DNA of 64,000 nt from Planctomycetales bacterium 10988 (GTDB taxonomy: Bacteria; Planctomycetota; Planctomycetia; Pirellulales; Pb10988). The notes beneath the pieces are model-generated. The model saw only the letters and a program-made list of their open reading frames with translations, had not been told where the DNA came from and did no database searches. The DNA lies in contig CP043547.1 in the NCBI GenBank assembly GCA_009664345.1, positions 1,860,001-1,924,000 of the forward strand, in the 5' to 3' direction. A program made the position numbers and the translations under genes. Shown here in pieces: positions 1 through 64,000 of the stretch (positions within the stretch are counted from its first letter, which is position 1; each line of letters starts with the position of its first letter).

Positions 1-82
1 CTTCGCCGATCAACGGCCGGGGGTCTCGAATGAGGTAGGGTTGCCACTCTTGGCTTCCGGATTGTCAGCAAAGGGAGTTGCC

Positions 83-1357
83 ATGTCTGATCAGCCCGTC
101 CGCACCACCAATTCACATCCTGAAAATGCTTCTGCGATCGAGGCACCTGTACCTCTGATCGATATCCATGAGCAGTATTTGGAACTAGCCGAAGAAATTC
201 GCGAAGCAATTGGGCGGGTCTGCGATAGCGGTCGTTTTGTGCTCGGCCCAGATGTCGAGGAATTAGAAGCGTCCATCGCCGACTACTGCGATGCAAAATA
301 TGCGTTAGGCTGTGGCTCGGGTTCCGATGCCTTGATCTTAGCCCTCTTGGCTTTAGAGATCGGCAGCGGAGACGAAGTCATTTTGCCCAGTTATACCTTC
401 TTCGCCACAGCAGGGGCTGTCTGGCAAGTCGGTGCGACCCCGGTCTTCTGCGATATCGATCCGGATACCTACTTGATGGATGCCGAATCAGTCGCCGCGA
501 AGGTCACTTCGAAAACAAAAGCCATCATTCCTGTCCATCTATATGGGCAGTGTGTCGAGATGGAACCTCTGTGGCGTTTGGCCTCGGAACATCATATCGC
601 CATCATTGAAGATGCCGCTCAAGCAATCGGAGCTGAATATCGCGGCCGACGCGCTGGCGTGTTGGGCGATATCGCCTGTTTCAGCTTCTATCCGACCAAA
701 AATCTCGGCGGTTTCGGTGACGGGGGGATGATCACCACCGACGATCCGATTCTAGCCGAACGCTTGCGACTCTTGCGAGTTCACGGGATGAAGCCGCGTT
801 ATTATCACAAGATTGTCGGCATCAATAGCCGCTTGGATTCGATTCAAGCCGCTGTGTTGAATATCAAGATGCCACACCTGGAACGATGGACCCGCATGCG
901 TTTAACCAATGCGATGCGTTATCAATCGCTCTTCTTTGAATGCGGCTTGGATCAAATTCTGAAGTTGCCGGAAGTGGCTCCCGATCGCCGCCATGTGTGG
1001 AATCAATACATTGTCGCGGTTCCGGATGGAAAGCGGGATGCCCTACGTGCCCATCTTGCGAAACATAAGATCGGCAGCGAGATTTACTATCCGGTCCCGG
1101 TTCATAAACAAGAATGCTTCAACGATCTGGAAACGGCTCAAGTCGATCTTCCCATCACGGACGAAGCAGCCTTGTCGACAATTGCCTTGCCGATCTTTCC
1201 CGAACTGAAACCGGTTCAACAATGGCAGGTGGTCAGTGCAATTGCGGAGTTCTTTCAAGTGAAAGCTCCTACCAAGCCCGCCGTTCCTGAAACTTTAAAA
1301 GGTCCGAACTTTCTAAAATTTCCCACCCGAGCGATCTCGGACAAGAAAACCTTTTAA
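83..1357 (+). CDS. DegT/DnrJ/EryC1/StrS-family PLP aminotransferase
   Basis: Predicted 424-aa sugar aminotransferase of the DegT/StrS family. These PLP enzymes usually transaminate nucleotide-linked keto-sugars for surface polysaccharides. The N-terminal half has the family signature around GSGSDALILAL and PSYTFFATAGA; the Schiff-base lysine is probably in FYPTKNLGGFGDGG. The frame is open to the left edge, but AAGGGAG at 71-77, 5 bases before ATG 83, decides the start. A strong terminator follows at 1412. The substrate cannot be told from sequence, and the partner sugar genes must lie to the left of the window. Confidence 0.93.
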   Translation: MSDQPVRTTNSHPENASAIEAPVPLIDIHEQYLELAEEIREAIGRVCDSGRFVLGPDVEELEASIADYCDAKYALGCGSGSDALILALLALEIGSGDEVILPSYTFFATAGAVWQVGATPVFCDIDPDTYLMDAESVAAKVTSKTKAIIPVHLYGQCVEMEPLWRLASEHHIAIIEDAAQAIGAEYRGRRAGVLGDIACFSFYPTKNLGGFGDGGMITTDDPILAERLRLLRVHGMKPRYYHKIVGINSRLDSIQAAVLNIKMPHLERWTRMRLTNAMRYQSLFFECGLDQILKLPEVAPDRRHVWNQYIVAVPDGKRDALRAHLAKHKIGSEIYYPVPVHKQECFNDLETAQVDLPITDEAALSTIALPIFPELKPVQQWQVVSAIAEFFQVKAPTKPAVPETLKGPNFLKFPTRAISDKKTF

Positions 1358-1411
1358 AGACAAAGAATAAAATCTAGCTTCTGTAAACAGGGAGTAAATC
1401 GAATAGAAATC

Positions 1412-1457
1412 CGGTAGCGTTGACACCAAACAAGGTTGTTAACGCTGCCGTTTTTTT
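1412..1457 (+). terminator. Rho-independent terminator of the aminotransferase gene
   Basis: A 10-bp stem pairs CGGTAGCGTT (1412-1421) with AACGCTGCCG (1441-1450), with one G-U pair, and is followed directly by seven T. It lies 55 bases after the aminotransferase stop. Confidence 0.9.
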
Positions 1458-2148
1458 ATGTTTAACAAAAACTAAAGTCGAGCAAGCCTACAAATTAACA
1501 AGCGAAAACTTGCTTTCACCTAACAAGCCTATTTATCAAAACAAAAATTTTCAAAATAGGAAAACCTTTACGATTCTACTGTAAGCGAGCATCAACAACT
1601 TAACAAAATGGTTTAACTTTTTGTCCCACCGAGTTCGCTTTTCCAAGCCTTTCACTTCACCGAAATTCACTTCTTTTTGTGAAAAAACACTCGGTTTCAA
1701 CGACATTTTCGTTACACACTGGACGAAAGGAAACTGAACTTCCAGGCTCATTTTAAAGTCGCGAGTTTCCGAAAATTTAGAAAGTGAAATAAGCGACTCT
1801 TCGCAACCCTGCCGCTTTCTGGATGACCACCAGGAAAGGATTCCCCCTTTCCGCGAATTTTTTCCCGCCTATGAATTATTCGTGGTCAATCGCACGATGG
1901 CTACCTCCCCCCGGAGTCCAGGAAAAGCAGACAAGGCTCTTGATGGATGGCCTCGCGAGAGTAATGCCTGACGACTGTAAGGGTGTTGAAATAGTGACAA
2001 TCTCTTCCTCGAAGTTGGTACTCAAAAGCGCTTTTTAGAAGTTGCTGAAGGGACCTACCTTCGTTTCCAGGGAGATTGAATCGGCCACCAAGTCAGCACT
2101 CGACAGAGATTCATAAAAAAGCCCCGAATCGGCTTCGTGGAGATACCA
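1458..2148. other. A+T-rich intergenic region, no gene seen
   Basis: About 690 bases with no convincing coding frame on either strand. Short open frames here lack Shine-Dalgarno sites and family similarity. No tRNA or known structured RNA was recognised. The right end presumably carries the promoter of the next gene. Confidence 0.5.
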
Positions 2149-2955
2149 ATGCGAACTTCTTTCCCCATTTGTCAACTTGTGCTGGGTCTCGCCCTCCTTC
2201 CCGCGTGTTGGGCGTCCGCACAAATTGAAACTACCACTGAATTTGGCATCACGATTACCAGCGATCAAGTGGTTACCGAGATCTATCAGTCGCAAGACTT
2301 TTGGCCTGCCATTCAATCCCACCTGATTTCAGGTTCCTTCACAGTTGCAGATTCCGAAGCACGCCAAGTTGCCGCGGATTTCTTCTCTCGGGTGAACACG
2401 ACACTCTCCGAACATCTCTTCGCAGATGAAGAGGCGAAGGTCGAAGACTTCATCGAATTTCTCACCTGCCGAATGCGAAAATACGCCTTGCTCCGCCAAG
2501 CGAAATGCCACTTCGAGCAGGATAGCGCTTACTATCGGCTGATTGCCGATTGGGATCATGAAGCACGACAACTTCATTTTCTTCCCGAAGAAGAACGTGG
2601 GCTGAAACGCTTGGCTCTCATCGCCCGGCTTGAACAACAACTTGCCGAAGCGAATTTAAATTCGAATGCCCAAGCGGAAGTACGGCAAATCTTTTCCTAT
2701 GTCAGTCAATTGGAAAACCGGATTGCTTCCACTAAGATTGGCAAGGTCTTGCTTGAATTTGAACGCGAAGTGAAAACCGCCGAAGAAGAGGAACGCGAAA
2801 TTGTCCGCCTTGTCGTGCGTGCGGCAGATTGGGCAATGATCAATCGTACTGAGTCGAAGAGTTTGAACTTGGAGACTTTTCTTGAAGCTTGGGCTGCCTG
2901 CTCGGAATATGAACGTAGCACGACTGCCTCGCATGCCAGTGCGGTTCGCAAATAA
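2149..2955 (+). CDS. Secreted protein of unknown function, 268 aa
   Basis: The N-terminus (MRTSFP, then a hydrophobic stretch ending ACWASAQ) is a probable signal peptide, so the protein is likely exported. The rest is strongly charged and looks mostly helical (runs such as EEERGLKRLALIARLEQQL and EREVKTAEEEEREIVRLV), perhaps coiled-coil. I recognise no family. An in-frame GTG lies at 2137, but GTGGAG at 2137-2142 is well placed as the ribosome site for ATG 2149. It stands alone, with about 790 bases of non-coding DNA to its left and a convergent operon to its right. Confidence 0.7.
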   Translation: MRTSFPICQLVLGLALLPACWASAQIETTTEFGITITSDQVVTEIYQSQDFWPAIQSHLISGSFTVADSEARQVAADFFSRVNTTLSEHLFADEEAKVEDFIEFLTCRMRKYALLRQAKCHFEQDSAYYRLIADWDHEARQLHFLPEEERGLKRLALIARLEQQLAEANLNSNAQAEVRQIFSYVSQLENRIASTKIGKVLLEFEREVKTAEEEEREIVRLVVRAADWAMINRTESKSLNLETFLEAWAACSEYERSTTASHASAVRK

Positions 2956-3090
2956 GAGCCAGTAATCAAAAGCTGACAGAAACAGACAGGCACTTGGAAA
3001 ATGTGGCTCTCACGTAATTTTTGACCACAAACTCTAAAAAGAATTGGGTTCTGGCACGTGTATACTTTTAAAAGGTAAACGCTTCAGAAT

Positions 3091-3501
3091 TCAATCTCGC
3101 AGGGGAGGGAGAGGTTCGCCTCTTCCTTGAGCGATCGCGAAGGCGGTAGCATAGGCTTTACAATGAGAGATGGTGATTTGAATTTCCTCAATACCCATTT
3201 CTCGGCTGACTTCCAAGGCCCGGCCATGCAACTGAACATACGGGCCGCCTTCGTGTCGCTTCAATATTTCCATATCTCGCCAAGTGATCCCCCGTCGCCA
3301 ACCGGTTCCCAATGCCTTGAGAATCGCCTCTTTTGCCGCCCAACGCCCCGCGAAATGCTGGGTTCCTTGCTTGCGGCTCTGGCAATAACATGCCTCTTTC
3401 ACGGTATAAACGCGATTGATGAAGAGTTCTCCATGCTTTTCAATCATCCCCGCGATGCGTTCGCATTCGATGATATCGGTACCAATTCCTAAAACGGGCA
3501 T
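3091..3501 (-). CDS. acpS: Holo-[acyl-carrier-protein] synthase
   Basis: AcpS transfers 4'-phosphopantetheine from CoA to the conserved serine of acyl carrier protein, activating fatty-acid synthesis. The 136-aa product shows the family blocks: GIGTDIIE near the N-terminus (Mg-binding Asp), FAGRWAAKEAILKALGTG (Glu and Lys of the active site) and ISHCKAYATAFAIA at the end. ATG 3501 gives the canonical start MPVLGIGTDIIE; the frame extends to 3528 but with no better ribosome site. It is the last gene of the trpS / membrane protein / acpS run. Confidence 0.93.
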   Translation of the reverse strand: MPVLGIGTDIIECERIAGMIEKHGELFINRVYTVKEACYCQSRKQGTQHFAGRWAAKEAILKALGTGWRRGITWRDMEILKRHEGGPYVQLHGRALEVSREMGIEEIQITISHCKAYATAFAIAQGRGEPLPPLRD

Positions 3502-3543
3502 CTTCCGAGGTTTCTCCTCTAGCGGCATTCCAACAACGGCAAG

Positions 3544-4380
3544 TCAATGATCCAGGTAAGTCTCCAAGGTACGCAATTGCTCCCGATCTAGCCAGAGCAG
3601 TCGCTTTCCTTCGTTCCCTTGCTTGGAGCTTTTGACGCTTCCTTCCCAGCGGATTTCCAACCCGAAAGGTTCTTTCATTTGCGGGGAAGCGAGCAAGCGA
3701 TAGGTAACTTTCAAAGATTTTTGAGGAAGAGCATCCAATTTTTGCAACCAAGATTTCGCCGCTTTGGGAAGTTCGCCTTGACGGATTTCTCGATAAAAAG
3801 CACCTTCCGCCGTCGAGTAAGGAAGCCGAATCATCTGCCAAACGACGATCAACGCCGCGGTGCCAGAGAGAATTCCATCCAAGACCCACCAAGCCCAAAC
3901 CTGGGCATTTTTCAGTTGCCAGCCGCCGACCGAACGCCCTCGCTCCGCCTGGGTCTTCATAAAATCCCACCAAGAATCAGGGCGATACTCATGGGCAACC
4001 AAGGCCGCTGGGGATTTTTGAAAGGCCGCTTCCAGCGATTGAAGATAGATTTGATAACTGACAAAATGCTGCAAATGGATCATGACCACCACCGCGAGCA
4101 AGGTGGCAACGAAGATAAATCTCCGATTCGCAAAACCTAGCCACCAAGCAAGAAGGCCCAAGAGTCCGCCTAACAAAAGCCCCCAGAGAATCGGAGCCAA
4201 TAGAATCGGAGCATAAAATCCTTGCACATAAGCGGAAGCCGCCCCCAAACTCACCGCCATCAAGCAACTTAGAAGGAGCCAACCACCGGCTTTCAGCCAA
4301 GGGATTTTGAAGGGAAGGGGAGGCGGTAAGGCAAAAGGGGTGTCGGGTTCTTGCCGTGGTTGCCTGGATTCGGCACTCAC
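3544..4380 (-). CDS. Membrane protein of unknown function, 278 aa
   Basis: The protein has a proline-rich N-terminus, then a cluster of hydrophobic segments (roughly residues 30-120: [52 protein letters not shown]) and another near [20 protein letters not shown] soluble C-terminal region of about 90 residues follows. I recognise no family. GTG 4380 overlaps the trpS stop in a GTGA junction, implying translational coupling; an ATG at 4395 is the alternative start. acpS begins about 40 bases after its stop. Confidence 0.78.
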
Positions 4381-5351
4381 GAGCTTACCCCACATGCCTT
4401 CTTCACGCGGTCGAGTACTTCCCCAGCTTTGCGTCGGGCTTTGGCCGCTCCATCTTGCAAGATTTCCTCAACCCGTTCGGGAGCAGCTTCGAGTTCTGCT
4501 CGTTTTTCGCGGGCTTCGGCAAAGTATTTCTCCGACAGATAAGCCAGGGCCTTTTTCACTTCGCCATAACCAAAGCCGCCCGCTCGATAAAGACTCGCCA
4601 TCGACTCACGTTCTTCCTCATTGGCAAAGAGCCGATAAAGTTGGAACAGATGGTCGGTTTCGGGGTCTTTCGGCTCTTCCATCGGTCGCGAATCAGTTTG
4701 AATCCGCATGATCTTTTTCCGCTGCGGCTTCACTGGCTCGAACAGCTCAATCGTATTGTTATAGCTTTTGGACATCTTTTCGCCATCAGTTCCGGGAACC
4801 TTGGCTGAATCATCAAGCAACTTGGCTTTGGGCAAGGTGAAAACCTCTTCGCCTCTACCGAATTCATGATTGAAACTCCCCGCCAGATCTCGGCAAACTT
4901 CAATATGTTGCACTTGATCTTCGCCCACCGGAACGCAATCCGAATCGTAGGCAAGAATGTCCGCCGCCATTAAAACAGGATAAGTGAATAAACCCGCATC
5001 TGCCTTTAAACCTTTGTCTTTCTTGGCTTTATAAGCATGACAACGTTCCAGCAAACCCATCGGAGCCCCCGTCATGAGAATCCAGCAAAGCTCGGAAACC
5101 TGGGGAACATCGGATTGAATGAACAGAATGGCCTTGTCAGGATCGAGTCCCAACGCCAGGAGATCAATCGCGGCATCGAGCGAAAGTTGATGCAAGCGTT
5201 CCGCATCCCGCACGGTAGTCAACGCATGGAGATTAGCGATGAAATAATAAGATTCATCCTCATCTTGCAGATCAATATATTGTCGAATCGCCCCGAAATA
5301 GTTGCCCCAGTGAAAGCGACCCGTCGGCTGAATCCCAGAAAGCACACGCAT
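4377..5351 (-). CDS. trpS: Tryptophanyl-tRNA synthetase
   Basis: Class I aminoacyl-tRNA synthetase that charges tRNA-Trp. The 324-aa length is normal for bacterial TrpRS. The N-terminus reads [17 protein letters not shown], with HWGN as the HIGH-type ATP motif. [10 protein letters not shown] supplies the KMSKS loop. [14 protein letters not shown] and the [18 protein letters not shown] segment are family landmarks. It heads a run with an unknown membrane protein and acpS, overlapping the former by four bases. No T-box or other leader element was found upstream. Confidence 0.97.
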
Positions 5352-5506
5352 TTTATCATCGCTCCTCTTCTCTCAACCCAGAAATGGTGATCTGGTTTGA
5401 GGACAGAAGATAAAGTGAAAAAGTTCGTAGAATGAAAATCTATCGAACCATTATGCGGAACGGAAGCGAATCCGTCCATGGCCGCAAAGAAAGGAAGAGT
5501 AGCGAA

Positions 5507-6457
5507 CTAACTCGGGAATTGAAGGGTGCCGACAAGTTCCTTGACGGAGGCGACTTTCGCTTCGTCCAAGGCTTCCGGAAGGCCATCAAGAATGCGGGTT
5601 GAAACAGTCGGATCATAGAAATTCGCCGTGCCGATTTGAACCGCGGAAGCTCCGGCAACAAGAAATTCCATCACATCATCCAAGGTCGCAATGCCACCGA
5701 TTCCGACCAGCGGAACCGAAACGGCACGACTTGCTTGATAGACCGCCCGAATGGCAATCGGCTTGATCGCGGGTCCGCTGAGTCCGCCCATTCCATTGCC
5801 AAGTCGGGTCTTCCGCCGACGCCAATCGACCGCCATGCCGAGACAAGTATTGATCAGCGCAATCGCATCGACCCCACCTTGCTCGGCCGCTTTGGCCATG
5901 GTGGAGATACTCGTCACATTCGGAGTTAATTTGGCAATCAGTGGCAATGGGCACGCTGCCCGGATTTGTTGCAGGAGTTGCTCGCATAGTGCCGGGTCCG
6001 TGCCGAAGTCCACACCACCACTGACGTTAGGACAAGAGACATTCAACTCGATTGCGGCAATTCCGTCACATTCGGCCAAACGAGAAGCTAATCCGACAAA
6101 GTCATCTGGAGTTCGCCCCGCGATGCTGACAATCAGAGCGGACTCGATCTCTCGAAAATAGGGCAGATGATGGGCGATGAAATGTTCGATCCCGTCATTA
6201 TCCAACCCAATCGAATTAAGCATTCCGCCAGTGGTTTCGACAGTCCGTGGAGGTGCATTTCCCAGGCGAGGCAATTGGGTGATCGTCTTGGGAAGCAATC
6301 CGCCCAGGCGGGACAAGTCCACCAACTCTGCCATTTCACGGGCATAGCCGAAGGTCCCCGAAGCCACCAGGATCGGATTTTTTAACGAAAGCCTTCCCAA
6401 ATCGACCCGTAAGTCGATTGAGGTTTCGGTCGTTAACTTCTCAACCGTCAACGTCAA
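5507..6457 (-). CDS. pyrD: Dihydroorotate dehydrogenase, class 1B catalytic subunit
   Basis: FMN enzyme that oxidises dihydroorotate to orotate in pyrimidine synthesis. Class 1 features: NPILVASGTFGY near the N-terminus, NSIGLDNDGIEHF, the active-site loop ELNVSCPNVSGG with the class 1B cysteine, and the phosphate-binding VGIGGIATLDDVMEFLVAGASAVQIGT block split between residues 245 and 285. Class 1B enzymes normally pair with the iron-sulfur flavoprotein PyrK; no pyrK is in the window. The start is a TTG, at 6457 or 6451; AAGG upstream fits 6451 slightly better. Confidence 0.95.
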   Translation of the reverse strand: MTLTVEKLTTETSIDLRVDLGRLSLKNPILVASGTFGYAREMAELVDLSRLGGLLPKTITQLPRLGNAPPRTVETTGGMLNSIGLDNDGIEHFIAHHLPYFREIESALIVSIAGRTPDDFVGLASRLAECDGIAAIELNVSCPNVSGGVDFGTDPALCEQLLQQIRAACPLPLIAKLTPNVTSISTMAKAAEQGGVDAIALINTCLGMAVDWRRRKTRLGNGMGGLSGPAIKPIAIRAVYQASRAVSVPLVGIGGIATLDDVMEFLVAGASAVQIGTANFYDPTVSTRILDGLPEALDEAKVASVKELVGTLQFPS

Positions 6458-6580
6458 GCCTTACCTTGAAAAGAAAATTTGCACCATACAACCTGAGCGG
6501 TGGACGAACATTGTCCATCTCATGAAGTTGTACAACCAACAGTAAACCCTGACTGCAAAACAAGTTACCTAAAATGCGAA

Positions 6581-6799
6581 CTAAATAATCCCACCGTGGG
6601 TACGATGAGGAGTCGTTGTTGCCGGCATGTCCAGAAACCAGATTCGTTCCCATTCATCACGAATGAGACGCAGATTTTCCGAAACATTGAGAAGCTGGGA
6701 GCTTCGGCGAACGGGGTCTCCATCAAAGGCAGGAATGGCACAGCCGCTTAGGGAACCTAAACACAGCCCCAAGACCGCCGCGAAGAGGATCTTCCTCAT
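6581..6799 (-). CDS. Small lipoprotein of unknown function, 72 aa
   Basis: MRKILFAAVLGLCLGSLSGC is a type II signal peptide with lipobox LSGC, so the protein is probably anchored to a membrane. The mature part is about 50 residues, with a charged helix (ENLRLIRDEWERIWF) and a C-terminus ending RTHGGII. GGAGG lies 8 bases before ATG 6799. It sits between HU and pyrD on the same strand, 120 bases before pyrD. No function can be assigned. Confidence 0.75.
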   Translation of the reverse strand: MRKILFAAVLGLCLGSLSGCAIPAFDGDPVRRSSQLLNVSENLRLIRDEWERIWFLDMPATTTPHRTHGGII

Positions 6800-7004
6800 T
6801 CTTTCATCCTCCGTGAAAAGATTCCGCAGGGCCAGTCCTTAAGCCATGCAGCAAATCGCGAAATGTACCGAACCGAAGAGATTCAAGACGAGTAGACAAA
6901 GCCGTCTCGAACTCAACCATGCAATCCAGATCGTCAGTGCGAAACTGTAGATCTGAGACGCATAGCAACCGTATCGGACATTGCGGTCGCTTTACTTAAC
7001 CGAA

Positions 7005-7412
7005 TTAAAGGGAAGTTGAGGATTCAGAGGATTTTACCATGGAGGAATCCGTCGCAGAGCCTTGTTTGGGCTCGTCATCGAGGTCCGAGTCGTCATCGTC
7101 CTCCATTACTGGGATGGAATCGTCGTCCAGGTCTTCTAGATCGCGGACGCGTTTCTCCATTTCTTTCCCAGGCTTGAAGGTCACGACGTATTTTTCAGGC
7201 ACATCGACATCATCACCCGTGCGGGGGTTACGGGCTTTTCGCGGTTTACGTTTTTTGACTTCAAAGACTCCAAAGTTCCTTAGTTCGATCCTTCGATCTT
7301 CTACTAAAGTTTCCACAATGGCGTCAAAAGTCTTTTGAACAATCTCTTTGGTTTTGAGTTGGGTAAGCCCAATTTCCTCTGAGATTGCTTTGACGATTTC
7401 TTTTTTGGTCAC
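7005..7412 (-). CDS. HU/IHF-family DNA-binding protein with acidic C-terminal tail
   Basis: Residues 1-90 form a complete HU-type fold: [46 protein letters not shown] (the DNA-binding beta arm with NPRTG) and [14 protein letters not shown] tail of about 45 residues follows, very rich in Asp and Glu and then Ser, which normal 90-aa HU lacks. It probably acts as a nucleoid protein or DNA bender. The start is GTG 7412 with AGGAG about 9 bases upstream. A good sigma-70-type promoter lies at 7488-7516. Confidence 0.93.
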
Positions 7413-7487
7413 GATCCGAATCTCCTCTCGACTGGGTAGCCACCAGTCAATGGCCGGGAGCAGATGGAAGCTAGAGATTATGACTCA

Positions 7488-7516
7488 AGTGTAGACATAG
7501 CAAGCACTAGAGTCAA
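7488..7516 (-). promoter_or_regulatory. Probable promoter of the HU gene
   Basis: On the minus strand TTGACT (7516-7511) and TACACT (7493-7488) are separated by exactly 17 bases, close to the sigma-70 consensus. It lies about 75 bases before the GTG of the HU gene. It is a sequence match only. Confidence 0.5.
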
Positions 7517-7712
7517 GAACCCTGACGAAGATCTCATAGATTCAGCAGGGTTACCTTCGGAAAAAATTAACGATCTCTGCACAAGAGTTCAACCCTTTGA
7601 CAGCCGATTTTGGCAAAACTTTTATCGCAACAATCGTTCACTTGTCGACAAAGTGTCTGCTGAAAACTGGTCGCTTGTTCGGGTGGGATCATCGTTTCAT
7701 GGTGGTTCCTCG

Positions 7713-8129
7713 TTAGACGCGGATTTGTTTCATTTGTTCCTGAATCTTTTCCAGAGGGACCAAATCGCCGGTGCCTGCTCCGGGGCATTCTTGGCAGGTC
7801 CGTTCCCAATCCGCCGGAGAGCGGAGGTTGGATTGCCAAAATGGCCAGGTACGGCACTGTCGCGGCCTCGATTGATAGGCACGGCATTTTCGAGTTTTCT
7901 CATCCAGAATGACACAATCGCCATTCTCACGTTCGCGCAAGGTCCGACGACGGCCTTCACGTTCGACATATTCGTGTTCAAATTGTTCCGGTTTCATCCC
8001 CAGTTCTTTTGCCATGGCGTCAATCTCTTCTTGATTCACCCAGACATAACCCGGTTCACCCGTGCAGCAATCTCCGCATTGGGTGCAGCGAAAGGCAAGC
8101 CCTTCATGATACCAAGGGAGTTTTTTCAT
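7713..8129 (-). CDS. YkgJ-family cysteine-cluster protein
   Basis: A 138-aa protein with the YkgJ-type (zinc/iron-chelating) cysteine arrangement: FRCTQCGDCCTGEPGYVWV near the N-terminus, then GDCVILDEKTRKCRAYQSRPRQCRTWPFW, and a late CQEC. The conserved cysteines are expected to bind a metal or Fe-S cluster; no reaction is established for most members. ATG 8129 is the chosen start; an upstream TTG at 8150 is in frame. It starts within 35 bases of the stop of the cysteine desulfurase gene, so the two are probably co-transcribed. Confidence 0.88.
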   Translation of the reverse strand: MKKLPWYHEGLAFRCTQCGDCCTGEPGYVWVNQEEIDAMAKELGMKPEQFEHEYVEREGRRRTLRERENGDCVILDEKTRKCRAYQSRPRQCRTWPFWQSNLRSPADWERTCQECPGAGTGDLVPLEKIQEQMKQIRV

Positions 8130-8162
8130 CAAAATTCCATAGAAAGACAAGGATGAGAATAT

Positions 8163-9335
8163 TCAAGAAGGCGGGTTTGTCGGAGCCCCCACCCACTGAG
8201 CCAAGGCGGAAACAACCTGTTCCACCTCTTGTTTTGTTGTAAAATGCCCTAAGCTTAACCGCAAGGCACCCCCGGAAGCTAACGTTCCTAACCGGCGATG
8301 CATTTCAGGAGCACAGTGGAGTCCAGCCCTCGTTTGAATTCGAAAACTGCTATCCAACCCCAACGCAACTTCTTGCGGATCGAAGTCTTCCAGGGTCAAA
8401 CTCACGACGCCTGAGCGATGTTCGGATTGGGTCGGCCCCAAGATACGAATGCCCGGAAGTTCAGCAATTCCACCGAGAAGTTGCTCTGTTAATGCGTTAA
8501 TCTCTTGCCGAATGTTCGCCATTCCTTGGGATTGCAGATATCGCACGCCCTCCAACATACTCAAAATTCCCGGTACGCCGAGGTTTCCCGCTTCATACTT
8601 TTCCGGAAGTTGCTCGGGTTGCTCCGGCTCATCGCTCAAGATTCCCGTGCCCCCTCGACGAAACGGCAGCAAATCTTTTTCCACTCCCGGACGTATGACT
8701 AGTATTCCGGTGCCCAAAATTCCCATTAATCCTTTATGCCCGGAAACTGCTAAGAGATCGATCTTCATTTCCTCAAAATCAAGCGGAAGATATCCCAAGG
8801 ATTGGGCGGCATCGACCAAGAACAAAACTCCCGCGGATCGGGCAATGGCACCAATTTCTGCAATCGGTTGAATGGCTCCGGTGACATTGGAAACATGGCT
8901 GAGGGCAATCAGCTTCGTTTCCGGTCGCAAAGCCGTCTTGATATCCGCCGGATTCAGCAACCCCTCATCATCGCAATCGACCCTCGTTACTTGAATTCCT
9001 TGTTGTTCCAAAGCAAACAGCGGACGTAAGATCGAGTTATGCTCGATGACCGAAGTCACTACATGATCGCCCGGCCGCAACAACCCCATGAGGGCTAAAT
9101 TCAAACTATCCGTACAACTACCCGTGAAAATCACATGATCGGCAGCCGGGGCATTGAGAAAACGTGCCAACTCCTGGCGAGTCACTTTCATCTGATCATC
9201 AATGAGTTCGGCTTCTCGGTAGGCCCCACGCCCGGCAGGTGCCCCCCAAACCCGCATTGCCTGATCGACAATTTCGTAGACCGCCTTGGGTTTCGGCCAG
9301 CTCGTCGCCGCATTATCCAAATAAATCCGTTCCAC
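8163..9335 (-). CDS. Cysteine desulfurase-like PLP enzyme (class V aminotransferase)
   Basis: A 390-aa enzyme likely to take sulfur from cysteine for Fe-S or thio-cofactor assembly. Landmarks: IYLDNAATSWPKPKAV at the start, SVIEHNSILRP with the PLP-stacking His, VDAAQSLGYLPLDF, the Schiff-base lysine in AVSGHKGLMG, and RAGLHCAPEMH carrying the persulfide cysteine. GTG 9335 has GAGGAA just upstream. It resembles the subgroup annotated as aminotransferase class V/SufS-like rather than IscS. No suf or isc scaffold genes are nearby; only the YkgJ-type gene follows. Confidence 0.9.
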   Translation of the reverse strand: MERIYLDNAATSWPKPKAVYEIVDQAMRVWGAPAGRGAYREAELIDDQMKVTRQELARFLNAPAADHVIFTGSCTDSLNLALMGLLRPGDHVVTSVIEHNSILRPLFALEQQGIQVTRVDCDDEGLLNPADIKTALRPETKLIALSHVSNVTGAIQPIAEIGAIARSAGVLFLVDAAQSLGYLPLDFEEMKIDLLAVSGHKGLMGILGTGILVIRPGVEKDLLPFRRGGTGILSDEPEQPEQLPEKYEAGNLGVPGILSMLEGVRYLQSQGMANIRQEINALTEQLLGGIAELPGIRILGPTQSEHRSGVVSLTLEDFDPQEVALGLDSSFRIQTRAGLHCAPEMHRRLGTLASGGALRLSLGHFTTKQEVEQVVSALAQWVGAPTNPPS

Positions 9336-9810
9336 GCATTCCTCAAGGAAAGGGATTCTTTCCTAAGAAAGAGACGACCTCACAACCGGCACCCTCTGCC
9401 ACATCCCCTTATTTTGAACGTCCCTTCCAGAGGGCACAAGGGGGCAAATCAGAAAGGAAATGCTCTCCATTCGCCCATTACTTTCCCTAGATTCTCCAGG
9501 CATCGCACTTTCAAAATATAAAAATTTGAACAATCTCACGAAGAAGAAGGAATTACCGCCTTGTCGAAATGGGCATAAATCGAGAAACTAGAAGGATATC
9601 TATTTGTAACCAATCTCAAACCTACCTTGCCCGCTGGTCCTCCCTCACGACGATGCTTCAGGCTCGAACAAGTTCTTTCTCTTGAGATAAACCACTTCTT
9701 TTCAAGTGTTTATGATCATTGACAAAGAATGGTGAATCGAGTTTTCGTGAAATTCCTCGTCGGTTGGCTTGCGACCCTCGACTCTTTTTCAAAATTAGGA
9801 CCAACCACGT
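9336..9810. other. Divergent intergenic region
   Basis: About 475 bases between the divergent desulfurase and typA genes, presumably holding both promoters. Two short inverted pairs around 9390-9440 (CCCTCTG with CAGAGGG, CCCCTT with AAGGGG) overlap and cannot form together. No gene or known RNA was recognised. Confidence 0.4.
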
Positions 9811-11625
9811 ATGGGAAGTCGTCGTCAAGATATTCGAAATGTTGCCATTATTGCCCACGTCGATCATGGCAAGACCACCTTGGTCGATTGTATGTTGCGG
9901 CAGAGCGGGGAATACCGCGAGAGCCAACTCGTCGGCGAGCGGATTCTCGATTCCAATGAGTTAGAGCGAGAACGCGGGATCACGATTCTTGCCAAGAACA
10001 TCGCCGTCGCTCACAAAGGCGTGAAGATCAATCTTATCGATACCCCTGGCCACGCCGATTTCGGGGGTGAAGTGGAACGCGTCTTGGGAATGGCCGATGG
10101 AGCACTTGTCCTTGTCGATGCTGCCGAAGGCCCGATGCCACAAACCCGCTTTGTCCTCAGTAAAGCCTTTGAATGTGGCCTGCGACCCCTCGTCGTTGTC
10201 AACAAAATCGACCGGCCTGATGCCCGACCTTACGATGTCTTGAATGAGACGTTTGATCTCTTTCTCGATCTGGGAGCGGATGAAGAAACGCTCGACTTCC
10301 CTTATGTCTTTGCCAGCGCAAAAGAGGGATTTGCTTCGGAAGAACCGGAAGAGCAAGGAGATTCCATCGCTCCGTTACTCGATCGCATGGTCGATTTCAT
10401 TCCTGGGCCACAAACCCACGAAGGCGAATTCACCATGCTAGCGACGACGCTCGACTGGTCCGAGTTCGTTGGGCGAATCGCCGTCGGCCGCATTCATTCT
10501 GGAACTGTCAAAAAAGGCCAACCCGTCACTGTCATTCAACGCGATGGCCAATATAACGGGAAAATCGGCTCGGTTCATATCTTTGACAAGCTAGGACGCG
10601 TGGAAGTCGAAGAGGCTCACGCCGGCGACATCGTTGCTCTTGTCGGTCTCGAATCCATCGACATCGGCGATACGATCTGTGCCGTGGATACCCCGAAAGC
10701 TTTACGCCGCCTGGCGGTTGAAGAACCAACGCTTCAGATGGTGTTTGGGATCAATACCTCGCCGCTTGCCGGCCGCGAAGGGAAATTCCTCACCACTCGG
10801 CATTTGCGTGATCGTCTCAATAAAGAACTCGAACGGAATGTCGCCCTCCGCGTGGAATCGATTGAAGGTTCCGAGGCCTTTTCGGTTTCGGGGCGTGGCT
10901 TGCTCCATCTCTCGGTTCTCATTGAAACAATGCGAAGAGAAGGCTTTGAACTTTCGATCGGCAAACCTACCGTCATCATGCGAGAAGTCGATGGCGTCAA
11001 AGAAGAGCCTTACGAAACCCTCGTCGTTGAAGTTCCGCCGGAACGTTTCGGCTCCGTGATGGAACTCGTCAGTCTCCGCAAGGGACAACTGGAAGAAACC
11101 GGCCACCGTGGCGATTATCAGCACTTGGAATTTTCCATTCCTGCCCGTGGGCTGATCGGTTTGCGAACGAAGCTCCTCAATGCAACTCAAGGAACCGCCA
11201 TCATTCACCACCGTTTCCGTGGTTATGGAAAGATCGAAGCCGACATTCCTCATCGAGCCAACGGCGTTTTGGTTTCGATCGGCACCGGAAAGGCCGTCGC
11301 TTTTGGCCTCGATGGCTTGCAAGAAAGGGCGGAACTCTTCATCGCCCCCGGTGATGATATCTACGAAGGAATGGTCGTTGGCGAAAATAGCCGCAACAAC
11401 GATATGACCGTCAATCCAATGAAAGAAAAGAAGCTCACCAACATTCGGGCTTCGCGGAATGACCACAACATTCTCTTGAAACCGCCGAGAGTTCAATCGC
11501 TGGAAGAAGCCCTAGAATATATAGACGAAGACGAACTCGTCGAGGTAACCCCCTCCAAAATTCGTCTCCGTAAAATTCTGCTGAGCGAAAACGATCGCAA
11601 ACGGGCCGCCCGCAAAGGCAAATAA
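9811..11625 (+). CDS. typA: Translational GTPase TypA/BipA
   Basis: A 604-aa ribosome-associated GTPase of the EF-G class, implicated in ribosome assembly and stress adaptation. G motifs are clear: AHVDHGKTT (P-loop, residues 15-23), RERGITI (switch I), [12 protein letters not shown] (switch II) and NKID. Domains II, III and V follow, with the TypA-specific C-terminal domain containing [18 protein letters not shown] and [12 protein letters not shown]. Length is that of the family. It is monocistronic, ending at a shared terminator. Confidence 0.97.
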
Positions 11626-11652
11626 CCGCAAAGTTCAAAGATCGAGCATTCC

Positions 11653-11690
11653 AAACCCTGTTGATTAAACGCTATCAGCAGGGTTTATCT
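11653..11690. terminator. Bidirectional terminator between typA and the convergent gene
   Basis: A 13-bp stem with one G-U pair, AAACCCTGTTGAT (11653-11665) with ATCAGCAGGGTTT (11674-11686), loop of eight. It overlaps the stop codon of the minus-strand gene (11685-11687). The U tract on the plus side is short and interrupted (TATCTTTTG). Confidence 0.7.
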
Positions 11691-12731
11691 TTTGACCAAA
11701 TTCTGATCGGCTCGAAATTTAGCGATCGCCGAAGCGGTAGAGAAGGGGGCTTGAATATCTACCGAATCGAAGCGAAACAGCAATTGCGAATCGCGTTCGA
11801 CTTGATAAAGCCCATAAGGAATCGGCGATTCGCCCGCTTTTAAAATCAGCGAGACAAGCACAATCTCCCGTAATTCCAGCGTTTCCATCCGCGGATAGCG
11901 ATAAACGGTCAACACCGGAGTTCGTTCATCAAGAAGACCCGACAGCCACTCGGCATCCGCTTCATCCCCCCAACGAGTCACCGCAACCACGGCATAAGGC
12001 CGCAGCGCCGGCAAACGCCCCGGCGTCGCCAACAATGATTTCGCTGGCAAAAGACAAGCAGGGTCTTCATGAACAATCCCGGTCAACAGCCGACCTAAAT
12101 CAGCCGTCGATCGAATAGGCTGAGCAATCCAAGCAGAAATGAAACTTTTTAGAAGTCTCTTCTCTTGAACAAGCTTGGTGTCTGACTCTGCAATCTTTAA
12201 ATGATGCATCAACTGCGGGCTAGAAAGCAGGGCCGCCATCCGCCGACTTGCTTCCAATTGTAAAGGAGTCGGAGCAGGCGGTTGTTGAAGCAAATTGATT
12301 TCTGCCCACAGAGCGGCCGTTAAAGAACGGCGAAACTCAACAGTAAAGGCTTCTTCAGGCCGATTCGCTTGAGCAAGAGATAACTGAAGACCTTGCACCT
12401 TTTTTAAATAACGTTCCGCAAGCGTTTTCGCATTACTTGTTTCATTTAAAAACTCAGACACCCCTTGCATGAGCGTTGGTTCAGTCTGAAAGAGATTTCC
12501 ATAGTAAGAACCTGCTGAGTCTTCAAAAACATTTTCTGACACTTGCAGTGTCTCGATAAAATGTTCTCTCACCGAAGGAATGCCTGAACGATCCGAGTGT
12601 GAATTGAACTCAGAAGATTGTGGTTCTGCCTTTACAACTTGTGAAATGAGTAAAGACAATGTGATCCCTACAAAAAGAGAACCTTTTTGCAACGGACTCA
12701 ATAACAAAAGAAATGGTCGTAAACGCCTCAC
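11685..12731 (-). CDS. Secreted protein of unknown function, 348 aa
   Basis: The N-terminus is basic (MRRLRPF), followed by a hydrophobic segment ending SLLISQVVKAEP, a probable signal peptide. A helical body follows. Around residues 235-300 a HEAT-like segment (LRPYAVVAVTRWGDEADAEWLSGLL) is suggestive but not conclusive. GTG 12731 has GAGGAGG 5 to 6 bases upstream, a strong ribosome site. I recognise no family; neighbours give no functional clue. Confidence 0.72.
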   Translation of the reverse strand: MRRLRPFLLLLSPLQKGSLFVGITLSLLISQVVKAEPQSSEFNSHSDRSGIPSVREHFIETLQVSENVFEDSAGSYYGNLFQTEPTLMQGVSEFLNETSNAKTLAERYLKKVQGLQLSLAQANRPEEAFTVEFRRSLTAALWAEINLLQQPPAPTPLQLEASRRMAALLSSPQLMHHLKIAESDTKLVQEKRLLKSFISAWIAQPIRSTADLGRLLTGIVHEDPACLLPAKSLLATPGRLPALRPYAVVAVTRWGDEADAEWLSGLLDERTPVLTVYRYPRMETLELREIVLVSLILKAGESPIPYGLYQVERDSQLLFRFDSVDIQAPFSTASAIAKFRADQNLVKR

Positions 12732-13241
12732 CGAATCCTCCTCACGGGGAAAGCATCCCCAATTCCGAGATACGACAAAATGGGATTCGGCCCTAAAACG
12801 ATTCCTTAGCCGACAATCGCCTCCTGCGGTGAAGCACCCTCATTTTACTTAACGTGTGTGGAACTCGTCCAATGATTCTTTAGGAAATCTTGGTCGATCG
12901 GACCAAAAATTTTCTCCGCTACAAACGGAAATCCCTTATATCCCACAGCAACCATTTAATGTTAACAACAGATGCAATCAAAATAAAAAACCAACCGAAA
13001 AGAAAGTTGACAGTTAGTTCTTCATCGTGGGTTAAGAAAAGAATCGCTGGTGGGAAGAGATTCCCCATTGGAGTTGCTACGTCACAAAACGAAAGAAAAT
13101 CAAGATTGGATCAAAGAAGATTAAAACTGCAAGTAGGAAAGAGAAGCTACCCAGTTCAATAGCAGAGAATCAATAAACTTTAACGATTAAACATTTTATA
13201 GAATATCAGAATAGATAATTTATAAAAAGAAGGTAATCTAT
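12732..13241. other. A+T-rich intergenic region, no gene seen
   Basis: About 510 bases rich in A and T. An open frame at 12890-13162 has lysine-rich, low-complexity content, no ribosome site and no family similarity. No structured RNA was recognised. Confidence 0.45.
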
Positions 13242-14417
13242 TTAATCAAGATAACCGTAAACAACTTCCCCATTGAGGATGGTTGTTACAATCTCTAAAG
13301 TTGATTGATTGAAACGATGTGGCTTATTCTGGAAATAAAACACAACCAGATCGGCTGGTGACCCCGGAAAAAGGGTAGGGATGGGCTGTTGTAATAATTT
13401 GGCAGGTTGTGAAGTGACTAAAGAGATGGCATCTGCCAAGCTTATTTGCAACCCATTCACACAATTGGCGATTGCCGTCGATAGCGGAGTAATCACACCG
13501 GCCACGTCTTTAGCTTTGTTTTGAAAATGAAGAAAATGTGAATCGCTAATCGAAACGGGCACCCCTTGAAGTTGATAATCCCCAGGAGGCAGCCCCGTCA
13601 GACTTGTCATACAACTTGCTAGAAAACAATGCAATGAACCTTTTGCCTTGAGCAATGTTTTTAAAAGTCGTTCATCAAGCGAAAATCCATCTCCCACAAG
13701 GCATGCCATTAAACGATCTTCCAGTAGAAAATCTATCAAATGATTTGTGGAATAACTTTCCAGAAGTTGAAGAAGAAAAGGTTCTAGAAAAGCAGCCCCC
13801 TTTTCAACCGCGGATGAAAACAAAGGAGATCGCAAACTATCTTTTGTTAATCCAAGCACGATTTTATTTAAAATCGCCTGCTCTAGGAAATCTTCATTAT
13901 TTAATGACTCTAGAGAGAGTGTCAGAAGTCGAATACGACCTTCGGCAATCTTTTGATAATAAGCAACTTCTTCCCAAAGGGCAGGGCGAATCGAATCTAG
14001 CTGATGATCTGGCCGCCAGACTTCCTCTTCGGATAGATAAGGCCCTTCTAAATGAATCCCTTGAATTGCTTGATTGATTTTATTTGACTGTTTACAAGCG
14101 GTGGTGATGACTTCAAGAGAATGTTCAAAAACTTCAGAAGTGTTTGTTGTTAACGTTGGAAACAAATGAGTAATTCCAAAACGAAAACATTCTTCCACAA
14201 TCTTTTGCACGCGATCCGGTGTTAACTGTGGAGATGCAAAGTTTTGTCCTAACATCCCATGACAATTTAAATCCCAGAACCCCGGCGAGACCCAAGGCAG
14301 ATTTGCATTCAACAATTCCGGATCGTGGATCGGGCTGACTTGGGTAATTTGATTCCCTTGCCAAACAATCCGCGTGGGGGTACCCGTTTGATAATGTCGG
14401 GCAATACATTCCATCAT
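13242..14417 (-). CDS. NagA-like amidohydrolase homologue lacking catalytic residues
   Basis: 391 aa, aligned by eye along its length with N-acetylglucosamine-6-phosphate deacetylase: SPGFWDLNCHG near residue 45, THLFPTLTTNTSE near 84, IHLEGPYLS at 121-129, and a C-terminal LVTSQPAKLL...GSPADLVVF block. The metal-ligand Glu of HLEGP is kept (E124). The two metal histidines (AGHS and THLYNAM regions), the substrate histidine (ADGLH) and the catalytic Asp (LVTDA) of the E. coli enzyme map to LGLTKDS, AAFLEPF, GDGFS and FLASCM. It is intact with a good ribosome site (AGGGG before ATG 14417), so it is probably a repurposed or inactive homologue. It lies in A+T-rich DNA. Confidence 0.75.
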   Translation of the reverse strand: MMECIARHYQTGTPTRIVWQGNQITQVSPIHDPELLNANLPWVSPGFWDLNCHGMLGQNFASPQLTPDRVQKIVEECFRFGITHLFPTLTTNTSEVFEHSLEVITTACKQSNKINQAIQGIHLEGPYLSEEEVWRPDHQLDSIRPALWEEVAYYQKIAEGRIRLLTLSLESLNNEDFLEQAILNKIVLGLTKDSLRSPLFSSAVEKGAAFLEPFLLQLLESYSTNHLIDFLLEDRLMACLVGDGFSLDERLLKTLLKAKGSLHCFLASCMTSLTGLPPGDYQLQGVPVSISDSHFLHFQNKAKDVAGVITPLSTAIANCVNGLQISLADAISLVTSQPAKLLQQPIPTLFPGSPADLVVFYFQNKPHRFNQSTLEIVTTILNGEVVYGYLD

Positions 14418-14523
14418 TCCGCCCCTTTAAAGATTAGAAAGTTTCGTCAGAGGAATAGTGTAATTTTTTTTCCTCCGGGGACGGAATGAGCTTTTTTAAA
14501 TCATTACAATTTATGACAGTTCT

Positions 14524-14970
14524 TTATTCTTCATAAAAGGTCGGCGGGGCCATTCGTTCATAAGGCGAAGGGGATACGACTTCAATGGCGGGCGGTGGAC
14601 CGTAAGCTGGCGGAGTGACTTGCGAGGGAATCGTCGAATACCACCCATGCGGATTGCTGGAGAAATAAGGAATCGCCTGAAGGTTGGGACGAGCGGCGGA
14701 GTGTCCATAAAACCGGCGAATTTCCAATCGTTGCTGGCGAGCGGCGGCTTTCGCGGCAGCCCGTTGATGAACGGCATGAGCACGGGCGGCGGAACTTCCT
14801 GGGAAAAGACCTAAATCGGCCGCAGGGGGCACAATCGGAGTCGGCAACATTTCCACCTCTTCCACCGGCTGGGCTTCATCGACCCATTGAAGAAGTTGGG
14901 GTTCTTGAGCCAAGGCGGATTGCGACACTACGATCAAACCGCCGAGTGCTAACCATTGAAAAATCTTCAC
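14524..14970 (-). CDS. Secreted Pro/Ala-rich protein of unknown function, 148 aa
   Basis: MKIFQWLALGGLIVVSQSALAQ is a clear signal peptide with an AxA-type cleavage site. The mature protein has an Ala/Arg-rich helical stretch (around residues 58-85, SSAARAHAVHQRAAAKAAAR) and a Pro/Tyr-rich tail. No family is recognised. It is monocistronic on the minus strand, separated from the NagA-like gene by about 100 bases. Confidence 0.68.
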   Translation of the reverse strand: MKIFQWLALGGLIVVSQSALAQEPQLLQWVDEAQPVEEVEMLPTPIVPPAADLGLFPGSSAARAHAVHQRAAAKAAARQQRLEIRRFYGHSAARPNLQAIPYFSSNPHGWYSTIPSQVTPPAYGPPPAIEVVSPSPYERMAPPTFYEE

Positions 14971-15309
14971 ACTTTACTCCTTCAGGAAAGCGAAGGTGTT
15001 CTCTCAGTCGTTTCAAATTCGAGTCAATGCCCAAATATCGATACGATGCACGCAGAAACATTGTGCGCTCTGACAGATACCATCGACGCTTTCCCGAGGA
15101 TGTTCTCAGCTCGGAAAACCGGAAGAGCCCGTTTTTTTGCGATTCGCTCGCCTCTTATAATCAATGCAAGAGTTCAGCAGGTATTCCGACTCTTCCGCAT
15201 CCTACAGGTCCTGACAATTCCCCTTGTATTCACATCACAAGGAACAATTGTTTTGTAGGGATTACTCGTTGAATACTACAACTAAGAGACTCGGGCTCAT
15301 AAGTGGAGC
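14971..15309. other. Intergenic region, no gene seen
   Basis: About 340 bases between two minus-strand genes. It should contain the promoter of the small secreted protein and the 3' end of the anti-sigma transcript. A G+C-rich patch followed by seven T near 15120-15137 is not a clean hairpin. Confidence 0.4.
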
Positions 15310-16134
15310 TTAAGTCCAATCAGACGATTTCAAGAAGTAATTCACGCGAGTGCGGTCTTCGCGAGTGCCTTCGATGACCAAGACAAATTGCCATTGGCTT
15401 TTGTTGTCTTGCCATGCGGTTCCCCAAAGTTGGCCGGTATTAAAGGCTTTTCCGGGGCGATTGGGCAGTTGTTTCGCTTTGCCATGTAGACGGCGTACGA
15501 TGAGAACGCCTTGCACTTTGCTGCGGGGGTCTTCCAGCCGATAGATTCCATAAGCATGAGAATCTTGAAAGGCAAGCTGGCGAAGGACGTATCGTTCCTC
15601 AATCTGAGGGCTAAAGGGAAGAGTGAGCTTTTTGACCGGCTTTGCGGCAGCAAGATGATTGTAAATCGAGAAACCTTCTTGAACGGCAAACTCCACGGTC
15701 TGGCCGCGATCGTTGGGGTGTTGAAACCACCAGCCACCGACAACAAGCATCACTGAGGCTGCCAAAGCTGCCCACAAGACATGTCTTCGCCATAAAGTAG
15801 GCTTTGTCTCTTGTACCAATTCGGATTCGGGAGAGGTTAAAGAGACAAGCTCGCGGGAAGCTTCCGATTGAACCGGCTGTTCTTGTTCAGAAGGAGTGGC
15901 AGAGGCCGCCTGCTGAAGACTTTGCAGAATACGAGCTTCCAATCCGAGCGGAAGTTCGACCTCTTCCATCGCATCACGGATCAAGCGATCTTGCTGTTCG
16001 GTCTTTTCTTTATAAGCAACCAATTCGGGATTGTTCGCGAGTTGTTGATTCAACTCATTCAACTCCGTCTCCAAATGGTCCGGATGATCGGGCCGACAGG
16101 ATTCGAGTTGTTGAAGGAGTTCCCGCGAAATCAT
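15310..16134 (-). CDS. Probable membrane-anchored anti-sigma factor
   Basis: 274 aa, lying 44 bases downstream of an ECF sigma gene on the same strand. The N-terminal 120 residues are soluble, acidic and helical (LETELNELNQQLANNPEL); one transmembrane segment follows near residues 132-152 (VLWAALAASVMLVVGGWWF), then an external domain of about 120 residues. That topology and position fit an anti-sigma factor, though no HxxxCxxC zinc motif is visible. The assignment rests mainly on context. Confidence 0.65.
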   Translation of the reverse strand: MISRELLQQLESCRPDHPDHLETELNELNQQLANNPELVAYKEKTEQQDRLIRDAMEEVELPLGLEARILQSLQQAASATPSEQEQPVQSEASRELVSLTSPESELVQETKPTLWRRHVLWAALAASVMLVVGGWWFQHPNDRGQTVEFAVQEGFSIYNHLAAAKPVKKLTLPFSPQIEERYVLRQLAFQDSHAYGIYRLEDPRSKVQGVLIVRRLHGKAKQLPNRPGKAFNTGQLWGTAWQDNKSQWQFVLVIEGTREDRTRVNYFLKSSDWT

Positions 16135-16178
16135 GATTCAAATCCGCAAAAATCAGTTGCAATTAAAATGAGAAACCA

Positions 16179-16727
16179 TTACTCATCGGAGTGATGGTTG
16201 GAAAGTCGGTCGCTCTCCGTGGTCGTTACGATGTCAGAAGATAATTTGTCTTTGAGTGTCCGCTTTGCTCTAGCGAGCCTGCTCATGACCGTGCCGATGG
16301 GAATATCCAACGTTTCGGCAATTTCACGATAAGACTGGTCTTCGTAATAAAACAGAACCAATACTAAACGATATTCCTCGGAAAGACTATTGAGAATTAG
16401 TTGAAGCCGCTCGCTATCGATGGGCCCCTCGATTTCTTCTTCCGCGGGAATCAAATCCAGGGTTTCCCACGTGACCTCCGTAATTTTTCGCTTCCGGCAC
16501 TCACTTCGAAAGAGATTCCGCAGAATCGTAAATAACCAAGCTTTGGCTCCTTCCATCGTCTTTAATTGATGAAAGTTGGTTTGTGCCTGGAGAAATGTCT
16601 GCTGGACCAAATCCTCCGCATCAGCATTGGAGCCGGTGAGACGATAGGCATAGCGATACAATCCCCCATGATACTCCTTAACAAGAAGAATCAATTCCGG
16701 TGGGATCTGGTTCGAAGGTGCAGACAT
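16179..16727 (-). CDS. ECF-type RNA polymerase sigma factor
   Basis: 182-aa sigma-70 family factor with only regions 2 and 4. Region 2: YRYAYRLTGSNADAEDLVQQTFLQA (residues 24-48) and GAKAWLFTILRNLFRSECRKRK. Region 4: LSEEYRLVLVLFYYEDQSYREIAETL and IPIGTVMSRLARAKRTLK, the helix-turn-helix that reads the -35 element. Expected to direct a regulon controlled by the downstream membrane protein. An autoregulatory promoter would lie in the 490-base gap upstream, but I could not assign one. Confidence 0.94.
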   Translation of the reverse strand: MSAPSNQIPPELILLVKEYHGGLYRYAYRLTGSNADAEDLVQQTFLQAQTNFHQLKTMEGAKAWLFTILRNLFRSECRKRKITEVTWETLDLIPAEEEIEGPIDSERLQLILNSLSEEYRLVLVLFYYEDQSYREIAETLDIPIGTVMSRLARAKRTLKDKLSSDIVTTTESDRLSNHHSDE

Positions 16728-17221
16728 GGCCTGTTCCCATGTCAGGACGTCAAATGGGGGTGAATTATTCCCGCGTTTTTCAATTTCTATCCATTTTCCA
16801 GCTTTTCACCCAGGGTTCGAATCGAACTCACGGCGAGCGGAATGGGTTTGCCATTCACACTTTTCGAAATTGATGGTGCGAGAGTGGTGATTTTACCAAT
16901 CGATCTTTCGCCTGACTAAGGGTTGGTTCGTTTTCTTGGGGAAAAGGTTGTAGAAAATCTGAAAGATCGGGAAAAATTCTTGTGGATTTCTCATTTCCTC
17001 GGAAAAATCTCAAGGAAAAGTGGCTTCCCTAAACTCATGCAATAGAAGCAGTTAGAAACTTCAACCATCTTTCTATTCCAACTTCTTATCTAGGAGAGTC
17101 GTTTTTTTAAGGATTCCGGGAATATTTGGGAAGGTCCATGCATCTGTTCTATAGCGGCGAATCAATGTGAGTTTCGTTGCGATTAATCAACTATTGATTT
17201 TCTATTTAAGGATTTTGACTG
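16728..17221. other. Divergent intergenic region
   Basis: About 490 bases between the ECF sigma gene and a divergent lipoprotein gene. No coding frame. A GGTTCGAATC sequence near 16813 is not part of a tRNA cloverleaf. Presumed to contain both promoters. Confidence 0.4.
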
Positions 17222-17395
17222 ATGAAAAAGTTTGCCCTCTTGGCGATGTTGCTCGGCACCCCCTTTGTCACCTTCACCACCGGTTGCGAACCTGCTCCCA
17301 CCGAAGAAATGGAAGATGCTGCTGACGATGCTGCTGATGCCACCGAAGACGCTGTTGAAGATGCTGGCGATGCCGCCGAAGAAGCTACCGAATAG
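17222..17395 (+). CDS. Small acidic lipoprotein, 57 aa
   Basis: ATG 17222 to TAG 17395. MKKFALLAMLLGTPFVTFTT, then Gly-Cys, forms a lipoprotein signal with cysteine 22 as the probable lipid anchor. The mature 36 residues are almost entirely Ala, Asp, Glu and Thr in repeating DAADDAADATEDA-like units, so it is extremely acidic and probably helical. AAGGA lies 9 bases upstream and a hairpin terminator follows at 17521. Function unknown. Confidence 0.7.
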   Translation: MKKFALLAMLLGTPFVTFTTGCEPAPTEEMEDAADDAADATEDAVEDAGDAAEEATE

Positions 17396-17520
17396 TGCTG
17401 TCGATAGACAGTACGCTCTTCTTTTTAGATTGACGATATGTCTTGAGCGGTGAATAACTTCCAAATGGTTTAAACTCTCAAGGTCTTATCTTCCATCTTA
17501 AAACGAACAGCACAAAAAAA

Positions 17521-17554
17521 GAGCGAGGGAAGCAACATTTGGCTTTCCTCGCTC
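17521..17554. terminator. Bidirectional terminator
   Basis: Stem GAGCGAGGGAAGC (17521-17533) with GCTTTCCTCGCTC (17542-17554), 13 bp with one G-U pair, flanked by an A-run on the left and T-rich sequence on the right. It serves the 57-aa lipoprotein gene and the convergent gcvPA. Confidence 0.9.
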
Positions 17555-17584
17555 TTTTGTTTTATAACAAACTTGATTTTCTAT

Positions 17585-18961
17585 CTAAGATGGAGAATTG
17601 ACCATCGGTTGAGCGGTGGAAACCAATTGCACGGTGGCTGCCAAGGCCTCAATTTCTTGCTTGGTTCGCTTTTCGGTGACTGCCACTAGGAAGCAATCTT
17701 CCAATTCCGGATACCATTTTCCTAACGGAATCCCCGCAAAAAATCCTTGATCTCGCATATCTTTAAGTAATTGATCGACTTTGCCTTCCCGATCGCGAAT
17801 CACGAATTCCTTGCAATATGGTTGCTTGAAGGCGGCCTCAAGGCGATCTTCTTTGGTCAGCAACTCCATGGCATAGTGGGCTTTTTGAAGACAGAGTTGT
17901 GCCAATTCTTTCATCCCCTGCGGTCCCATCAGTGAAAGATAGATGGTGGAGCGGAGAGCCAATAAGCCTTGATTGGTGCAAATATTACTGGTTGCTTTGT
18001 CTCGGCGGATGTGTTGTTCGCGAGTTTGTAAGGTCAGGACCCAACAGGTTTTGCCGCGTTGATCGGTAGTTTGACCGACCAGCCGCCCTGGCATTTTACG
18101 GATTAGGGATTCTCGACAGGCCAGAATCCCCAAGTACGGCCCCCCGAAGGCCATGGGATTTCCCAAAGATTGCCCTTCCGCCACCACGACATCGGCTCCA
18201 AGTTCGCTGGGGCGTTTCAATATCCCCAGGCTCGTTGGATCAACACTCATGATCACCGAAGCACCCGCTTGGTGGGCGATCTCGGCCAGCTTGGCGGCTG
18301 CTTCGAGATTTCCGAAGAAGTTTGGATGTTGAAGCAAGACGCAAGCCGTTTGATCATCAATCGCTTTGGCTAAGGCTTCTGGAGAAAGAACCCCTTCAGT
18401 TGCCGGTAAGACGACGAGTTCCGCATCGAGATTCTCCAAGTACGTCGCAATAATCTGGCGATGTTCCGGATGAACTGAATCGCAAGTGACGACCTTATTT
18501 GCCTTGCGATGGGCACTTAAACACATGAGGACCGCTTCGCAGGCCGCCGAACCGCCGTCGTACAGACTGGCATTCGAAACTTCCATCCCGGTCAGTTGCG
18601 TGATCAGTGTTTGGTATTCGAAAAAAACCTGCAAGTTTCCCTGACTGGCTTCCGCCTGATATGGCGTGTACGACGTGTAATATTCCCCCCGAGAGGCCAA
18701 GTGATCGACCACGGCGGGGATGAAATGATCGTAACTTCCACCACCCAGGAAACAGATATTTTCGTTGCAGGAAGTATTTTGCGTGGCGAGCCTTTGAACA
18801 TGCGAAGTGAGTTCGATTTCCGTCAGTGCCCGACCGATGTCCAGCGGCTGAGTTAGTCGCAATTCTTGGGGCACTTGGGAATAAAGTTCTTCGATAGAAG
18901 AGGCACCGAGCACCTTCAACATCGCCTCTTCATCCTGAGGCGTATTCAAAATAAAAGGCAT
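17585..18961 (-). CDS. gcvPA: Glycine dehydrogenase (decarboxylating) subunit 1
   Basis: The N-terminal half of a split P-protein of the glycine cleavage system, which decarboxylates glycine and passes aminomethyl to lipoyl-GcvH. 458 aa, normal for the family; landmarks are CFLGGGSYDHFIPAVVDHL, YTPYQAEASQGNLQVFFEYQ, SNASLYDGGSAACEAVLM and FGGPYLGILACRESLIRKMPGR. The PLP lysine sits in the partner subunit GcvPB, which is not in this window. AAAGGA lies 8 bases before ATG 18961. Last gene of gcvT-gcvH-gcvPA. Confidence 0.96.
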   Translation of the reverse strand: MPFILNTPQDEEAMLKVLGASSIEELYSQVPQELRLTQPLDIGRALTEIELTSHVQRLATQNTSCNENICFLGGGSYDHFIPAVVDHLASRGEYYTSYTPYQAEASQGNLQVFFEYQTLITQLTGMEVSNASLYDGGSAACEAVLMCLSAHRKANKVVTCDSVHPEHRQIIATYLENLDAELVVLPATEGVLSPEALAKAIDDQTACVLLQHPNFFGNLEAAAKLAEIAHQAGASVIMSVDPTSLGILKRPSELGADVVVAEGQSLGNPMAFGGPYLGILACRESLIRKMPGRLVGQTTDQRGKTCWVLTLQTREQHIRRDKATSNICTNQGLLALRSTIYLSLMGPQGMKELAQLCLQKAHYAMELLTKEDRLEAAFKQPYCKEFVIRDREGKVDQLLKDMRDQGFFAGIPLGKWYPELEDCFLVAVTEKRTKQEIEALAATVQLVSTAQPMVNSPS

Positions 18962-19022
18962 CAGCCAGTCCTTTGTGGGAAAGTCAGAGTCTTATTAGAG
19001 GGCAGATCGCAGGACAACGGAA

Positions 19023-19439
19023 TTAGTGCTGTTCTTCGTCACAGAGTTTCTGATAGGCTTCAAAATCCATCATCTGCTCAACTTGGCTGGGGTCTTTCAA
19101 TTTCCCTTTGACAATCCAACCTTGATCATAAGGACTGTCATTCAACCAGTTTAAGTTGTCGGGAAGCTTCGTATTGACTTCCGTGATTTCCAATTCCACC
19201 GGGGTATACAAATCGCTGACCGCTTTCACCGACTCGACTTCGCCGAAGCTATCGCCGGAAGAAAAATCTGCCCCCGGTTCGGGAAGTTCCATGTGGGTCA
19301 CATCACCTAAGGCTTCGACTGCATAGGCGGAAATCCCGATCGTGGCAATCGGTTCGCCTTGAGAATCATCAACATACAACCATTCGTGCGTTTCTGCATA
19401 GCGGAGTTGCTTGGGGTCCACCGAGTGCCTCACTTTCAA
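19023..19439 (-). CDS. gcvH: Glycine cleavage system H protein
   Basis: 138-aa lipoyl carrier that shuttles the aminomethyl group between P, T and L proteins. LRYAETHEWLYV near the N-terminus and GDSFGEVESVKAVSDLYTPV, containing the lipoylated lysine (ESVKAVSD), are diagnostic. The C-terminus has SPYDQGWIVKGKL. It lies between gcvT (157 bases upstream) and gcvPA (61 bases downstream), same strand. Confidence 0.97.
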   Translation of the reverse strand: MKVRHSVDPKQLRYAETHEWLYVDDSQGEPIATIGISAYAVEALGDVTHMELPEPGADFSSGDSFGEVESVKAVSDLYTPVELEITEVNTKLPDNLNWLNDSPYDQGWIVKGKLKDPSQVEQMMDFEAYQKLCDEEQH

Positions 19440-19596
19440 GCATTCAACAAACTGGGGAAAGGCCGAGTCGGCAGCTACCCGCTGGAAGGGTTCAAGAACC
19501 TGCTAACTCAACCGAATCTTTCAAGATGGATTAACAAAAGGAAGTTGCACTTCACTCGTTCAAAACTTCCCGAGATTTCAACAACAAATGGGTCGG

Positions 19597-20736
19597 TTAT
19601 TTCTGACGCTCATAGAACGGAAGCTTCACCACTTCGGCGGGGATATTCGTTTTGCCTCTTAAATTCACCGAGAGCAGCGTTCCAGGTTCTTGATATTTCC
19701 GAGGGAGATAGGCCATCGCAATCGCGGTTTCTAACGTCGGCGAGTACGAACCGCTGGTCACTTTGCCTAACGGAGCGAAAGCGGCGCCTGCCCCCATCGT
19801 GACTTGGTCGCCTTCTCGCGCTGCCCGTTTTGATTGCAGGAGGAGTCCGACGCGGACTTGTTCTGGTTCTTGCTCGCGTTTTTCTTGCAAAGCTCGTTGT
19901 CCACGGAAGGGAACCTCCACATCGAGGTCTACCGAAGAGGCCAAACCGGCCGCGAACGGAGTAATGTCCTCGCTCAGCTCATGTCCATAGAGGGGCATGC
20001 CCGCTTCGAGTCGCAAGGTATCTCGGGCACCAAGCCCACAGGCTTCGATCCCGAATTCCTCTCCTTTTTCCATGAGCAGCTTCCAGAGCCACTCCGCTTT
20101 TTCCGCGGAAAGAATGATCTCAAAGCCATTTTCTCCCGTATATCCCGTTCGACTTAAGAGAACAGGTTCATCCTCAAGCTCTGCCCACGCCGTGCGGTAA
20201 TATTTAATTTCTTTTAGATCGAGATCGACCAAAGGTTGCAGCATCGCTTCGGCTTTCGGACCTTGCAAGGCAACCATCGCCCAACTATGTGTCTGATCGG
20301 TGTAGGTGGCCGATTGAAACGCTTCTGTTTGTTGAAGTTGTTGCAAAACCCCGAGGATTTTTTCCCGATTGGAAGCATTAACCACCAGCAGCCACTTCGG
20401 GTTCTCCGGGTCTTTTTTCAAACAGGAAACCAAAATATCGTCGTGAATGCCGCCTTCTTCATTCAACACAAAACCATAGCGAACGCGGCCTTCGGGGATT
20501 TTTTGTAAGTCTTTGGAGATCAAATGGTTCAGGAGTTTCCCAGCGGCCACTCCTTCGAAAATTAAACGGCCCATGTGAGAGATATCGAAGAGGCCCACGC
20601 GTTTGCGGACGGCTTCGTGCTCGCTGACGATACCTTGATATTGCACCGGCATCGACCAACCGGCAAAGTCAACCATGCGTCCTTTGTGAGCTTGATGCCA
20701 AGCGTGCAGGGGAGTTTCAAGCGGGGTGTTCGACAT
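19597..20736 (-). CDS. gcvT: Aminomethyltransferase (glycine cleavage T protein)
   Basis: Transfers the methylene group from aminomethyl-GcvH to tetrahydrofolate and releases ammonia. 379 aa. Landmarks: VDFAGWSMPVQYQGIVSEHEAVR near the N-terminus, FDISHMGRL, LSRTGYTGENGFEI (folate site), ACGLGARDTLRLEAGMPLYGHEL, and KVTSGSYSPTLETAIAMAYL at the end. ATG 20736 is chosen; an in-frame GTG lies at 20748. It heads the gcv run and is divergent from surE. No glycine riboswitch was seen upstream. Confidence 0.96.
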   Translation of the reverse strand: MSNTPLETPLHAWHQAHKGRMVDFAGWSMPVQYQGIVSEHEAVRKRVGLFDISHMGRLIFEGVAAGKLLNHLISKDLQKIPEGRVRYGFVLNEEGGIHDDILVSCLKKDPENPKWLLVVNASNREKILGVLQQLQQTEAFQSATYTDQTHSWAMVALQGPKAEAMLQPLVDLDLKEIKYYRTAWAELEDEPVLLSRTGYTGENGFEIILSAEKAEWLWKLLMEKGEEFGIEACGLGARDTLRLEAGMPLYGHELSEDITPFAAGLASSVDLDVEVPFRGQRALQEKREQEPEQVRVGLLLQSKRAAREGDQVTMGAGAAFAPLGKVTSGSYSPTLETAIAMAYLPRKYQEPGTLLSVNLRGKTNIPAEVVKLPFYERQK

Positions 20737-20949
20737 GGGAGGTATCACTAACTATAGGTGGAGGCGGAGTCCACAGGGGAAGCCAGAAGGAACGTTTTTT
20801 ACTCCTGTATTGTAACGCTTCTTGGTCCACTTACTAGGCGGACCCATTCTCACTTTTCGAGCGACCTTCATTGTGGAGATGCTATGGGTCGCTATACTCC
20901 AGAGGAAGAAACGTTCCGCGGAAACTGCAAGCAAACGAAGGAAGATGTT

Positions 20950-21741
20950 GTGCTGATTTTACTGACGAACGACGATGGGATCTATGCACCAGGTTTGAGG
21001 GCGATGGAGCAAGCCTTGCAAACTCTTGGGGAAGTGGTGATCGTAGCTCCGTCCACCGAGCAGAGTGGAGTAGGGCACTCAATCACGTTTCTTCAGCCCC
21101 TAGTGGCGCATGAAGTTTTTGACGGAGAACGTAAACGCGGCTGGGCCGTCGAAGGCAGTCCGGCGGATTGCGTGAAGCTCGCCCTCTTTGAATATTGCCC
21201 CCGGCAGCCCGATTTGATTGTCAGCGGAATCAACAATGGCCTGAATGCGGGCATCAACATCCTCTATTCCGGCACGGTTGCCGCAGCGATTGAGGGGGCC
21301 TTCTTCGGGATTCAAAGCGTGGCGGTTTCGCTGGAATTCGATGAACATGCAAATTTCGAAGGAGCCGCCCATCTTGCCCAACAGATCATTGGTTCCTTGG
21401 TCGATCATCCCGAGCCGCCGGCACAGCTCTTTAATTTGAATATCCCTACCGCGGCCCTGTCGATGGCGGAAAGAGATCAATTCCCGGAAGTGACCGTCGC
21501 TCCCATGGGCGTGGCTCGCTATGGGGAACATTACGAAAAACGGACCGATCCGCGTGGCCGGGATTATTTTTGGGCAACAAATGATCCGCCACCTCCGCGA
21601 ACTGGCGAAGAAACCGATTTACTTGCCCTCTCCGAAGGGAAAATCACCCTTACGCCGCTTCACTTCGATATGACGCAACAACCGGCCTTGAAAACAATGC
21701 GATCTTGGAAATGGGATGTAAACTCATCTTCTTCGGAATAG
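20950..21741 (+). CDS. surE: 5'/3'-nucleotidase SurE
   Basis: Metal-dependent survival-protein-type nucleotidase acting on nucleoside monophosphates. The family start motif ILLTNDDGIYAPGL has the metal Asp pair; NNGLNAGINILYSGTVAAAIEGA is the second metal and active-site block. GTG 20950 gives the canonical short N-terminus with GAAGGAAG 5 bases upstream; the frame is open for another 190 bases but without family similarity. 263 aa. Confidence 0.94.
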   Translation: MLILLTNDDGIYAPGLRAMEQALQTLGEVVIVAPSTEQSGVGHSITFLQPLVAHEVFDGERKRGWAVEGSPADCVKLALFEYCPRQPDLIVSGINNGLNAGINILYSGTVAAAIEGAFFGIQSVAVSLEFDEHANFEGAAHLAQQIIGSLVDHPEPPAQLFNLNIPTAALSMAERDQFPEVTVAPMGVARYGEHYEKRTDPRGRDYFWATNDPPPPRTGEETDLLALSEGKITLTPLHFDMTQQPALKTMRSWKWDVNSSSSE

Positions 21742-21782
21742 ATCATTTCGAACAGATTCAAAAACTACTTTTTAGGAAACTT

Positions 21783-22352
21783 CTATAAATTGAAGGTTCC
21801 GTCGTAGTGCTTGGTCGGCTGCCCGGTCGGTTCGCCATAGAAATAGTCAAGCATTTTCCAATCCTGTTCCGCTTCGTTGTGAAAAAGGAGCAAAAATCGA
21901 AGGCGAACGAATCCTTGATTGGGAAAAGGCGCCCGCGGTTGCATGCGAATGGTTGCCACGAACTCCGCTTCGGCGGTCGGCACTTCGGAACTTCGATCGA
22001 TGGCAATCACAATATCACGGAGGGCAACCCGTTCGATGGTGATCGAGCTTAAAGCAAGTTGGGCTTGGCGGCGAATCGGTTCCGCTTCCGGATCGATATG
22101 ATTCAAAAGTCCTTGAAAATCATTCGCTTCCAGAGCGGCTTGCATTTCATAAATCGTCGTTTCGATTGCTTCTTTATCCGTAATGACCCACTGTTCTACA
22201 AAGACCAAGAGACAGAGGGTCAGTACAACACCTGCCATTCCCCATGCATAGATTCGTTGGAAAGTCTGGACGTAAACGATGCCCAGAATCCCGATCAACA
22301 GAATTCCAAAAATCGTGACGTAAGAAACATCTTCAAAAAGCCAATAGGTCAC
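21783..22352 (-). CDS. Membrane protein of unknown function, 189 aa
   Basis: Two N-terminal transmembrane segments (VTIFGILLIGILGIVYV and WGMAGVVLTLCLLVFVEQW, within residues 10-56) are followed by a 130-residue soluble domain with alternating helix and strand. No known family was recognised; the soluble part has the look of a small nuclear-transport-factor-like or DUF domain, but that is weak. It follows a second membrane protein by 13 bases, so the two are probably one transcription unit. Confidence 0.72.
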   Translation of the reverse strand: MTYWLFEDVSYVTIFGILLIGILGIVYVQTFQRIYAWGMAGVVLTLCLLVFVEQWVITDKEAIETTIYEMQAALEANDFQGLLNHIDPEAEPIRRQAQLALSSITIERVALRDIVIAIDRSSEVPTAEAEFVATIRMQPRAPFPNQGFVRLRFLLLFHNEAEQDWKMLDYFYGEPTGQPTKHYDGTFNL

Positions 22353-22365
22353 TGGGAGTCACTCC

Positions 22366-22779
22366 TCAGGGGGATGGAGGAACGGAGGTTTGCTGGATGG
22401 CTTGTGAGGGCAAAGTCATCAAGCGTCGCCGTTGCCGGATCATCAGAACACAGGCAACCACACAAAGTAGAAAGAGCGAAAGACTGCCTCCTAACCACCA
22501 CCAGGGATTCAAAGGCCGGGTCCGTGGCTGTGGCGGAGGGGGCGAAATGGCAGATGCTCCGGTTTCTGGATCGAGTTGCAATTGCCGTTTGTAGACTTCT
22601 TGCCGAGCCTGATATTGCCGCTGTAATCCTTCTTGCCGTTGTATATATTTAGGAGAAATCGCCAGGATGCCCAACAACCCCATCGCCGCAAAGAGACCCA
22701 ACCACACCCAAGGCGACTCTTGCCAAGGTGGCGAAGTTTGCTGATCGGACGTATTGGAAGTTCCATCTGCAGAAGACAT
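22366..22779 (-). CDS. Two-pass membrane protein of unknown function, 137 aa
   Basis: A polar N-terminus, a transmembrane segment near residues 24-43 (VWLGLFAAMGLLGILAI), a short basic/Gln-rich helix (RQEGLQRQYQARQEVYKRQL), a Pro-rich linker, and a second membrane segment (WWWLGGSLSLFLLCVVACVLMI) followed by RQRRR. No family was recognised. It sits just downstream of the eno terminator and is probably co-transcribed with the 189-aa membrane protein. Confidence 0.7.
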   Translation of the reverse strand: MSSADGTSNTSDQQTSPPWQESPWVWLGLFAAMGLLGILAISPKYIQRQEGLQRQYQARQEVYKRQLQLDPETGASAISPPPPQPRTRPLNPWWWLGGSLSLFLLCVVACVLMIRQRRRLMTLPSQAIQQTSVPPSP

Positions 22780-22803
22780 CGATCGTGCTTCAAAAATTGG
22801 AAA

Positions 22804-22844
22804 GGATAAAAAAACCGTCTCCTACCCATTGTAGCAGACGGTTT
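22804..22844 (-). terminator. Rho-independent terminator of eno
   Basis: Stem AAACCGTCT (22812-22820) with AGACGGTTT (22836-22844), extended by CTAC/GTAG inside, followed on the minus strand by seven T. It lies about 30 bases after the eno stop. Confidence 0.9.
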
Positions 22845-22872
22845 CTTCAGTAAGAACCTTTTCGCGGCCGGT

Positions 22873-24261
<1,389 letters not shown>

Positions 24262-24460
24262 TCAGCACCCATCATCCCCGAAATGCGTATCGAAACAAGG
24301 GGCGAACCAATGAATTTCTGATGCGTTTCGAGGTGCTATCCCATACGATGCTTGCATCAAGCCCAATTTCCCACTCGATTCCAACTGGACACTATTCAAT
24401 TTGCGAGATTTTTTTCATATTAAACAAGAACAGACCTCACTTTCCCCAAAGGAGCACCGC

Positions 24461-25060
24461 ATGTTTACCGGACTTGTCGAATGTTGTCTGCCAATTGCCG
24501 CCGTCCAAGACGAAGGGCCGGGCAGAAAAATCACCTTGGAGACGCCGGGCTGGGGAAAGGAAGTGGAAATGGGAGCCAGCATCGCCATCAATGGCTGTTG
24601 TTTAACGGTGATTGCAATTGAAGGGGACCAACTTTCCTTTGAAGCTGGGCCGGAAACACTTTCGCGTACGAATCTTGGAAAACTAAAACCCGGCGATCGG
24701 GTGAATCTTGAACGCTCTTTAAAGGTAGGCGATCCTCTCGGCGGACACTGGGTCACAGGGCATGTTGACGCGTTAGGTTCTTTGCTTGAACGTTTGGAAG
24801 ATGGGCAGTGGGCGACCCTTTGGTTTTCTTTGCCGAGCTATTTAAATAAACAACTTGCTTCTAAAGGTTCGATCGCGATTGATGGCGTCAGTCTGACACT
24901 TGTCGATGTTGAACCCGAACGCTTTAGTGTTGCCCTGATTCCTCACACGTTAGAAGTAACCACCTTAGGAAAGTTAGCTCTCGGTGATGAAGTGAATTTA
25001 GAAACCGACCTCATGGCAAAATATGTAGAAAAACAAATGACCGCCGCCAGAATTATTTAA
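24461..25060 (+). CDS. ribE: Riboflavin synthase alpha chain
   Basis: Dismutates two 6,7-dimethyl-8-ribityllumazine molecules to riboflavin. 199 aa with the duplicated lumazine-binding fold: MFTGLVE at the start, GASIAINGCCLTV, LGGHWVTGHVD between the halves and GSIAIDGVSLTLV in the second. AAAGGAG (24448-24454) is 6 bases before ATG 24461. It stands alone, divergent from eno and convergent with sod. No FMN riboswitch signature precedes it. Confidence 0.96.
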   Translation: MFTGLVECCLPIAAVQDEGPGRKITLETPGWGKEVEMGASIAINGCCLTVIAIEGDQLSFEAGPETLSRTNLGKLKPGDRVNLERSLKVGDPLGGHWVTGHVDALGSLLERLEDGQWATLWFSLPSYLNKQLASKGSIAIDGVSLTLVDVEPERFSVALIPHTLEVTTLGKLALGDEVNLETDLMAKYVEKQMTAARII

Positions 25061-25165
25061 TTTTAATAGATTTTAAAATCTTTAAATCCTTTCTTCAGCA
25101 GTTAGATCTCGGGCCTTCTCAAGTTAGAAGCTGCTTTTATTACTATATACAACTTCACTTTTTAA

Positions 25166-25208
25166 ATAAAAAAGTCAGGCCTCAATAAATGAAGCCTGAC
25201 TTTAATCG
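25166..25208. terminator. Bidirectional terminator between ribE and sod
   Basis: Stem AAAGTCAGGC (25171-25180) with GCCTGACTTT (25194-25203), perfect 10 bp, loop 13, with an A-run on the left side that becomes a U-run on the minus strand. Better placed for sod than for ribE. Confidence 0.85.
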
Positions 25209-25238
25209 TTAAATATCTATTACAAAAACTACAAGCGA

Positions 25239-25850
25239 TTAGGAAGTTGCTTTGGCGTAGTTTTCGTTGACCTGCTCCCAATTGATGACATTGAAAAATG
25301 CCGAGATGTAATCAGGTCGTTTGTTTTGATATTTTAAATAGTAAGCATGTTCCCAAACATCGAGACCCAAGATCGGCTTATTGCCATGCATGATGGGGCT
25401 ATCTTGATTGGGAGTGCTTTCAATAACGAGCGTCTTTTCCGGAGTGACACTCAACCAAGCCCAACCACTTCCGAAGCGGGTAGCGGCAGCACTAGAAAAA
25501 TCTTCTTTGAATTTTTCATAACCACCGAGTTGTTCATCGATCGCCGTGGCGACCGCACCGGTGGGGGCTCCGCCGCCTTCGGGCTTCATAATTTTCCAAA
25601 AGAGGCTGTGGTTGCTGTGTCCACCACCGTTATTACGGACCGCGGTGCGAATACCTTCGGGGAGCGAATCAATCTTGGCAATCAATTCATTGACGCAATC
25701 GGTCCCGATATCCACACCTTCGACGGCGTTATTGAGCTTGGTCACATAACCAGCATGATGCTTGTCGTGATGGATTTCCATCGTTTGGGCATCGATGTTA
25801 GGTTCCAGGGCATCTTTGGCATACGGCAAGTCGGGGGTCGAAAAAGCCAT
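25239..25850 (-). CDS. sodA: Superoxide dismutase, Fe/Mn family
   Basis: Dismutates superoxide to oxygen and hydrogen peroxide. 203 aa. Metal ligands are visible in [25 protein letters not shown] and [14 protein letters not shown]. Gln in TPNQDSPI, with [11 protein letters not shown], favours the manganese-type subfamily, but metal use cannot be decided from sequence. AAGGTG is 5 bases before ATG 25850. The leader carries a strong nested hairpin at 25896-25953. Confidence 0.95.
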
Positions 25851-26377
25851 CGTTCACCTTCTGAAAATAAGAAAAACAAAAATAAAACGTAAACTCAGCA
25901 ACCTGGGCGTGACGGGCGATTCAACCTCTTCGGGTTGCCCGTAAAGGCTGCTGAAATCCAATGCTCGGTCCAAAGTTTAACGGGTTAGGCCGCTTGCGAC
26001 AATTGTCCGCTGCCCTTGAAAAACAAGGAATTCCCGAACTCCCTGGCTGTTTTGCAAGAAAGTCCATTCAATTTTCCATGCCTTGACTGGTCACTTCTTT
26101 GACAAAAGATTAGTCTTGAGAAGCGTTCCCTTTTGTCAGTGGGTGAGCGAACGATTCGCCAGGTTCCATGACTGCCGTTAAACTCGGTTTTGGAGCGTGA
26201 GCGTTTCGAAACGCTCTAGAGATACAATCAAAGCAAGGAAGGAATTTTCAAGAAAACTCCTTCCCCGATCATTGATCTCTCACTATTAAATCGTAGGGAC
26301 AAACGGCGAAGGGAACAGACCCGAATTTTCGAATCGTGCTCACAATTCGTTTTTCTTCTCCTTTTCATGAAAAAATC
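25851..26377. other. Divergent intergenic region between sod and gpsA
   Basis: About 525 bases. Besides the sod leader hairpin it holds a near-palindrome around 25996-26010 (GCGACAATTGTCCGC) that could be an operator upstream of sod. The gpsA-proximal part shows no recognisable element. Confidence 0.4.
25896..25953 (-). ncRNA. Structured 5' leader element upstream of sod
   Basis: On the minus strand three nested stems form: CAGCAGCC with GGTTGCTG (8 bp, one G-U), ACGGGC with GCCCGT (6 bp), and AACC with GGTT closing a CGAAGA loop. The internal loops are asymmetric (TTT opposite CACGCCCA, and a GAATC bulge). It ends 46 bases before the sod start and is followed by a T-rich stretch. It matches no riboswitch class I know. 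Confidence 0.45.
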
Positions 26378-27367
26378 ATGCAAATCACGGTCATTGGAGC
26401 CGGCTCGATGGGAACGGCTTGCATACTTTTACTCGGGGGAAACTCCGCTCATCGCCTCACCCTTTGGACACGGCGAGAAGATCACGCCGACCAACTACGT
26501 TCGCAAGGGAGCAACGAGGTCTATCTACCTGGGCATCCTTTGCCGACTGGATTAACGGTCGAAACCTCGGTGAAAAAGGCTTGCCAAGGGGCAGAGCTGG
26601 CGGTTTTGGCCATCCCGACGGTGCATCTACGGAAGGCTTTGGAACCCGTCGCGGATCAATGGCCGGCTGATCTTCCAGTCGTTTCGGTGGCGAAAGGAAC
26701 CGAGCAGGGGACTTTTTTACGCCCTAGTCAGATTATTCAAGAGGTTCTCGGGAGGCGGCCGGTGGGTGCTCTTTGCGGACCCAGTCACGCGGAGGAACTC
26801 GCCAATGGCCAGCCGGCGTCGTTGGTTTCCGCCAGCGAGGACGAAGCCTTGGCAAAGCTTGCCCAAGAAGCTTTCAATGGCGACACGATGCGGGTTTATA
26901 CCAATACGGACTTGGTCGGAGTGGAACTTGGCGGGGCATTGAAGAATGTCATCGCCATCGCCGCCGGGGTCTGTGACGGGATGAATCTCGGGGATAATGC
27001 CAAGGCGGCGCTGCTCACCAGAGGACTAGTGGAAATGGTCCGCTTCGGCACCCGACTCGGCGGCCAACAGACGACCTTTTATGGACTCGCCGGCATTGGG
27101 GATTTGATCACCACCTGCGTCAGCCCCTTTGGGCGAAACCTTTCGGTTGGCCGCAAGTTAGGGCAGGGGAAAACCTTAGAGGAAATCCTCGCCAGTACCA
27201 CCATGGTCGCCGAAGGGGTCTGGACCGCCCGAGCGATTTGGCAACAGTCTCAATCAATGCAAATCGAAATGCCGATCACCGAACAGATTTATCAGGTACT
27301 TTTCGAGAAGAAATCGCCTCAAGAAGCGGTGAAGACGCTCATGGATCGGGAACCGAAGCCAGAGTAA
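26378..27367 (+). CDS. gpsA: Glycerol-3-phosphate dehydrogenase [NAD(P)+]
   Basis: Reduces dihydroxyacetone phosphate to sn-glycerol 3-phosphate for phospholipid synthesis. 329 aa. Rossmann motif ITVIGAGSMGTA at the N-terminus, LAIPTVHLRKAL, SVAKGTE, LCGPSHAEELANGQPAS, the catalytic lysine region GGALKNVIAIAAGVCDGMNLGDNAKAAL (split across about residues 185-212), and LAGIGDLITTC. ATG 26378 gives the canonical start; the ribosome site is weak. An insertion sequence begins 18 bases after the stop. Confidence 0.95.
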   Translation: MQITVIGAGSMGTACILLLGGNSAHRLTLWTRREDHADQLRSQGSNEVYLPGHPLPTGLTVETSVKKACQGAELAVLAIPTVHLRKALEPVADQWPADLPVVSVAKGTEQGTFLRPSQIIQEVLGRRPVGALCGPSHAEELANGQPASLVSASEDEALAKLAQEAFNGDTMRVYTNTDLVGVELGGALKNVIAIAAGVCDGMNLGDNAKAALLTRGLVEMVRFGTRLGGQQTTFYGLAGIGDLITTCVSPFGRNLSVGRKLGQGKTLEEILASTTMVAEGVWTARAIWQQSQSMQIEMPITEQIYQVLFEKKSPQEAVKTLMDREPKPE

Positions 27368-27385
27368 GAGGCCAGGGGTTAGTGT

Positions 27386-27404
27386 CAGCCCTTTGTAGCT
27401 GTCA
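27386..27404 (+). repeat. IS left inverted repeat
   Basis: CAGCCCTTTGTAGCTGTCA, exactly the reverse complement of the right end at 28910-28928. Confidence 0.95.
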
Positions 27405-27526
27405 TTGCTGGCAGCTTGGAGGGGCTTTTAGGGGTTGCGAAATCGGTTCTACTTGTTATCGGTGCTCTTTTACTATCTGTTGAATCTGCGATTAGTCCTG
27501 CATTTCCGCCTCCAGGAGGTCACGTG

Positions 27527-28912
27527 ATGATCCTCTCAGAAGTCTTCGACCTGTTTGTCAAACAATCTCCGGTGACGGTGATGGTCCGGGCGACGATGGA
27601 AAACGTGCTTTCCGCCGAGCGGCTGGACCAACTCTTCGCCGAGACCGCCGTCCGCCAGCGGCCCAGTGCGTTGGCTTTTTCGCTCGTCGCTGACCTGATG
27701 GGGACGGTCGTTTGCGGCGTGCGGCCCTCGATGCATGCGGCGTTTCAGGCGAATTCCGAGGCCATCGCGGTGACGATCAAGCCGCTGTACGACAAGCTCC
27801 GGGGCATCGAACCCGGCGTCACTCGAACGCTGGTCCGCGAGACGGCGACTCGGCTGGCGGAGATCGTCGACCACACCGAAGGGACCCTGCCGCCGTGGCT
27901 GCCAGGGTACCGCGTCAAAATCCTCGATGGCAACCACCTTCGCCGGACCGATCGCCGGCTCAAGGAGTTGCGGAGCCGGAATGCCGCCCCGCTGCCGGGG
28001 CATTCGCTGGTGCTGCTCGACCCGGAGCGGATGCTGGCGATCGACGTGTTTCCTTGCGAAGACGGGCATGCTCAAGAACGCCGCCTGCTGCCGCAAGTCC
28101 TGCCGACCGTCGAGCGGGGCGATTGCCTCGTCGCCGATCGGAACTTTTGCACGATGGATTTCCTCGCGGGAATTGCCGATCGTGGCGGCAGTTTTATCAT
28201 CCGCCAGCACAAACAGGCGTTGCGAGGGGAGCTGCAGGGCGAACGCCGCGAGGCCGGAAAGATCGAGACCGGCAGCGTGTTCGAGCAGCCGCTGCGATTG
28301 CTGCCGAGAGAAAAAGAGCCTTGGCCCGTGCGGCGGATTTCGGTGCTGCTCGACGAGCCGACCCGCGACGGTGACACCGAGCTGCACGTGCTGACGAACT
28401 TGCCGGAGTCGATCGACGCCTGCCGAATCGCCGAGATTTACCGCCGTCGCTGGACGATCGAGACCGCCTTTCAAGAGCTGGAGGCCACCCTCGAAGGCGA
28501 GCTGCAAACGCTCTGCTACCCGAGGGCGGCATTGTTCGCCTTCGCGATGGCCCTGACCGCGTACAACGTGCTGAGCACCGTCAAGGCGGCGTTGCGAGGG
28601 GAGCACGGAGCGGAAAAGATCAACCACGAAGTCTCCGGCTACTACCTGGCGGACGAGGTCGCCGGAACCTGGCGAGGCATGATGATCGTGCTGCCGGGCG
28701 AGTTCTGGACAGAGCAGTTCGCTGACCGCACACCGCGGCAAATGGCCGAGCTTCTGCGTGAGGCCGCCCAGCAGATTCGGCTGCCGGCGTTCCGCAAACA
28801 TCCCCGCGGCCCCAAAAAGAAGCCACCCTCGAAGATGAACAAAAAACATCGTAGGCATGTCTCCACCGCCCGCATCCTCGAAGAACGAACATCCGAGCCC
28901 ACCAAAAAGTGA
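27527..28912 (+). CDS. IS4-family DDE transposase
   Basis: 461 aa, apparently intact. DDE residues: Asp in VKILDGNHLRRTDRR, Asp in LVADRNFCTMDFLAG, and Glu in the IS4 signature YRRRWTIETAFQELEA (Y-2-R-3-E pattern). AGGAGGT lies 6 bases before ATG 27527; the frame is open back to 27416. The TGA stop (28910-28912) is formed by the first bases of the right inverted repeat. Codon use is strongly G/C-ending, unlike neighbouring genes. The basic C-terminal tail (GPKKKPPSKMNKKHRRH) may contact DNA. Confidence 0.93.
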   Translation: MILSEVFDLFVKQSPVTVMVRATMENVLSAERLDQLFAETAVRQRPSALAFSLVADLMGTVVCGVRPSMHAAFQANSEAIAVTIKPLYDKLRGIEPGVTRTLVRETATRLAEIVDHTEGTLPPWLPGYRVKILDGNHLRRTDRRLKELRSRNAAPLPGHSLVLLDPERMLAIDVFPCEDGHAQERRLLPQVLPTVERGDCLVADRNFCTMDFLAGIADRGGSFIIRQHKQALRGELQGERREAGKIETGSVFEQPLRLLPREKEPWPVRRISVLLDEPTRDGDTELHVLTNLPESIDACRIAEIYRRRWTIETAFQELEATLEGELQTLCYPRAALFAFAMALTAYNVLSTVKAALRGEHGAEKINHEVSGYYLADEVAGTWRGMMIVLPGEFWTEQFADRTPRQMAELLREAAQQIRLPAFRKHPRGPKKKPPSKMNKKHRRHVSTARILEERTSEPTKK

Positions 28913-28928
28913 CAGCTACAAAGGGCTG
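28910..28928 (-). repeat. IS right inverted repeat
   Basis: TGACAGCTACAAAGGGCTG, 19 of 19 match to the reverse complement of the left end. Includes the transposase stop codon. Confidence 0.95.
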
Positions 28929-28983
28929 GGGCTAGGGGCTAGGGGCTAGGGGCTAGGGGCTAGGGGCTAGGGGCTAGGGGCTA
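28928..28983 (+). repeat. Tandem heptanucleotide repeat (GGGGCTA)x8
   Basis: Eight perfect copies of the 7-base unit directly abutting the right end of the insertion sequence. The left IS flank contains one degenerate unit (AGGGGTTAG), so the IS may have inserted in or beside a longer array. It resembles the short tandemly repeated heptamers described from cyanobacterial genomes. Confidence 0.95.
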
Positions 28984-29127
28984 GATAAATTCTATGATGC
29001 TTAGGCAAAAAGCGGTTTTTGTTATTTCTTCTAAAAATTACTTTTCGCATTCACCAGCGAGCAGATTTCAGGAGCGGCAATCCCTAATCTCTTTCTCGCC
29101 CCACGCCCCTCACCTCTCGCCCCTCCC

Positions 29128-30645
29128 TCAATACGCCTTCGCGAAGATGGCGACTTGGCTGGTTTCTTTGCCGGTGAAGAAACAGCGACCGGGCTTGGTT
29201 TCTTCTTCGAAGGGGAGACAACGAATGGTGACTTTGAGTTCTTTGAGGAACGTTTCTAGCTCCGGATCGTCGACATAGTAAGCCCGGGCGAAACCGCCGT
29301 GGATCTCGGGTTTCTTCTTGTTTTTGGGAGTAAAATACGCTTTGAAGGTTTCTTTGTCTTCAATGGTTTTGGTATTGTCTTCCCGAAATTCGAGGGCACG
29401 TTGGTAGAGGTTGTCTTGCATCTCTTCCAGAATCGAGACTGCTTGATCGATGAAATCCGATCGCGAGAGGGTTTGCTTTTCTTTAGGCCCTTTATCCCGT
29501 CGCCCCATGAAGACGGCATCTTTTTCCATGTCGCGAGGCCCGATCTCCAGCCGAATCGGCACTCCTTTTTTAATGTGCTGCCAAACCTTTTCCCCTCCAC
29601 GCAGGTCGCGATCGTCGATTTCCACTTCGATGGTGCGATTGGCAAAGAGTTGTTTTCGGAGGGCTTCCGCGATCTCATTGCAGTAGTTGAGAATCGCCTC
29701 GCGGCTATCGTCCTTATAGATCGGCAAGATGACGACATGCTTCGGAGCAAGCTTCGGTGGGAGAACGAGGCCATCGTCATCGCTGTGCGTCATGATCATC
29801 GCCCCAATGAGTCGCGTGCTGACGCCCCAAGATGTGGTCCAAGCGTAGGTTTCTTCCCCTTGATCGCTGAGGTATTGAATCTTCTGGGCTTTGGCAAAGT
29901 TCTGTCCGAGGAAGTGGCTGGTGCCGGCTTGCAGGGCTTTGCGATCTTGCATCATCGCTTCGATACAGTAGGTCGCCACCGCTCCGGGGAACCGTTCGCC
30001 TTCGGTCTTTTCGCCTTGAATGACGGGCATTGCCATCCAATTTTCCGCAAAGTCCGCATACACTTTGAGCATTGTTTCGGTCTCCTCGCGGGCTTCGGCT
30101 TCGGTGGCGTGAGCCGTATGTCCTTCTTGCCAAAGAAATTCCGCCGTCCGTAAAAACATCCGCGTTCGCATTTCCCAGCGGACGACATTCGCCCATTGAT
30201 TAATGAGAATCGGCAAATCGCGGTACGACTGCACCCAACGTGAGAACATCTCGCCGATGATCGTTTCGCTGGTGGGTCGGACAATCAACGGTTCTTCGAG
30301 TTTGCCAGCGGGTTGAAGGCCGCCATCGGGGGAAGGCTCTAAGCGGTGATGCGTCACGACGGCGCATTCTTTGGCGAAGCCTTCAACGTGTTCGGCTTCC
30401 TTTTCCAAATAGCTCATTGGAATGAAGAGGGGAAAATAAGCGTTCACATGCCCTGTCTCTTTAAACATGCGATCCAGGACTTGTTGGATATTTTCCCAAA
30501 GGGCATACCCCCACGGTTTGATCACCATACAGCCACGGACAGGCGAAAGCTCGGCCAGTTCGGCGGCTTTGATCACCTGTTGGAACCACTCGGGGTAGTC
30601 TTGCTCTCGGGTGGGTTCGATTGCTGTTTTCGGGGCCTTGGCCAT
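29128..30645 (-). CDS. proS: Prolyl-tRNA synthetase, archaeal/eukaryote-like type
   Basis: Class II synthetase for tRNA-Pro. 505 aa, without the YbaK-like editing insertion of the bacterial type, and with the C-terminal zinc-domain-like extension ending in AKAY (terminal Tyr) typical of the archaeal type. Motifs: SPVRGCMVIKPWGYALWE, LIVRPTSETIIGEMFSRW (motif 2 region RTRMFLRTAEFLWQEGHTAH) and the anticodon domain HVVILPIYKD. ATG 30645 is preferred; ATG 30660 is also in frame. The IS and heptamer array lie just beyond its 3' end. Confidence 0.95.
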   Translation of the reverse strand: MAKAPKTAIEPTREQDYPEWFQQVIKAAELAELSPVRGCMVIKPWGYALWENIQQVLDRMFKETGHVNAYFPLFIPMSYLEKEAEHVEGFAKECAVVTHHRLEPSPDGGLQPAGKLEEPLIVRPTSETIIGEMFSRWVQSYRDLPILINQWANVVRWEMRTRMFLRTAEFLWQEGHTAHATEAEAREETETMLKVYADFAENWMAMPVIQGEKTEGERFPGAVATYCIEAMMQDRKALQAGTSHFLGQNFAKAQKIQYLSDQGEETYAWTTSWGVSTRLIGAMIMTHSDDDGLVLPPKLAPKHVVILPIYKDDSREAILNYCNEIAEALRKQLFANRTIEVEIDDRDLRGGEKVWQHIKKGVPIRLEIGPRDMEKDAVFMGRRDKGPKEKQTLSRSDFIDQAVSILEEMQDNLYQRALEFREDNTKTIEDKETFKAYFTPKNKKKPEIHGGFARAYYVDDPELETFLKELKVTIRCLPFEEETKPGRCFFTGKETSQVAIFAKAY

Positions 30646-31220
30646 GATCTCCTTCTCCATTCCTTTGCGACTCTATTAATCTTTATGAGACGTTTCGACA
30701 AGCTTCTCTTTCGAGGCAACCATGCTGGCGTTCATTTGTATTTCGTATGTTAAATCTGGTTTTGACCATTGGGTTTTAAGATATAGGGCAACAGCAAAAA
30801 TGACCAGTAGCTCCTTCAAGGTTCCTCAAAGACATGTATTGCCTATGAGCTAGGGATAGGTAAATAGCTTCCGTTTCAACTTTTCCGCGAAAATGCTTTC
30901 TTTGTGATCCCGAAGCTGTTACTCTGAAAAGTCTTAGGGTAGCGATTTTAAACTATTTCGATCTTTCGGGGAGATAGTTTCGCGAACTTTAACTTTGGGC
31001 AGGGCAGAGAAAGTAGAATTGATTTTCCGACCAGGGAACGCCTACTTGGGCTTTTCTGCCGGATTTTGTCAAAGAAACCGTTCCCCTTTTGAAATGTCCC
31101 CTAAAATAAAATGGACAGACCTCCTTAGAGTTTTGTTCGTTATTATCAAAGACTCTCCTAAAGATAGACGCTACGATCTCCCAGCAAACTTTCACGACGC
31201 TACCGATTAAAGGAGCCGGC
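30646..31220. other. Divergent intergenic region
   Basis: About 575 bases between proS and a divergent lipoprotein gene. No coding frame, hairpin leader or T-box signature was seen. Presumed to carry both promoters. Confidence 0.4.
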
Positions 31221-32507
31221 ATGCGGCAGTTGATTGGCGTGCTCTTCTTGGGATTCATTGGCTGTAGTCAATCGAATCCAGAATACCTTGATGCCCCCGA
31301 CGAGGACATTCGCCTTGAGTCTTCCTCTCCCTCAGCCTATTCACCTGAAGAGACCATGGGCGAGCAAGTTTATTTTCCTCCAACCGCCGATCAATCACAT
31401 CCTCAACAGGCTTATCCTTCCAGCCCCTCGGCCACTTCCTGGGAATCTGAACAGAGAAATCTCTCGAAATCTTCTGCCTTTGACGAGGCTTTGCAGGCAG
31501 GAACCGCCGCCCTTCAAGCTGGAAATGCCCAAGCAGCGATCGCTTCGTTTACCGAAGCCCTTGGAGAAGAAGGGCCGCTGGCCGATGCCTATTTCAATCG
31601 CTGTTCTGCTTATTTGCTCAATCAAAATTACCGCATGGCCGCGAAAGACCGCTGTCGTGCTGTGCAATTCGATCCGTCTTTGGAAGCGTGGGCTCCCAGC
31701 TATGTTATGCTCTTTGAACTCCCAGCAGACCTAGCATTGACCCCCTCGGAAAGAGACCAGCATTTATCAACGTTGGAAAAACGATTTCGTGCGTTATCTC
31801 AGTATCGAGCCCATCTTTATTGGCTGAATGAACGGCAACTTCAAGTAGAGATCTTGGGTAAGAATTCCACAAGTCCGCTCCTCGTTCGGCAACTGGTTGA
31901 ACAGAAAGGGCTGATCTCTTTGCAATGTCCGGCGATTACGGGGTCGGAAACACCCGAAAGGGATCACCAAAGTGAAACTCCTTCCTTCCTCCTTCCGAAA
32001 GCACTGCTGGAACCATGCAAGTTCCTTCCAGATTTTGCAAGCTGGAAAAAGAAAACTACCAGCGAAGGCACTTTAATTTCCTTGCAGTCGGAGCCTTTTC
32101 AACTATCTGGGAGTTCTCAAACGGAATTGCATTTTCTCCGGCATGTTGATCAGGGGAGTCTGCTAGCGTTAAACTGCTTGCCATCTGTTTCGAAGGCAAT
32201 CGATAACTGGCTCCAACAAAAGTCCGCGGACCCTTGGGAAAAACGACCGCTGGCGGTGATGTTGATGATGGATGAACAAGTCTTGGCAGCAGGCAAGTTT
32301 CTCCCTTTCGCATCTTCGCAGCCGTTCTATTTGCTTTCCGAGGGGAAAACGAGCGAGGAGTTGGAAATCTTGGCGGCGATCGTTGCCAGTGGTCCAACCG
32401 CGACTGCTCTACATTGTCTGCATGAGGAATCGTTGCTGATCGAAATAGATTCGGTTCCCCCGGAAGCAACCACGGTCGAAAACACGCTTTCTTATTCGGG
32501 GCTTTAA
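31221..32507 (+). CDS. Lipoprotein with TPR-like repeats, 428 aa
   Basis: MRQLIGVLFLGFIGC is a short lipoprotein signal with cysteine 15. After a Ser/Pro-rich linker, residues 85-160 form TPR-like helices (FDEALQAGTAALQAGNAQAA, ADAYFNRCSAYLLNQNYRMAAKDRCRAVQFDPSL). The C-terminal 250 residues are unrecognised. AAAGGAG lies 6 bases before ATG 31221. Probably a cell-envelope scaffold; the partner is unknown. Confidence 0.8.
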   Translation: MRQLIGVLFLGFIGCSQSNPEYLDAPDEDIRLESSSPSAYSPEETMGEQVYFPPTADQSHPQQAYPSSPSATSWESEQRNLSKSSAFDEALQAGTAALQAGNAQAAIASFTEALGEEGPLADAYFNRCSAYLLNQNYRMAAKDRCRAVQFDPSLEAWAPSYVMLFELPADLALTPSERDQHLSTLEKRFRALSQYRAHLYWLNERQLQVEILGKNSTSPLLVRQLVEQKGLISLQCPAITGSETPERDHQSETPSFLLPKALLEPCKFLPDFASWKKKTTSEGTLISLQSEPFQLSGSSQTELHFLRHVDQGSLLALNCLPSVSKAIDNWLQQKSADPWEKRPLAVMLMMDEQVLAAGKFLPFASSQPFYLLSEGKTSEELEILAAIVASGPTATALHCLHEESLLIEIDSVPPEATTVENTLSYSGL

Positions 32508-32565
32508 TTGGCTCTCTTATGATTGAGAGTCGAACAACTTCTATATCACTGATAGGGAACTTTTC

Positions 32566-33276
32566 ATGAAACGAACCGCCGTGATCCTCGGGATGGTTGG
32601 GCTGATCTTCGCAAGCAGCCTTTCCGCTTTTGCCCAAACGGATACCAAACAAACCCGGGCCAATCGCGCTCAAACCAAAAATGCCGCTTTTGCCGAAGTC
32701 ACCGACAATCCAAGTTTGCCACGTGTGCTGTTGATCGGGGATTCGATCTCAATCGGCTATACGACGTCTGTGCAAAAAATGCTCAAAGGCAAAGCGAATG
32801 TCCATCGTATTCCAACCAACGGCGGCCCCACGATTAAAGGGCTGGATAGTTTGACCGAATGGCTGGGCGATGGAAAGTGGGACATCATCCACTTCAATTG
32901 GGGCTTGCATGATCTGAAATATATGGAAGGCAAGCATCAAGTCGGCTTGGAAGAATACCGTCAAAACTTGGAAACGCTGGTCAAACAAATGAAAAAGACC
33001 GGGGCCACGCTGATTTGGTGTTCCACCACTCCGGTTCCCGAAGGTGTTTCTCCTCCCAGAACCAACAAAGATGTGGAAGCCTACAACCAAGCGGCGCTGA
33101 AGATCATGAAAAAGCATGATGTCCTGATCGACGATCTTTATACTTATGCCCTTCCGCAACTTAGTGAAATTCAACGACCGAACAATGTTCACTTCTCCCC
33201 GGAAGGTTCAGCAGTCCTCGCGGAACAGGTCGCCGATTCGATCATGAAGGTCATTCGCGATCGAAGACCTCGCTAG
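32566..33276 (+). CDS. Secreted SGNH/GDSL hydrolase
   Basis: 236 aa with a signal peptide (MKRTAVILGMVGLIFASSLSAFAQ, cleavage after AFA). SGNH blocks are clear: block I LLIGDSISIGYT (catalytic Ser), block II with NGGPTIKGL, block III NWGLHDLKY in place of GxND, and block V NNVHFSPEG with the catalytic His. Likely an esterase or lipase-type hydrolase acting on an acetylated glycan, a common planctomycete role, but the substrate is inference. Follows the TPR lipoprotein gene by 58 bases. Confidence 0.9.
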   Translation: MKRTAVILGMVGLIFASSLSAFAQTDTKQTRANRAQTKNAAFAEVTDNPSLPRVLLIGDSISIGYTTSVQKMLKGKANVHRIPTNGGPTIKGLDSLTEWLGDGKWDIIHFNWGLHDLKYMEGKHQVGLEEYRQNLETLVKQMKKTGATLIWCSTTPVPEGVSPPRTNKDVEAYNQAALKIMKKHDVLIDDLYTYALPQLSEIQRPNNVHFSPEGSAVLAEQVADSIMKVIRDRRPR

Positions 33277-33305
33277 AGAATCAAAAAGTACTTTTTCAAT
33301 AAAAG

Positions 33306-33345
33306 AAGTCTCAGCAAGCGGAGCCTTGTTCGCCTGCTGAGACTT
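33306..33345. terminator. Bidirectional terminator between SGNH hydrolase and valS
   Basis: Stem AAGTCTCAGCAAGCG (33306-33320) with CGCCTGCTGAGACTT (33331-33345), 15 bp with one G-U, flanked by A-rich and T-rich tracts. Confidence 0.9.
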
Positions 33346-33369
33346 TTCTTTTTCTAGACGAGAAGTCCG

Positions 33370-36300
33370 CTATGCCTTTTGTTGGGCGGCTTTCAAATCT
33401 CCGAGGGTTGATTCGGCGATGCGAACCTGTTCGCGAAGTTCTTGCAACGATTCGCGCTCACGCTCGACCACTTCCTTCGGTGCCCGTGAGACGAAGTTTT
33501 CATTCTCCAGCTTCTTGGCTTTCCCTTCGATCATTTTTTCGAGCTTGCTGATTTCTTTTTCCTGTTTGGCAATCTCTTTATCGAAATCCAGGAACGCTTG
33601 CAAATCGACGAAGACTTCGTAAGAGACCGATTCGCCGCCGGCGGATTGTGCCGTAAACTGGAAACTCGAACTCGCTGCCGGGGGTTTGATATCACTTCCC
33701 ATCGCAGCCAGCTCCGCACCTGCCATCGAAGCGAAGTAGGCCTTCATCGGTTCAATGAGCTTGACCGCCTTTTCATCACATCGGACAAAGAAGGGGATCG
33801 TCTCCTTGGGCGGAATGTTCTGTCGGCTTCGAATCTCACGCAGCCCTTTGAGCATCTCTTGGAAGCAGGCGAATTCCGCTTCAATGCCGGGATTGAGCCA
33901 CTTTTCATCCGCGACTGGCCAATCGGCAATCATCACGCTTTCCGCTGGTTCACTCGGATTGGATAACCCACGCTTCGGGGCGACTTCATTGAGCCGGTGC
34001 CAAATTTCTTCCGTGACAAACGGAGTCAACGGGTGCAACAAGCGAACAAGTTGGTCGAGGACAAACGCCAAAATCCGCAGCGCAACGGCTTGTTCATCCT
34101 TCGATTGCAGCCGCTGTTTAACCATTTCCAGGTAAAAACTGCAAAACTCATCCCAAGCATAATCGTATAACGTCCGGGCGGCTTCGGCATACTTGAAGTT
34201 TTCAAAAGCCTCGGTGACTTGCTGGGTCACCGCCGTCAGGCGACTGAGCAACCAACGATCTTCGACCTCAAGGGCATCTTCCGGCACCTCGGCAGGGGCG
34301 TAGTTCTCCAGATTCATCAAGCAGAAGCGGGCAGCGTTCCACAACTTATTACAGAAGTTTCGCGACACTTCAAACCGCGGACTCGTGACCGTAGCTCGGG
34401 GCAGGCCGAGGTCTTCCTCCGAACGTGCCCATTGTGTGGAAAACTCTTTCTTACAATGTTTGCACTCGATCCGTGCCAGCGAACGATTCTTCTTGCTCTG
34501 CGGAATCGCTCCTTCACAATGTGGGCATTGGTACTCGACCGGGATGCGGACGTCTTGCGTTTCCGTGGTGAGATAAGCCAAGGCAAAGCGGAGAGCATCG
34601 GTCCCGGATTGGCGAATCACCTCCAAGGGATCGACGCCGTTTCCCTTGCTTTTGGACATCGTTTCGCCATCGCCATCGAGAATCTTCGGGTGAATGAAGA
34701 CCTGATGGAAAGGAATTTCACCCACGTTGTGCAACCCGGTCAGCACCATCCGCGCGACCCACAGCGTGAGAATATCACGACTCGTAATCAACACACTTGT
34801 CGGATAATAGTATTCAAGGTCCTTCGTTTGTTCTGGCCAACCGAGTGTCGAATGCGGCCACAACGCCGAACTAAACCAAGTATCAAGAACATCTTCTTCG
34901 CGAATGAAGCCTTCCGCTTCGTATTTTTTGCCTAGTTCCGCATCCTCCGATTCGCTGCAAATACAGAGATGGACCGTGCCATAAGGGAGGTCCTCCATCG
35001 CGGCTTGCGATTGCGGATCGTCGCGATTTTCCAAAGATTGGCGTTCCTCGTTGATCTCCAGCCAGATGGAAACGCGGCCATCTTGAACGGCTTTATCTTC
35101 TCGCAAGAGATTCATCAAATCATCCGCTTCGCCTTCTTCAGCAGCATTCCGCGACCAGACAGGAATTTGATGCCCCCACCAGAGTTGCCGACCGATGGGC
35201 CAATCCCGTTTTTCGGAAAGCCAATCGTGATAACTTTTCGCATAGCGAGCCGGAATGATTTCGACCTGTCCCTCGCTGACGGCATCCATCGCGGATTGGG
35301 CGAGTTGATCCATTTTGACAAACCATTGATCGGCCAAGTACGGTTCGATCGGCGTCTTCGATCGATCGCTATGAGCCAGCTCGATCTCACGGGCTTCGAC
35401 ATCCAAGAGCAAGCCTTGTTCTTCCAGATCGGCAACCACTTTTTTACGGGCTTGTTTGATGGTCAAACCTTCGTAAGGTCCGGCATAGGCATTCAACTTT
35501 CCATCAGGATTCAAGATGTTGATCATCGGCAAATCTTGCCGCAAACCGACTTGATAGTCGTTCGGATCGTGGGCCGGAGTGATCTTCACACAGCCACTTC
35601 CTAGCTCCGGCTTGGCCCATTCATCTGTAACGAGGCGGATCTTTCGCTTGAGCAGAGGCAACTCGATTTCGCGACCATCAGCGGCCATCTTGGCCAAGGT
35701 TTTCAACGTCGGCAGGTGTGTGTCGTATCGTTTTTCCAGGGCTTCCAATTGTTTTTGCAGGCCGGGCTTCTCTTTTTCATTGGCAGCAGCCAAGCGTTCC
35801 TTCAACCCTTTGGCCACTTTATCAAGGGCCTTCTTCGGATCAGGATGCACGGCCACTGCGGTATCGCCCAGCATGGTCTCCGGACGAGTGGTCGCGACGA
35901 CAACGTGATCCGGCTCGCTGGCTTTCGGACCGATCACAGGATACTTGAAGTGCCAAAAATGCCCTTTGACTTGATCGTAAAAGACTTCATCATCGGAAAC
36001 AGCCGTTTGTAGAAAAGTATCCCAATTCACAAGACGCTTGCCGCGATAGATCAGACCTTGCGAAAAGAGACTAAAGAACGTCTGTCGCACGGCGCGAGTG
36101 CAGGTCTCATCGAGCGTGAAGCGAGTCCGCCGCCAATCGCAGCTACAACCCATCTGCCGGATTTGATTCAAAATCCGCTTTTCATATTCTTCCTTCCAAT
36201 CCCAAATCCGCGAAACGAGGGCCTCGCGACCGAGATCGTGCCGAGTGAGATTTTCCTCTTCATGCAAACGTCGTTCGACCACGGCTTGCGTGGCGATGCC

Positions 36301-36558
36301 GGCATGGTCGGTCCCCGGCACCCAAAGGGCATTTTCCCCCCGCATGCGATGGAATCGGATCAGGCTGTCTTGCAAGGTTTCATTGAGGGCATGCCCCAAG
36401 TGCAGGGCCCCGGTGACATTCGGCGGAGGAATGACAATCGTGAACGGGACACGGTCCGGATCGGGATCGCTTTGTGAATAGCCGCGTTCTTCCCAATGGG
36501 CATTCCAGCATTCTTGTGCGGCGGCATGATCGTACTGCTTGGGCAATTCTTGGGACAT
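33370..36558 (-). CDS. valS: Valyl-tRNA synthetase with a zinc-ribbon-like insertion
   Basis: Class I synthetase for tRNA-Val, 1062 aa, longer than typical bacterial ValRS. HIGH-type PPPNVTGALHLGHALNETL lies near residue 50 and the MSKS loop is GETMSKSKGNGVDP. Two insertions stand out. A lysine/glutamate-rich helical segment of about 50 residues lies in the editing domain (around 233-280). A cysteine insertion follows the MSKS region: CPHC near 678 and CKHC near 699, just before NFCNKLWNAARFCLMN. The C-terminus is the usual coiled coil. ATG 36558 is chosen. It follows cimA by 84 bases on the same strand. Confidence 0.96.
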   Translation of the reverse strand: MSQELPKQYDHAAAQECWNAHWEERGYSQSDPDPDRVPFTIVIPPPNVTGALHLGHALNETLQDSLIRFHRMRGENALWVPGTDHAGIATQAVVERRLHEEENLTRHDLGREALVSRIWDWKEEYEKRILNQIRQMGCSCDWRRTRFTLDETCTRAVRQTFFSLFSQGLIYRGKRLVNWDTFLQTAVSDDEVFYDQVKGHFWHFKYPVIGPKASEPDHVVVATTRPETMLGDTAVAVHPDPKKALDKVAKGLKERLAAANEKEKPGLQKQLEALEKRYDTHLPTLKTLAKMAADGREIELPLLKRKIRLVTDEWAKPELGSGCVKITPAHDPNDYQVGLRQDLPMINILNPDGKLNAYAGPYEGLTIKQARKKVVADLEEQGLLLDVEAREIELAHSDRSKTPIEPYLADQWFVKMDQLAQSAMDAVSEGQVEIIPARYAKSYHDWLSEKRDWPIGRQLWWGHQIPVWSRNAAEEGEADDLMNLLREDKAVQDGRVSIWLEINEERQSLENRDDPQSQAAMEDLPYGTVHLCICSESEDAELGKKYEAEGFIREEDVLDTWFSSALWPHSTLGWPEQTKDLEYYYPTSVLITSRDILTLWVARMVLTGLHNVGEIPFHQVFIHPKILDGDGETMSKSKGNGVDPLEVIRQSGTDALRFALAYLTTETQDVRIPVEYQCPHCEGAIPQSKKNRSLARIECKHCKKEFSTQWARSEEDLGLPRATVTSPRFEVSRNFCNKLWNAARFCLMNLENYAPAEVPEDALEVEDRWLLSRLTAVTQQVTEAFENFKYAEAARTLYDYAWDEFCSFYLEMVKQRLQSKDEQAVALRILAFVLDQLVRLLHPLTPFVTEEIWHRLNEVAPKRGLSNPSEPAESVMIADWPVADEKWLNPGIEAEFACFQEMLKGLREIRSRQNIPPKETIPFFVRCDEKAVKLIEPMKAYFASMAGAELAAMGSDIKPPAASSSFQFTAQSAGGESVSYEVFVDLQAFLDFDKEIAKQEKEISKLEKMIEGKAKKLENENFVSRAPKEVVERERESLQELREQVRIAESTLGDLKAAQQKA

Positions 36559-36614
36559 GGCCAATTCCTATCGCCTGAGATTCTCTTCCGAGTCGAACTA
36601 ACTGTAATTTTCTA

Positions 36615-36636
36615 AAAACCACTTTTTGAAAGTGAT
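36615..36636 (-). terminator. Weak terminator-like hairpin between cimA and valS
   Basis: On the minus strand ATCACTTT pairs with AAAGTGGT (8 bp, one G-U) around a 3-base loop, followed by TTTT. The stem is A+U-rich, so it may only attenuate transcription into valS. Confidence 0.45.
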
Positions 36637-36642
36637 TCAATG

Positions 36643-38238
36643 TTACTCTTTACGTTTGGGTCGCAATTTTTGGTCTTCGTCTTTGTAGAGTTTGTATTCG
36701 AAGCTATCGACCAAGGCTTGCCAGCTGGCTTCGATGATATTTTCATGGACGCCGATCGTTCCCCAATCGCCGTCTTGATCACCACTTTCGATAATGACGC
36801 GGACACGGGCGGTCGTGCCATCGCCGGAGTTGATCACGCGGACCTTATAATCAAGGAGCTTGAGTTTTTCCAAAGCTGGGAAATCTTCCGCAAGACCTTT
36901 TCGCAAAGCGGCATCCAAGGCGTTCACCGGACCATTACCCTCGGCGACTTCGTGGCGAATGGTGTCAAAGATTTTCATCTTCACGGTCGCTTCGGTGAGC
37001 AGCTTCCCTTCGACACCGACTTCGGTATTTACATGATAACGGAGTCTCTCGAACCAAGGGCGATACGTCCCGGCAACTTTTTTGACCAAGAGATCGAAGG
37101 AAGCTTCCGCCGCTTCGAATTGATAACCTTGATTCTCTAGCTCGACGACGCGATTGAGAATCTCACCCATTAGCTCCTTATCTTTTTTGATGTCGTGCTT
37201 GTCAGCCAAGAGCATGATGTTGGAACGCCCGGAAAGCTCGCTCACCAAGAAGCGGCGTTCGTTGCCGACTTTTTCAGGGTGAATATGTTCGTAACTCTCG
37301 GCCGCTTTGGCGACGGCGTGAACGTGCATACCCCCTTTGTGAGCAAAGGCACTCTGACCGACGAAGGGTTGGTTGTTGCGAATGCTCATGTTCGCGGTTT
37401 CGTAAACAAATCGCGAAATTTCCGTCAAGCGTCCGATATCATGGGTAGAACGCAGGACTTCATATCCTTTCTTCTTCAGAGCCAAATTCGCAACGACGGA
37501 GATCAGATCGGCATTCCCGCAGCGTTCGCCGATGCCGTTGATGGTTCCTTGGACTTGAATAGCCCCGGCGTCGACCCCGGCCAAGGAGTTCGCTTCGGCC
37601 AAGTCGCAATCATTATGACAGTGAATGCCAACAGGAACCGGGAGCTGTTTCACGGCGAGCTTTGTGAGTTCGGCGATTTCTTCCGGCATCGTGCCGCCGT
37701 TGGTATCGCAAAGCACGACCATGGACGCCCCGGCTTCGGCAGCCGCTTGCAAGGTTAACAGGGCATATTCCGGATTGGCCTTCCAACCATCGAAACAGTG
37801 TTCGGCATCGTAAATGATCTCGCGGCCTTGCTCCTTTAAATAGGCAACCGTCTCGCGGATCATCGCGATATTCTCTTCCAGCGAAACCCCTAACACATTG
37901 ACCGCGTGGAAGTCGGACGTTTTCCCCACGATGGTCATTACGGGGGCCTTCGACTCCAGCAAGGCCTTCATGCCAGGATCGTCGGCGGCTTTCATGCCGC
38001 GGCGGCGAGTCATCCCAAAGGCACAGACTTTCGCATGTTCGAGCTGCATCTCATGGACACGTTGAAAGAATTCGGCGTCCTTCGCATTCGAAAGGGGATA
38101 GCCTCCTTCAATGTAGTCAAACCCGCATTGATCGAGCTTTTTAGCGATCATCAATTTATCGTGCAGCGAAAAATGAACGCCTTCGCCTTGGGAGCCATCT
38201 CGGAGCGTCGTGTCGTAGATTTGGATCTTGGTTGTCAT
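36643..38238 (-). CDS. cimA: (R)-citramalate synthase
   Basis: Condenses acetyl-CoA with pyruvate to citramalate, the threonine-independent route to 2-oxobutyrate and isoleucine. 531 aa. HMGL-like barrel: IQIYDTTLRDGSQGEGVHFS at the N-terminus, VVLCDTNGGTMPEEI, GIHCHNDCDLAEANSLAGVDAG spanning the metal site, INGIGERCGNADL; then the C-terminal regulatory domain (LDYKVRVINSGDGTTARVRV), the likely isoleucine-sensing region. The length and the YEHIHPEKVGN and GRSN segments match CimA rather than LeuA. ATG 38238 is preferred. It lies behind a probable attenuator and ahead of valS. Confidence 0.94.
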   Translation of the reverse strand: MTTKIQIYDTTLRDGSQGEGVHFSLHDKLMIAKKLDQCGFDYIEGGYPLSNAKDAEFFQRVHEMQLEHAKVCAFGMTRRRGMKAADDPGMKALLESKAPVMTIVGKTSDFHAVNVLGVSLEENIAMIRETVAYLKEQGREIIYDAEHCFDGWKANPEYALLTLQAAAEAGASMVVLCDTNGGTMPEEIAELTKLAVKQLPVPVGIHCHNDCDLAEANSLAGVDAGAIQVQGTINGIGERCGNADLISVVANLALKKKGYEVLRSTHDIGRLTEISRFVYETANMSIRNNQPFVGQSAFAHKGGMHVHAVAKAAESYEHIHPEKVGNERRFLVSELSGRSNIMLLADKHDIKKDKELMGEILNRVVELENQGYQFEAAEASFDLLVKKVAGTYRPWFERLRYHVNTEVGVEGKLLTEATVKMKIFDTIRHEVAEGNGPVNALDAALRKGLAEDFPALEKLKLLDYKVRVINSGDGTTARVRVIIESGDQDGDWGTIGVHENIIEASWQALVDSFEYKLYKDEDQKLRPKRKE

Positions 38239-38307
38239 TGAAGGAGTCTCCTCATTGCGGAGCACAGCAGGGGGCTAGTTGGTCGAAAGAGGCCTCAGTC
38301 GCTAAAC

Positions 38308-38339
38308 AAAAAAACCCTGAAACCAGAAGGCCTCAGGGT
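38308..38339 (-). terminator. Attenuator terminator in the cimA leader
   Basis: On the minus strand ACCCTGA (38339-38333) pairs with TCAGGGT (38320-38314), followed by seven T. It lies 70 bases before the cimA start, within the leader. Its 5' arm CCTGAGGCC (38337-38329) can instead pair with GGCCTTAGG (38373-38365), which spans the stop codon of the leader frame. Confidence 0.75.
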
Positions 38340-38365
38340 ATTGCAATCGTTTCTAATACGCTTTC

Positions 38366-38482
38366 CTAAGGCCAAACCGGAGAGTACGGAATCGCAATCT
38401 TTCCCAAAATCGAAATCGCCACCAGCATCACCAGCGAGGTGATTGGCTGAACGATTCGTGGTAAGATGGAATTCAACAACAC
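38366..38482 (-). CDS. Putative branched-chain leader peptide upstream of cimA
   Basis: A short frame ending at TAG 38368-38366. From GTG 38482 it encodes 38 residues, of which 17 are Ile, Leu or Val (seven Ile); from ATG 38428 it encodes MLVAISILGKIAIPYSPVWP. AAGG about 8 bases upstream supports the GTG start; the ATG has only GGTG. It lies between a good promoter and a terminator hairpin, in front of an isoleucine-pathway gene. A small membrane peptide is the alternative reading. Confidence 0.55.
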   Translation of the reverse strand: MLLNSILPRIVQPITSLVMLVAISILGKIAIPYSPVWP

Positions 38483-38549
38483 AGTAAAGCCTTAAGGAAT
38501 GCGAAGACGGCTATTGGCAACAACCGTATCGAAATCTGCGTAAGTGTTT

Positions 38550-38578
38550 AGACTATCGAGCCTTGCCCAAACTGTCAA
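38550..38578 (-). promoter_or_regulatory. Probable promoter of the cimA leader transcript
   Basis: TTGACA (38578-38573), a perfect -35 box, is separated by 17 bases from TAGTCT (38555-38550). Transcription would begin near 38543, about 60 bases before the GTG of the leader frame and after the cysK stop at 38627. Confidence 0.6.
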
Positions 38579-38626
38579 TTGCCCCGAGGGACGCCGCTGG
38601 CGAAAACTCTCGGTTTCATCAACCCT

Positions 38627-39592
38627 TTATTTTTCGATCGCATAAAGCGGAGTCGAAAGGTAGCGTTCGCCCAAGTCAGGGAGAATGCAGACAATTAGCT
38701 TGCCGGCGTTTTCTTCCATCTTGGCAAGTTTCATCGCCGCCCAGGCACTGGCTCCCGAGCTGATGCCACACATCAAGCCCTCAGTCTTCGCCATTTGTCG
38801 GGCGGTTTCGAAGGCATCGTCATCCTTGACCGTGACGACTTGATCAATCACATCGACATTCAAAACGCTGGGCAAGAAACCGGCTCCGATTCCTTGAATC
38901 TTATGCTTGCCGGGTTGAATCGGCATGCCGGCTTTGTGTTGCGAAATCACCGGACTTGTTGTCGGTTCCACCGCACAGATTTTAACGTTGGGATTTCGCT
39001 CTTTGAGAACTTCTCCGACTCCGGTAATCGTTCCCCCAGTCCCGACGCCGGCAACGAAGATATCAACTTCGCCATTGGTATCAGACCAAATTTCTTCGGC
39101 AGTGGTTCGCCGGTGAACTTCCGGATTGGCGGGATTGTCAAATTGACGGGGACCAAAATAGCCGGGGTTCTCTTCCAAAATCTCTTGGGCTTTGCGAATC
39201 GCTCCGGGCATCCCTTCACCAGCGGGAGTGAGGACCAATTCCGCACCCAAGGATTGCAACATCTGACGGCGTTCCATCGACATGCTTTCCGGCATCGTCA
39301 CCATCAGTTTATATCCACGAGCGGCACAGACATAAGCCAAACCAATCCCGGTATTGCCACTGGTCGGCTCAACCAAAGTCGCTCCCGGTTGGATCATGCC
39401 ATCGCGTTCGGCGGCATCGATCATTGCCTTGGCGATCCGATCTTTCACACTCCAGAGAGGGTTCAGATTTTCCACTTTGGCAACAACGGTCGCGTGACAC
39501 CCTTCACTCATCCGACGAAGCCGCACTAGCGGAGTCTTGCCAATGCATTGTGTGATCTCTTCAAAAATCCGTTTGGTTCCTACCATCGACAT
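38627..39592 (-). CDS. cysK: Cysteine synthase
   Basis: O-acetylserine sulfhydrylase, making cysteine from O-acetylserine and sulfide with PLP. 321 aa. [12 protein letters not shown] at the N-terminus, [11 protein letters not shown] with the PLP lysine, [29 protein letters not shown] and [15 protein letters not shown] are all diagnostic. ATG 39592 ([10 protein letters not shown]) is preferred over upstream codons. It has its own transcription unit; the promoter of the cimA leader lies about 50 bases beyond its stop. Confidence 0.95.
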
Positions 39593-40495
39593 GGTTTCCC
39601 ATCCTTCGTTTTTGGGTACGAGAGGAGAACTTTCCCTTACTTCTGATAGCCGGACTGGCCTTGTTCCCAATCCCTCGCCTAAAGGAGGGACTATTCAGAA
39701 CAGAACGATCAAATGTGACCTGTGGTTCTTACGGATTAACAAATCCATAGCGGTTGCATGATCTCGTATCGGATCCCATCGTGTCTCCAGCGAAATTTCT
39801 TGAAGATTTTTCTAGGTTTCACTCAAGAGATAGCTATGATTTGATAGCGACTAAATGAAAGCAAAACGAGTATGAATATTTGATGAGTAGTGCATGCAGA
39901 GAAGTTAGGAAATTTGTCCTAGCTGATAGAGAGAGAAGCCTCAGCGATTGGAAATGTTCTCGGGAAAAAAAGTGAAATCTTTAGGATTTCTGCTGAAACA
40001 GCCATGAACCATCTCTGGGAGCTATGCGTAACAGATACAAGATCAGCCTCTCTTTCATATCAGGATGACTTCTCTCGGATGCATGATCTGCTGCAATGAC
40101 GACACATGAAGGTTGATTCGGTTCCGTTAAGGAGAACGATTCGAATCTTGTCTCTCTCCCACCGTCGAAACTGTAATCAATAAGTACAGACCTTCGTCTC
40201 TTTTTGATGACATTTTTGTCGAGACTATAGACTTTGTGTTTCGTCGCCGGGGCTGCAAATTTTCAGAACTAACCATGAATGCGTGGGTAGGGGATCGCGC
40301 GACGGTTGAATCGATTTGATTCACGGTCTAAAGATTTCTCCTTGCTCATAAAGAACCAATTCATGGACAAAAACCATTTTTTCTTCATATGGATACAGAG
40401 GGGTGTGATCGTTGAGAAAGACAGCCTCCCAATTTCAGGTGCCTACGCATCCCACAAACCCAGTAACCTCCGGAGTTCGTTCGAACTTAGGAACT
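39593..40495. other. Long divergent intergenic region upstream of the sigma factor
   Basis: About 900 bases between cysK and the divergent sigma-factor gene. No coding frame stands up, and no tRNA, 6S, SRP or riboswitch signature was recognised. It must carry the cysK promoter and the sigma-factor control region. Confidence 0.4.
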
Positions 40496-42067
40496 ATGAA
40501 TACTTCAAAATCATCCAACAAAACTGACGAGCAAGAGCAGGATGACTTCTCCGAAGAGGGGAACGTTCTCGATCACGATTCGTTTGACGGGAATCTTGAT
40601 GAGGTTGGGGATGAATACGAGAGCGAAACCGAATCTCAACACTTAATTGACGATCCCGTTCGTGTTTATTTAATGCAAATGGGACGCATCTCGATGCTCA
40701 GCCAAGAGGAAGAAATCGCCGCGGCCCATTGTATTCAAGTATCGCGAACGGCCTATCGGCGATGTTTACTCGGGAGCGATTATGTCCTCCGCGGGGCCAT
40801 GAGCCTCTTGGAAAAGATTCAAAAAGGCCAGCTTCGCCTTGATCGCACCATCGAGGTCTCCGTCACCGATGCCGCGGAAAAGAAACGCATCCTCGCTCGA
40901 CTTTCACCGAATCTCAATACCATTCGTCATTTACTCGACGAGAATGAAAAAGATTTTCAACAGTTAATGACGACCCAACAAGACCTCACGGCACGCAAGC
41001 GAATCTGGAAAACGATCAGCCGTCGCCGCCGCCGTGCAATTGTCTTGATCGAAGAAATGAATCTCCGCACGCAACGCCTTCAATGGCTCGGCGAAGGGCT
41101 CACGCAACTCGCTCAGCAAATGGCGGAACTTCGAGCCGAAAAACGCTTTTTGAAAGTTCAGATTGAGGAACATCAACAACCTCAACTTTTGGACCAACTC
41201 GCCAACGTTCGGGCGGAAATGCGTCAACTGATGAATCTCACGCAAGAAAGCCCCGTCACGATTCTCCGCCGTGAAGCGAAAGTGCAGCGATTGCAAAAGA
41301 CCTATGAAGAGGCGATGCGCGTGCTTTCCGCCGGGAACTTACGCCTCGTCGTCTCGATCGCCAAACGCTACCGCAACCGGGGGCTGAGCTTCTTGGATTT
41401 GATTCAAGAAGGCAATACCGGCCTGATGCGAGCGGTGGACAAGTTCGAATACGAACGCGGTTTCAAATTCTCTACCTATGCCACTTGGTGGATTCGTCAA
41501 GCGATCACGCGGGCCATCGCCGACCAAAGCCGTACCATTCGCGTGCCGGTGCATATGGTCGATTCGATGAAGAAAGTCCATCAGTTCACGCGGGACTTTT
41601 TGCAAGAACATGGCCGCGAACCGACCTGCGAAGAGATCACTCAACACGTCGATCTTTCGCTGGAAGAGGCTCGCTGTATCGTCAAGATGTCCAATCATCC
41701 TCTTTCGCTCGATCAACCGGTCGGCGATATGGATGACAGTTTCTTCGGGGAATTTTTGGAAGCGAACGAAGAAGAAGACCCTCTTCGCGAGATCAATCGG
41801 GAAGGACTGAAGGTTCGCCTTTCGGAAGTTCTGAATGAGCTTTCCTATCGCGAACGCGAGATTCTCCGCATGCGATATGGCTTGGCCGATGGTTATACCT
41901 ACACTTTAGAAGAGGTCGGTGCGATCTTCTCCGTCACTCGCGAACGCGTCCGGCAGATTGAAGCCAAGGCCGTTAAAAAGTTACAACATCCCACCCGATG
42001 TCAAACCCTCTCCGGCTTCCTCGACGGCATCATCCCCCTCGACCTCGAATCAGAAACCTCTTCGTAA
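40496..42067 (+). CDS. rpoD: Primary-type RNA polymerase sigma factor (RpoD/SigA-like)
   Basis: 523 aa from ATG 40496, with AGGA 6 bases upstream. An acidic N-terminus replaces region 1.1. Region 1.2 is [24 protein letters not shown] charged helical insert of about 170 residues follows. Region 2 is [62 protein letters not shown]. Region 3 follows, then region 4 [14 protein letters not shown] and [20 protein letters not shown]. These match group 1/2 sigma factors; whether it is the sole housekeeping sigma is not shown. Confidence 0.9.
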
Positions 42068-42101
42068 ACAAATACTATCTAAAATTGAAAAAGCTTTTCA
42101 G

Positions 42102-42137
42102 AAGTTTCCCGTTCTCTATGAGTGGGAAACTTTTTTT
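42102..42137 (+). terminator. Rho-independent terminator of the sigma-factor gene
   Basis: Perfect stem AAGTTTCCC (42102-42110) with GGGAAACTT (42124-42132), loop 13, running into seven T (42131-42137). Confidence 0.9.
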
Positions 42138-42245
42138 ACTTAAAAGAATCGTTTGAGGTCTTCTAGCTCGGAAAATCTATTAAAGAGCAACTCGCCGACG
42201 GAGGTTATTTTTAGCATTTCTATAAAAATCGTTAGTTAGCATTTA

Positions 42246-42683
42246 TCAATATATCTTTTGATACAATTTAAAGATAAGTGTTACCAACTCTTCTCGATTA
42301 TTTTCATCTTCGAGAAATGAGCCAAAGTAATGAACTAATATTGTTCGATAGGATTGCTGGTTCTGCCTTAATAAACTTCCTTTGGCCAAATATAGATTTA
42401 AAATTTTTAAACAGGTAGGACCTTGTCTCATGTACCGAATAGTTTCAGCCATCTCGTAAAGTTCAAAATCGTTGACCTCACCATGGAATTGACGAAGAGT
42501 TTCAAGCCAGGCTTTATGTTGATTATTTTCAACTGGATTTATTAGATCTAAATATCTTTCTAGAACATCAATCGCCCAAACTAAAGTTGCACCAGTACAT
42601 CTATTTTCTAATTCCACGATCGGTTCCGTTGCCCAGAACCAGTTGCTACTCAGAAACTCGGATTTTACTTTCTTATTATCCAT
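42246..42683 (-). CDS. Protein of unknown function, 145 aa
   Basis: Chosen start ATG 42683 (MDNKKVKSEF), 20 bases after the stop of the preceding gene; the frame is open further upstream but overlaps that gene. Rich in aromatic and Leu residues (SSNWFWATEPIVELENRC, RTILVHYFGSFLEDENN), mainly helical, no signal peptide or membrane segment. No family recognised. A+T-rich like its partner, with which it seems to form a two-gene unit. Confidence 0.6.
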   Translation of the reverse strand: MDNKKVKSEFLSSNWFWATEPIVELENRCTGATLVWAIDVLERYLDLINPVENNQHKAWLETLRQFHGEVNDFELYEMAETIRYMRQGPTCLKILNLYLAKGSLLRQNQQSYRTILVHYFGSFLEDENNREELVTLIFKLYQKIY

Positions 42684-42703
42684 CGAAGCTCGTGAACACC
42701 AAT

Positions 42704-43213
42704 TCAATAAACAATCAACTTTGCCTTCTCTGGAAATGCTTCCTCCGACTCCACATACCATCCGCAAGGGAAATGACCGTCTCGATAGACATCTACTTGT
42801 TTCAGATGAAAGGTATTCTGAATCAAATCTTGATAGTAAATCTCCTCTGTTATTCCCACAATCTGACTTTGAAACCAATCGATTGCATCCTGTGGCCTAT
42901 GTTGGGGAAAGTAGGATTTCACGAACTTTACAAGTTCAAGTGTGTAAGGCAACCTGGCTTTCGCAACTTCATTCCAGTTACGGTATATTTCATAGTGATG
43001 TTCACAGATGGCTCTAGAAGTGATCTGTTTTCCCTCAAGGCTACACCACTTGGAGATCGGTTGCTTGGTCCATTGATAGGCTTCTTCCCAACTATGAACT
43101 TGATGAGTACCTTCTCGAGTGTAAGGATTGCCGACGTTACAAAACCATTGAATGGCTTTTAATTCCTCTAAATACTCTTGAACGGCTTTTAGTTTTTCAT
43201 GATCAACAGACAT
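42704..43213 (-). CDS. Protein of unknown function, 169 aa
   Basis: Soluble and rich in Trp, Tyr, His and Cys (for example IQWFCNVGNP, HSWEEAYQWTKQPISKWC, ICEHHYEIYRNWNEVAKAR). A C-terminal half with GWYVESEEAFPEKAKL follows. No family recognised. The next gene starts 20 bases downstream. The pair lies in A+T-rich DNA between the sigma-factor gene and a MORN lipoprotein; an accessory or acquired character is possible but unproven. Confidence 0.62.
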   Translation of the reverse strand: MSVDHEKLKAVQEYLEELKAIQWFCNVGNPYTREGTHQVHSWEEAYQWTKQPISKWCSLEGKQITSRAICEHHYEIYRNWNEVAKARLPYTLELVKFVKSYFPQHRPQDAIDWFQSQIVGITEEIYYQDLIQNTFHLKQVDVYRDGHFPCGWYVESEEAFPEKAKLIVY

Positions 43214-43266
43214 GAAATCTTTTACTCTTTAAATATTGATAGTAGAAGGAATTGATTCTCAATTTG

Positions 43267-43845
43267 TTACTCGCCAGAATCCGTTGGTTTATTTAAAGGA
43301 CGGCGGAGGGGGTCGAGGCGGAAGGGGCCGTCTTTGGGGAGGCCTTTGTCATAAGTGGCCCAGGCTTGCGTTTCGCCATCGGGGAAGCGACTTTCCCAGT
43401 AGCCTTTTTTCACACCTTCTTCGTAATAGCCGGACCATTTGATTTCTCCGTTTTCATGATAGGCGACCCAACGGCCGATGCGTTCGCCATCGGTATTGTA
43501 AGCTCCTTCCAAGGCAAGCTCGCCGTCAGGGTAGTACTCTTCCCAGTCTCCGATCTTCATACCATTCGAAAAATCTCCGGTCGCTTTTACTTGCCCGGTG
43601 TAATAGGCATGTTCTTCCGGATAATAGAATTCCCATTCGCCTTCGCGGAGATCGTCGTCGTACATGCCGCGGGATTTGAGGGAGCCATCTTCATGGTAAT
43701 GCGTCCAGTAACCGATTTTTTTCCCTTCACTGCGGTTGCCGATGTCTTGCGGTTTTTGATCTGCTTGCGGACCACAACCAGCGAGGAACAAACAGCCCAC
43801 GAACAGGCATCGTAGGGAGACGCGAGCAACAGAAGTGAGATTCAT
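43267..43845 (-). CDS. Lipoprotein with MORN-type repeats, 192 aa
   Basis: Signal peptide with lipobox FLAGC (cysteine 24). The mature part carries five to six repeats of about 23 residues with the pattern G-W-x-x-Y-x-x-G (KKIGYWTHYHEDGSLKSRG, REGEWEFYYPEEHAYYTG, KIGDWEEYYPDGELALEG, RIGRWVAYHENGEIKWSG, KKGYWESRFPDGETQ), the MORN_2/YwqK-like repeat. Probably an outer-surface or periplasmic scaffold. Its ATG overlaps the cutA stop in an ATGA junction. Confidence 0.88.
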   Translation of the reverse strand: MNLTSVARVSLRCLFVGCLFLAGCGPQADQKPQDIGNRSEGKKIGYWTHYHEDGSLKSRGMYDDDLREGEWEFYYPEEHAYYTGQVKATGDFSNGMKIGDWEEYYPDGELALEGAYNTDGERIGRWVAYHENGEIKWSGYYEEGVKKGYWESRFPDGETQAWATYDKGLPKDGPFRLDPLRRPLNKPTDSGE

Positions 43846-44195
43846 GGCGACTCTTCCAGGAGGTTATCTTGCAGCCAAGTGAGATAGCCGACGCTCCCGG
43901 CGACCACCGCGGTGGCGATGATTTCGGGTTCGTCGTAAGTGTGTTGTTCTTGGATCGCTCGTTCAAGTCGGGCATAGAGGGCTTGGGAGGTCTTCATCGA
44001 ACACATCCATTCCTCGGATTCTTGCACTTCTTCTTTCCAGCGATACACGCTTTGAATCGGCCCGAACACCTGGGCGCAGGCAGCCAACTTTCGCTCGACT
44101 ACCATTTTGGCTAAGGCGTGGGCGGCCTTTTTGTTTTCGACTGTCGTCGTGACGATTACATAGTCGGAACTGATTGGATTCGAACGACTCGTCAT
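43842..44195 (-). CDS. cutA: CutA-family protein
   Basis: A small trimeric protein associated in enterobacteria with divalent-cation tolerance; its molecular role is uncertain. 117 aa. Family signature: VIVTTTVENKKAAHALAKMVVERKLAACAQV, YRWKEEVQESEEWMCSMKT and HTYDEPEIIATAVVAGSVGYLTWL (each read in pieces). Start ATG 44195, or GTG 44201, which has the better GAGGTG spacing. Its stop overlaps the start of the MORN lipoprotein. Confidence 0.93.
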   Translation of the reverse strand: MTSRSNPISSDYVIVTTTVENKKAAHALAKMVVERKLAACAQVFGPIQSVYRWKEEVQESEEWMCSMKTSQALYARLERAIQEQHTYDEPEIIATAVVAGSVGYLTWLQDNLLEESP

Positions 44196-44559
44196 CACCA
44201 CGAGGCACCTCTTCTGAGTTGTGGTTGGAATGGTGATCTTTGTTAAAAAAAGAAAACGGACTCTGCCGGTCTATTTTAGTGAGCTGAAAAGAATCATCAA
44301 GCAAGTTCCTTTTCAGGCGAGGGCAGGGGAGTTTCTTGTGAAGAAGAGTGGTCTGATCTATGATGCAGGATAAGCGTATCTCTCGACGTTTATTGACGTT
44401 CGATGAAGTGGCCTTTAGACTTTCATCAATATTTCAGTCAGGGCAAGCATTCTCGGGAGCTTCCGAGCTTTCGAATCGAGCGAGATTCTCGTTCGAAATT
44501 GGCCTGGCTTTGTTTTTTATACCGACGATTTAATCTCAGACGATCTCAGGAGAACGGTG

Positions 44560-46527
44560 ATGCCCCCCTCTGATTCCCCTTCCAACCAAATCCAAAATGT
44601 GATGCGAGAAGAACGACTCTTCCCGCCACCAGCGGAGCTTTCCGCAAATTCCGCGATTGGTTCGATGGAAGCTTATCAAGAACTTTATGCGAAATCGACC
44701 GCCGATCCGGTAGCTTTTTGGAGCGATTTAGCCAAGGAAGAATTGCACTGGTTCGAACCTTTCCAAGAAGGCCTTGTCTGGGAAGAACCCGTCGCCAAGT
44801 GGTTTGTCGGGGGAAAGACGAATGTCTCCTACAACTGCCTCGATCGCAATATTGAAAAGGGGCTCGGCGATAAAACGGCCATTATTTGGGAAGGGGAGCC
44901 AGGCGATGCCAAGACGCTTACCTTCAAGGAATTGCATACCGAAGTTTGCCGCTTCTCCAATGTGCTGAAGAAACTCGGAGTCGAAGAAGGCGATGTTGTT
45001 TCGATCTACATGCCGATGACACCGGAATTGGCCATTGCGATGTTGGCTTGTGCTCGAGTTGGAGCGGTGCATTCAGTGGTCTTTGGAGGATTTTCCTCGG
45101 AAGCCTTAGCCGAACGAAATCGCGATGCGAATGCCAAGGTGCAACTGACAGCGGATGGCGGTTGGCGACGTGGAAAGGTTTTGCCTTTAAAAGAGACGGT
45201 CGATGAGGCTTTGGAAAAATCGCCTTCGGTCGAACACTGCATTGTTCTCAAGCGATGTGAAAATGAGATTACGATGAAAGAAGGTCGTGATCACTGGTGG
45301 CACGATCTCTTGGAAGAAGTGGATGCGGACTGCCCGGCGACCCCGCTCGATAGTGAAACGCCGCTCTTTATTCTTTATACCAGCGGCTCGACCGGGAAAC
45401 CGAAAGGGATCAAGCATACAACCGCCGGTTATAATCTGTACGCAAAGAAAACCTTCGAATGGGTCTTCGATCATCAGCAGGATGATATCTACTGGTGTAC
45501 GGCAGATTGCGGCTGGATCACTGGGCATAGTTATGTCGTGTATGGCCCGCTTTCGGCCGGGGCGACGACTCTGTTGTATGAAGGAGCCCCCAACCACCCC
45601 GAGCCGGATCGCTTTTGGGATTTAGTTGAAAAGTACAAGGTCACGCTCTTTTATACTGCTCCGACGGCGGTGCGTGCCTTTATTAAATGGGGAGATGAGT
45701 GGGTCGAGAAACACGATCTTTCGAGCCTCCGCGTTTTGGGAAGTGTCGGCGAAGGGATCAACCCCGAAGCTTGGATGTGGTATTACGAGAAGATCGGTGG
45801 CGGAAAGTGCCCGATTGTCGATACCTGGTGGCAAACCGAAACGGGCGGCATCATGATGAGCCCACTCCCTGGAGCGACGCCGCTGAAGCCAGGAAGCTGT
45901 ACCAAGCCGCTGCCGGGTATCATTCCCGCGATTGTGGATGAAACCGGCGAACCCGTCGAGCCAGGATTTGGGGGAATGTTGGTCATTACGCATCCGTGGC
46001 CTGGCATGTTGCGAGGGCTATGGGGAGATATGGAACGCTACCAAGAAACATATTGGGCCAAGATTCCGCATAACTACTTGGCCGGGGACAATGCCCGACA
46101 GGACGAAGACGGCTACTACTGGATCATGGGACGGATCGATGATGTGATCAATGTCTCCGGCCATCGACTCAGCACGATTGAGGTCGAATCCGCTTTGGTC
46201 AGCCATGACAAAGTTGCCGAAGCGGCTGCCATCGGACGGCCAGATGATCTGACCGGGCAAGCGATCTCTGTCTTCGTAACCTTGAAGGACGCCGAACCTT
46301 CTGAGGAACTGAAGAAAGCGTTAAAGCTACATGTCCGCCATGAAATCGGGGCCTTGGCCGTTCCGGCGGATATTCACTTTGCTGTTGCTTTGCCCAAAAC
46401 GCGTTCCGGTAAAATCATGCGACGTTTGCTCCGCGATATTGCTTCTGGGAAGGAAGAAGTCGGCGATACTTCGACCTTAGAGGATTATACCGTCTTGGCC
46501 AAACTCCGCGAGAAAGATGAAAGTTAA
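44560..46527 (+). CDS. acs: Acetyl-CoA synthetase (AMP-forming)
   Basis: Activates acetate to acetyl-CoA through acetyl-AMP. 655 aa, the usual length. Motifs: [19 protein letters not shown] (ATP loop), [45 protein letters not shown] (hinge and A8 region, in pieces), and [15 protein letters not shown] with the catalytic, acetylation-prone lysine. AGGAG lies 7 bases before ATG 44560. Monocistronic with a strong terminator. Confidence 0.97.
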
Positions 46528-46557
46528 GCCTTTCTTGTCTTGATAAAACGAAAGAAA

Positions 46558-46596
46558 AAGGACCGCTTTCCCGAAAGAGGAGGCGGTCCTTATTTT
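46558..46596. terminator. Terminator of acs and the convergent surface-protein gene
   Basis: Stem AAGGACCGC (46558-46566) with GCGGTCCTT (46583-46591), 9 bp, followed by ATTTTTG on the plus strand and preceded by an A-run that serves the minus strand. Confidence 0.9.
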
Positions 46597-46618
46597 TGTT
46601 TTCTAAATTTGGTCGAAC

Positions 46619-49237
46619 TTAGTTGGTTCGCGTTGCGACTCCGGGTGGGGTGGTCGGAACTTGAGCAGCGTATTCCGGCAAGTTGATAATTTGCTTTTGA
46701 ATTTCCCCTTGCGAAGCACCTGAGAACATCATGTTGATATAAAGATCACGTTCCATCGCACTCGGCAGTCGCGAGAGATATTGACCGAACCAGCCATCGA
46801 CCAAAAGTCCGTATTTCTCATAGCTTCGAGTGAAGCCATAGACCACATTGGCCTTGGTCGTGACACCAGCGTTGAGAATCGAGGACCAGAAGGCTTCCCC
46901 AGTTGGATCGGATTCACGCTCAAGGAGTTTGCGATAAACATCGCGAACCCACAATTCGTTGGTCCCGCCGGCATTTAGGTAGAACTCTTGCGAAGCCACG
47001 ATCCCGACAATCACTTGATCCGGCGAACCGGTGGATTGCCACACCCCACGCCAGTAGCGGAGGGTACGTTCATCCGGCCCACGGCCAAGATAGGTGTAAT
47101 AGAATTCCTGAATTTTTGGATCAAGCAACTCTTGGCTCAAGAAGAAACCGGAGGCAAGATCACCCAATTGAATACGACCGGAAGACCATTGTGCGGTCCA
47201 GTAACGCCATCCATTCATATCCGGATCACGACTGAGAACCCGTTGATAAAGGTCACGAATCTGAATGGCTTCCTTCGTGATCAATTCCACAGTCACCGGA
47301 ACCGAGTTACTCCCGGTGTCGGTTGCGTAGTAGCTAAAGGTGTCATAACCCCAGAAGGTCGCGTTAGGGGTATAGGTAAAGGTTCCATCGCTATTAAGAA
47401 CAACGGATCCGAAATCGGGGGTGTCCGTTAAGACCGCTTGTAAGTTATCGCCATTCGCATCGGTATCATTGCTCAACACCGTATCGCTGGAGGCAGAGTT
47501 CCCTATCAAGTTGACCAAGAAAACATCCGGCACCGCAACCGGGGGAACATTGTTCGGAATGGACGATACCCCATCCCAAATCAAGTCGTAGGGATTTCCA
47601 TTGTTTCCAAAGAACACGCGGATATAGTAATCACCGGCAGTCGGGACTGTATAGTTGATGAATTCCGTGTCGGTTGTTCCAAGGCTACTTACGATGACGC
47701 TTCCATTCGCATCGTAAAGAGCGATGTCGATATCCCCAAAGGCATGGCTGAAGGTCGCAGTGATTTGAATTTGCAAGTTATTCGGAGTTACGCTGATGCG
47801 ATACCAATCGTTATCGTATTGAAGCCCAGGGCCTGCGATGTTGCTCAGGAAGGTATTTTCAAAGCCACGAAGATCATAGGCAGTCGCCAGCGTATCGTTC
47901 TCTTCGTAAGCATCATCAATCTGAGAGGAGGTCAACGTCACCGTGAAGGGATAGATATCCTGATCGGCTTCCGAACCCCCGAAGTCATACTCCGCGGTAT
48001 TGTTGTTAGGATCAATAATCCAACCGACGTAGTAAGTTCCATCCGGAATTGCCGCCGGAATCGTCGTATTCATGAAGGCTCGGGTGCTATCCAAGGCATC
48101 GACATTGACGGTCGTTGATCCAATAAAGAAATCCGAAGTCGTTACATTAGGATCAAGCGAAAGATAGTAAGCGATTTCAACACCGACGGCATCCGCGGTT
48201 CCGGTGTTATAAACTTGATTGGATACTTGGAAGTTATTCCCGGATTGCAGGAACGAAGTACTAATTGTCGAGGAGAAACTCGAAGTATTGTCGAACCACA
48301 ACCAGTTTAAATCATCAAAGTACCAATCGTAGTTCACCAAGTCAGGCAAGTCTGACGGCGGAACGACCACCCCGCTAAGATTATCGAAGAACACATCAAA
48401 TTGAGCATCGAGCCGGGTCCAGTAAGAATCCGCACCTGTTCCGCCGGAGAGCGCGGCGACCAGCGTCAGGGTTCCGGCATCATCAATATAAAGAGGGGAA
48501 CCACTTTCCCCTTCATAGGTCACAACGAACCCGTTCTGATTGCCATCCCGAGTGAAAACAAATTCCGGAGTCCCAGGATTGGACTGCAAGGCGGTCCCGG
48601 TATGGGTATATTGAACAGTTCCGTCAAAATTTCCCTCAGCCGGGTAACCGTTGAAGGAAATCGGTTCCATAGGATTGTTCTGGAAGTAATCCGGAGGAAG
48701 GGGATCGTCATAGAAGAAATTCCCCGTGATGTTCCCTACCGGTCGATCCAAAGAGATAATCCCCAGGTCAAAGGGGACTGTGTTCAAGAAGGGTTCATTA
48801 CCCGGCAACGCCGCATATTCAGGTTGCACGGCGAGGCTTTCCGCTTGGAAGAATCCAAATGGTGCGCGGCTTTCCCCATCCCGATTCATCAATCCGTTAA
48901 ATCCGGGCAAGACGTAAGCCTCGTCGGCGTATCCCCCTAAGTTTGCATCAAAGATGCTGTGGGCAGAAGTCAATACTTGATAGTTGTTGATAAAGGCACC
49001 GGAGCTGACAAACCAGGCACTGTCCCAGCGACTGAAGACCTTCACGGTTTGACTTGCAGGGGTCATGGGCGTGGCCGTATCCATGACGATCGTGCCATCC
49101 GCGAGCATGCAACGCTCTTCCAACGATTCGATGTTCAGGGTCATCTCCTCACGTCCCCATCCCGAGCGTTCACCTTGACGGGATTGGGAGGAATTCTGAG
49201 AGAGCCAATTTTGAATGCGTTTACCTAATAGCCCCAT
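46619..49237 (-). CDS. Large secreted protein: LEPR-XLL-like motif, trypsin-like domain, CARDB/PPC-type modules, DUF4214 repeats
   Basis: 872 aa. LEERCML (39-45) resembles the planctomycete LEPR-XLL export motif. Residues 60-280 form a trypsin-like domain with a complete triad: His in TSAHS (93), Asp in FDLGII (157), Ser in GESGSP (245). Then come a CARDB-like module (about 290-435, ending NNNTAEYDFGGS), a pre-peptidase-C-like module (DDAYEENDTLATAYDL onward), a cadherin/Ig-like module with VLSNDTDANGDNL, and three or four DUF4214-type repeats (YQRVLSRDPDMNGWRYW, YTYLGRGPDERTLRYW, YRKLLERESDPTGEAFW). Likely cell-surface or secreted. Module borders are by eye. Confidence 0.88.
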   Translation of the reverse strand: MGLLGKRIQNWLSQNSSQSRQGERSGWGREEMTLNIESLEERCMLADGTIVMDTATPMTPASQTVKVFSRWDSAWFVSSGAFINNYQVLTSAHSIFDANLGGYADEAYVLPGFNGLMNRDGESRAPFGFFQAESLAVQPEYAALPGNEPFLNTVPFDLGIISLDRPVGNITGNFFYDDPLPPDYFQNNPMEPISFNGYPAEGNFDGTVQYTHTGTALQSNPGTPEFVFTRDGNQNGFVVTYEGESGSPLYIDDAGTLTLVAALSGGTGADSYWTRLDAQFDVFFDNLSGVVVPPSDLPDLVNYDWYFDDLNWLWFDNTSSFSSTISTSFLQSGNNFQVSNQVYNTGTADAVGVEIAYYLSLDPNVTTSDFFIGSTTVNVDALDSTRAFMNTTIPAAIPDGTYYVGWIIDPNNNTAEYDFGGSEADQDIYPFTVTLTSSQIDDAYEENDTLATAYDLRGFENTFLSNIAGPGLQYDNDWYRISVTPNNLQIQITATFSHAFGDIDIALYDANGSVIVSSLGTTDTEFINYTVPTAGDYYIRVFFGNNGNPYDLIWDGVSSIPNNVPPVAVPDVFLVNLIGNSASSDTVLSNDTDANGDNLQAVLTDTPDFGSVVLNSDGTFTYTPNATFWGYDTFSYYATDTGSNSVPVTVELITKEAIQIRDLYQRVLSRDPDMNGWRYWTAQWSSGRIQLGDLASGFFLSQELLDPKIQEFYYTYLGRGPDERTLRYWRGVWQSTGSPDQVIVGIVASQEFYLNAGGTNELWVRDVYRKLLERESDPTGEAFWSSILNAGVTTKANVVYGFTRSYEKYGLLVDGWFGQYLSRLPSAMERDLYINMMFSGASQGEIQKQIINLPEYAAQVPTTPPGVATRTN

Positions 49238-50178
49238 TTCATATTCGCCTTTTGTTCGTTGAGTTATGGGTGTCCGGGAACGGGAGGTTTATCTCGGGGG
49301 AGAATCGCGTTGTTTTTGAGTTCGTAGCCAATAGTTCCTTGAGAGTCACTTAATAAGTGTTTCTCCGCTTCTATTTTGTGAAAACCACTAACTCTTCAAA
49401 ACGCGTACCTTGTGTTTTTTCTACGATGAGAACGAGTAGGAAAGAGTAACGAATAAGCCATCATTTCCTACAAAGCAGCAAGCGGAGGCTCGCCGCATTT
49501 CCTACATTCACCGATTGCTGTGACATTTTCTTTGGATATTGGAGTTCAGCTTAGCAGGCAGGATCGCTGCTCTCGTCGTCTATTGAGAGAGTTGGTTCCC
49601 TTACATCTTCAATAGAAGACCCAAAACGAATAAGTCACCTTCTTTACCGAATTGCTAATCCTATTAAAGCACAAAGAAAATTCTTCGCAAGTTAATTTTG
49701 GTCTAACAGGAATACCTTGTTCCATTTATAGCTTTTCGGCATTTGAACGGGATGCAATCCACCTAGAAAACTGTCAAACTATTACCTGGTTCCTCGTCAG
49801 AAAGTTACCGACATTCTGAATCGAGGTCGGGAAAATAGTGTTTTCCTGATTGTTCTTATTCTTCAATGGGTTCTAAACCGTAGAAAGTCACTCTAGTGAA
49901 AGAGTAGATCATTACGTAGCAATCTCCAAAAAGTTTTCCTTTTTTACCTGAACTATTCGATCCGTATGATTATCTTCCTAAGCATCGCTCAGGGGGCTTT
50001 GAGAAATTGACAAAGCACATAGAATAAAGATCGGTTCAGAGAGTAGCTCGATCTAGTTATAATAAGATCGGGTGAAAATTGATTAGAAACTCTTACTCCT
50101 GAAATCAACCATTCAGGAAAGATCACTTCCTTAAACTTGGTAGTACCCGTTTGATCGTTTTTGTTAGTGAGGAAAAGT
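49238..50178. other. Long divergent intergenic region
   Basis: About 940 A+T-rich bases between the surface-protein gene and dus. No coding frame or known RNA was recognised. It holds a duplicated CATTTCCTACA flanking a G+C-rich patch (49476-49500) that shares 12 identical bases (CAGCAAGCGGAG) with the terminator at 33306. Confidence 0.4.
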
Positions 50179-51306
50179 GTGACGAATTCGGATTTTTGGC
50201 AACTTCCCCAATTACGCTTGGGCGATCTTGAGCTTGATTTCCCAGTTGTCCAAGCGGCCTTGAGTGGCTATAGCGATGGCCCGATGCGTTTGCTGGCTCG
50301 TCGGCTCGGGGCCTCCTATGCTTTATGCGAAGTCATGCTTGATCAAATGGTCCTGACCTGTGGGAAGAAAACCAGACGGATGATGCAGGTTAGCGACGAG
50401 GAACAACCTGTCGGCGGGCAACTCATGGGGAGTAAGCCAGAAGATTTTGGCCCCGCCGCGATGCGACTTGTCGAGGCAGGTTTTCGGGTGATTGACATTA
50501 ACTTTGGCTGCCCCGTCAAGAAAGTTCTCGGCCGTTGTCGAGGAGGTTATCTGCTGAGTCAGCCGGAAATTGCCTTGGAGATCGTCAGTCGGGTTCGCGA
50601 TGCGGTCCCCGCGGAGCTTCCCGTCACGGTCAAGATGCGAAAAGGAATGGATGACACCAACGAGAGCAAAGAGAAATTCTTTACGATTCTCGATGGGGCC
50701 TTCGCTCGCGGAGTCGCCGCGGTGACCGTGCATGGGCGTTCGGTCCAGCAGCGGTATATTGGCCCGAGTAATTGGAATTTCTTGAAAGAAGTCAAGGAGT
50801 TCCTGGGGGAGCGGACTTTGCTTGGAAGTGGGGATCTCTTTTCAGCCGAAGATTGCCTTCGCATGATGCAAGAAACCGGCGTCGATGGCGTAACCGTGGC
50901 ACGCGGAGCGATTGGAAATCCCTGGATTTTCCGCGAAGCCAGGGCGTTAGCTGCCGGGAAGCCGCTTCCCGCGCCTCCTACAGTCTACGAACAACGCGAA
51001 GTCATCTCGGAACATTATCGCCTTGCCGACGAATATTATGGGGAAGATCGCGGCAATCGTATCATGCGGAAGTTCGGCATCAAATACGCCCAGCTTCACC
51101 CCGATCCGATCGCTGTGCGGGATGCCTTTGTTCGCATTCGGCATCCTGGTTCTTGGCAAAAGGTCATCGAGCAGTGGTATTCCGAGGATCGTCCTGGATT
51201 ACGCCCCAGTCCACCGACCGATTTGGGTTGTGGTGTCAACGCTACCAAGAAGGGGAAGCAGGACAACAAAAACCTTTCGACAGCCGGAGCTTGCTCGGAG
51301 GAATAG
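50179..51306 (+). CDS. dus: tRNA-dihydrouridine synthase
   Basis: FMN enzyme reducing uridines in tRNA D-loops. 375 aa. Landmarks: VVQAALSGYSDGPMR at the N-terminus, CEVMLDQM, VGGQLMGSKPEDFGPAA, the catalytic-cysteine segment INFGCPVKKV, TVKMRKGMD, TVHGRSVQQRYIGPSNW, GSGDLFSAEDCLRMM and VARGAIGNPWIF. GTG 50179 has GAGGAAAA 50169-50176 just upstream; the frame extends back to a TTG at 50161. The subfamily (DusA/B/C) cannot be settled; the sequence is closest to DusB in the motifs. Confidence 0.95.
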   Translation: MTNSDFWQLPQLRLGDLELDFPVVQAALSGYSDGPMRLLARRLGASYALCEVMLDQMVLTCGKKTRRMMQVSDEEQPVGGQLMGSKPEDFGPAAMRLVEAGFRVIDINFGCPVKKVLGRCRGGYLLSQPEIALEIVSRVRDAVPAELPVTVKMRKGMDDTNESKEKFFTILDGAFARGVAAVTVHGRSVQQRYIGPSNWNFLKEVKEFLGERTLLGSGDLFSAEDCLRMMQETGVDGVTVARGAIGNPWIFREARALAAGKPLPAPPTVYEQREVISEHYRLADEYYGEDRGNRIMRKFGIKYAQLHPDPIAVRDAFVRIRHPGSWQKVIEQWYSEDRPGLRPSPPTDLGCGVNATKKGKQDNKNLSTAGACSEE

Positions 51307-51359
51307 ATCCGCTCTAAAGAAGAGAACTTCTGACTTCTACTAGCAAACGGCTTTTCGGA

Positions 51360-52943
51360 TTACCCTACCGAGTTCGCCGGCAGAGCGGGCAAAGCGGCGG
51401 AACCGCGGTCCCCACGTGGTTGGAACGGAATGGCAAAGTAAAAGGTGCTCCCTTCGCCTTCGACACTTTCAACCCAAATTTTCCCGCCATGCCGAGCAAC
51501 GATCTTTCGACAAACCGCCAGACCGATTCCCGTGCCGTTATATTCATCGATCGTGTGCAAGCGGCGGAAGATCTGAAAAATCTGCTCTTGATGACTTGGA
51601 GCGATTCCGATTCCGTTATCCTTCACGGAAAAGACCCAATAGTTTTTCCAAAGGTTGTTTTCCAGGGTGCATTCGATCTTAATAACAGGAGGCACCTCTT
51701 GGCGAAACTTCAGGGCATTTCCGATCAGATTTTGGAAGAGCTGTGTGAGCTGATTGACATCCGCCAAGACAGTCGGGAGCTTGGGAGCATGGATGGTTGC
51801 ATTCGACTCCAAGATTGCTTTCCCTAAATTGTGAACAGCCTGCTTTAGCGCCAAGTTGGCATCCGTCGGCACAAAGGGACGTGCCCGGCCTTCCACACGC
51901 GAATATTCCAACAGGTCCTCAATCAGATTTCGCATCCGTTCAGCACCATCTACAATGAAGCGAATCCAACGATCGGCGCGTTCATCAAGGTGCCCTTCGT
52001 AGCGATTTTGCAGCAAAGAACAAAAGCTGGAAATCGTTCGCAACGGCTCTTGCAGATCATGCGAAGCGACATAGGCAAACTGTTGTAAATCCTGATTACT
52101 TCGTTCCAAATCGGAATTTGATTGCAATAGTTCTGCGGTCCGCTCTTGCATGCGGTCTTCGAGGTTCGCCTTCATTTCTTCAAGCAACTTCTCGTGATGC
52201 TTCCGTTCGGTGATATCATGCAAGGAGAGAAGTAAAACCGGTTTCTCTTCAAATCGTTGATGGGTTAACGAAATTTCTACTTCAAGCAGGGTTCCATCAA
52301 AGCGTTTGATCACCCAATCAAAGTGGTGGGCATCCCGTTCACGGCCTAGCTCAAGCTCTTTCTTCCACCGTTCGATCGAGCGTTCTCCGTTATACTGGAG
52401 CGTAGGAAAAAACTCGGTGATATCTCTCAACAGAATGCTTGCTTGATTCGGACAACGAAGCAACTTGACAGTGGCTTGATTACATAAAAGGATTCCATCT
52501 TCACTGCATAGCAAGAGGGCATCGCAAGCATGTTCAACTAAAGTGTGATAACGCATGTCCGCCAGCAAAAAGTTGGAGACATCCCGCGCTAAACAGAGAT
52601 AACAAACACTCCCGTCCCGAACAAATTTTACAAGACGTGCATTAATCTTTACTTGGCTCGAACTATCCCGCTGAAGCCAAGTATTGAGAATCAACGGCAC
52701 GCTTACCGGAACGGATTGAAATTCCTTATGAAGCCGATCCGCAGTCAGTTCTGGAAAGAAATTGGAAAATGATTGGCCAGCCAATTCTTGATTCGGCACA
52801 CCCAAAGTCGAGCTGGCAAAGCCATTGGCTTCTTGAATGTGACCTTCTCCATCCAATTTGAAGTAAAGTTCACCAGCATGGTCAATGAGTGCGATGAGCC
52901 CCTCAAAAGAAATTTCACAATCTGAAGAGATTGGAGGAACCAT
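51360..52943 (-). CDS. Soluble PAS-domain sensor histidine kinase
   Basis: 527 aa with no membrane segment. Two PAS domains (about 14-120 and 132-250, the second ending LLLSLHDITERK) are followed by a coiled linker, a HisKA domain with the phospho-acceptor in YVASHDLQEPLR (His 295), and an HATPase_c domain with N (NLIGNALKF), G1 (VKDNGIGIA) and G2 (GTGIGLAVCRKI) boxes. No response-regulator gene is adjacent, so the partner is unknown. It is cytoplasmic and probably senses an internal signal. Confidence 0.93.
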   Translation of the reverse strand: MVPPISSDCEISFEGLIALIDHAGELYFKLDGEGHIQEANGFASSTLGVPNQELAGQSFSNFFPELTADRLHKEFQSVPVSVPLILNTWLQRDSSSQVKINARLVKFVRDGSVCYLCLARDVSNFLLADMRYHTLVEHACDALLLCSEDGILLCNQATVKLLRCPNQASILLRDITEFFPTLQYNGERSIERWKKELELGRERDAHHFDWVIKRFDGTLLEVEISLTHQRFEEKPVLLLSLHDITERKHHEKLLEEMKANLEDRMQERTAELLQSNSDLERSNQDLQQFAYVASHDLQEPLRTISSFCSLLQNRYEGHLDERADRWIRFIVDGAERMRNLIEDLLEYSRVEGRARPFVPTDANLALKQAVHNLGKAILESNATIHAPKLPTVLADVNQLTQLFQNLIGNALKFRQEVPPVIKIECTLENNLWKNYWVFSVKDNGIGIAPSHQEQIFQIFRRLHTIDEYNGTGIGLAVCRKIVARHGGKIWVESVEGEGSTFYFAIPFQPRGDRGSAALPALPANSVG

Positions 52944-53255
52944 CAGACGTTCCTTTCAGAGTAAATCGAACTGGCTGCCACTCGATGAAGACAAGAAATT
53001 GCGAGTAGACACGCCTCGTTTGCTCCGCGAAAATTGAAAACAGAGAAAAGAAATAAACTTGGTAGCAAAAAATACCTTTTGAATATAACCCCTCAGGCTG
53101 CACATTCAAGGAAAAAACCCCCTCTATTTGAAAAAAAAGGGGAATTTTCTTCATTCGATCCGCTAAGCCGTAGACCGAACAAAAAGGATTTAAAAAATTA
53201 CCATTAAAGGAATTCTATCAGGAAGTGTTGGAAAAAGCGAAAAGAAATGCCATTT
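52944..53255. other. Intergenic region between histidine kinase and rph
   Basis: About 310 A+T-rich bases. Contains the probable rph-side terminator and should contain the kinase promoter. No gene seen. Confidence 0.4.
53112..53142 (-). terminator. Probable terminator after rph
   Basis: On the minus strand CCCCT (53142-53138) pairs with AGGGG (53123-53119), then GTTTTTTCC. The stem is short, but the run of six T is good. It lies about 115 bases past the rph stop. Confidence 0.5.
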
Positions 53256-53987
53256 TTATTTCCCAGGCCACAGTTCGCCCAAGCTCTCTTTTTGAATTTC
53301 CGTCAGTTTTAGCGTCCCAACTTTTGCCAAGGAGAGCATCGCTTGCAGTTGTTCTTCCGAAAAGACATCCTCTTCGCCGGTTCCTTGGATTTCCACAAAC
53401 TGGCCTTTGCCGGTCATGACGACATTCAAATCGACCTCGGCGGCGTAGTCTTCAGGATAATCCAAGTCTAATAACGCACGACCTTCGATAATTCCACAAC
53501 TTACTGCGGCAATACTGTGGCGAAAGGGATTGGTCTTCGGCTTTTGATCTTCTGGCAATGACGCAATCGCATCGACTAAAGCCACAAAGCCGCCGGTGAT
53601 ACTTGCCGTTCGTGTTCCGCCATCGGCTTCCAAGACATCACAATCAACCGTGATCATCTGCGGCCCCAAGGCTTCCATATCAACGGCCGCTCGCAGACTT
53701 CGCCCGATGAGACGTTGAATCTCACTAGTCCGTCCATCCAACTTTCCGGAGCGTTCCCGGCGTTTTCGAGGAGAAGTACTGCCGGGCATCATATTATATT
53801 CGGCGGTAATCCAGCCGCGTCCCGCTTCGGGCTTCATCCAAGGAGGCAAATCTTTGGCAATGCTTGCGGTACAAAGGACGGTTGTCTTTCCCGAGCGAAT
53901 CAAAACACTCCCCGGCGAAGGGCGGGTAAACCCTCGTTCGATTGAAATTTCACGTAACGCATCGACCGCACGGCCATCATGTCGCAT
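53256..53987 (-). CDS. rph: Ribonuclease PH
   Basis: Phosphorolytic 3'-5' exoribonuclease that trims tRNA 3' ends. 243 aa. [69 protein letters not shown] and [20 protein letters not shown] are characteristic, with phosphate-binding Arg and Thr-Arg residues. AAGGAAAC lies before ATG 53987. It follows argF by 61 bases on the same strand. Confidence 0.96.
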
Positions 53988-54048
53988 ATTGTTTCCTTGA
54001 CTCGATTCGAGCCGCTTGGTCTCTATTTAATTCTATTGGTTGGCTTGC

Positions 54049-54966
54049 TTATAAAGATTGTGAACCGAGCAACCAAGCGAGCAGCCCCTTTTGAGCATGC
54101 ATTCGGTTGGCAGCTTGTTCGACAATGATGCTTTGCGGTCCGTCGATTACCTCGGCGGTGACTTCTTCGCCACGATGAGCAGGCAAGCAGTGCATAAAGC
54201 AAGCATCCTCCGGGGCTAACTTCATCAAGTCGGCATTCACTTGATAATCGGCCAAGTCCTGATGCCGCTGTTGCTTCTCTTCTTCCTGCCCCATGCTCGT
54301 CCACACATCGGTATAAATGGCAATCGCATCTTTGACCCCATCTTCTGCCGAGTCGGTCACTTCCGGGGTCTCTCCCGTCTGATCCTCAACGAACTTCACA
54401 AACTCCGGTTCGAATTGATATTTCTCCGGGGCACATAGAACGAACTTCATCCCCACCATTCCGCAACCCAGGGCCAGGCTTCGGGCGACGTTATTTCCAT
54501 CGCCTACATAGGCCAAAGTGAGACCCTTCAAGCGACCATAGCGTTCTCGCAACGAAAACAAGTCGGCAATCGCTTGGCAAGGATGCGTATAGGCACTCAA
54601 ACCATTGATCACACTGCAAGAACTGAACTGGGCCAACTCGGTCAACGTGTCATGCGAGAACGTCCGGGCGACGACGCAATCGACGTATTGGCTCAAAACC
54701 CGGGAAAAATCTTCCATACTTTCACGTTTGCCAAAGCCGGATTCTTGCCCTAAGAAGATCACACGCCCGCCGAGGTGACTCATCGCACTTTCAAAACTCA
54801 CGCGAGTCCGGAGGGAAGGCTTTTCAAAGAGCAAAGCCAAGACACGCCCCGGCAACAACGGCTCACGCAAGCCATTTTGAAACTTCGTCTTCAAATCTTC
54901 GGAGATCGCAAAAATATGTTCTAATTCGGCTGGCCGCAAATCGGCCAACGTGAGCACATGTCGCAT
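54049..54966 (-). CDS. argF: Ornithine carbamoyltransferase
   Basis: Makes citrulline from ornithine and carbamoyl phosphate. 305 aa from ATG 54966 (MRHVLTLADLRP). The carbamoyl-phosphate loop is FEKPSLRTRVSFESA, SLRTR replacing STRTR as in many family members. HPCQAIADLFSL, YVGDGNNVARSL and FMHCLPAHRGEEV are the other signatures. The frame extends to 55065 without similarity. Lies between argD and rph. Confidence 0.95.
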   Translation of the reverse strand: MRHVLTLADLRPAELEHIFAISEDLKTKFQNGLREPLLPGRVLALLFEKPSLRTRVSFESAMSHLGGRVIFLGQESGFGKRESMEDFSRVLSQYVDCVVARTFSHDTLTELAQFSSCSVINGLSAYTHPCQAIADLFSLRERYGRLKGLTLAYVGDGNNVARSLALGCGMVGMKFVLCAPEKYQFEPEFVKFVEDQTGETPEVTDSAEDGVKDAIAIYTDVWTSMGQEEEKQQRHQDLADYQVNADLMKLAPEDACFMHCLPAHRGEEVTAEVIDGPQSIIVEQAANRMHAQKGLLAWLLGSQSL

Positions 54967-55080
54967 GGAAGTAAGCTCCGACTCAGCGGGCAACACCGAG
55001 AAATCGCCTCCAAGGCGGTTCTCGATAACGGAATGAATGAAAATACCTGTGTCCTGCACAAGCACGCAATGGAAAAATCA

Positions 55081-56289
55081 TCAGCGGGAGGAAGGGGGAT
55101 TCTTCAAGACATCCCCAAGCAGAGTCAAACCCTCTTCCGCTTGTTCGATGGAAAGATTCATGGCAGGCAGCAGCCGCAAGACATTGCCTTGGGTGCAGTT
55201 GATCAACAGCCCTTTTTCCAAGCAAGCCTGGACAAAAGGTGCCCCTTCGACCGTCAGTTCGAGACCGACCATCAGGCCCAGGACGCGGACTTCCGCAATC
55301 AGGGAGGATTCTTGTTGAAGCTGTTTCAAGAAGGTTTCGAAAGTCTTACTGAGTTCCTTCGCTTGCTGCAAAAGGTTCTCTTCCGCGATCGTTTCCAGAG
55401 TGGCAACCCCGGCCCGAGCGGCAATCGGATTTCCACCAAACGTCGCCGCGTGCATCCCCGGTCGCAAGCTCGGTGCGATTTCCGGCTTGGTCAGCATCGC
55501 TCCGCCCGCGATCCCGCCACAGAGGGATTTGGCCAAGGTCATTACATCCGGGATGACACCGAAATGCTGATAGGCAAACCATTCCCCGGTTCGCCCACAA
55601 CCGGTTTGCACTTCATCGAACATCAGTAGCAAATCGTTCTCATCACAGAGCGTTCGTAGCCCTTTGAGGAACTCTTGCGAAGGAATCCGCACGCCGCCTT
55701 CGCCTTGAATCGGTTCGACCAAGATCGCCGCGGTCTCTTCATCGATCAAATTCCCGACCGCTTCCAAGTCGCCATAAGGAGCATAAACAAACCCGGCGAC
55801 TAGCGGACCAAGCCCTTCATGATACTTCGGCTGAGCCGTTGCCGAGGTACTTCCCAGCGTTCGCCCATGGAAGCCCCCTTGGAAAGTGATGATCTTGTAG
55901 CGTTCCTTGGGCGTATGCAATCGGGCGAGTTTGATCGCGGATTCGTTCGCTTCCGTCCCGCTATTACAGAAGAACGCCTGACCGCCGAAGCTATGTTCGC
56001 TCAACAGCCGTGCCCATTCCCCTTGCGATTCCATATACCAAGTGTTCGGCACATGGATCAGTTGGGCGACTTGCTCTTGAACGGCTTGCACCACTTTGGG
56101 AGGGCAGTGTCCCAACAGATTGCATCCCCAGCCCGGAAAGAAATCCAAATACCGGCGGCCTTCCGCGTCCCACACAAAGGAACCTTCCCCGCGGACCAGG
56201 CTCACAGGAAATCGACCATAGTTGGGAATCACATACCGCTCAAAGACGGCTTGCACTTCTGCGGAATTCGGCACGGATTTGGTAGCCAC
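55081..56289 (-). CDS. argD: Acetylornithine aminotransferase
   Basis: PLP enzyme of arginine synthesis converting N-acetylglutamate semialdehyde to N-acetylornithine. 402 aa. [19 protein letters not shown] near the start, [44 protein letters not shown], and the PLP lysine in [13 protein letters not shown] 56289 has AAGGAG 9 bases upstream. Gene order argB, argD, argF, rph on the minus strand. Confidence 0.96.
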
Positions 56290-56410
56290 GCGTTCGGCTC
56301 CTTCTTTCGCCGGAGGAACTTTTAGAGTCGGGAGACAAGATCAAATGAAGATCACCGATTCCGGGTATTTTCATTCTCTCTATGCTGAGAACCTTGAACT
56401 CTAAGGGAAT

Positions 56411-56445
56411 AAAAAATCAAAAGCGAGCCTTCAAGAAAGCTCGCT
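56411..56445 (-). terminator. Probable terminator after argB
   Basis: AGCGAGC (56422-56428) pairs with GCTCGCT (56439-56445); on the minus strand TTTGATTTTTT follows. It lies between argB and argD, so argB may be a separate unit. Confidence 0.65.
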
Positions 56446-56531
56446 ACAAGTCTGGAAAGAATGAAGTTAGACAATCTGGCTGACTAAAAGGTTCAACGAT
56501 ACGTCAGAGAAAAACCTGAACCTTCGACTTG

Positions 56532-57467
56532 CTAATCAGAGACAATCTCCGTGCCTACCCCACTTTGTGTATAGATTTCAAGCAAGAGCGAGTGCTTTAA
56601 TCGCCCATCAATAATATGCGTCTTGCCAACTCCGCCATCAAGCGAATCCAAGCAAGCTTGCACTTTCGGAATCATGCCCGCGGCAATGACCCCTTCATCA
56701 ATTAGTTCGCGAACTTCTTTGGAAGAAAGCGAATGAATCAGCGATTCGGCATCCTCTTTCACGCGACGAACGCCGTTGACATCACTGAGGAAAACCAGCT
56801 TTTCGGCACCCATCGCTTGAGCCACCGCCGTCGCGGCGGTATCGGCATTCACATTCAATTTCTTGCCATCTTCGCCCATTGCCATCGAGGGAATCACCGG
56901 CACGAGTCCGGCATGACAAAGATTTCGCAAGGTCCGTTTATCGACTTTCGTAACCTGCCCAACTCGCCCGAGATCAACCGTTTCGCCCACTTGGTCAGTC
57001 AGCGTCAATTTCTCACCGAACAAGACATTCGTCGTGCGAAAGTTCAATGCCGCCGCCCGACCACCGAGTTCTTCAATAGTGTCAGTGATGTCATTATTGA
57101 TCGTTTCGGCAAGAACTTTTTCCACAATCTCCAAGGTAGCTTCATCGGTATAGCGGCGTCCTTGGACAAATTTCGGCTCAATGCCGGCATCATCCATCGC
57201 CCGACTGATGGCCGCCCCGCCGCCATGCACGATCACCGGCTGCATCCCCACGGTCTCCATAAAGACCACATCCAGCAGCAGATTTTCCAATGCCTCAGGC
57301 GTTTCCATCACGCTGCCACCGAGCTTGATCACGGTGACCTGATCGCGAAACTGTCGAATATATTGTAAGGCTTCGATGAGAACATCGGCCTTTTGTATTG
57401 CTTCTTCCAAGACGCCGCTCCTCAAAGGCAGCACGGACTGGAGGGTCTCCACCATTGTCTCATTCAC
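56532..57467 (-). CDS. argB: Acetylglutamate kinase
   Basis: Phosphorylates N-acetylglutamate, second step of arginine synthesis. 311 aa. [59 protein letters not shown] and [20 protein letters not shown] are family motifs. GTG 57467 has AAAGG 7 to 8 bases upstream; other in-frame starts are TTG 57482 and ATG 57455. The N-terminal helix typical of arginine-inhibited enzymes may be present ([19 protein letters not shown]). Confidence 0.96.
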
Positions 57468-57720
57468 GGCTCGACCTTTCAAAGAGGAAAACCGACTATT
57501 GTAATGGTCTCCCCCAAAGTGTCAATCAATCAAAATGAAATTTCCCCTTAAAAAGTTTATTCATAAGAGGTTAACGTGAGTTAGGGACGATCGTTCCACG
57601 CCGCAAAAGGGCTAGCCTTCCTGCAAGAAATGACCACAATAGAGAATTAGAGATTTCTTCGCCCGATCACCTTCTTATTCACAACAACCCCTTCTACACT
57701 CACTTCATAAGGAAACAGAG

Positions 57721-58410
57721 ATGGCACCCACCTACGGAGTAATTTTTGACATGGATGGCGTTTTAGTCGATTCGTACGATGCCCATCTAAAATGCTGGCA
57801 ACGACTTGCCGAGGAAATCGATCAACCCTTGACCCAGCGTGAATTTGAACTGTACTTCGGTCGCACCGCCCGAGAAATGATTCGCGAGCTTTGGGGGCAA
57901 GATTCTTTGACCGATGAAGAAATCACCAAGCTAGAGGCCCGTAAAGAAAGCTTCTATCACGAAATGTTGGAAGAAGAATTTCCCGAAATGCCTGGTGCAA
58001 AAACCTTAATCGAGAATCTTCAAAAAGAAGGCTTCAAAATCGCCGTTGGTTCGTCGGGGCCGCCGGAAAATGTGAACATCATCATTGAACAGATGTCGCT
58101 TGCCCCGTTTCTCAATGGAGCCATCAACGGCAATATGGTCGAGAAAGGGAAGCCCGACCCGGCCATCTTTCTCAAAGCCGCCGAAGCCATGCAAATCGAT
58201 CCTTCGCACTGCCTTGTGATTGAAGATGCCCCTCCCGGCATTGAAGCGGCCCATGCTGCCGGGATGACCTGCATCGGTATCGCCAGCACCGGGCGAACGG
58301 TCGAAGAACTTCAGGCCGCCGAAGAAGTTATCACCCAGCTTTCCCAAACCTCCCCGGATCGCATCGCCACCATTATTTCCTCACGTCTTTCATCCAAGAA
58401 CGCAAGCTAG
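57721..58410 (+). CDS. HAD-superfamily hydrolase, beta-phosphoglucomutase-like
   Basis: 229 aa. HAD motif I VIFDMDGVLVDSYDAH with the nucleophile Asp and the acid/base Asp two residues on; a helical cap follows; motif II is AVGSSGPP; motif III and IV are EKGKPDPAIFLKA and VIEDAPPGIEAAHAAGM. This is the pattern of beta-phosphoglucomutase and related sugar-phosphate phosphatases; which of these is not decidable. AAGGAAA is 6 bases before ATG 57721. Divergent from argB. Confidence 0.9.
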   Translation: MAPTYGVIFDMDGVLVDSYDAHLKCWQRLAEEIDQPLTQREFELYFGRTAREMIRELWGQDSLTDEEITKLEARKESFYHEMLEEEFPEMPGAKTLIENLQKEGFKIAVGSSGPPENVNIIIEQMSLAPFLNGAINGNMVEKGKPDPAIFLKAAEAMQIDPSHCLVIEDAPPGIEAAHAAGMTCIGIASTGRTVEELQAAEEVITQLSQTSPDRIATIISSRLSSKNAS

Positions 58411-58638
58411 AGCATTTACACACATTAAAGAGACTTTATAGAAAAGTTAAAGTTTTCTAGTTTTTCAACCGAAAGATTTACAAGAAGGTCCACCTTTAAC
58501 AGTAAGTCCATGGCTACAAAGAAAGGTGAAGGGAACTGCCCTTGTATCAAACAAGCCAGGGCTTTAGAACCTTCGTGCAATTCATTTTTTTGAACCGGCA
58601 CATCTATATAAAATCAAATCTCTCAGAAAGGGCCGAGA

Positions 58639-59028
58639 ATGGATTCTCACACTTTCTATCCATACATGACTTTACGTAATTTTCTTAAAGTGGCAGGATT
58701 GTTTATTCTGTGTAGTTTATTCACTTCCAATTCTACACAAGCCCAAGAAATTCCACCCATCAAAACTCCTTACGTCCTTCCACCCGGAGATGACTTAAGG
58801 GATGTCAAGGAAAACCTTCAAGAGATTCTGGAAAAAGAACTCCGCGCCCGCACGCCTCAGGAGTTCGCTTTCATTCGTAAAGTAACCAAAAAGGTAGACG
58901 ACAACGAACTACCTTTTGAACTCGTGTTAAGTATTTTTCAATACGCCCGTTCTAAACCCAAATACCAAGCACAATACTTCATGCGTGCCCTCAAAAAAGT
59001 CGCCCCCCGCCAAGGCTACGAAATTTAA
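58639..59028 (+). CDS. Small secreted protein of unknown function, 129 aa
   Basis: The N-terminus contains a signal peptide (VAGLFILCSLFTSNSTQAQE, cleaved about residue 37). The mature 90 residues are charged and helical with YVLPPGDDLRDVKENLQ and PFELVLSIFQYARSK; no family recognised. Start ATG 58639; ATG 58666 is the alternative. Convergent with the LRR gene, 20 bases apart. Confidence 0.65.
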   Translation: MDSHTFYPYMTLRNFLKVAGLFILCSLFTSNSTQAQEIPPIKTPYVLPPGDDLRDVKENLQEILEKELRARTPQEFAFIRKVTKKVDDNELPFELVLSIFQYARSKPKYQAQYFMRALKKVAPRQGYEI

Positions 59029-59048
59029 TAGAGAGAGTTGTGTCGGCA

Positions 59049-60446
59049 TCAATAATCACTTTCAAAAGATTCAATCTCTGGCAGCCATGAAAAATCCAAT
59101 CCTGGCCGTTCAAGAGTTTCTAAGCTTTTACCATCAAGATGACCACAACCTTCCAAGCGAAGGTCGTTCAAATTTGCCATCGATTGAAGACTTTTTAAAC
59201 CAGCTGTTGTCATCTGATGACAGTCGGCAAGTGTTAAAGAATCTAGATTCGTGAGTTGTTGAATAATCTTGAGAGTTTCATCATTTAATCTCGACGCCAT
59301 AAAAGTAAGCCTCCGAAGTTGCGGCAACTCCTTAAGATAAAGAAGGTTTTTATCTTTGATCTTTTCGCAATGCGTAAGATGCAGTTCTTTCAGGTTCGGA
59401 AAATTTCGCAAAGCTCTAAAATACTTTCCTCTCAGAGCTTTGCATCCTGTCATCATAAGTAATTCTAAAGAAGCTAACCCTTCTAAATCTTCGATTCCTT
59501 TCCCTCGAACTCTCACGCAGCCAAATAGCCCCAGCTCTCGAAGGTTGTGGCAATTCCCTATGTAGGCCATGCCTTTATCGGTTAAATTTAAACACTCACC
59601 TAGACATAACTCTTTAAGCTTTGGGAAGTTCCTTAAATTTTGAAGACCTTGATTTCCAATGACACCATTAGAAATCAAGTCGAACACTTCCAAATCTGGT
59701 AATTCTACCAAATGGTCGAAACATTTTCCTGTTAATTTCGGAAATCTTCGCAATCCCAACTCTGTCAAATTCTTCAATCCACTCAGCGATTGAAGTTCTT
59801 CATCGGTTACTTTTTCTCCTCGATGAAGTGACAGTTTCCGTAACTGCGTGAGTTGATTAAAGTATTCAATCCCAGACCTCTTTGAACGGTGATCCAGATC
59901 GATGCAAACCTCTTCCAACTCTTTCAAATGAGATAGAAAACTCAACCCTTCCATTGTTATCAGGGGGCACCCCCCAAAGAGCAATACTTTCAACCCTGAC
60001 AATTGTTTTAAATAAAGAAGGTTTTGATTTGTTACTTTTCTACATTTACCTATATGAAGACATTGGAGCTTGGGTAGTGTTTGAAGACACTATAACTCAT
60101 TCTCCTGGAGCCAATCGCACATCAAAATTTCAACCGTTTGCAAATCCTTCAAAAGGTGAACTTTTTCGAAATCCTTATCCTGAGAGTGTTTTGTAAAATT
60201 AAAAAACAAACTCACTACATTCGGTAGATTTGCTAGCTGACAATAGTCTTCTGAGGTCAGATATTTTGCTTCAATAAAATAAACATAGTTTGGATCAACG
60301 GGGATCTTACCAGGGGTGTAGATCTTTGTTACCCGATCTTTGTGTTTATAAGTATAAGTGCTCTTATCGTAGCTTGCATACTTTTCGAAGTCTGCCTTCG
60401 CAGCATAGTAAACGATAGCATGATTCTCAAAACTAATTGTTTCCAT
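59049..60446 (-). pseudogene. Leucine-rich-repeat protein gene interrupted by one in-frame amber codon
   Basis: From ATG 60446 a 118-aa frame ends at TAG 60092-60090. The same frame then continues without another stop to 59049 (346 further codons) and encodes LRR units of about 24 residues (for example LPKLQCLHIGKCRKVTNQNL, FPKLKELCLGECLNLTDKGM, LASLELLMMTGCKALRGKYF). The stop falls on a consensus Leu position (NEL-stop-CLQTLPKLQ aligns with NQNLLYLKQLSGLK), so one change from TTG to TAG explains it. No signal peptide; cytoplasmic. A sequencing error or read-through cannot be excluded. The 317 residues after 60002 could also start from a TTG there. Confidence 0.7.
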
Positions 60447-60611
60447 ATTTCTATAGTTCTATATATTTGGTGGTGTTTTTAGTAGGCAGTCTGACTGATT
60501 CCTCAACTTTAGCCTCGGCATAGCTTCCCACCGGGAGCGAGACTCCTAGAATAGACAGGTTAGGGGACAAGGAGTTCTCTTAAAACAAAAAAATTCAGGC
60601 GGAGAGTTGTG

Positions 60612-61727
60612 ATGATTGTTGGTATTCCACGCGAAGTGAAACCGGATGAGTATCGAGTGGCCTTGCTTCCGGTCGGAGCCGAAGAGCTGACCAGGGCAGG
60701 GCATCGGGTGCTGATCGAAGCCGGAGCAGGGCAGGGGTCCGGCCTTGAAGACGAAGAATATGTGCAAGCCGGGGCGGAACTTCGCGAGACGCCGGAAGCC
60801 ATTTTCGCGGAAGCCGATCTCATTGTCAAAGTCAAGGAACCGCAGCCCTCCGAATGGAAATTGCTGAGGCAAAATCAAAAGGTTTTTACCTACTTTCACT
60901 TTGCCGCCGATCGCGAGTTGACCGATGCGATTTGCGAGTCGGGAATTACCGCGTTGGCCTATGAAACCCTCAGCGATCAGCAGGGGCGATTGCCACTCTT
61001 GACCCCAATGAGCGAAGTGGCCGGCCGCATGAGTATCCAAGAAGGGGCGAAATACCTAGAAAAGCCGCAACTTGGTCGCGGAATTTTGCTCGGTGGTGTG
61101 CCCGGTGTCGCTCCGGCTCATATCACGGTTCTCGGAGGAGGCATCGTTGGGGCGAATGCCGCCAAGGTCGCCGCCGGATTCGGGGCCGATGTCTGTATCC
61201 TTGATATCAATATGGATCGCTTGCGGTATCTTGATGATATCATGCCGTCGAATGTGAACGCCCTGTTTAGTGATCGCCATACTATTCGTGAACAACTGTG
61301 CCGAGCGGACTTGGTAATCGGAGCCGTCCTCATTCCCGGTGCGCGTGCCCCGCGACTCGTGGAAGCGAGTGATCTTCCGCAGATGAAAAGTGGGGCGGTC
61401 ATCATCGATGTGGCGGTCGATCAAGGCGGATGTTTTGAAACGACCAAGCCGACCACCCATGCCGAGCCGACTTTCGTGATCGATGGCGTCGTTCATTACT
61501 GCGTCACGAATATGCCGGGAGCGGTGGGCCGGACGAGTACCTATGCTCTTTGTAATGTGACCCTGCCTTGGATTTTGAAACTGGCCTCCGGTTCGTTGGA
61601 AGAAGTCGTGCGGCGGTTCCCACCTCTTGCCCGAGCGGTTAATATCAAGGGAGGAAAAATAACCAACCAAGCGGTGGCCGATTCCTTTGCTTTACCGTTT
61701 GAAACTCTGGAATCTTGCCTCCCTTGA
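60612..61727 (+). CDS. ald: Alanine dehydrogenase
   Basis: NAD-dependent interconversion of alanine with pyruvate and ammonia. 371 aa. MIVGIPREVKPDEYRVALLP at the start, LIVKVKEPQPSEW (catalytic Lys), TYFHFAADRE (catalytic His), the nucleotide loop VLGGGIVGANAAK, and VIIDVAVDQGGCFETTKPTT. ATG 60612 has GGAG just upstream; GTG 60609 also possible. mtnA follows 47 bases after the stop, so they may be co-transcribed. Confidence 0.96.
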   Translation: MIVGIPREVKPDEYRVALLPVGAEELTRAGHRVLIEAGAGQGSGLEDEEYVQAGAELRETPEAIFAEADLIVKVKEPQPSEWKLLRQNQKVFTYFHFAADRELTDAICESGITALAYETLSDQQGRLPLLTPMSEVAGRMSIQEGAKYLEKPQLGRGILLGGVPGVAPAHITVLGGGIVGANAAKVAAGFGADVCILDINMDRLRYLDDIMPSNVNALFSDRHTIREQLCRADLVIGAVLIPGARAPRLVEASDLPQMKSGAVIIDVAVDQGGCFETTKPTTHAEPTFVIDGVVHYCVTNMPGAVGRTSTYALCNVTLPWILKLASGSLEEVVRRFPPLARAVNIKGGKITNQAVADSFALPFETLESCLP

Positions 61728-61774
61728 TTCCTGCTGAATTACCAAAACGCACCGCTCTAACCTTTGATGAAATT

Positions 61775-62860
61775 ATGAGTACCACGACTTCTCCCGACAC
61801 GCAGTTCCGCGCCGCTCGTTGGCAAGGGGATCACGCCGGCTATTTGGAATTGATCGATCAAACCCTGTTGCCGACGACCTTTAAAATTATCGAATGTCGC
61901 ACGGTCGAAGAGGTGTGGGAGGCAATCAAAAAGCTCCGCGTGCGAGGGGCTCCGGCGATTGGGATTGCCGCCGCTTATGGGGTTTGCCTTGGTTTGCAGA
62001 CCGTCCCGGCAGATGCGGAGGAGGACGATACCGACTTTTTTGCTCGGCTCAAAGAAGTCGCGGAGTACCTGGCCACGAGTCGACCGACCGCAGTGAACCT
62101 CTTTTGGGCACTCGACCGCATGCAAAGGAAAGCGGAATCGCTACGCGGCTCGACGAGTCTGTTAGATTTAAAAGAACAACTTCTCACCGAAGCCAAAACG
62201 ATCGAAAGCGAAGATCAGGCGATGTGCGAAGCGATGGGCCAAGCCGGAGCCGAATTGATGCCCGCAGGGGGCGGAATTCTGACGCATTGCAATACCGGAG
62301 GACTGGCGACGGCAGCCTACGGCACGGCGTTGTCGGTGATTTACTTCGCCCATAAAAATGGCAAAGGGATTCAGGTCTTCGCCGATGAAACCCGGCCCTT
62401 GCTGCAAGGGGCCCGCTTGACGATGTGGGAGCTTCAACAATGGAAGATCCCGAGCACGCTGATTTGTGATTCGATGGCCGCTCAAGTGATGAAGGAAGGA
62501 AAAATTCAAGCGGTTATCACCGGGGCGGATCGCATCGCGGCCAATGGAGATTCGGCGAACAAGATCGGAACGTACGGACTGGCAGTCCTGGCGAAGGCCC
62601 ACAATATTCCTTTTTATATTGCTGCCCCGAGTAGCACCTTCGATCTTTCCCTGGCAAGTGGCGATCAAATTCCGATTGAAGAACGGGCCTCCGAAGAAAT
62701 CACTTGCGGATACGGCAAACAAACCGCTCCCGATGACGTTCAAGTTTACAACCCCGCCTTTGATGTAACTCCGGCGGAACTCATTCAAGCGATCATCTGC
62801 GAACACGGCGTCATCGACCCCGTCACCACTGACAACATCGCCAAAGTGTTAGGAAAGTAA
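61775..62860 (+). CDS. mtnA: Methylthioribose-1-phosphate isomerase
   Basis: Isomerises S-methyl-5-thioribose 1-phosphate to the ribulose form in methionine salvage. 361 aa. VRGAPAIGIAAAYG, LTHCNTGGLATAAYGTALSV (catalytic Cys), DETRPLLQGARLTMWEL and TGADRIAANGDSANKIGTY (catalytic Asp) are diagnostic against the eIF2B-like background. ATG 61775 is the best start; the ribosome site is weak and the frame extends back into ald. No other mtn genes are in the window. Confidence 0.95.
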   Translation: MSTTTSPDTQFRAARWQGDHAGYLELIDQTLLPTTFKIIECRTVEEVWEAIKKLRVRGAPAIGIAAAYGVCLGLQTVPADAEEDDTDFFARLKEVAEYLATSRPTAVNLFWALDRMQRKAESLRGSTSLLDLKEQLLTEAKTIESEDQAMCEAMGQAGAELMPAGGGILTHCNTGGLATAAYGTALSVIYFAHKNGKGIQVFADETRPLLQGARLTMWELQQWKIPSTLICDSMAAQVMKEGKIQAVITGADRIAANGDSANKIGTYGLAVLAKAHNIPFYIAAPSSTFDLSLASGDQIPIEERASEEITCGYGKQTAPDDVQVYNPAFDVTPAELIQAIICEHGVIDPVTTDNIAKVLGK

Positions 62861-62889
62861 ATCTTTTAAACACTTGTAATTATAAACAC

Positions 62890-62928
62890 ACCTCCAGTTT
62901 TCTATAAAGATTACTGGAGGTATTTTTT
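62890..62928 (+). terminator. Terminator of mtnA
   Basis: Stem ACCTCCAGT (62890-62898) with ACTGGAGGT (62913-62921), perfect 9 bp, loop 14, followed by ATTTTTTTA. It overlaps the stop codon of the convergent gene (62911-62913). Confidence 0.9.
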
Positions 62929-64000
62929 TAAATCAAGAACTCCGAACTTTATTGTTGTTGGCTCTTGTATTACTTCCTTTTTCTGTGGTTCAGGCGATTT
63001 AGGTAAAGGAAATTTATTTTGCATTTTTGCCATCATCTCTAAACGGATCTGCTCAAGATGAGCAAATTTCTCTTTAATTTTACTCAATTGTTGATCAGAC
63101 CTCTCTTGAGTAGTAGGAATCCTCTTAAAGTTACCAGCTATAAGGGAAGCCTTTTTACTCAATGCTATATCTATCAATTCCCAATCTCGAATAGAAATTT
63201 CCCTTTGTATTTTCATATACTTTATTGAATGAATTGAAATTAGTTGTGAGTTTGAAATATTTAATACTCCATAGTTAAGAACATACAGCTGAGAATTTGG
63301 GAGATAGAATGATTTGGTTAAATCGTAATAAGAACGAGGGCTTGTAGTCGAAGTGGTATAACGGCTAAGAAGTCGATCTTCCTCAAAGTCCCAATAAACA
63401 TGAAAAGAATGAGAAAGTGTCACGTTGAGAATTTTTGAAGCAAGTAGTTGAAAATTTACAGATAACGATTGTTCACTTTCTTTGTCAAAAGCATTAGATA
63501 GATAAAACCTCCGCAAATTCAGATCGCGCAATAATATCATCTCTGGAAATTGATAGACTGAAACAAGAATCTCTGATCTTCTTCCTCTGTGCTTAAATTC
63601 AATTTTCTCTTCTACTCTATCTTCTGTGTATTGATCGAAGTGAAAGAGAAACAACTTTTCACCATCCGGTGAGATCTTCACTTTATTAACAGGCGGACGA
63701 ATCTCTACTAACTCTGACTTTAAAACGTTCGCTTGTATGAAGTCAGCATCGAATTCAAGTATTTGACCTTTAATATCAATCAATTTTTTTGATTTTAAAT
63801 GGAAAGAAAATTGTGAGACAACAATCTCATTTCCATCTTTTGTTTGAACTTCCCAACTTTTTCCACTGGGAAGATGAACTACTTGAAGCTTACTCTGACG
63901 AAGCCTTATCGCTTCTGCTCTATTTTGCTTACCAGTCATGGCCAATAGAAGCGTTTGTCCATCGTCGACCCATTCGGTGATGAGTTGGGTGTCTTCTTTG
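62911..64000 (-). CDS. Protein of unknown function, truncated at the window edge
   Basis: The frame is open from the right edge; the first residues visible are KEDTQLITEWVDDGQTLLLA, so the true start lies beyond 64000. At least 362 residues are present. The body alternates short beta-like stretches (VSQFSFHLKSKKLIDIKGQI, VKISPDGEKLFLFHF), which resembles a beta-propeller or WD-like protein. The C-terminal 60 residues are helical and basic with a Lys/Pro-rich linker. No confident family. A+T-rich relative to mtnA. Confidence 0.7.
   Translation of the reverse strand, partial: KEDTQLITEWVDDGQTLLLAMTGKQNRAEAIRLRQSKLQVVHLPSGKSWEVQTKDGNEIVVSQFSFHLKSKKLIDIKGQILEFDADFIQANVLKSELVEIRPPVNKVKISPDGEKLFLFHFDQYTEDRVEEKIEFKHRGRRSEILVSVYQFPEMILLRDLNLRRFYLSNAFDKESEQSLSVNFQLLASKILNVTLSHSFHVYWDFEEDRLLSRYTTSTTSPRSYYDLTKSFYLPNSQLYVLNYGVLNISNSQLISIHSIKYMKIQREISIRDWELIDIALSKKASLIAGNFKRIPTTQERSDQQLSKIKEKFAHLEQIRLEMMAKMQNKFPLPKSPEPQKKEVIQEPTTIKFGVLDLKKYLQ

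Follow-up and report, generated by a model that had tools for sequence, protein, structure and literature searches.

The minus-strand segment at positions 38308-38578 of the window (the whole stretch of 64,000 nucleotides of Planctomycetales bacterium 10988 analyzed here) raises the question of how the gene downstream of it, cimA, is controlled. This leader region lies between cimA and cysK, the latter being located upstream on the same strand. The cimA gene (36643-38238, minus strand, ATG at 38238) encodes a (R)-citramalate synthase of 531 residues, an identity already assigned in a preliminary description of the locus and borne out by a match to TIGR00977 of 663.6 bits (cut-off 450). It is followed on the same strand, after 78 bases, by valS (33370-36564). 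The preliminary description read the region as a leader-peptide attenuator, and this reading now has strong comparative-genomic support in that codons, frame, cognate pairing, and promoter are all kept in relatives. We conclude that cimA is very probably controlled by transcription attenuation at this leader, mediated by a ribosome on the leader peptide frame, and that valS probably falls under the same control.

The elements from which such a switch could be built follow one another along the minus strand. A promoter at 38550-38578 comprises TTGACA (38578-38573), a 17-base spacer, and TAGTCT (38555-38550). Next comes a putative protector segment, TCGCATTCCTTAAGGCTTTACTG (38482-38504), which is able to sequester segment 1 (see below) and includes an AAGG (38493-38490) that could act as the ribosome-binding site of the leader. 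The leader peptide frame (38366-38482) begins with a GTG seven bases past this AAGG and runs over 38 codons, encoding MLLNSILPRIVQPITSLVMLVAISILGKIAIPYSPVWP before its stop; the leader combines a GTG start and a short ribosome-binding site with a poor -10 box in front, all of which speak against a working attenuator. By our own count, 17 of the 38 codons specify Ile, Leu, or Val. The putative control codons, ATTTCGATTTTGGGAAAGATTGCGATT (38390-38416), include the four Ile codons closest to segment 1, all of them ATT, and the last (38392-38390) is separated from segment 1 by about 10-16 bases. Segment 1, GGCCTTAGG (38365-38373), forms the 5' half of the antiterminator and encloses the TAG stop codon of the leader (38368-38366). 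Segment 2 (38329-38339) is at once the 3' half of the antiterminator and the 5' arm of the terminator, and within it CCTGAGGCC (38337-38329) is complementary to GGCCTTAGG across nine bases. The intrinsic terminator (38308-38339) consists of an 11-pair hairpin (38339-38314) and seven T (38314-38308). The short frame with its branched-chain codons and its end at 38366, the hairpin with seven U, and the nine-base pairing with the stop codon inside it were therefore all read as the preliminary description had them.

Folding predictions agree with two exclusive structures. The antiterminator by itself, corresponding to the fold before segment 3 is made, has a free energy of -17.1 kcal/mol (z -2.9 versus shuffles), while the terminator wins at -19.6 kcal/mol once segment 3 is included; the fold of the entire leader has a z of -5.1. 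The protector (38504-38482) in duplex with the segment-1 window reaches -21.8 kcal/mol. Segment pairing at this locus exceeds chance, and the real proof is its conservation.

In trp and his attenuation, a shortage of the cognate amino acid lets transcription read through, and this is the basis for our prediction for cimA. From the arrangement of the elements we infer where ribosomes would stand, that tRNA charging would be the signal, and how cimA, along with valS, would be regulated in the cell. RNA polymerase is expected to start the cimA leader near 38543, and a ribosome loading on the leader frame would open the helix between the protector (38504-38482) and segment 1. With charged tRNA-Ile plentiful, this ribosome would reach the stop codon in segment 1 and cover that segment, such that segment 2 would pair with segment 3, the terminator would form, and cimA would be off. 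With charged tRNA-Ile scarce, the ribosome would stall at AUU codons short of segment 1, and the free segment 1 would pair with segment 2, preventing the terminator and allowing the polymerase to read cimA. An untranslated leader would probably leave segment 1 held by the protector and the unit off. Attenuation of the trp and his type has been modelled previously (PMC1183508).

We compared 80 cimA loci from public genomes together with one found by DNA similarity. An intrinsic terminator lies shortly upstream of cimA in 68 of about 80 loci, and 53 of these 68 also have an Ile-rich leader, defined by at least three Ile codons in the last 25 and by a stop codon within the segment that pairs with the terminator 5' arm. 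About one quarter of the order sample is without a detectable cimA element; together with its lack throughout family f111 (see below), this is among the weakest points of the attenuator reading. The preliminary description had proposed aligning the leader across relatives, and in the relatives the short frame is indeed retained with its Ile codons, as is the pairing of the antiterminator. Ile codons occur at 3.5 per 20 in the frame of the stop codon versus 0.3 and 0.5 in the two remaining frames (p ~1e-8), and Ile makes up 20.1% of the codons in the 53 leaders versus 5.0% in cimA, establishing both the frame and the codon specificity. Even the synonymous codons differ, as leaders prefer ATT (ATT:ATC of 183:79) and cimA prefers ATC (395:893). 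Val, by contrast, stands at 10.0% in the 53 leaders versus 9.4% in cimA, and Leu is rarer in the leaders (4.1% versus 8.7%). Of the branched-chain codons emphasized earlier, only those for Ile are therefore enriched in relatives, Leu and Val being incidental, and the expected conservation of Ile and Val codons holds for Ile, Val remaining about as frequent as in cimA. Four consecutive ATT codons persist in Gimesia-type genomes despite changes in the codons next to them.

The spacing of these elements suits the proposed ribosome positions. The last Ile codon precedes the leader stop by a median of 18 bases and segment 1 by mostly 5-20 bases, so that a ribosome awaiting tRNA-Ile would leave segment 1 free. 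Between the stop and the terminator lie a median of 28 bases, which puts the terminator beyond the reach of a ribosome at the stop. Downstream, 54 of about 80 relatives have valS 3' of cimA in the same orientation. From this gene order, cimA and valS probably form one transcription unit, and the attenuator may govern the pair. Some loci carry tandem terminator or U-tract copies (GGGTTTTTTTG repeats) before cimA (L074:1-212, L002:1530-1590, and L008), possibly a local expansion of the switch. At another locus (L299, genome G340), the CimA match contains one in-frame TAA.

Covariation of both stems had been suggested as a further check on the pairing. For the terminator it was clear, with the observed covariation score reached by 0 of 500 shuffles. 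For the antiterminator, the column count in the MAFFT alignment was weak (10 of 500 shuffles equaled the observed covariation score and 35 of 500 the percentage paired), likely because the bulge sits differently in leaders ending in UAG, UAA, or UGA, which puts the columns near the stop codon out of register. We therefore dropped the column-based measure in favor of a permutation of cognate pairs, which is unaffected by register shift: the stop-codon window was paired with its own terminator arm and with the arms of other loci, partners being exchanged in 5000 permutations. Cognate segment 1 and segment 2 paired with a mean of -18.4 kcal/mol versus -14.4 kcal/mol for permuted partners (z -9.6), with 0 of 5000 permutations as good. 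The signal persisted within terminator-type groups (z -5.8, -3.7, and -6.0; the groups overlap slightly), and the control windows gave z values of +0.4 upstream of the stop and -2.4 for the linker. At several positions of the antiterminator, both partners of a pair have changed, by counts that derive from per-sequence optimal duplexes and are hence biased towards pairing. TAG stops opposite CCTGAGG switch to TGA stops opposite CCTCAGG, showing that the stop codon is itself part of the compensation. Cognate pairing of the antiterminator is thus established.

The same permutation approach points to a fourth segment. In 52 relatives, the zone from -100 to -50 relative to the stop, which lies around the leader start, showed cognate pairing with segment 1 (z -6.3); this signal was weaker at other offsets, and the reversed sequence of the same zone gave a z of -1.4. 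Protector pairing is found in many, though not all, ribosome-mediated attenuators, and here it is clear at the level of single loci in a minority only. The statistical support suggests that a protector segment probably silences the unit in the absence of leader translation, making OFF the likely untranslated state. The cimA element brings together an end-product-rich reading frame, an intrinsic terminator, an exclusive antiterminator, a probable protector, and control codons that depend on the gene.

This last property is the strongest single test, namely that codon identity changes with the gene. In the order sample, candidates were selected blindly, by terminator and stop position alone, before cimA and before leuA, yielding candidates from 28 of 35 and 22 of 30 genomes, respectively. 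Ile codons outnumber Leu codons in 26 cimA leaders and the reverse holds in one; among leuA leaders, Leu exceeds Ile in 21 and Ile exceeds Leu in none (Fisher p 1e-12). Examples of leuA leaders are NLLPLLLLALTERKA and LLLSSLLLTDLLLTGSRP, each ending at a stop, and the source genome has its own, MTYLLTLVLRLELLLTKR followed by a stop, at G000:C1:6512200-6512340 (L221, L092). The leuA genes of Pirellulales (L127-L156) have leaders with Leu runs and the stop codon inside the antiterminator arm. As negative controls, we ran the same search in the same order before ilvB, trpE, and hisG: no credible element was detected in 30 ilvB loci (one weak candidate), and none in 22 trpE or 22 hisG loci. The DAHP synthase genes of Pirellulales (L235, L236, L241, L245, L248, and L251) gave ambiguous candidates only; these loci have terminators with a complementary upstream segment some 300 bases before the family match, and the candidate leaders contain some aromatic or Leu codons. 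Two refinements of the preliminary description follow from the leaders compared: the predicted signal is Ile, joined by Val in Gemmataceae, and leuA has a putative Leu-specific counterpart.

Could the hairpin simply be the 3' terminator of cysK, with the short frame arising by chance? A cysK gene in the same orientation upstream and a hairpin of good terminator quality would fit, and the preliminary description had itself named this as the case that would undo its reading. However, among the 46 leader-bearing relatives for which the upstream sequence extends to 1.5 kb or more, none has cysK there, and a TTGAC-N16..19-TAnnnT pair precedes 47 of 52 leaders, with 0.4 expected from base shuffles. 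These promoter-like pairs and the lack of an upstream cysK indicate that the cimA element starts a unit of its own and is not the tail of cysK. Since the Ile codons, the frame, and the cognate pairing are conserved as well, we give the cysK terminator a negligible probability. The same counts bear on the promoter, which the preliminary description had placed correctly: its TAGTCT matches only three of the six bases of TATAAT and a strict sigma-70 scan did not call it, yet the equivalent pair in relatives establishes it as a conserved element. Another class of explanation, in which a metabolite riboswitch, a T-box, or a protein-bound antiterminator works the terminator and the frame is incidental, would be compatible with every conserved terminator/antiterminator pair that precedes a biosynthetic gene. 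We regard it as exceedingly improbable, as the strong constraints outside the helices concern codon content and frame, and no Rfam family was matched in the 64 kb of the window at the gathering score; at a relaxed threshold, only a chance-level NsiR1 match appeared. The T-box covariance model had no match at either threshold. The ilvB-II and ilvB-OMG uORF motifs were also set aside, the gene here being cimA and not ilvB, with no Rfam match for such families available.

The leader might alternatively act through arrest of the nascent chain or slow termination at its C-terminus, sensing a small molecule in the manner of TnaC rather than through hungry Ile codons. Many Pirellulales leaders do end in R-P-stop or R-A-stop, but these residues are fixed by the RNA pairing (GCGGCCGTAAGGG) and differ in other families, the rest of the leader peptide is variable, and codon identity tracks the target gene, Ile with cimA and Leu with leuA. 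An arrest peptide is therefore very unlikely. That the switch senses Ile, Val, and Leu jointly is, in our estimate, unlikely too. The 17 branched-chain codons of the 38366-38482 leader speak for it, as do the leaders of Gemmataceae (family f112 in our sample), whose stop-codon frame has 3.5 Ile codons and 4.25 Val codons per 20 and whose other frames have almost none. Against it, only Ile is enriched among the 53 leaders, and the cimA leaders of the order sample average just 0.36 Leu and 2.0 Val per 20 codons. An attenuator responding to Ile-specific stalling hence remains the reading that we carry forward.

We then asked how far the element extends by searching 294 genomes of the phylum with a covariance model, R1, built from cimA elements. 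In the class sample, cimA is present in 68 of 69 genomes, and its element in 9 of 10 genomes of family f21 and in most of f112, a family in which one CimA is identical in sequence to the protein from Gemmata sp. SKYG68. In family f111, the cimA element was detected in 0 of 17 sampled genomes (L306, L310, L311, L314, L319, L321, L324, and L327-L336), which we read as a lineage-specific loss or replacement of the attenuator. Outside Pirellulales, R1 also matched, with fitting leaders, before genes that we named only from their first residues: one ilvB (L116) with an Ile/Val-rich leader (MFATLAIISVIIEPIAIGDAMHGPA, then stop), one chorismate-mutase-type pheA (L123) with a Phe-rich leader beginning HLSGRFFFFSNFTTGQ, several DAHP synthases (L100, L108, L114, L115, L122, L124, and L125; for example, FFYFVFGAREGP and WYFDLFYFWFIYQKGGSRG, both ending at a stop), and an aroG-type gene (L117). 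Leaders before these aromatic genes are rich in Phe/Tyr/Trp or in Phe. R1 also matched plain terminators of the source genome, for example two identical, ordinary terminators right after 5S rRNA (L084, L085), and such matches were left out of the counts. Since the enzymes encoded by cimA and leuA are homologous, their attenuators may descend from a single ancestor whose amino-acid specificity was later altered.

The class of mechanism is classical. Like the trp, his, leu, thr, ilvGMEDA, ilvBN, and pheA attenuators of enterobacteria, the cimA element has a leader frame with control codons for the end product, a mutually exclusive antiterminator and terminator with a protector segment, and, as proposed here, a ribosome at the stop codon that would mask the 5' half of the antiterminator. 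It differs in occurring in another phylum, before a gene that is not a target in enterobacteria, and in placing the stop codon inside the paired antiterminator arm, where TAG, TAA, or TGA varies with the terminator arm. The ilvB-II motif, or ilvBNC uORF attenuator, of Corynebacterium (PMC10272879, PMC11857589) likewise combines a branched-chain-rich uORF with a terminator and antiterminator, and the ilvB-OMG and Leptospira ilvB motifs also have such a uORF before a branched-chain pathway gene. In these three motifs, however, the gene is ilvB and the control codons are mixed Ile, Leu, and Val (plus Thr), whereas the cimA element uses Ile. Actinobacterial attenuators including the LEU element have runs of Leu or Ile/Val/Leu codons before leuA and ilvB, as here, but the actinobacterial leuA element has been described as a pseudoknot (PMC1262725), whereas planctomycete leuA has a terminator and antiterminator with the stop in segment 1. 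A paper of 2010 stated that leader peptides had until then been known from Proteobacteria and Actinobacteria alone, and itself added Firmicutes (PMC2965389). For Planctomycetes, the Rhodopirellula-1 motif is listed as a candidate cis-regulatory RNA, its entry in that listing giving neither structure nor downstream gene (Weinberg 2010, PMC2864571). Our literature search, which most subscription journals fell outside of, returned no description of a cimA or planctomycete amino-acid attenuator, and Rfam 15 contains neither the cimA(-valS) nor the leuA attenuator family of Planctomycetia. What is new, then, is these two families.

Ribosome-mediated attenuation works only when a ribosome follows close behind the polymerase. 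The conservation of codon-specific attenuators is therefore evolutionary evidence for coupling of transcription and translation in Planctomycetia, Gemmataceae included. In Gemmata, the two processes have been proposed to be spatially segregated (Gottshall 2014, cited in PMC5287468 and PMC5394234). The codon-specific attenuator of Gemmataceae argues for coupled transcription and translation, at least at cimA. Beyond the single locus, we somewhat favor the view that a set of attenuators with the stop codon in the antiterminator arm spans the Planctomycetota (Ile for cimA-valS and Leu for leuA; outside Pirellulales, Ile/Val for ilvB, Phe for pheA, and Phe/Tyr for DAHP synthase) and that coupling occurs in Gemmataceae. 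The element would equip the citramalate route of isoleucine synthesis with a gene-specific sensor, and the covariance model together with the leader rules allows it to be annotated in many uncultured genomes. A classical mechanism is thereby placed in a phylum where the literature searched had not described it, and the debated separation of transcription and translation in these bacteria becomes directly testable.
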